From positions 1 through 22,638 of IMG/VR virus record IMGVR_UViG_3300048009_000017: a DNA stretch of 22,638 nucleotides. One strand, given 5' to 3'. A model generated the notes under the pieces. That model ran no database searches and was not told the origin of the DNA. It worked only from the letters and a program-made list of their open reading frames with translations. This document shows, in pieces, positions 1 to 22,638 of the stretch. The stretch's first letter is position 1, and the number at the start of each line of letters is the position of its first letter. This DNA is from a virus. The position numbers and the translations under genes were made by a program.

Positions 1-1794
1 ACTCTGGGGTTGATGGTAACCCTGAGACTGCTTGACCCCTTTCTACTCGAAAGTGCAAGACTGTCTTTCTTTGACTCGATGCAAAGAGGACAGGACGCTA
101 AACAATCAGAACAGATTGTCCTTATTGATATTGACGAGCTGACTCTAGAGGAGTTCGGTCAGTATCCTATTCCCCGCGAAACGATGGCAGATGAGTTGGT
201 AAAACTCAATAACTCGATACTGGGTATCAATATCTTGTTGTCAGAACCAGACAGGTTCGGTGGTGATGACGCACTTGCTGATGCGTTGTTTGATATGAAC
301 GCAGTAGTATCCATTGCACCAAACGATAAGACGAACATAGACTCCCGACCAAAACCTGTAGGTGTAGCAACATTCGGTGAAAGAGACGCAGTAGAGTTCC
401 GACCTGAACTTGAGGGTATGTTATTTGCGCGACCTGAAATCATGGACGCTGCAATCGGTTATGGAACAATGTCATCTACACAAGACACTGATGGTATCAC
501 ACGCAGAGTCCCCTTGATTGAGAATTTTGAGGGTCGCATGTATCCTGCCTTTGCATTGGATATCCTTCGTGTGGCTGCGGGTGATGTATCCTATCAAGTC
601 AAGACAGACGATTATGGAATACGATTTGTTCGCATACCGAAGTTTGATGTGGTGCAGACAGACGATAATAGTAATGTGCGTATCGCATTCTGGAACGAGT
701 TCAAGAGATATTCCTTCACAGAGATAGACCAGATACCCGCAGGAAGCATTGCGATACTGGGTGCGACCTTCAAGGGAACATCTGTTGTATCAACTCCTGT
801 TGGTGCGATGTATCCCCACGACATTCAGGCAAACCTGTTGAAGACGATGATTGACGGTGTGACTATCACACGAATGCCAGAGTTTAAGTTTTATGAACTT
901 TTCGCAACGATAGTGGTATCGATAGTGATACTATTCATGTTATCTAAACTCTCTATCGTGATTTCGGGGGTAGTTTTCCTCATCATCAGTTCAAGTTTCG
1001 TGAATGGTGCGTCACTGATATTCGACAATACCTTTATGCTCCTTGACCCTATCTTCCCTGTTATAACATTTGTTATAATCTTCGCACACGGTTCGTTTGT
1101 GCAGTTCTATACGCAGTTCAAAGCAAAGCAGATGATTAAGGGTCAGTTCGGGACATACCTATCACCCGACATGGTTGACATGCTTGCCAAAGACCCAAGT
1201 CTCATGAAGTTGGGTGGTGAACGCAAAGAGATGACATTCCTGTTTATGGATATCTGTGGGTTCACCCCGATATCAGAACACTACAAAAACAACGATGACC
1301 CCGAAGGGCTCGTGCATCTTATCAATGATTATCTGAATCAGATGACTAAAATCATTCAAGACAATGGCGGCACTATAGATAAGTATATGGGTGATTGTAT
1401 CATGGCATTCTGGAACGCACCGTTACCTTGCCCTAACCACGCAGAGATGGCAGTGAAGTCTGCTATTCAGATTGAGGAAAAGACCAATGAACTTAGAAAA
1501 AAATATGAAGAAGCTGGTCTCCCTCCTATCAACGTGGGGACTGGAGTTAACACTGGGGATTGCATTGTTGGCAACATGGGTTCTGAATCCAGATTTGATT
1601 ACTCAGTTATTGGAGATGCGGTCAACCTTGCAGCAAGACTAGAAGCCACTGCCGCACGAGGCGACTACATAGATTACAAGACTATCATATCATCTTATAC
1701 GAATGACCAGATTGATATGCCAACCAAGAAGATTGGTGATATCAAGGTGAAGGGTAAAGATGAATTGATTGAAATTTTTTCTCCTAGAGCGTAA
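1..1794 (+). CDS. CHASE2-domain transmembrane class III adenylate/guanylate cyclase (5' end outside window)
   Basis: Predicted membrane enzyme making a cyclic nucleotide (cAMP or cGMP) from an NTP. The frame is open to the window edge and begins inside a hydrophobic helix, so the true start lies upstream. Numbering from the TTG at position 10: residues ~15-285 resemble a CHASE2 sensor domain (IVLIDIDELTLEEFG, then YPIPRE; DTDGITRRVP later). Three hydrophobic stretches follow at ~296-312, ~315-338 and ~345-366. The cyclase domain spans ~405-590. Catalytic signatures are visible: metal-binding D414 (MDICGFT) and D462 (KYMGDCIMAF), base-contacting K458, and transition-state N539 and R543 (IGDAVNLAARLE). 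The CHASE2-TM-cyclase order is typical of bacterial sensor cyclases, and all key residues look intact. Such a gene is unusual in a phage genome. Neither the signal nor adenylate versus guanylate specificity can be read from sequence. Confidence 0.88.
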   Translation, partial: TLGLMVTLRLLDPFLLESARLSFFDSMQRGQDAKQSEQIVLIDIDELTLEEFGQYPIPRETMADELVKLNNSILGINILLSEPDRFGGDDALADALFDMNAVVSIAPNDKTNIDSRPKPVGVATFGERDAVEFRPELEGMLFARPEIMDAAIGYGTMSSTQDTDGITRRVPLIENFEGRMYPAFALDILRVAAGDVSYQVKTDDYGIRFVRIPKFDVVQTDDNSNVRIAFWNEFKRYSFTEIDQIPAGSIAILGATFKGTSVVSTPVGAMYPHDIQANLLKTMIDGVTITRMPEFKFYELFATIVVSIVILFMLSKLSIVISGVVFLIISSSFVNGASLIFDNTFMLLDPIFPVITFVIIFAHGSFVQFYTQFKAKQMIKGQFGTYLSPDMVDMLAKDPSLMKLGGERKEMTFLFMDICGFTPISEHYKNNDDPEGLVHLINDYLNQMTKIIQDNGGTIDKYMGDCIMAFWNAPLPCPNHAEMAVKSAIQIEEKTNELRKKYEEAGLPPINVGTGVNTGDCIVGNMGSESRFDYSVIGDAVNLAARLEATAARGDYIDYKTIISSYTNDQIDMPTKKIGDIKVKGKDELIEIFSPRA

Positions 1795-1802
1795 AAAAAC
1801 GC

Positions 1803-1831
1803 TTGACTTTATTATAAGTTTGTGTTATTAT
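1803..1831 (+). promoter_or_regulatory. sigma70-type promoter for the DUF932 gene
   Basis: TTGACT at 1803-1808 and TATTAT at 1826-1831 are separated by exactly 17 bp, with the start codon 35 bp downstream. The -35 overlaps a short 5-bp inverted repeat (1788-1803) that follows the cyclase stop codon. This looks like a host-type vegetative promoter opening a new transcription unit. Confidence 0.75.
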
Positions 1832-1865
1832 AAGAACATAATCGAGAAATAGAAGGAGATTGATT

Positions 1866-2816
1866 ATGGCACATGCAGTAGAAACAATGGCATACGCAGG
1901 AGAAGTTCCGTGGCACGGTCTCGGTGTTCCTGTATCAAATGACCTGACTCCCCGTCAGATGATGGAGAAGGCTGGTCTGGACTGGACAGTTGAGAAGGAA
2001 GACCTCGTAACATCGTCTGGTGCAACAGTAGAAGGTAAACAAGCGCTTGTCCGTTCCTCTGACAACAAAGTTCTGGATGTCATCGGTAAAGGATGGAATC
2101 CAGTTCAGAACAGCGAAGCGTTTGAGTTCTTCTCTGAGTATGTTCTTGCGGGTGATATGGAAATGCACACCGCTGGTTCACTCAAAGATGGTAACATGGT
2201 GTGGGGTCTTGCGAAAGTAAAAGACACCTTTGACATTCTTGGTGGTGACCAAGTTGACTCATACCTTTTGTTCTCTAACCCGCATCAGTATGGTAAGTCC
2301 ATCGATGTTCGGTTCACTCCGATTCGTGTAGTGTGCAACAACACACTGTCACTGTCGCTTGGTCAGAAGGTTGCAAATTCGGTATCTCTGAACCACCGCA
2401 CTGCATTCAATCCTGACTCCGTGAAAGAAACTCTGGGTATTGCTCATGAGAAGTTCCAACAGTATAAAGAGACCGCAGAGTTTCTTTCGTCCAAACGTTT
2501 CACGGTTGGTTCACTGGTTGAGTATTACAACGAAGTATTCCCTCGCACCTATCAAGGTAAGAGTGAAGTTAATGTCCAGTCTGTCGAAGACCTGACCACC
2601 AATGCGAAGAAAGCATATGAGGTTCTGGAAACTCAGCCTGGCGCAGAGTTTGGTGAAGGCACATGGTGGCAAGCACTAAATAGCGTGACCTACCTGACTG
2701 ACCACAAGATGGGTCGTGAGGCAGACACACGTTTGACTTCTGCATGGTTTGGTGCAAACCAATCACGCAAAGTCAAAGCAGTCGAGAAAGCAGTAGAATA
2801 TGCTCTCGCTTCTTGA
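1866..2816 (+). CDS. DUF932 / phage-plasmid-like protein (TIGR03299 type)
   Basis: 316-aa protein of the DUF932 family, widespread in phages and plasmids; its biochemical role is not established. Recognised from the N-terminal PWHGLGVPV, the central SYLLFSNPHQYGKSIDVRF and PIRVVCNNTLSLSL, and the overall length. I chose the ATG at 1866 over the in-frame TTG at 1860 because AAGGAGA (1853-1859) is correctly spaced for 1866 and would overlap the TTG. The gene stands alone between its own promoter and a stem-loop at 2833-2859. In other phages members are often abundantly expressed early, which fits the strong promoter, but that role is inference. Confidence 0.9.
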   Translation: MAHAVETMAYAGEVPWHGLGVPVSNDLTPRQMMEKAGLDWTVEKEDLVTSSGATVEGKQALVRSSDNKVLDVIGKGWNPVQNSEAFEFFSEYVLAGDMEMHTAGSLKDGNMVWGLAKVKDTFDILGGDQVDSYLLFSNPHQYGKSIDVRFTPIRVVCNNTLSLSLGQKVANSVSLNHRTAFNPDSVKETLGIAHEKFQQYKETAEFLSSKRFTVGSLVEYYNEVFPRTYQGKSEVNVQSVEDLTTNAKKAYEVLETQPGAEFGEGTWWQALNSVTYLTDHKMGREADTRLTSAWFGANQSRKVKAVEKAVEYALAS

Positions 2817-2832
2817 TTGGATTGGAAATCTG

Positions 2833-2859
2833 GTGGGTAGGATTTTTTATCCTGCCTAC
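2833..2859 (+). terminator. stem-loop after the DUF932 gene
   Basis: GTGGGTAGGAT (2833-2843) can pair with ATCCTGCCTAC (2849-2859), giving 11 bp with two G-U pairs and a TTTTT loop. It lies 17 nt after the DUF932 stop codon. There is no U-tract after the stem, so it is not a textbook intrinsic terminator. It could be an RNA-processing or stability element, or a weak terminator. Confidence 0.45.
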
Positions 2860-2929
2860 TACAATATAAACTATGAAGATTCGCTGGGCGAAGATGTTCG
2901 TCCGTGGCGTATAAGGGAAAATAAAGACG

Positions 2930-3499
2930 ATGAATAAAGGTGTTGTATTACCTCAAGTAACATTTCCAACCCGTGTTCGTAATGATGAACTGGGTGGAGA
3001 CAATCCATTTGAATGGCGACAAGTAAATAGTTCGTTTCTATTCGGTGGTAAAGACTTACATAAACGTGTGGTGGTGTTCTCACTGCCAGGCGCATTTACT
3101 CCAACGTGTTCAACATATCAGTTGCCTGACTTTGAGCGTCTGATGGCTGAAGGTGAGTTTGCAAAGTATGGTATCGATGATGTCTATTGTGTATCAGTCA
3201 ATGACAGTTTCGTAATGAACTGTTGGGCAAAAGACCAGAACCTCGAACATGTGAAAGTTGTTCCTGATGGTTCGGGTGAGTTTACTCGCAAGATGGGTAT
3301 GTTGGTTGACAAAGCAAATCTTGGTTTCGGGTATCGTTCATGGCGTTATGCAATGATTGTTGATAATGGTGTGGTCGAGGCATTCTTACCAGAACCAGAC
3401 TTTGGGGACAATCATGGTGAAGACCCATATGGCGAATCATCTCCACAGAATGTCCTAAAAGTTCTGGAAAGTCTCGAAGTGACTGGAGCTCCTGTCTAA
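2930..3499 (+). CDS. peroxiredoxin (AhpC/TSA, Prx5-like)
   Basis: 189-aa thiol peroxidase that reduces H2O2 or organic peroxides. The active-site signature PGAFTPTC carries the peroxidatic cysteine C60 and helper T57. The SVNDSFVMNCW segment and the arginine-containing RSWRYAMIVDNG strand match the Prx5/type II group. A further cysteine (C98) lies in the position region where some relatives form an atypical disulfide. The segment VRNDELGGDNPFEWR fits the N-terminal part of that group. Probably acts in the infected cytoplasm, reduced by glutaredoxin or thioredoxin; the phage also encodes a glutaredoxin inside its NrdA. Read as an auxiliary metabolic gene for oxidative stress during infection. 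The start is supported by AAGGGAAA upstream. No clear promoter of its own was found. Confidence 0.92.
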   Translation: MNKGVVLPQVTFPTRVRNDELGGDNPFEWRQVNSSFLFGGKDLHKRVVVFSLPGAFTPTCSTYQLPDFERLMAEGEFAKYGIDDVYCVSVNDSFVMNCWAKDQNLEHVKVVPDGSGEFTRKMGMLVDKANLGFGYRSWRYAMIVDNGVVEAFLPEPDFGDNHGEDPYGESSPQNVLKVLESLEVTGAPV

Positions 3500-3528
3500 G
3501 CCATTGATATTGTTATGAAAGAAAGTTC

Positions 3529-3557
3529 TTGACAATTTCTGCCCAAGCTGATACTAT
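3529..3557 (+). promoter_or_regulatory. sigma70-type promoter for the metalloprotein/nuclease operon
   Basis: TTGACA (3529-3534), a 17-bp spacer and TACTAT (3552-3557) lie in the gap after the peroxiredoxin gene. The start codon at 3585 is 27 bp after the -10. GAGAGG at 3574-3579 supplies the ribosome site. Confidence 0.75.
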
Positions 3558-3584
3558 AAAGGTATAGTGAGAAGAGAGGTTGTT

Positions 3585-4031
3585 ATGAATATTTATTTGG
3601 AAGACAATGGTTATGAGGTTGAGGATTACATCAACGCAGTTGCTGTGATTCTCAATCTTGACAGTCATGAGGGTGACCTTCGCATTGACTTGATGAAGAA
3701 GTGTGATGGTGATGCTGGTGGTTATTGTTACGGTGATGCCGAAGACATCGATATCGAGATTGCTACACACGTTCAAGGTGAGGCTCTTGATATTGAGACT
3801 ATCAAAGTCAACATTGCTCATGAGATGATTCATGCTCAACAGATTGCCAGTGGTCGGTTGAATGACCACGGTATTCAGATTGTCAACGACTGTCTGGTTA
3901 AAGTTGCCGAGTGGGATGGTGAGTATCATACGAATACAAAGTATGAAGACCAACCGTGGGAAATCGATGCGTATGGTCGTGAAGCACAGGTATCACAAGA
4001 AGCAAAGGACATGTTAGCACAATGGAACTAG
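3585..4031 (+). CDS. small HExxH metalloprotein (putative metallopeptidase)
   Basis: 148-aa acidic protein with a zinc-binding HEMIH motif (H79, E80, H83) in a predicted helix, followed by PWEIDAYGRE, where E126 is a plausible third ligand as in gluzincins. The HExxH ... PWEI(D/E)AY pairing is one I recognise from small phage metallopeptidase-like proteins; the substrate is unknown. The start at ATG 3585 is preferred over the in-frame GTG at 3567 because GAGAGG lies between them. Its stop overlaps the start of the next gene (ATGGAACTAG), suggesting translational coupling to a second HExxH protein. Protease activity is inferred from the motif only. Confidence 0.72.
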   Translation: MNIYLEDNGYEVEDYINAVAVILNLDSHEGDLRIDLMKKCDGDAGGYCYGDAEDIDIEIATHVQGEALDIETIKVNIAHEMIHAQQIASGRLNDHGIQIVNDCLVKVAEWDGEYHTNTKYEDQPWEIDAYGREAQVSQEAKDMLAQWN

Positions 4032-4615
4032 ATGCGTTGAAAATGTTGTATGCTGAATATAAACGAAAGCATAGTCACAAACAAAACCGTGGTGCTGCTG
4101 GTCGAGTGGACTCAGAGAAGTCTAAGACCTATCAAGCAGAGTTTGCCTTTCAGAGACGATACAAAGTCAAAGAGTTCGAAAATCTGAAAGAAGCACAGAA
4201 ACGTGCAAAGCAAATCTATGCGACCAAGAAGTGGCAGAAGGTCTGGAAACTAGAAGGTCGCACAGACCGTAACCTCATGAAGCAACCCGCAGTTGTTCTC
4301 AAAGAACGCAACACGGGTCGTGGCACTGCTGGTTGGACTGACGGTTGGTCGGTAGTCCTAGATAGTAAAGCAGGGTTGGACGAATACACTCTGTTGCATG
4401 AGTTGACACATTGTTTGGGTCACATGCATCATGGTCGTTCTTTCCGCCGTGCCTTGTTGGAACTGGTCGGTGCATTCATCGGTGCAGATGCCAAGAAGAT
4501 ACTCAAGGAAGAGTTCGCCAAACGCAAACTCAAATGTGGTAAGGCTCGTCAACCATTGACATATACTCAGTGGAAAGCAGCACGAAATAAAATGGAAAAT
4601 ATACGAAATGTTTAA
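4022..4615 (+). CDS. HExxH putative metallopeptidase/metallohydrolase
   Basis: 197-aa protein with a basic N-terminal half and the zinc motif HELTHCLGHMHHGRSF (H126, E127, H130, third ligand probably H136 or H137). The HG..F ending recalls SprT-like and TIGR04338-type metallohydrolases. The N-terminus (~40-80) is rich in Lys, Arg and aromatics. It sits between another HExxH gene and a PD-(D/E)XK nuclease, overlapping both by a few bases, so the three are probably co-translated. It is unrelated in sequence to the preceding metalloprotein apart from the motif. Function (protein or peptide cleavage) is inferred. Confidence 0.75.
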   Translation: MELDALKMLYAEYKRKHSHKQNRGAAGRVDSEKSKTYQAEFAFQRRYKVKEFENLKEAQKRAKQIYATKKWQKVWKLEGRTDRNLMKQPAVVLKERNTGRGTAGWTDGWSVVLDSKAGLDEYTLLHELTHCLGHMHHGRSFRRALLELVGAFIGADAKKILKEEFAKRKLKCGKARQPLTYTQWKAARNKMENIRNV

Positions 4616-5288
4616 TCATGAACAAGTAGAACTAACTGAAATGAATGCGGTGACAACCGACTCTGGACGTAAGTATAAGACCCCCGAAGGAATCGACCTT
4701 CCATCTATCACAACTGTCCTGTCTATTCTATCTCGTGACTCTATCGCAAAGTGGCGTAAACGTGTTGGTGAAGCAGAGGCAAACAAAATCTCTGGTCGTG
4801 CATCAGGTCGCGGAACTCGTGTTCACGAAATCACTGAGAAGTATATTGACAATGACCCGAACTACAAAGACGGTTATACTCCAGACATCATTCACTCATT
4901 CAATGTTATGAAACCAATTCTTGATGGTTTGATTGGAACTGTCTACGCACAGGAAGCACCGCTCTACTCTACACACTTGGGTGTTGCTGGTCGTGTTGAC
5001 TGTGTTGCTGAGTTTGATGGTAAACTGTCTATCATCGACTTCAAGACTGCAATGAAGAAGAAACAGAAGAGTTGGATTAACAACTACTTCATGCAGGAAG
5101 CCGCATATGCTATTATGTGGGAAGAACGCACGGGACAACCTATCACACAGTTGGTGACTATCATCAGTGTTGATGGTATGGATAAACCACAAATCTTTGT
5201 CGAACATCGTGATAACTGGATAAATTCTTTGCGTGACACCATCAAAAAGTATAACGAAGAGCAAGATTCGACTTCCATTTTATTATAA
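4608..5288 (+). CDS. PD-(D/E)XK exonuclease, RecB/MGME1-like
   Basis: 226-aa single-domain nuclease of the RecB/Cas4/MGME1-like group, expected to degrade single-stranded or processed DNA ends. Motifs in order: ITTVLSI near the N-terminus, GRGTRVHEITEKY with H73, the core GVAGRVDCVAEFDGKLSIID with D131, DFKTA with catalytic D144 and K146, and the QxxxY-type helix FMQEAAYA (Q163, Y167). All catalytic residues appear present. It overlaps the preceding metallopeptidase gene by 8 bases. A role in phage DNA recombination, repair or host-DNA degradation is likely, but which one cannot be told here. The last codons overlap the late promoter of the next unit. Confidence 0.88.
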   Translation: MFNHEQVELTEMNAVTTDSGRKYKTPEGIDLPSITTVLSILSRDSIAKWRKRVGEAEANKISGRASGRGTRVHEITEKYIDNDPNYKDGYTPDIIHSFNVMKPILDGLIGTVYAQEAPLYSTHLGVAGRVDCVAEFDGKLSIIDFKTAMKKKQKSWINNYFMQEAAYAIMWEERTGQPITQLVTIISVDGMDKPQIFVEHRDNWINSLRDTIKKYNEEQDSTSILL

Positions 5289-5291
5289 ATA
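5284..5291 (+). promoter_or_regulatory. T4-type late promoter TATAAATA
   Basis: A perfect TATAAATA octamer lies 34 bp before the ATG at 5326 and contains the stop codon of the nuclease gene. Immediately downstream, TGGTATAAT (5293-5301) is an extended -10 for sigma70, so the site may be dual. The leader carries AATGGGAAA before the start, as does the leader of the gene at 13312, which also has a late octamer. Confidence 0.65.
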
Positions 5292-5325
5292 GTGGTATAA
5301 TACTATTTGTATAAATGGGAAATCG

Positions 5326-6624
5326 ATGTTATCTCTTAACGAACTCAGCGAAAGTGTTCTCTCGTTTGCGGAAATAATCCGTCCAGACAGAGAATATCGG
5401 GCAGACCTCTTCATCAAAAAGATGAAAATGGGTGAACCATTCGAACTTACGAGTGGTGACAAGGTTGTTATTCAATACAGCGCAGACATTGAAAAAGCAA
5501 TCCGCACAGGAAATAAGAAAGGTCTGTCTACGAAACCATTGGTGACGGCTGATGGTGAAGAGTTTGGATTCGGTAAACTCAAGAAGTCTCAGGAGTTCGG
5601 TGGCGGAACTCGTGGTTCGGGTGGTGGTGCAGACCAGACCCGTGCAACCGAATCCGCACAATGTGTATATGCACAAGTAATCTGGGACAATCCAAATACA
5701 AAGTTCTCCCCTGATGACTTGAAGGCTGCATACGCAAAGGTAAACAGTGACGCGAAGATAGATGAAATCCTTCTGTCAGATGACGGTTGGATTGCATCAT
5801 CTATCAACGGTGCAAGACTATTACACAAGGCACTCAAACGCAAACAGTATACATGGCATCGTGGTTCTTCGTGGGTTGATGCACTTGAGAACAAATTCAA
5901 AGAACTTAATCGACAAGAGAAAATATTTAAGAACGTAAACAAGTGGACTCCCGCAGATATCTGGGCAGTTGCGAGAGGCGCAGAGAACAAATACAATATT
6001 CTCAACGCATCGAGTATCTCAGAACTCAATAACGAGTTGTTGAAGGCATATGCGGAGAGAGACATTATGGGCATCTCTCTCAAGAAAATTGGTAAGAAAC
6101 CGAAACTGGTTCAGGTGAACTATAAGAAGCCGTTCAAAGCGCCGAAGTTTACAACCAAGACATACGGTAAGAGAGAGTTCTTTGCTGCCAAAGATGGTTA
6201 TCTATACTTTGCTGGTAAAGGTCAGATTCAGTTCCGAACCTTCCCAACCTTCCAATGTGAGATTGTCGCTACTAAAGCAAAGCATGGTAAGGTATCATAC
6301 GGTGGTATCAGTGAGGCAATGAAACTCGCAGTCGGTAGACCTCTGACTGATAAGAAGGTGATTGAACGTCTTTTCAAATCAAGTCCTGATAAGTTCTACA
6401 CTCAGTTCTATCAGAACTATTCGATGAGCAATAATCCAAAGATGACCAAAGAACAGTTCATCAAAAAACTAGAGGGAAAACAGGTTGATTGGTTGATGTC
6501 TAAGTATATGGTAACCGAACTGTTTACCGCAATCGAAGGTAGAGAACAACAGGTAATCGAATATCTTTACCGTATTGCTAAATCCCAAACCAAAGACTCC
6601 GCAGTCCATTTGAAGGTAATGTAA
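5326..6624 (+). CDS. conserved phage protein of unknown function, 432 aa
   Basis: I recognise this only as a conserved protein of marine T4-like phages. The N-terminus has LNELSE|S (LxE at residues 7-9), resembling a T4 prohead-protease site. A glycine-rich stretch at ~90-101 (GGGTRGSGGGADQ) separates an N-terminal domain from the rest. Later landmarks are KWTPADIWAVARG (~206-218) and GQIQFRTFPTFQCEI (~303-317), followed by GKVSYGGIS. No catalytic motif is certain. The gene follows a TATAAATA late promoter and ends with its last stop bases overlapping the next start (TAATGA). Late expression and packaging in the head are inferred, not shown. Confidence 0.8.
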   Translation: MLSLNELSESVLSFAEIIRPDREYRADLFIKKMKMGEPFELTSGDKVVIQYSADIEKAIRTGNKKGLSTKPLVTADGEEFGFGKLKKSQEFGGGTRGSGGGADQTRATESAQCVYAQVIWDNPNTKFSPDDLKAAYAKVNSDAKIDEILLSDDGWIASSINGARLLHKALKRKQYTWHRGSSWVDALENKFKELNRQEKIFKNVNKWTPADIWAVARGAENKYNILNASSISELNNELLKAYAERDIMGISLKKIGKKPKLVQVNYKKPFKAPKFTTKTYGKREFFAAKDGYLYFAGKGQIQFRTFPTFQCEIVATKAKHGKVSYGGISEAMKLAVGRPLTDKKVIERLFKSSPDKFYTQFYQNYSMSNNPKMTKEQFIKKLEGKQVDWLMSKYMVTELFTAIEGREQQVIEYLYRIAKSQTKDSAVHLKVM

Positions 6625-7859
6625 TGACCACCACGATACTTCACTTCCCAGATTTTCTCCGTGAGCAAAAGAATACTCACATGACTCATATCGAGGACAA
6701 GGTTCTCTATGGTGGTGTGAACGGAACTCGTCAGGCAATCAATGCATTGCGTGAACTTCGTGACATGCTTGCGGGTGAGACCAGTTCTAAACTATCGGTC
6801 AAGTGGGATGGTGCGCCTGCAATCTTCGCAGGACAAGACCCGTCAGACGGGAACTTCTTTGTTGCGAAGAAAGGTATCTTTGCGAAGAATCCTAAAATCT
6901 ATAAGTCTGCCGCAGAGATTGACGCAGAGATGTCAGGTGACCTTGCAGACAAGATGAAGGCTGCACTTCGTTACCTACCTGAACTGGGCATCAAGGGTGT
7001 CGTTCAGGGTGACTTCTTGTTTTCAAAAGCAGACCTAAAGAATGAAACGATTGATGGTCAGAAGTATACAACCTTCCACCCCAATACAATCATATACGCA
7101 GTTCCATACGAACAGGCAGAATCAGTTCGCAAAGCGCAAATCGGAATCGTCTGGCACACAACCTACAAAGGGAGTGACTTTGAAAGCATGAAGGCATCCT
7201 ACGGTGTTGATGTATCAAAGTTTAAGACCTCTAAGAATGTATACTCTGCTGACGCAATGTTGCGTGATGTCGGTGGTGCGACAATGAACAAGAAAGAGAC
7301 CGCCGAGGTGACCAAGCATCTGTCAACGGCTGGTAAACTCTTCAACAGTATTGCGGGTTCGACCTTGCGTGAACTGGAAAAGAACCAAGAACTCGCACGA
7401 TTGATTGAACAATACAATAACACCTTCGTGCGTGAGGGTCAGGTCATTCCGAATAGTAACAAACATGTTACAGGTCTTATCAAATGGATTGACAATAAGT
7501 TTGTAAAAGAGATGGAGAAACGTAAATCAGAGAAGGGTCGCATGGTTCAACAAGCAAAGTTGGATGAAATCATGAAGTTCTTCTCTACACGGAACAAAAA
7601 ATCTCTTGTAAACATGTTTGATTTACAGAAAAATATTGTATTAGCGAAACTAAAACTTATAAATAAACTTAATAGTATTGCAAACTATGATGCATTTGTG
7701 CAAACCAAAAAAGGTTATAAGGTTCGCACTGGCGCAGAGGGTTTTGTTGCTATTGATAAATTAGGTGGTGATGCGGTCAAGTTGGTTGACCGCTTAGAAT
7801 TTTCGTATAATAACTTCAGTCCTGACATACTGAAGGGATGGGATAAACCGAAGAGGTAA
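6624..7859 (+). CDS. DUF6267-like, nucleic-acid-ligase-like protein
   Basis: 411-aa protein I assign to the DUF6267-type phage family. SVKWDGAPAIFAG (K60-W-D62-G63) matches motif I (KxDG) of covalent nucleotidyltransferases such as DNA and RNA ligases, where the lysine takes AMP. FVAKKGIF (79-86), GVVQGDFLF (125-133) and IGIVWHTTY (173-181) stand where motifs III, IIIa and IV would be. The C-terminal ~200 residues are helical and Lys-rich rather than a classic OB fold. The N-terminus HFPDFLREQ has an FxxFLxE pattern like a capsid-targeting peptide. Ligase activity is a hypothesis from motif I; the family is otherwise uncharacterised. The stop lies 2 nt from the next start, in an operon with the genes downstream. 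Confidence 0.75.
   Translation: MTTTILHFPDFLREQKNTHMTHIEDKVLYGGVNGTRQAINALRELRDMLAGETSSKLSVKWDGAPAIFAGQDPSDGNFFVAKKGIFAKNPKIYKSAAEIDAEMSGDLADKMKAALRYLPELGIKGVVQGDFLFSKADLKNETIDGQKYTTFHPNTIIYAVPYEQAESVRKAQIGIVWHTTYKGSDFESMKASYGVDVSKFKTSKNVYSADAMLRDVGGATMNKKETAEVTKHLSTAGKLFNSIAGSTLRELEKNQELARLIEQYNNTFVREGQVIPNSNKHVTGLIKWIDNKFVKEMEKRKSEKGRMVQQAKLDEIMKFFSTRNKKSLVNMFDLQKNIVLAKLKLINKLNSIANYDAFVQTKKGYKVRTGAEGFVAIDKLGGDAVKLVDRLEFSYNNFSPDILKGWDKPKR
7773..7793 (+). other. perfect inverted repeat inside the 3' end of the DUF6267-like gene
   Basis: GCGGTCAA (7773-7780), loop GTTGG, TTGACCGC (7786-7793): an 8-bp perfect stem ending 66 nt before the stop codon, followed by TTAGAATTTT. It encodes part of DAVKLVDRLEF, so coding constraint may explain it, but a perfect GC-containing stem is notable. 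Possible attenuator or RNA-processing site. Confidence 0.35.
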
Positions 7860-7863
7860 TAAA

Positions 7864-8346
7864 ATGGCTAAACCAATGAGCCTGAAGACTTTTATCAACG
7901 TTGACTACACCCAAACGGGTGACCCTCAACAGGCATATAACGCAAAGAAACGTAAGCGTGATATCGGTGCAGGAACGGATGCAGAGTATTCTTCCACCCA
8001 CGCGCCTATAGAGACAGAAGCACTCACTGTCCAACAACGCCGTAAACTGGCAAGAAATCTCAAGAAGAATAAAGCGAAGATTGCGCGAGGACGTAAGATT
8101 GCAGCACGCCGTGTTGCGAATATGGATACGTTAAAGAAACGCGCTCGCCGTCAGGCCCGTGGAGCAATCGTCAAGAAGATTACTAAGGGTATAGATAAGT
8201 CTGAGTTGTCAGTAGCTCGCCGCGCAGAGATTGAGAAGCGTGTAAGTAAAATGGGTTCACGCATTGACAGAATCGCGAAGAAACTTCTTCCAACGGTTCG
8301 TAAGTCAGAGCTCGCAAGAAAAAGAGGCGCAAAGAAGAGTGATTAA
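7864..8346 (+). CDS. highly basic Lys/Arg-rich phage protein
   Basis: 160-aa very basic protein, conserved beside the nucleotidyltransferase gene in marine T4-like phages; function unknown. After an N-terminal segment (MSLKTFINVDYTQ) comes TEALTVQQRRKLARNLKKN and repeated Lys/Arg-rich helices to the C-terminus (RIAKKLLPTVRKSELARKRG). This composition suits nucleic-acid binding or DNA compaction, for example an internal head protein, but no domain is identified. Its stop codon overlaps the GTG start of the next gene (GTGATTAA). Confidence 0.8.
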   Translation: MAKPMSLKTFINVDYTQTGDPQQAYNAKKRKRDIGAGTDAEYSSTHAPIETEALTVQQRRKLARNLKKNKAKIARGRKIAARRVANMDTLKKRARRQARGAIVKKITKGIDKSELSVARRAEIEKRVSKMGSRIDRIAKKLLPTVRKSELARKRGAKKSD

Positions 8347-9961
8347 GAATTTCAGTCAATATTTGGTAGAAGAAGAACGTGAAGTCTTCTTTACATTTGG
8401 TCGGATGAATCCACCAACGATTGGTCATGGCAAACTGATTGACGCTTTGGTCAAGAAGTCTAAGGGTGCTGACTATAAGATTTATGTGTCGCAGTCCCAA
8501 GACGCAAAGAAAAACCCCCTGTCATACTCAGATAAAATTAAACACCTACGCAAGATGTTCCCAAAGAATGGTCGTAACATCATCGTAGATAAGACTGCAA
8601 GAAACGCAATCGACATTGCCACCAAACTGTATGACATGGGTTATAAGAGAATCACAATGGTTGTCGGTGGCGACCAGTTAAGAACCTTTGAAGTCCTGTT
8701 GAACAAATACAACGGTAAGAAGGCGCGTCACGGATTCTATAACTTCGAATCAATTGATGTTGTATCTGCTGGTAGACGCGACCCTGATGCAGAAGGTGTT
8801 GAGGGTATGTCTGCAAGTAAGATGCGTCAAGCTGTGTCAGACAATGACTATCAAGTATTCTCACAGGGTATTCCAAAGTCCATGTCCGACAAGGACACTC
8901 GTAGACTCTTCAACGATGTTCGCAAGGGCATGGGTCTGAAAGAGGAACGTTCATTCAAACGACACATCGACTTAGGTAAACTGGATGACACTCGTGAGGC
9001 ATATGTCTCTGGTGAGTTGTTTGAAATTGGTGATACTGTTGTTGTCAAAGAAAGCGATGAAGTTGGTATCGTATCCGTGTTGGGTGCGAACTATGTCATC
9101 GTTGAATGTGGTGACAAGAAACTTCGTAAGTGGTTGGACGCAGTAGAACTGGTTGAGAAGAAAGCACCTCAAGACTCTGAGATTGGTAAGGATGTCAAGG
9201 GGACACAACCTAAGAAGTATTATGCGAAAGACGCTGAAGGTGACGATATGTCTGTCGCGACCAAGAAGAAACGCGCCGCGCACTTCAAGAAAGGCACTGC
9301 AAAGGACGATGATGACCCGTCTGCATACAAACCAGCGCCAGGCGACAAGGGTGCGAAAACCAAACCGTCCAAGTATACTAGGTCATTCAAGGCAATGTAT
9401 GGTGAGTCTGGTGCTGGCGAAGAAGGCACAGACAAACTCGTCAAGAAGTATAAGAAGGATACACCAATGGAAGGTGTAGACGAGAAGTTCTTTGGTAAGA
9501 CTGGTGCATTCGGTGACAAAGGCTATGGTGGAACTTTGATGCCAGCGTTTGACCAGTGGATGGACAAGAAGGTCTATAACAAAAAGAAATACGAGAAAGC
9601 AGTTCGAGGTTATTTGAACTGGAGACGCAAGAATCCAAAGGCTGGTTCAACTGGTGCATTTGATTTCTTGCGTGGTATGGGTGTTGAACGTCCTCGTCTC
9701 GTTATCGACTTCATGCAAGACCTCATCAAAAAAGGTAAATTACCAAAACATTTGGGTCTTGATAAACCACGAACAGGTAAATCAAAAACAGTCTTCCCTA
9801 ATCAAGACTTTCGTGGTGTTCGGGCTCAGAAAGAAGATGCTGTCAAACAGGCAAAAACAGCCATTGATAGAGAAAAAGAACAAGATAAAAAGAAACATGA
9901 TGCGATGCTCGACCGTGCAAGAATCGCCCGTGCAAAAGCAAAGAATAGAGAGACAAAATGA
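8339..9961 (+). CDS. multidomain nucleotidyltransferase (cytidylyltransferase-like fold) with conserved phage modules
   Basis: 540-aa fusion. I chose the GTG at 8339, which overlaps the upstream stop, over the TTG at 8264. GTG gives a neighbour-like N-terminus IKNFSQYLVEE and avoids a 83-nt overlap. Domains: residues ~16-190 form an HxGH-type nucleotidyltransferase (FTFGRMNPPTIGHGKL with T27-x-G-H30; VVGGDQL; MSASKMR as the SxxxxR motif), the fold of NMNAT, FAD synthetase and related enzymes. Residues ~226-273 look like an SH3/KOW-type strand module (LFEIGDTVVVKE). A conserved linker follows (GTQPKKYY, DPSAYKPAPGDKGAKTKPSK, ~288-345). A C-terminal helical module (~382-470, FGDKGYGGTLMPAFDQW) comes before a charged tail. 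Substrate is unknown. The N-terminal LVE|E and LKE|E near residue 202 resemble prohead-protease sites. Confidence 0.85.
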   Translation: MIKNFSQYLVEEEREVFFTFGRMNPPTIGHGKLIDALVKKSKGADYKIYVSQSQDAKKNPLSYSDKIKHLRKMFPKNGRNIIVDKTARNAIDIATKLYDMGYKRITMVVGGDQLRTFEVLLNKYNGKKARHGFYNFESIDVVSAGRRDPDAEGVEGMSASKMRQAVSDNDYQVFSQGIPKSMSDKDTRRLFNDVRKGMGLKEERSFKRHIDLGKLDDTREAYVSGELFEIGDTVVVKESDEVGIVSVLGANYVIVECGDKKLRKWLDAVELVEKKAPQDSEIGKDVKGTQPKKYYAKDAEGDDMSVATKKKRAAHFKKGTAKDDDDPSAYKPAPGDKGAKTKPSKYTRSFKAMYGESGAGEEGTDKLVKKYKKDTPMEGVDEKFFGKTGAFGDKGYGGTLMPAFDQWMDKKVYNKKKYEKAVRGYLNWRRKNPKAGSTGAFDFLRGMGVERPRLVIDFMQDLIKKGKLPKHLGLDKPRTGKSKTVFPNQDFRGVRAQKEDAVKQAKTAIDREKEQDKKKHDAMLDRARIARAKAKNRETK

Positions 9962-10191
9962 TTAAGTTTAGTCAATTCATCACTGAGGCAGATAAAGCAC
10001 TCACAAAGAAAGCAGAGAAGTCTGGTATCTCATACGGAACACTAAAGAAGGTCTATGACCGTGGTGTTGCCGCATGGAGAACTGGACACAGGCCAGGCAC
10101 TACTCCATCACAGTGGGGATACGCACGGGTCAATGCATTCATCGTGAAGAAGAAAAAAGGTGGATTGAACCACGATAAGGATTTAGCATAA
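9958..10191 (+). CDS. DUF5824-like small phage protein with capsid-targeting-like N-terminus
   Basis: 77-aa protein matching the small phage family I know as DUF5824 (KSGISYGTLKKVYDRG, AWRTGHRPGTTPSQWGYARV, LNHDKDLA). Function unknown; the basic helical pattern suggests nucleic-acid contact. The first ten residues, MIKFSQFITE, followed by A11, closely mimic the T4 internal-protein capsid-targeting peptide as I remember it (an FxxFIxE|A pattern with cleavage after E10). The start overlaps the previous stop (ATGA) and the stop overlaps the next start (TAATG), so it is tightly coupled in the operon. Confidence 0.85.
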   Translation: MIKFSQFITEADKALTKKAEKSGISYGTLKKVYDRGVAAWRTGHRPGTTPSQWGYARVNAFIVKKKKGGLNHDKDLA

Positions 10192-11798
10192 TGTCACTCT
10201 GGGATAACATCAATAAGAAGAGACAACGAATCAAACAGGGTTCAGGTGAGAAGATGAGAAAAAAGGGTGACAAGGGCGCACCGACTCCAGACCAAATAAA
10301 AAGAGCAAAAGGCGAAGACATGGAAGAAGGTAAGATAAATCAGGCGATAGTTCGCCGACAGGACATGGCGAAACTCGCAAGTCTGTATTCCAAAGCGATG
10401 AAAGCAATGCCAGGCTCACCGAAGCAGAAGGCACTGAAGAAACAGATTGACCAGTATCGTAGAGAACTGGGTGTGAATGAATCAGTCGAAGAGGTTCGTC
10501 AACCCCTTACTGTTCCGAAAAGTCTTGCGAAATATGTTGTCTATAAAAAATCAGGTATTGGTAAAATCAAGCAAGTCGCACATCTTAGAGCGATGCCAAA
10601 AGGTAAAGAGTTAGACAGAGTTCTCGACAAGTATGATGCCGATGGCGTCATTGCAATGTCTAAAATCCAGAGAAACAAGATGCAAGTTGAAGCAGTAAAG
10701 GTTGGGGATAAGGTCAAGTTCAAGAAAGGCATCGACCCAAAGACTGCTAGAAGTTATGGAGACGCAATAAGGAAGTCTGGCAAGGTTGTGAAGGACTACG
10801 GTGATGGTGATGTCAAAGTAAACTTTGGTGGTAATAATGATAAGTCTGTTGATGCTAAACTATTGGTGAAAGAAGCAAAGGGTAAATATGCCTCAGATGC
10901 TCAAATGGATGACTTCTTGAAAGGAATGGAAAAGCACCCAGATGTTAAAAAAATGTCGAAACATTACAATAGACCTGTAGGGGATATTGTAAAAGCATTA
11001 CGAGCAAGGGTTAGTGTCAATCGATTGAGAGGTGGGAATGTTTATACTTTGAACTTCACCGATAAAGATAGTAAGTTAAAGGTTAAAGCAAAGAAACAAT
11101 ACGCTCCTCTGAAAGAAGCAGTCTCTCCAGCACAACAAGCCGCTATCGCTATCTCAAAGAAAGAGAAGATGAAAGAGGATGACTTTGAACCACACATGAT
11201 GTATGACCCGAAGACTGGTAAAGGTTACAAAGCAGAGAAACCCGAAGACCATGAACGTATGAAGAAGATGGGTTATACTCATGAGAAACCTGAAATCAAA
11301 GAAGGTAAATATAAAGTCAACATCAAAGGCGAAGGCGGTGCTACTGTTCAAGCAAGAAGCGAGAAAGAAGCAATCGCAAAAGTAATGAAACAACTTGGCA
11401 TTGCTAACCGTTTTGCAAAAGACAGAAGTTTCATGAAGAAGATTAGTGTTCTTGGTGAGTCTGTCGAAGAGTCTCGTGCATATCGTGATGCAATGAAAGG
11501 CATGAAGTCTCGCAGTGCAACTCGTGGTATGGCAACGACCAAGAAAGACAAAGATGTATCTGCTACGGACGATGACCGTAAGGCAGCGAATAAAAACATT
11601 ATCATGCAGTTGCGTAAAGCGGCTGACTTACCAACGGGAGCAGAAGTTGAATTTGAACGAGGAAAAGGAAAAGTCTCTCGCGCTCAAGCGCAAGCAGCAC
11701 TGGCGCGTTTTAATGCATTGGCAAGGCCTAATGACAAAGAGAAATTCCAAAAGTCCATCAGGTCTCTTTCGGACATCAAGAAAATATTAGGTAGATAA
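10191..11798 (+). CDS. 535-aa bead-string protein of short modules separated by (I/L/V)xE|(A/S/G) sites; possible polyprotein
   Basis: Lys/Glu-rich protein without one coherent enzyme fold, apparently built of short modules. Module 1 starts MSLWDNINKKRQRIKQGSGE, a segment I recognise at the start of other marine phage proteins. Junctions with a hydrophobic-x-Glu then small residue fall at VNE97|S, VKE228|A, LKE309|A, IKE371|G and LGE423|S, plus the weaker QVE167|A. Between them lie an SH3/KOW-like piece (168-228, VGDKVKFKK), a helical piece (229-309), a conserved EPHMMYDPKTGKGYKAEKP module (310-371), a strand-rich piece (372-423) and a basic C-terminal module (424-535). The junctions fit the T4 gp21 prohead-protease rule, so cleavage into several peptides in the capsid is my inference. 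The gene is coupled to its upstream neighbour by overlap. Confidence 0.75.
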   Translation: MSLWDNINKKRQRIKQGSGEKMRKKGDKGAPTPDQIKRAKGEDMEEGKINQAIVRRQDMAKLASLYSKAMKAMPGSPKQKALKKQIDQYRRELGVNESVEEVRQPLTVPKSLAKYVVYKKSGIGKIKQVAHLRAMPKGKELDRVLDKYDADGVIAMSKIQRNKMQVEAVKVGDKVKFKKGIDPKTARSYGDAIRKSGKVVKDYGDGDVKVNFGGNNDKSVDAKLLVKEAKGKYASDAQMDDFLKGMEKHPDVKKMSKHYNRPVGDIVKALRARVSVNRLRGGNVYTLNFTDKDSKLKVKAKKQYAPLKEAVSPAQQAAIAISKKEKMKEDDFEPHMMYDPKTGKGYKAEKPEDHERMKKMGYTHEKPEIKEGKYKVNIKGEGGATVQARSEKEAIAKVMKQLGIANRFAKDRSFMKKISVLGESVEESRAYRDAMKGMKSRSATRGMATTKKDKDVSATDDDRKAANKNIIMQLRKAADLPTGAEVEFERGKGKVSRAQAQAALARFNALARPNDKEKFQKSIRSLSDIKKILGR

Positions 11799-12332
11799 AT
11801 GAAAAGATTTGACGAACATACAAACTGCGGAACTGACGAGTGTTGTGGCACTTGTTCGTCTCTTATTGAAAACAACATTTATCGTGTCGGGTCGGAAAGA
11901 TATTACGAATACTTCCGTGAGGCACGGGAACAATATCATGCTGGTAATCTCGAAGTGGATGCCGCAGACTTGGATATCATCGAGTCTAATCTTGGTGAGT
12001 TTGCACAATGGCGTGGTGAGAATGTTGCACTGGACTGCATCTTTGAAGAAGAGAAGAAACAACCAGAACTCAATAAACCAAAAGCTGGTGGGCCAAAGAA
12101 ATACTATGTGTATGTCAAAGACCCATCAAGTGGTAACATCAAGAAAGTATCTTGGGGTGACACAACAGGTCTGAAAGTTAAACTCAATGACCCGAAGGCG
12201 CGTAAGTCATTCGCTGCCCGTCACGACTGTGCAAACAAAACAGATAAGACAAAGGCCGGATACTGGGCATGTCGTTTGCCTAGATATGCGAAACAACTTG
12301 GTCTGTCTGGAGGCGGAAGCTTCTTTTGGTAA
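11799..12332 (+). CDS. conserved Cys-containing phage protein with C-terminal RLPRYAKQLGL module
   Basis: 177-aa protein beginning directly after the previous stop. The N-terminal region has a cysteine cluster (CGTDECCGTC, C10 to C19) that could bind metal. A helical region with SERYYEYFREAREQY and SNLGEFAQW follows. The C-terminal half (~100-177) carries a module conserved in marine T4-like phages: KKYYVYVKDPSSGNIKKVSW, FAARHDCANK, then YWACRLPRYAKQLGL. Two further cysteines lie there. Function unknown; the C-terminal module looks basic and may bind nucleic acid. LGE|F in the middle is a weak prohead-protease-like site because Phe follows. Confidence 0.8.
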   Translation: MKRFDEHTNCGTDECCGTCSSLIENNIYRVGSERYYEYFREAREQYHAGNLEVDAADLDIIESNLGEFAQWRGENVALDCIFEEEKKQPELNKPKAGGPKKYYVYVKDPSSGNIKKVSWGDTTGLKVKLNDPKARKSFAARHDCANKTDKTKAGYWACRLPRYAKQLGLSGGGSFFW

Positions 12333-12604
12333 ACCCCTATAAGGACATCTTCAGTCCTGACAAAACAGAACGAGTCAGAACCTTTGGAGAAGATGTTAGT
12401 GAAATGGATTTGATATGGCATCGTGACTCCTGTAATCGTGAGGTTACTGTTCTCGATGGTGATAACTGGAAACTGCAACTAGATAATCAGTTGCCTATGA
12501 TTATGGAGAAAGGTCAATTGTATCGCATACCTAAGATGGTCTATCATAGAATCATCAAAGGTGAGGGAGACTTGAGACTGAAGATTTGGGATGAAGTTAA
12601 TTAA
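12326..12604 (+). CDS. small cupin-like phage protein (TTG start)
   Basis: 92-aa protein resembling small cupin-fold phage proteins: DLIWHRDSCNREVTVLDGD, WKLQLDNQLPMIMEKGQL and YRIPKMVYHRIIKGEGDL have the strand-turn-strand spacing and late IP..xYHR histidine of a mini-cupin. Few metal ligands are present, so it may be a binding rather than catalytic protein. The TTG at 12326 is the only plausible start: it overlaps the upstream stop (TTGGTAA) and follows GGAGG at 12309-12313. The 3' end overlaps the next gene by 14 nt. No function is known to me. Confidence 0.7.
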   Translation: MVNPYKDIFSPDKTERVRTFGEDVSEMDLIWHRDSCNREVTVLDGDNWKLQLDNQLPMIMEKGQLYRIPKMVYHRIIKGEGDLRLKIWDEVN

Positions 12605-13301
12605 TGTTCTCTATCGCGGTGGCGGTGGAGGTGAGTTTCTGGGAAGTCTTCTGACGAAACACAGTGATGTTGTTACGAAGGAGGTTGAATATGATGAGTC
12701 GGTTGAGAGATGGTTCTTAGAAAGAAGTGATGAACTATCTCAACATTATATAGATGGTAGTGAACCCGTATCTGCTACGGACTGGGATGACGCTCTTTGG
12801 AATATACGACTAGACCACGGATATGGTTTTTATGTTAATGATAGTGCCGATACTTTTGATAGTTCTAATGAGGAGTATTATAAAAACTATCTTTGGAATG
12901 ACTGGGATGAAACAAAAACAATTTTACTACAACCACAGTCAGAAAAAAGTGTTAAGTATATAGACCAACTAGCGGCCGCAAAACTTAATTTGGGGCCTAG
13001 TAACCAAGAAGGACACTGGTTAATAAATAATGGGTTTGATATTCACAGTTTTTGGAACGACCAGTGGGAATCGTGTAAAGAACTGACCGAACTATATAAG
13101 GATATTATTCCAGAGGGACACAGTTATATTGAGATTGACCCACATGATTTGTTCCATAGTGATGAGGAATTGTCGGAGAATACTCTCTATACCATGATAG
13201 ATTACTTAAAATTTGACGATTACATGATAGATGAATGGATATTAAAAATCGATAAGTATCGAGTCAACAACAAAAAACTTATAAATAGAACTATAGTTTA
13301 A
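12591..13301 (+). CDS. orphan protein, possibly sulfotransferase-like P-loop
   Basis: 236-aa acidic protein I do not recognise. It starts MKLINVLYRGGGGGEFLGSL: a glycine-rich loop after a hydrophobic strand, as in phosphate-binding loops of sulfotransferase-like phage proteins. Near the C-terminus YIEIDPHDLF (179-188), followed by a helix, resembles the corresponding strand of that family. Other conserved sulfotransferase motifs are not obvious, so this is a weak guess. The codon choice (TTA, ATA, AAT) and AT content look higher than in its neighbours, and no prohead-protease-like site stands out, so it may be a later insertion into the operon. The ATG overlaps the cupin-like gene. Confidence 0.7.
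   Translation: MKLINVLYRGGGGGEFLGSLLTKHSDVVTKEVEYDESVERWFLERSDELSQHYIDGSEPVSATDWDDALWNIRLDHGYGFYVNDSADTFDSSNEEYYKNYLWNDWDETKTILLQPQSEKSVKYIDQLAAAKLNLGPSNQEGHWLINNGFDIHSFWNDQWESCKELTELYKDIIPEGHSYIEIDPHDLFHSDEELSENTLYTMIDYLKFDDYMIDEWILKIDKYRVNNKKLINRTIV
13280..13287 (+). promoter_or_regulatory. T4-type late promoter TATAAATA
   Basis: Perfect TATAAATA followed by GAACTAT, 24 bp before the ATG at 13312 and inside the last codons of the preceding gene. The 15-base stretch TATAAATAGAACTAT is repeated exactly at 15319, which supports a shared regulatory function. Confidence 0.7.
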
Positions 13302-13311
13302 TGGGAAAAAC

Positions 13312-13626
13312 ATGGCTAAAGAAACACAACTAGAGAGACTTTCTCGGATTGAAGCAGATTCCGCAGTAAGGTTTGACCGTCTTGAACAAAAGATTGACAA
13401 ACTTGCTGACGCGATGATTGCTGTTGCCCGTGTAGAAGAAAAACTCATTTCAGTTGAACGTAATAACCAAAATAATTTCGAGCGTATGAATAAATTTTCT
13501 AAAAAACTAGACGAGATTGAGAAGAAGGTGGACGAGAACGCCCACACTGTCGCAATCATTAACAAAGTAGTATACCTTATCAGTGCCGCAATGATTGCTG
13601 GACTGGTCAAATTTATGTGGATGTAA
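13312..13626 (+). CDS. coiled-coil protein with C-terminal TM helix (XhlA-like)
   Basis: 104-aa protein with an N-terminal heptad-patterned coiled coil (~5-80; LERLSRIEADSAVRFDRLEQ, KLDEIEKKVDENAHT) and one C-terminal membrane helix (VVYLISAAMIAGLVKFMWM). This layout matches haemolysin XhlA-type phage proteins that help holins or anchor at the membrane. The holin-like gene is 2.5 kb downstream. No catalytic motif. It follows a TATAAATA late promoter and GGGA before the ATG. A lysis or membrane-tether role is inferred from architecture only. Confidence 0.75.
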   Translation: MAKETQLERLSRIEADSAVRFDRLEQKIDKLADAMIAVARVEEKLISVERNNQNNFERMNKFSKKLDEIEKKVDENAHTVAIINKVVYLISAAMIAGLVKFMWM

Positions 13627-13638
13627 CGGAGAAATACA

Positions 13639-14604
13639 ATGAAAACATCAGACATCAAAAAGTTGGGTGAAGCGTGGGCATCCGTAACATCCAAAGAAGA
13701 AGAACTAGAAGAAGCCAAGACCGAAGAAGGTAATGCGTTTACTAAAGCGTTGCAAGCCGCCAAAGATAAAGGCGAAACAGCATTCGTTGTTGCCGGTAAA
13801 AAATATGATGTGAAAACAGAAGAAGCAAAACTTGCAAAGGAAGATGCTTCTAACGACCAAGAAGATGACGGCGAAGGTCTTGACAAAGCAGACCCTAAAG
13901 CCGCTAAGAAGAAATTCAAAGACCGTAAAGACAAAGACATCGACAACGATGGTGATGTTGATTCATCTGACAAGTTCCTGCACAAACGCCGTAAAGCAAT
14001 CGGTAAAGCAATGGACGATGAAGAAGGTGGAGAAGCGCCAGCAAAAGACGATAAGAAAAAGAAAAAAGTTGTCGGTAATGACGGTGAGAAAACAGCAGAG
14101 ATTTCCAAAATCGGTGAAGCAACAGATGAGTTGTTGAACATGATTGAGACTGCTGCGAAGCAACAGAAATCAAATGCAACCAAACCAGAAGAAATCATGG
14201 ACAAGGAATCTCCTAAGTCCAAAGAGTTTGCAAACGCTCACAAGAAGTCTGACAAGAAAATCGAAGACAATGTTGAGGATGCTAAAGACAAGACTACCAA
14301 AGCTGGTCAAGCAACCAAAGCAAAATCTGGTAAACGCCCACAGGACAATTCTACTGGTGACACACAGGTTGTCAAGTCAACCGAAGCACCTGTCAAAGAA
14401 GATGTTGATATGGATGCAAGAGCGGGTTCAGTCTCTCTGGTTGACATGGCTCGTGACGTTTTGTCTGGTAAGACAATGAGTGAGTTGAGACAAGAACTGG
14501 GTCAAAAAGAAAAGAACCCACATGATGCAAGAACTACAGAAGCCAAGAAGTTTCTGGAACGCATGGCGAAACGCCGTGGATATGATAAAAAGGATGATTG
14601 CTAA
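13639..14604 (+). CDS. acidic, low-complexity phage protein with EF-hand-like loop and prohead-protease-like sites
   Basis: 321-aa Lys/Glu/Asp-rich, probably largely disordered protein; no enzyme fold. The N-terminus is MKTSDIKKLGE|A, with LxE|A at residue 11, and a second copy IGE160|A divides the protein in two. Between them DIDNDGDVDSSD (100-111) fits the 12-residue EF-hand/dockerin calcium loop: acidic residues at loop positions 1, 3, 5, 9 and 12, glycine at 6. The region 190-255 is Lys/Ala-rich and the C-terminus basic (ERMAKRRGYDKKDD). Composition resembles prohead core or internal head proteins. ACGGAG precedes the start, and its stop overlaps the next gene (TAATG). Head location is inferred. 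Confidence 0.78.
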   Translation: MKTSDIKKLGEAWASVTSKEEELEEAKTEEGNAFTKALQAAKDKGETAFVVAGKKYDVKTEEAKLAKEDASNDQEDDGEGLDKADPKAAKKKFKDRKDKDIDNDGDVDSSDKFLHKRRKAIGKAMDDEEGGEAPAKDDKKKKKVVGNDGEKTAEISKIGEATDELLNMIETAAKQQKSNATKPEEIMDKESPKSKEFANAHKKSDKKIEDNVEDAKDKTTKAGQATKAKSGKRPQDNSTGDTQVVKSTEAPVKEDVDMDARAGSVSLVDMARDVLSGKTMSELRQELGQKEKNPHDARTTEAKKFLERMAKRRGYDKKDDC

Positions 14605-14930
14605 TGTCTATCAAAGCCCCTGCATGGTGTGATAACGCCATTCCTACTGCCCGTGGATGGGAAGACCCTAACACTGGTGAGTTGTATGCATCTGGTGGTT
14701 TCACCCAAGAACAAATCGATGAGTTCTTTGGTGTCAAACCAGTTGTAGAACAAGTCGAAGTTCCTGTTAATGTCCAAACATTGACCGAAGCACCTGTTGG
14801 TGATAAGTCACTTGATGAGATGTCAAAGGTAGAACTCGAAGCACTGGGTCGCCAACATGGCGTAGAACTTGACCGTAGAAAGAAAAAGTCTACTCTTGTG
14901 GAGAAAATGACAGGTCTATTAAAAGACTAG
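14598..14930 (+). CDS. conserved phage protein with C-terminal SAP/HeH-like DNA-binding motif
   Basis: 110-aa protein of a kind common in marine T4-like phages. N-terminal module: IKAPAWCDNAIPTARGWEDP, then TGELYASGGFTQEQIDEFFG. After a linker containing LTE62|A, residues ~70-108 (MSKVELEALGRQHGVELDRR, then STLVEKM) form the helix-extended-loop-helix pattern of SAP/HeH/LEM-type domains, which usually bind DNA. The linker site again fits the prohead-protease rule and would release the DNA-binding module. Overlaps the upstream gene by 7 bases; followed at once by a terminator-like hairpin. Exact role unknown. Confidence 0.8.
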   Translation: MLMSIKAPAWCDNAIPTARGWEDPNTGELYASGGFTQEQIDEFFGVKPVVEQVEVPVNVQTLTEAPVGDKSLDEMSKVELEALGRQHGVELDRRKKKSTLVEKMTGLLKD

Positions 14931-14963
14931 ATAAGGGTATATTACTCTTTATCTGGATTTTTT
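14929..14963 (+). terminator. rho-independent terminator abutting the next start codon
   Basis: AGATAAGGG (14929-14937) pairs with the segment at 14946-14954 (9 bp, two G-U), loop of 8 nt, followed after GGA by TTTTTT (14958-14963). It overlaps the stop codon of the SAP/HeH-like gene and ends 3 nt before the ATG at 14967, so the GGA ribosome site of that gene sits directly against the stem. It may act as terminator, translational control, or both. Confidence 0.6.
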
Positions 14964-14966
14964 ATA

Positions 14967-15323
14967 ATGCAACTGACCAAAGACAACTTAATAGTATTTG
15001 CAGCAAAGCATTACTACAATCCAAAGTGTATTGATAGCGAGGAGTTTTTTGAAGACTTAAAGAGATTTAAGTATATCAAGAGACTCCTCAATCGATACAA
15101 AACTTCAGGTGAGTTATCTGAGAGACTCATACTGAACCATCTCATAGTAATTTTTAATGTATTTGGAAATGAGGCAGGACTAGATATCCTCGAACTCAAA
15201 GTCGAACTCGACCATTGGTCAACACTCAAACCGTTCCTTATCTTTCTAAAGACCATAAAAAATACCGAATATACTAACATTGAGATGGATAAATTAGTCG
15301 TTGAGAGACTCAGAAAGATATAA
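14967..15323 (+). CDS. conserved T4-like phage protein (DUF7207-like)
   Basis: 118-aa helical protein matching a family I know from marine T4-like phages (tentatively DUF7207): LTKDNLIVFAAKHYYNPKC, EFFEDLKRFKYIKRLLNRY, ERLILNHLIVIFNVFGNEAG, then LKPFLIFLKTI. Function unknown. The N-terminus agrees with the family, so the ATG at 14967 is probably right despite the hairpin in front. Its stop codon TAA is part of the late promoter octamer of the following gene. Confidence 0.85.
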   Translation: MQLTKDNLIVFAAKHYYNPKCIDSEEFFEDLKRFKYIKRLLNRYKTSGELSERLILNHLIVIFNVFGNEAGLDILELKVELDHWSTLKPFLIFLKTIKNTEYTNIEMDKLVVERLRKI

Positions 15324-15326
15324 ATA
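15319..15326 (+). promoter_or_regulatory. T4-type late promoter TATAAATA almost touching the next ATG
   Basis: Perfect TATAAATA followed by GAACT and then the ATG at 15332. It includes the upstream stop codon. In T4 the start of late transcripts lies a few bases after the octamer, so an RNA from here would begin at or very near the start codon (leaderless). Confidence 0.6.
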
Positions 15327-15331
15327 GAACT

Positions 15332-15931
15332 ATGGGTATTTTAAAATCAGCAGCCGACCTCGTATTTACGATTCGATTCCTTAAACTTCTCGTCACACCA
15401 TTCGACAAGTTAGGGGCGTATAAGGCTGGCATTATCGATGCAGATGGTAAGAAAGTCAAAGACTTCGACAAGAACGTTGCAGACAACCGTGATGCATTGA
15501 GAACACACTACACACCGTTCATTAGACTTGTTGTGAATATAAAAAGAATCATGGCAAAAGTGCCAGGCGGACAATCTGCAATCGCAAGGTATGGTTCAGC
15601 ACTGGCACTTATTCGTGAACACGGTGAACTGTCTGATAAACAAATGATGCAGATACACGATGCAACAGGTATTGACATCCTTGATGTTCTTGCAGAAGAC
15701 TCACAGTGGTTTGTCCTTGATGATAAGGAGTTGGGCGCTGGTGTCTATCGTATTAAGAATGATGGAATGACCGTTCAGTGTGAAGAGATTGTTCGAAAGG
15801 GCGACCAAATCAGAGTTGTGGAGACCGATGCCAAACCTATTGATTCTATTCTTGGTATCGATATATACAAAGGTATTCACATGAATTCAAAACAATGGGT
15901 GTATTTCACCACAGGGGAGATTACCCGATGA
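15332..15931 (+). CDS. conserved T4-like phage protein, 199 aa, unknown function
   Basis: Family common in marine T4-like phages, recognised by SAADLVFTIRFLKLLVTPFD and AYKAGIIDADGKK at the N-terminus. The middle is helical (YTPFIRLVVNIKRIMAKVPG). The C-terminal half is strand-rich (GAGVYRIKNDGMTVQ, then GIDIYKGIHMNSKQWVYFTT) and may bind a partner. The hydrophobic N-terminal helix might be membrane-associated or buried. No catalytic motif. The ATG at 15332 is preferred because the N-terminal motif begins right there, although no Shine-Dalgarno sequence lies before it. The stop overlaps the next gene (ATGA). Confidence 0.8.
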   Translation: MGILKSAADLVFTIRFLKLLVTPFDKLGAYKAGIIDADGKKVKDFDKNVADNRDALRTHYTPFIRLVVNIKRIMAKVPGGQSAIARYGSALALIREHGELSDKQMMQIHDATGIDILDVLAEDSQWFVLDDKELGAGVYRIKNDGMTVQCEEIVRKGDQIRVVETDAKPIDSILGIDIYKGIHMNSKQWVYFTTGEITR

Positions 15932-16113
15932 AGAACTTTAAGAAATTCATGGAAGATGTGCCAAGCACATCAACAGCTTCAGTGGCAGGCGCAGGGGATA
16001 ATCCTGAAAAGATTGTCCCTGTTCACATGAAGAAGAAGCGCAAGAAAGATATCGAAGTCCTTAAACGATTTATAGATAAACGTGAGGACAGTCAAAAAAA
16101 GTGGAGTAGATAA
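15928..16113 (+). CDS. small basic protein with FxxF capsid-targeting-like N-terminus
   Basis: 61-aa protein starting MKNFKKFMEDVP. The ATG at 15928 overlaps the upstream stop (ATGA) and follows AGGGGAGA (15912-15919); the longer in-frame ATG at 15895 lies inside the previous gene and lacks such a site. The FxxF pattern resembles the N-terminal peptides of proteins at 8339 and 9958, though the cleavage motif is imperfect (FME|D). A Ser/Thr/Ala/Gly-rich linker and a very basic C-terminal helix (HMKKKRKKDIEVLKRFIDKR) follow. Unknown function; a packaged DNA-binding peptide is a possibility. Confidence 0.72.
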   Translation: MKNFKKFMEDVPSTSTASVAGAGDNPEKIVPVHMKKKRKKDIEVLKRFIDKREDSQKKWSR

Positions 16114-16574
16114 TGTTAAGTGGATTATTAGGTAGTGTCTTAGGATTTAGCGGTTCAGTCGTTCCCGCAATCACAGACCATTTCAAAGCAAAGAACGAAC
16201 AGAAATTTGAACTCGCGAAAATGGAGAAGATGGCAGAACTAAGGGCTGCTGGATTCGACCAAGAGTATCGAATGTATGAGACCAAAGCGGATGACGCAGA
16301 ACATTCTAGACTGGTTGAACATGATATTTCAATCAATAAGGGAACTGGATTTGTCGCCAGTTTGCAGAAGAGTGTTCGACCAGTCATTACTTACGCATTC
16401 TTTGGACTGTTCGCTGTTATTGAAATTACCCTTCTGATGGAAGCGATGGAGAAGGGAACTGACTTCTCTGAAGCAATCAACATTCTCTGGGACGATGATA
16501 CAAAGGCAATCTTTGCTGCAATCATCTCATTCTGGTTTGGTTCTCGCGCTATTGATAAGGGTCGTAAAAAATGA
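16113..16574 (+). CDS. holin of the three-TM gene-transfer-agent type
   Basis: 153-aa membrane protein matching the GTA_holin_3TM family. A short hydrophobic N-terminal segment (LSGLLGSVLGFSGSVVPAIT) precedes a charged helix (~23-68). Two clear membrane helices follow: SVRPVITYAFFGLFAVIEIT (87-106) and KAIFAAIISFWFGSRAI (131-147), the latter ending in the family's WFGxR signature. Such proteins are predicted to open the inner membrane for endolysin at the end of infection. The start overlaps the previous stop (TAATG) and the stop overlaps the next start (ATGA-type), so it is translated together with the outer-membrane-like protein after it. No endolysin is in the window. Confidence 0.85.
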   Translation: MLSGLLGSVLGFSGSVVPAITDHFKAKNEQKFELAKMEKMAELRAAGFDQEYRMYETKADDAEHSRLVEHDISINKGTGFVASLQKSVRPVITYAFFGLFAVIEITLLMEAMEKGTDFSEAINILWDDDTKAIFAAIISFWFGSRAIDKGRKK

Positions 16575-17254
16575 ATAAATTAGTTGTATTAATGTTGGCA
16601 GGATTATTGTCGGCATGTGTTGTATCATTTCCTCTAAATGCACAAGGTGCTAACTACGTCAAACTCGGTTACAAAGTAGAAGACAGTAACACCAAGAGTT
16701 TTAATCTTCATCAAAAGTTTGTGTGGGAGCCTGAAGATAAAGACTTTCAGGTTGAGACCGAAACGAATGTCTATAAGACACAAGTTTCTGGTGTAGACTT
16801 GACTGACCGTGCAGATGGTGAGTATGAGTTTATTCTCAACTTCACACCAACCGTTTATGGTATTGCAAACTTTGGATTCAATTATAATGCCAATCGTTTC
16901 ATTGGTGAATTCCGTCCACACACTGGTGTTGGCTGGGGTTGGAAGTTCTTCCGTAACGATAGATGGAAGATGTCCCATGAGTTCACTGTCACACAGATGG
17001 GGACTGAGGACTACACAGAACTCGTCTGGCGTAACTCTACTTGGATTCGATACAAGCATCCTGACTCCCCTGTCAGCATCACCAACAAGTATCTGTGGGA
17101 GAATGGTGACTATCATGAGTTGAGTAAGAACCAATTCAGTATCGATTACCATGTCAGCAAGAACCTGATGTTCTCACTCAATGACCTCTATATCAGTGAT
17201 GATGCCGAGGAAGAATACAGCGTCACCTATGTTTCATTAGGTTACAATTTTTAA
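16571..17254 (+). CDS. secreted beta-barrel protein, DUF481-like, with signal peptide
   Basis: 227-aa protein with a signal peptide: a Lys near the start, hydrophobic LVVLMLAGLL, then LSAC (C16), a possible lipobox. An alternative signal peptidase I site lies near AQGA (24-27). The mature part alternates strands rich in aromatic and polar residues (FNLHQKFVWEPEDKDFQVET, GWGWKFFRNDRWKMSHEFTV, YVSLGYNF) and ends in Phe, typical of outer-membrane barrels such as DUF481/YdiY. It overlaps the holin gene, so lysis-time expression or superinfection exclusion is plausible; neither is shown. A 113-bp gap with the nrdA promoter follows. Confidence 0.75.
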   Translation: MNKLVVLMLAGLLSACVVSFPLNAQGANYVKLGYKVEDSNTKSFNLHQKFVWEPEDKDFQVETETNVYKTQVSGVDLTDRADGEYEFILNFTPTVYGIANFGFNYNANRFIGEFRPHTGVGWGWKFFRNDRWKMSHEFTVTQMGTEDYTELVWRNSTWIRYKHPDSPVSITNKYLWENGDYHELSKNQFSIDYHVSKNLMFSLNDLYISDDAEEEYSVTYVSLGYNF

Positions 17255-17265
17255 TAAAAAAGTGA

Positions 17266-17294
17266 TTGACATTACCCCCTAAATGGGGTATAAT
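17266..17294 (+). promoter_or_regulatory. nrdA: consensus sigma70 promoter of the nrd operon
   Basis: TTGACA (17266-17271), exactly 17 bp, TATAAT (17289-17294): a perfect consensus promoter in the only gap before nrdA. The spacer and the edge of the -10 contain an inverted repeat TACCCC ... GGGGTA (17273-17290), and a second imperfect one, CTGGGTA ... TACCCCCAG (17315-17340), lies in the leader. The repeated TACCCC suggests an operator or RNA element. No NrdR-box-like sequence was noticed. Confidence 0.85.
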
Positions 17295-17368
17295 ACTACA
17301 ATCTGAAAACTCTTCTGGGTATAGATATAACTACCCCCAGAAAAACAATCGTCTATGGAAGACCCCCT

Positions 17369-19357
17369 ATGCCCGTTAAAATTGACCGTAAGAAAGATGA
17401 CCTACTCGCCGAATATGCAGTAGGTATGCTTAAAGATTTCTACCTACTAGATTATGAGAAGACCCCCCAAGAAGGATTTGCCCGTGCTGCCAAAGCATGG
17501 TCACGTTATAGAGAGGACATGGACGATGCACTCGCACAACGTCTTTATGATTATGTTAGCAACAAGTATTTTATGTTTGCTTCTCCAGTATTATCTAACG
17601 CTCCCAACGGAGAGAAAAAAGACAAAGGGATGCCTATCTCTTGTTTCCTTACATATGTCCCCGATACTCTTGAGGGTCTTATTAGCCACTCTTCTGAGCT
17701 TCGTTGGCTTTCTGTTTACGGTGGCGGTGTTGGCGGACATTGGTCTAGTGTGCGAACGGTCAGTGACATCGCTCCAGGCCCTATCCCATTTCTGCATACT
17801 GTAGATGCGGATATGATTGCTTACCGTCAGGGTAAGACACGCAAGGGTTCGTATGCAGCATACATGGACATTTCACATCCTGACGTTGTAGAATTTATGA
17901 ACATGAGAATTCCTACAGGTGATGTGCAAAGAAAGGCATTGAACCTTCATAACGCTATAAATATAACTGATGAGTTCATGGAGTGTGTCAGAGAAGACAA
18001 AGACTTTGACCTTCGTGACCCAAAAAACAATGAAGTAAAAGATACGGTCAACGCCCGTAAGTTATGGGAACGTCTCCTTGAGATTCGTTTCCGAACAGGT
18101 GAACCTTATCTTAACTTTATAGATACGGCAAACAGTGCGTTGCCACAACCGTTAAAAGATAAAGGACTAAAGATTCACGGGTCAAACCTGTGTAATGAGA
18201 TTCATCTACCAACAGACGCAGACAGAACTGCGGTGTGTTGCTTATCATCTCTGAATTTAGAATACTACGATGAATGGAAAGATACGACTATTGTTCGTGA
18301 CATTGTGCGGATGCTTGATAATGTCTTGCAGTTCTTTATCGACGAAGCACCAGACACAATCTCACGGGCCAAATACAGTGCAGAACGAGAACGCTCAATC
18401 GGACTCGGAGCAATGGGATTCCACAGCCTCCTCCAAAAACACGGAGTCGCCTGGGAATCAGAAGCAGCCAGAGAAATTAATCGAACAGTGTTCGACCACA
18501 TTAAGTCAGAAGCAGTTGCAGAGACTGAACTCCTTGCCGAAGAGCGTGGCGAATATCCTGATGGTATTGGGTCTGGAAGACGCAACTCGCACTTGCTTGC
18601 CATCGCGCCCAACGCTTCCAGCGGAATAATTCTATCAACAAGTCCTTCTATCGAACCATTGAAGGCAAACGCATACACCCATCGAACTCGTGCGGGTTCA
18701 TTCTTGGTAAAGAACAAATACCTCGATGAACTTCTGACTGAGAAGGGTGAGAACAACGAATCAACTTGGACATCTATTATTACCAAGAAGGGTTCTGTTC
18801 AACATTTGCCTTTCCTTACCGAAGGTGAGAAGGCAATCTACAAGACCGCAGACGAACTCGACCAGATGTGGGTGGTTCAACACGCCGCAGAACGTCAAGA
18901 GTTTATCTGTCAAGGTCAGTCTGTGAACCTGTTCTTCCCGTCTGGTGCGGAGAAGTCTTATGTAAACAGGGTTCACTATAGTGCATGGGCGAAAGGATTG
19001 AAAGGTCTCTACTACCTACGCACCGAAGCCAAACAACGCGCAGAGAACGTCTCTGAGAAAGTAGAACGTGTTGCCCTTGCTGGTGACATGAGAACTATCG
19101 TGTATGGTAAATCAGACTGTCCATTCTGTTCTATGGCAAAGGAAGAACTCCGCTTGCGTGGTATTCCTTTTGACTACATCGACCTAAAGGAAATTGGCAA
19201 GACTGCCCGTGAAGTGACTGGTCGAGACGTTAAAACTGTCCCACAGATTTACATCGAAGGTGAATATATTGGGGGTTATGATGAACTTATGGAACACCTA
19301 AATCAACCACTAGAAACAAATGAAGACGATGATGAATGTCGTGCTTGCGAAGGATAA
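17369..19357 (+). CDS. nrdA: ribonucleotide reductase class I alpha subunit with embedded glutaredoxin
   Basis: 662-aa NrdA reducing ribonucleoside diphosphates to deoxy forms for phage DNA synthesis. Active-site residues are present: C92 (PISCFLT) and C290 (AVCCLSSLNL) as the redox pair, N273, C275 and E277 (SNLCNEI) as the thiyl-radical site, and Y548-Y549 (KGLYYLRT) in the radical path. Residues ~574-648 form a glutaredoxin domain with CPFC at 584-587 and the cis-proline TVPQIYI. The protein then ends in an acidic tail with CRACEG (C657, C660), the usual NrdA shuttle pair. There is no N-terminal ATP-cone, so dATP feedback through that site is probably absent. The start is set by GGAAG at 17357-17361. 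nrdB begins 3 nt after the stop. Confidence 0.96.
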   Translation: MPVKIDRKKDDLLAEYAVGMLKDFYLLDYEKTPQEGFARAAKAWSRYREDMDDALAQRLYDYVSNKYFMFASPVLSNAPNGEKKDKGMPISCFLTYVPDTLEGLISHSSELRWLSVYGGGVGGHWSSVRTVSDIAPGPIPFLHTVDADMIAYRQGKTRKGSYAAYMDISHPDVVEFMNMRIPTGDVQRKALNLHNAINITDEFMECVREDKDFDLRDPKNNEVKDTVNARKLWERLLEIRFRTGEPYLNFIDTANSALPQPLKDKGLKIHGSNLCNEIHLPTDADRTAVCCLSSLNLEYYDEWKDTTIVRDIVRMLDNVLQFFIDEAPDTISRAKYSAERERSIGLGAMGFHSLLQKHGVAWESEAAREINRTVFDHIKSEAVAETELLAEERGEYPDGIGSGRRNSHLLAIAPNASSGIILSTSPSIEPLKANAYTHRTRAGSFLVKNKYLDELLTEKGENNESTWTSIITKKGSVQHLPFLTEGEKAIYKTADELDQMWVVQHAAERQEFICQGQSVNLFFPSGAEKSYVNRVHYSAWAKGLKGLYYLRTEAKQRAENVSEKVERVALAGDMRTIVYGKSDCPFCSMAKEELRLRGIPFDYIDLKEIGKTAREVTGRDVKTVPQIYIEGEYIGGYDELMEHLNQPLETNEDDDECRACEG

Positions 19358-19360
19358 CAA

Positions 19361-20320
19361 ATGTCACTACTAGATTTTTCAAAAACATATCGACCATTTC
19401 TCTACCCGTGGGCAGTAGACCTGTCAAAGAAACATGAAGAAATTCACTGGGTAGAAGATGAAGCAGAACTGAGTGAAGACGTTCAGGACTGGAAAACCAA
19501 ACTAAGTGAACCAGAGAAGAACTTTATCACACAGGTTCTCCGTCTGTTTACACAATCGGATGTTCAGGTTGGTGAGAACTACCACGAACTTCTGATTCCA
19601 AAGTTCAAGAACAATGAAGTCCGTAACATGTTATCATCGTTTGCAGGACGTGAAGCCGTTCACCAACGTGCATATGCATTGTTGAATGACACGCTCGGTC
19701 TGCCTGATGAGGACTTTCATATGTTCCTCGAATACAAAGAGATGTCCGACAAGATTGACTTCATGAAACAGGGTGACATCAATAGTCATACGGGTCTGGC
19801 ATTGGCCCTCGCACAGTCTGTATTCAACGAAGGTCTGTCAGTGTTCGCATCGTTTGTGATGCTGTTGAACTTCCAACGCTATGGTAAGATGAAGGGTATG
19901 GGAACAATCGTTGAGTGGTCTATTCGTGACGAGACTCTACACGTTCAAGGTAATGCAAAACTGTTCCGTGAGTTCTGTGAAGAACACCCTCGTATCGTCA
20001 ATGACGAACTGAAATCTAAAATCTATCAAATGGCAAAAGATGTGGTCAAACTTGAAGACCGTTTCATCAAACTTGCATTTGATGGTATGGAGATGGAAGG
20101 TCTGACCGAAGAAGATGTGAAACAATACATCCGTCACATTGCAGACCGCCGTCTGTTACAACTTGGTATGAAAGCAAAGTTTGGTGTCAAGGACAATCCA
20201 CTGCCGTGGTTGGACTGGGTTCTAAATGGCGCATCACATGACAACTTCTTCGAGAAACGTGTTACCGAATATTCCGTGAATGGTATGGAAGGTGACTGGG
20301 GCTGGGACGAAGTAGCATAG
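19361..20320 (+). CDS. nrdB: ribonucleotide reductase class I beta subunit
   Basis: 319-aa radical-generating partner of NrdA. Di-metal ligands by spacing to known NrdB proteins: D67 (FTQSD), E98 and H101 (GREAVHQRAY), E157 (FNEGLSVFA), E191 and H194 (RDETLHVQG). Y105, four residues after H101, is at the radical-tyrosine position, so a tyrosyl-radical enzyme is expected rather than a Tyr-less type. No ATP-cone is fused here either. The C-terminus (GDWGWDEVA) is the acidic/aromatic tail that normally docks on NrdA. Cotranscribed with nrdA from the consensus promoter; the stop overlaps the GTG start of the small zinc-ribbon gene. Confidence 0.95.
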   Translation: MSLLDFSKTYRPFLYPWAVDLSKKHEEIHWVEDEAELSEDVQDWKTKLSEPEKNFITQVLRLFTQSDVQVGENYHELLIPKFKNNEVRNMLSSFAGREAVHQRAYALLNDTLGLPDEDFHMFLEYKEMSDKIDFMKQGDINSHTGLALALAQSVFNEGLSVFASFVMLLNFQRYGKMKGMGTIVEWSIRDETLHVQGNAKLFREFCEEHPRIVNDELKSKIYQMAKDVVKLEDRFIKLAFDGMEMEGLTEEDVKQYIRHIADRRLLQLGMKAKFGVKDNPLPWLDWVLNGASHDNFFEKRVTEYSVNGMEGDWGWDEVA

Positions 20321-20436
20321 TGGATGAGACATATGACCTTGAATGTGAAGTATGTGACCATCGAACCGAAGTTCTAGTCTTCGACAGTGAAGAAGAACCT
20401 TCGTTCTGCCCCATGTGTGGGTCTGCTTTATCTTAA
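20320..20436 (+). CDS. 38-aa zinc-ribbon mini-protein (GTG start)
   Basis: Short gene filling the gap after nrdB. The GTG start shares one base with the nrdB stop, and the product carries two zinc knuckles: LECEVC (C9, C12) and FCPMCGSAL (C30, C33), separated by an acidic hairpin. This is the pattern of rubredoxin/zinc-ribbon mini-domains. A GGGACGAAG stretch inside the nrdB end could serve as ribosome site. Function unknown; a nucleic-acid or protein-binding accessory is likely. Too short for length-based gene calling, but the two CxxC motifs and perfect operon fit make it credible. Confidence 0.7.
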   Translation: MDETYDLECEVCDHRTEVLVFDSEEEPSFCPMCGSALS

Positions 20437-20450
20437 CCCTATATACATCC

Positions 20451-20855
20451 ATGTGGACGTATCAAGGTAAACCATTTGAACCAGAAGACGAACTCCTCGA
20501 AGAATATCAGGGGTTCGTCTACTGCATTGTGAATTTGAAGAACGGGAAGAAGTATATCGGTAAGAAATTCTTCTGGAAACCGAAGATTCTTCCTGTTACT
20601 AAAACAAGAAAACGCAGAGTGAGAACTCGCGTTCAGTCTGATTGGAGAGACTACTACGGTTCATCCAAAGAGGTGCAACTGTTGATTGAAGAGGGTGTAA
20701 CCTTTGAGCGTGAGATACTCCGCCTGTGTTATACCAAAGGTGAGTGTTCCTACTACGAGGCGAAACTCCAGTTCGAACACGATGTGTTATTGAGAGACGA
20801 TTATTACAATGAGTTCATCGGCTGTAAAATCCATTCCAAACATCTTAAATCGTGA
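20451..20855 (+). CDS. SegE-like GIY-YIG endonuclease-family protein
   Basis: 134-aa protein with a GIY-YIG domain: GFVYCIVN (strand 1; the GIY position reads VYC), KKYIGKKFFW (YIG), a basic Lys/Arg cluster at ~52-60, SDWRDYYGSS, and a catalytic-type glutamate in YYEAKLQFE (E103). It matches the SegE-like family common in T4-like marine phages. Members are related to homing endonucleases, but this one sits cleanly in an operon without an obvious interrupted gene, so it may be a resident nuclease. The ATG at 20451 is preferred over the GTG at 20415, which lies inside the zinc-ribbon gene. Its 3' end overlaps the next gene by 47 nt. Confidence 0.82.
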   Translation: MWTYQGKPFEPEDELLEEYQGFVYCIVNLKNGKKYIGKKFFWKPKILPVTKTRKRRVRTRVQSDWRDYYGSSKEVQLLIEEGVTFEREILRLCYTKGECSYYEAKLQFEHDVLLRDDYYNEFIGCKIHSKHLKS

Positions 20856-22047
20856 TGTTCTGAGAGATGGCCTAGAGTGGGTTACTGACCCAAATCGAAC
20901 ACACGATAAAGACTATCTTGTGAGACAGGTTAATCGCATAAAGAACAAACTTATCAAAAGTGGTGTGGAAAAGGGAGACAAGATTACAATCTCCCTCATG
21001 CAAGTTGATGATTTACATGTCGCGTCAATCATTGCATGTGCGGAACTTGGACTTGTTCTATTCCTATTGGATTCTCCCGCCACAGAAGAGTCTCTCCCAT
21101 ATACGAAGGTCGCATTACATGGCCCAACACAGTGGTATATCTCTCAAGGAGATTCTGGTAGAATAACTTATGATGGGTTACACGGAAAATTACTAGACCG
21201 ATACTGTGGTCAACAAATTGATATCCTTGATATGGACGTTAATGTTGTAGTAGATACTCAACCCTCATGGTGGACAGTGGAAGATACCGACCCACTATTA
21301 CTAAGTTCTACAAGTGGGACTACAAAACCATCGAGACCTATCGTGTTCTCACATAGAGAGGTTATGGAAATATCGAAAAGAAACGTAAATGTTTTCGATT
21401 TCGACGAAACTTCAGCTATCGGTCATAGCAGAAACTTACATCATGCATCCTCAATGTTGACATCTCTAATTCCCTCATTGATGATTGCAAAGTATCACAC
21501 TACGTTTGCATTAGGTGAGATGAAGTCTGAGTATATACATTATATTCAGTTTTCGACATTTGTGTGGACAAACCCCTCTCATATTATGATTCCTAATAAA
21601 GAATCCTTAGAACTATTTTTACAGATGTTTAGTGAACCTTTTACAAGAACGTTGAATATCAATATGTGTGGGTTCGCCCTTGATGAACAGTTTGTAGACT
21701 TCGCACGAGAATATAATGTGAAGTTTCATTCACACTACGGGTCTATCGATACTGCAATCCCACTATTGATAAATTTTGTTGATAAGGACAGTGTAGTCAA
21801 AGAGAATGGTCTAGGTGTATTGGCAGATGACTTTTATCAGTTTGATGGTAAAGAAGTTCGGTGTGAACTCTGGGACGAACCAAGATATATCGAGGACGAT
21901 TTGACATTCGATGGTCAGTTCTTTATCGAACCACGAGACTTGCCTGAAGTCCCAGATGATGTTGACCTCGAACCTTTCTTTCAAGATACAAAGATAAATT
22001 TTGAACAACTTCGCGGATATCTAAATGAACGCAATAATAAGTCGTGA
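20809..22047 (+). CDS. ANL-superfamily adenylating protein lacking the C-terminal lid domain
   Basis: 412-aa protein of the acyl-CoA synthetase/NRPS-adenylation/luciferase (ANL) fold. Seen: GVEKGDKITISL and IACAELGLVLFLLD at the N-terminus, the ATP-phosphate loop LLSSTSGTTKPSRPIVFSH (164-182), HSRNLHHASSM (206-216, A4-like), HYGSIDTA (309-316, where typical members have YGxTE), and DDLTFDGQFFIEPRD (363-377) near the domain hinge. It then ends about 35 residues later, so the ~100-residue C-terminal lid with the catalytic lysine is absent. ATP binding and adenylation of a carboxylic acid are possible, thioester formation less so; substrate unknown. The start is supported because ILNRDVLRD matches ISREIIRKD of the paralogue downstream. 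Confidence 0.82.
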   Translation: MSSSAVKSIPNILNRDVLRDGLEWVTDPNRTHDKDYLVRQVNRIKNKLIKSGVEKGDKITISLMQVDDLHVASIIACAELGLVLFLLDSPATEESLPYTKVALHGPTQWYISQGDSGRITYDGLHGKLLDRYCGQQIDILDMDVNVVVDTQPSWWTVEDTDPLLLSSTSGTTKPSRPIVFSHREVMEISKRNVNVFDFDETSAIGHSRNLHHASSMLTSLIPSLMIAKYHTTFALGEMKSEYIHYIQFSTFVWTNPSHIMIPNKESLELFLQMFSEPFTRTLNINMCGFALDEQFVDFAREYNVKFHSHYGSIDTAIPLLINFVDKDSVVKENGLGVLADDFYQFDGKEVRCELWDEPRYIEDDLTFDGQFFIEPRDLPEVPDDVDLEPFFQDTKINFEQLRGYLNERNNKS

Positions 22048-22638
22048 GATTATTCGAAAAGACCTTCTAATCGATGATGTCGATTATGAGAACCTGTGTC
22101 TTGTTATCAACCAACACAAACGTTTCTTTTTATCAAAGGGTATGGAGAAGGGTGATGTCGTATGTCTCAACCTTCCGGCTGATGGTATATCGTATATCGC
22201 ATCCTATATCGCATGTCTTGAACTGGGACTACCGTTATTCATATGGGACAACTTTCTCTGGGATATTACAAATGATGAATACATGCATGATGGCGCAGAT
22301 GATTTTGTAAAGAGAAGTGATAGGGTCATTGACAATATCACCAACTGGACAACCAAGTTCAACACCAATCGTCACTTTGTCCAACATACGATATATGATG
22401 AGGACATAAATTATGAGTTGTTTCCGTATTGGAGAAAAGCATTTGAGGCTCTTGGAAAGACTGGGTTCACTTCATCGTATGAGGGTGTCAGGGGTATGCC
22501 GACAGATGATGTCCAACCGTGGCGGGTCGATAAAGAGGACATTGCAATCGTAGTGAACTATAATCTGGATTCCGACGAACCTAAATTCGGAGATGTCACC
22601 CATCAAGAACTTCTGTCTGGACTGAAAGACTTTCCAAA
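22025..22638 (+). CDS. second ANL-like paralogue with degenerate ATP loop (3' end outside window)
   Basis: The frame is open from ATG 22025 to the window edge, giving at least 204 residues. It overlaps the previous gene by 23 nt. The N-terminus is clearly paralogous to that gene: SKGMEKGDVVCLNL against SGVEKGDKITISL, and SYIACLELGLPLFIWD against SIIACAELGLVLFLLD. At the place of the ATP-phosphate loop it reads IAIVVNYNLDSDEPKFGDVT instead of the Ser/Thr/Gly-rich sequence, though the following THQEL aligns with SHREV. So the fold is likely kept but adenylation is probably lost or altered. It may be a scaffold or regulatory partner of the first protein. The full length and C-terminus are unknown. 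Confidence 0.78.
   Translation, partial: MNAIISREIIRKDLLIDDVDYENLCLVINQHKRFFLSKGMEKGDVVCLNLPADGISYIASYIACLELGLPLFIWDNFLWDITNDEYMHDGADDFVKRSDRVIDNITNWTTKFNTNRHFVQHTIYDEDINYELFPYWRKAFEALGKTGFTSSYEGVRGMPTDDVQPWRVDKEDIAIVVNYNLDSDEPKFGDVTHQELLSGLKDFP

Follow-up and report, generated by a model that had tools for sequence, protein, structure and literature searches.

A putative two-part acid-activating system of uncultured phages: an ANL enzyme variant with a pruned lid and its exchangeable pseudoenzyme paralogue

The window, that is, the whole stretch of 22.6 kb of a viral contig analysed here, carries a pair of overlapping open reading frames, ORF A and ORF B, located 3' of nrdA, nrdB and a gene for a GIY-YIG endonuclease (Table 1). 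ORF A begins within the GIY-YIG gene, with an overlap of 47 bases, and its own overlap with ORF B suggests that A and B are translated in a coupled manner. The GIY-YIG gene is a regular component of this setting and was found in 23 of 24 locus clusters. The reductase gene nrdA (17369-19357, + strand) encodes a glutaredoxin domain at the C-terminus of its product (Pfam 1.7e-13), which provides a built-in reductant. ORF B is cut off by the window end; contigs of the same phage (L002, L003, L011) show that the full-length protein consists of 320 aa (L011:11217-12176). In one of these contigs, L003, A is split into two pieces due to a frameshift or an assembly error.

Table 1. Positions of the ORF A/ORF B pair, its flanking genes and its motifs (window coordinates unless a contig is named)
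Feature	Position	Strand	Evidence
nrdA and nrdB, usual genomic site of the pair	17369..20320	+	Pfam Ribonuc_red_lgC 1.3e-110, Glutaredoxin 1.7e-13, Ribonuc_red_sm 2.2e-72
GIY-YIG (SegE-like) endonuclease gene	20415..20855	+	Pfam SegE_GIY-YIG 3.9e-35
ORF A, predicted ANL adenylate-forming enzyme with pruned lid, 412 aa	20809..22047	+	AMP-binding match, AlphaFold2 model, Foldseek
A3 ATP-phosphate loop SSTSGTTKP (A)	21304..21330	+	SSTSG[ST]T in 55/55 distinct A
A4-like segment HSRNLHHAS with invariant H211 and H212 (A)	21424..21450	+	invariant in both A alignments (A1, A4)
A5-like segment SHYGSIDTA, Asp at the usual place of Glu (A)	21730..21756	+	motif conservation
A10-like lid remnant DTKINFEQLRG with invariant K395 (A)	21985..22017	+	alignment and window scan
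Overlap of A and B, 23 bases	22025..22047	+	ORF coordinates
ORF B, predicted pseudoenzyme ANL paralogue, 5' part, 204 aa	22025..22638 (open at window end)	+	profile link, AlphaFold2, Foldseek
NYNLDSDEPKF replacing the ATP loop (B)	22556..22588	+	loop absent in 32/32 aligned B
DesA-like desaturase directly 5' of B	L048:772-1512, L035:402-1142, L042:721-1461		cassette comparison

Activation of carboxylic acids is the known activity of ANL enzymes, and a first-pass annotation of the window had assigned an ANL N-terminal domain to both overlapping genes. Its coordinates and motifs are right: A contains KGDKITISL, IIACAELGL and SSTSGTTKP, and B contains KGDVVCLNL and YIACLELGL, with NYNLDSDEPKF in the place of the ATP loop. 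The similarity between A and B exceeds chance (phmmer E = 7e-7 in the ORF set of 27 loci). A matches the Pfam AMP-binding family (PF00501) with E = 3.5e-7, slightly short of the curated cut-off. B by itself matches no Pfam family; profiles made from the alignments of either protein reach the N-termini of ANL proteins in the PDB (3.2e-6 for A, 0.0016 for B). AlphaFold2 models built from 32-row alignments are confident for both proteins (A: pLDDT 88, pTM 0.90; B: pLDDT 82, pTM 0.85), and all matches listed in Foldseek searches of these models against the PDB are ANL enzymes, with best E values of about 5e-15 for A and about 4e-12 for B. Those of A include VinN, MatB and FadD-type enzymes at E of about 1e-14. 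With ANL proteins such as FadD-type enzymes, VinN and EntE, A shares the fold of the N-terminal domain, the order A3-A4-A5 and an A10-like lysine near the C-terminus, at a sequence identity of about 12-17% to solved ANL structures.

Phage-borne ANL folds like A are also present among the predicted viral structures of BFVD, where six other viral ANL models were detected at E <= 0.001 (Foldseek E down to 1.6e-20; 13-18% identity), including A0A6J5L571 and A0A6J5L563 from uncultured Caudovirales phages. PHROG covers neither A nor B. Among GenBank phages, one partial match with 30% identity to the A of the window was obtained, and a search of the same phages with a second A gave no match. A cellular origin of the family was considered and dropped, as two scans of cellular genomes with a pattern search that reaches close relatives only returned no relative. 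In the literature searched we found neither a phage ANL pair nor a heteromer of an ANL enzyme with a pseudoenzyme.

ANL enzymes are two-domain machines whose C-terminal lid rotates between two half-reactions. The first-pass annotation had described A as retaining the ATP loop and stopping near the hinge without a lid. The former applies to all 55 distinct A, which contain SSTSG[ST]T; the latter is correct with respect to the lid domain, as A ends approximately 36 residues past the hinge and about 80 lid residues found in ANL enzymes are gone, but it overlooks that the short tail retains a conserved A10 lysine. The tail motif DTK[ILV]xx[ED]QLRG is present in all 54 complete distinct A, and in an unguided alignment its lysine, K395, falls on the catalytic A10 lysine of E. 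coli EntE, FadD, MenE and Acs. When 14-residue windows were compared with these four A10 segments, the one containing K395 ranked first among about 400 (9.1, against 0.9 for the runner-up), and its score was never reached in 300 column shuffles of the A tail. Two other departures from ANL enzymes concern the catalytic motifs. The A5 segment reads HYGS[IV]DT in 49 of the 55 distinct A and, where read, HFG[ST]IDT in the remainder, so that the family consensus is [YF]G[ST][IV]D compared with YGxTE in ANL enzymes, with Asp instead of Glu. The ribose-binding Asp motif A7 (TGD) is unrecognisable in A, and the corresponding stretch is missing in the alignment with EntE, FadD, MenE and Acs; D363 might take the place of the A7 aspartate.

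Catalysis by A is not certain because the A7 motif is unrecognisable and the A5 Glu is replaced. These changes and the loss of most of the lid would also agree with both proteins being catalytically dead and serving as ligand-binding or regulatory proteins of the ANL fold, for example as sensors for acyl-CoA, AMP or some host factor. We regard this as rather improbable, considering that the two segments tied to adenylation chemistry, the A3 loop and the lysine of A10, are retained in all complete A. A3, A5 and A10 together are preserved in practically every A over a range of 38-63% identity. A is therefore, in our judgement, probably an active adenylating enzyme. Formation of a thioester by A is unlikely because the lid face is missing. 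The suggestion that a separate lid domain or a carrier protein might be encoded elsewhere in the phage found no backing: neither a stand-alone lid (PF13193) nor an acyl carrier protein (PF00550) was detected on 14 long contigs, which are possibly incomplete, and a carrier of the host could serve instead.

The replacement of the ATP loop in B noted by the first-pass annotation is real, and the A3 loop is absent from all aligned B. The complete protein ends at the strand that bears A5 in A, and A7, A8, A10 and the lid are all lacking, which rules out that an active second enzyme is hidden past the window end (position 22638). In B of the L021/L028 type the final residues, YGDMES, represent an A5-like remnant, and the B of L053/L054 carries a fused methyltransferase-like domain (Methyltransf_24 2.1e-4 in L053, under the cut-off). 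B is under purifying selection and is not a decaying copy: its dN/dS values of 0.09-0.26 (11 pairs) are similar to those of A (0.13-0.33), and B ORFs remain intact at 20-30% identity. In a joint tree of A and B, which contains several long branches and is arbitrarily rooted, B forms one clade with an SH-aLRT support of 100, which indicates that the split between A and B is old and single. B evolves faster than A (mean pairwise distance of 0.71 versus 0.46). Because defining features of ANL enzymes, the lid and A7, are not found, A is on the basis of its sequence best classified as a variant, and B as a pseudoenzyme relative, within the ANL superfamily.

The family occurs in more than 100 uncultured viral contigs, with 55 distinct A and 57 distinct B. 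Nearly all loci with sufficient flanks contain one A and one B, and no locus contains two B genes. Among 49 loci with a distinct A and one B, 33 have the two genes overlapping or abutting, in 13 a distance of 0.5-1 kb separates them, and in three the distance exceeds 5 kb; an SGNH-like gene often sits between them. Most of the loci that seemed to have A without B are contigs ending short of an upstream site at which B can also be located (see below). Two clades deviate. In the divergent clade L114-L120, A is present and B is absent within 8 kb. In the clade of L013, B is replaced by a third ANL protein of 472 aa (L013:16344-17762, - strand; also in L226), which has a TSG loop, extends further at its C-terminus and is possibly a stage between a full and a pruned lid. 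Mirror-tree analysis lends weak support to a link between A and B, their distances being correlated with r = 0.72, which is lower than the value for A and nrdB (0.86), and with a partial correlation of 0.37. The strikingly conserved pairing makes a functional partnership of A and B likely. Of the enzyme/pseudoenzyme pair proposed by the first-pass annotation, the loop kept in A and lost in B and the pairing itself thus stand, with the modification that B is a selected, exchangeable partner and not a decayed copy.

An alternative is that A is active and self-sufficient, and that B is a separate ligand-binding paralogue that stays with A through linkage and serves the same pathway, with no complex between the two. 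The retention of A in the L114-L120 clade, where B is undetected, as well as the faster evolution of B and its ability to move as far as 8.5 kb away, would be in line with this. We nevertheless consider it unlikely, as each phage has one B although B has been exchanged and relocated repeatedly, and in most of the 49 loci the two genes overlap or abut.

The placement of the pair in an nrd operon, proposed earlier, is only partly borne out. The region 3' of nrdA and nrdB is the usual site of the pair, but A and B were both absent from 80 related viral GIY-YIG loci, most with adjoining nrdA and nrdB (in many of these loci the upstream flank is shorter than 8.5 kb), and B can be located 8.5 kb away from A. 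The start of A inside the GIY-YIG gene, together with sister phages that have the GIY-YIG gene without A and B, might indicate that the pair is passively carried along by a mobile GIY-YIG element beside nrdB and has no selected role. This is very improbable in view of dN/dS values far below 1 in both genes, the conserved motifs and the occurrence of B at another site.

This other site is found in L048, L035 and L042. There, a desaturase-like gene and the B that follows it form a two-gene cassette, at a distance of about 8.5 kb upstream of A. The cassette site is empty in L057 and L039, where a different B lies beside or near A. The A of L048 and L057 are 91% identical and their B about 25% identical, and the same values apply to L035 and L039. 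B is found either adjoining or near A or in the upstream desaturase and B cassette, never at both sites. Judged by these sequence comparisons, B is exchangeable between otherwise similar phages. L048 and its relatives also encode a conserved protein of 466 aa (L048:3765-5165) with an SxxxxDS motif (SLSEGIDS) resembling PP-loops of the asparagine synthetase type; searches of Pfam, NCBIfam and the PDB gave no match for it.

The genes near A and B provide weak hints as to the acid that might be activated. The cassette desaturase has three His boxes (HxxxxH, HxxHH, HxxHH) and matches the DesA fatty acid desaturases (1.8e-6), and in L053/L054 a PhyH dioxygenase gene (1.6e-10) adjoins A and separates it from B. 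The named families nearest to A are fatty acyl-CoA synthetases, with all NCBIfam scores far under the curated cut-offs. These observations point weakly to fatty or other lipophilic acids, although such low scores call for caution and PhyH-like genes may be present for other reasons; that the acid is lipophilic is thus a tentative proposal. A role of the pair in DNA modification, which had been suggested earlier, has nothing pointing to it, whereas the weak hints favour fatty or lipophilic acids.

We propose that A and B may constitute a two-component system for acid activation that is specific to phages, with A as the catalyst and B as its obligate, swappable partner, a reading for and against which we see the evidence as evenly balanced. 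It builds on the observed fold, motifs, lid remnant, one-to-one pairing, exchange of B and purifying selection, and from these we infer catalysis, contact between A and B, substrate and acceptor. A would be the catalytic subunit, in which the A3 loop holds ATP and the A5 aspartate holds Mg2+, and would form an acyl-adenylate aided by K395, the sole conserved part of the lid that is left. A lacks the remainder of the lid, the A7 stretch and the face that forms the thioester, and for this reason it probably performs the adenylation half-reaction only and makes no acyl-CoA itself; the acyl group may be passed on to an acceptor, or a partner or host enzyme may carry out the second step. B would be an ancient paralogue without ATP chemistry, retained as an obligate partner and most likely acting as a heterodimer subunit that shapes the site for the acid or the acceptor, so that a swap of B would alter the target of the pair. 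The likeliest substrate would be a fatty or other lipophilic acid bound for the cell surface or membrane. The A7 and A5 changes in A, the clades L114-L120 and L013 with A and no B or a third ANL in its stead, and the carrier protein and stand-alone lid not found on the 14 long contigs argue against such a system. A more far-reaching version, in which the lid-pruned subunit works only with one exchangeable pseudoenzyme that sets the acid or acceptor, and in which swapping B changes the chemistry of the modification, would make the pair a new class of acyl-activating enzyme in phages; it is conceivable but on balance doubtful.

In enzyme/pseudoenzyme heteromers an active subunit is kept alongside a catalytically dead paralogue, and the retention of A with the dead paralogue B resembles this situation, with a putative contact between A and B. 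A second likeness, by analogy only, is to type I restriction systems, in which HsdS is an exchangeable specificity subunit: both combine a conserved catalytic part with one swapped partner per genome, but the proteins are unrelated and a specificity role of B would be our reading of its exchange. Taken as a whole, the pair suggests an undescribed two-part phage enzyme. A natural family keeping scarcely more than the lid lysine would show the minimal lid for adenylation, and a dead paralogue that is retained and yet swapped would provide one of the rare clear examples in which a pseudoenzyme serves as an exchangeable determinant of specificity. The pair would also point to a chemistry of marine T4-like phages that is undescribed and escapes the existing catalogues of phage families.

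The acceptor is also the subject of a further proposal, which is compatible with the two-component system: the activated acid might decorate surface or virion glycans in concert with neighbouring genes. Genes for a GT8 glycosyltransferase, a HAD-like protein, a NodU-type carbamoyltransferase and a SPASM radical-SAM protein form a conserved cluster 3' of the pair (e.g. L003:16404-21442), and the glycosyltransferase, carbamoyltransferase and radical-SAM genes lie 4-10 kb downstream of it in most loci; exchangeable specificity subunits would suit surface variation. The same cluster is present in related phage loci that lack both genes of the pair, which renders the link unspecific, and we therefore rejected the view that the pair is part of this cluster and hold a glycan acceptor to be a minor possibility. 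Two other genes of these phages deserve mention. The 5' end of the window (1-1794, + strand, 5' end open) encodes a membrane CHASE2 domain (5.7e-31) linked to the catalytic domain of a class III adenylate/guanylate cyclase (Guanylate_cyc 4.1e-20), and a phage-borne transmembrane cyclase of this kind is unusual. The products of window positions 2930-3499 (+ strand) and L013:11301-11837 (- strand) have by eye the look of PRX5-type peroxiredoxins (SLPGAFTPTCS).
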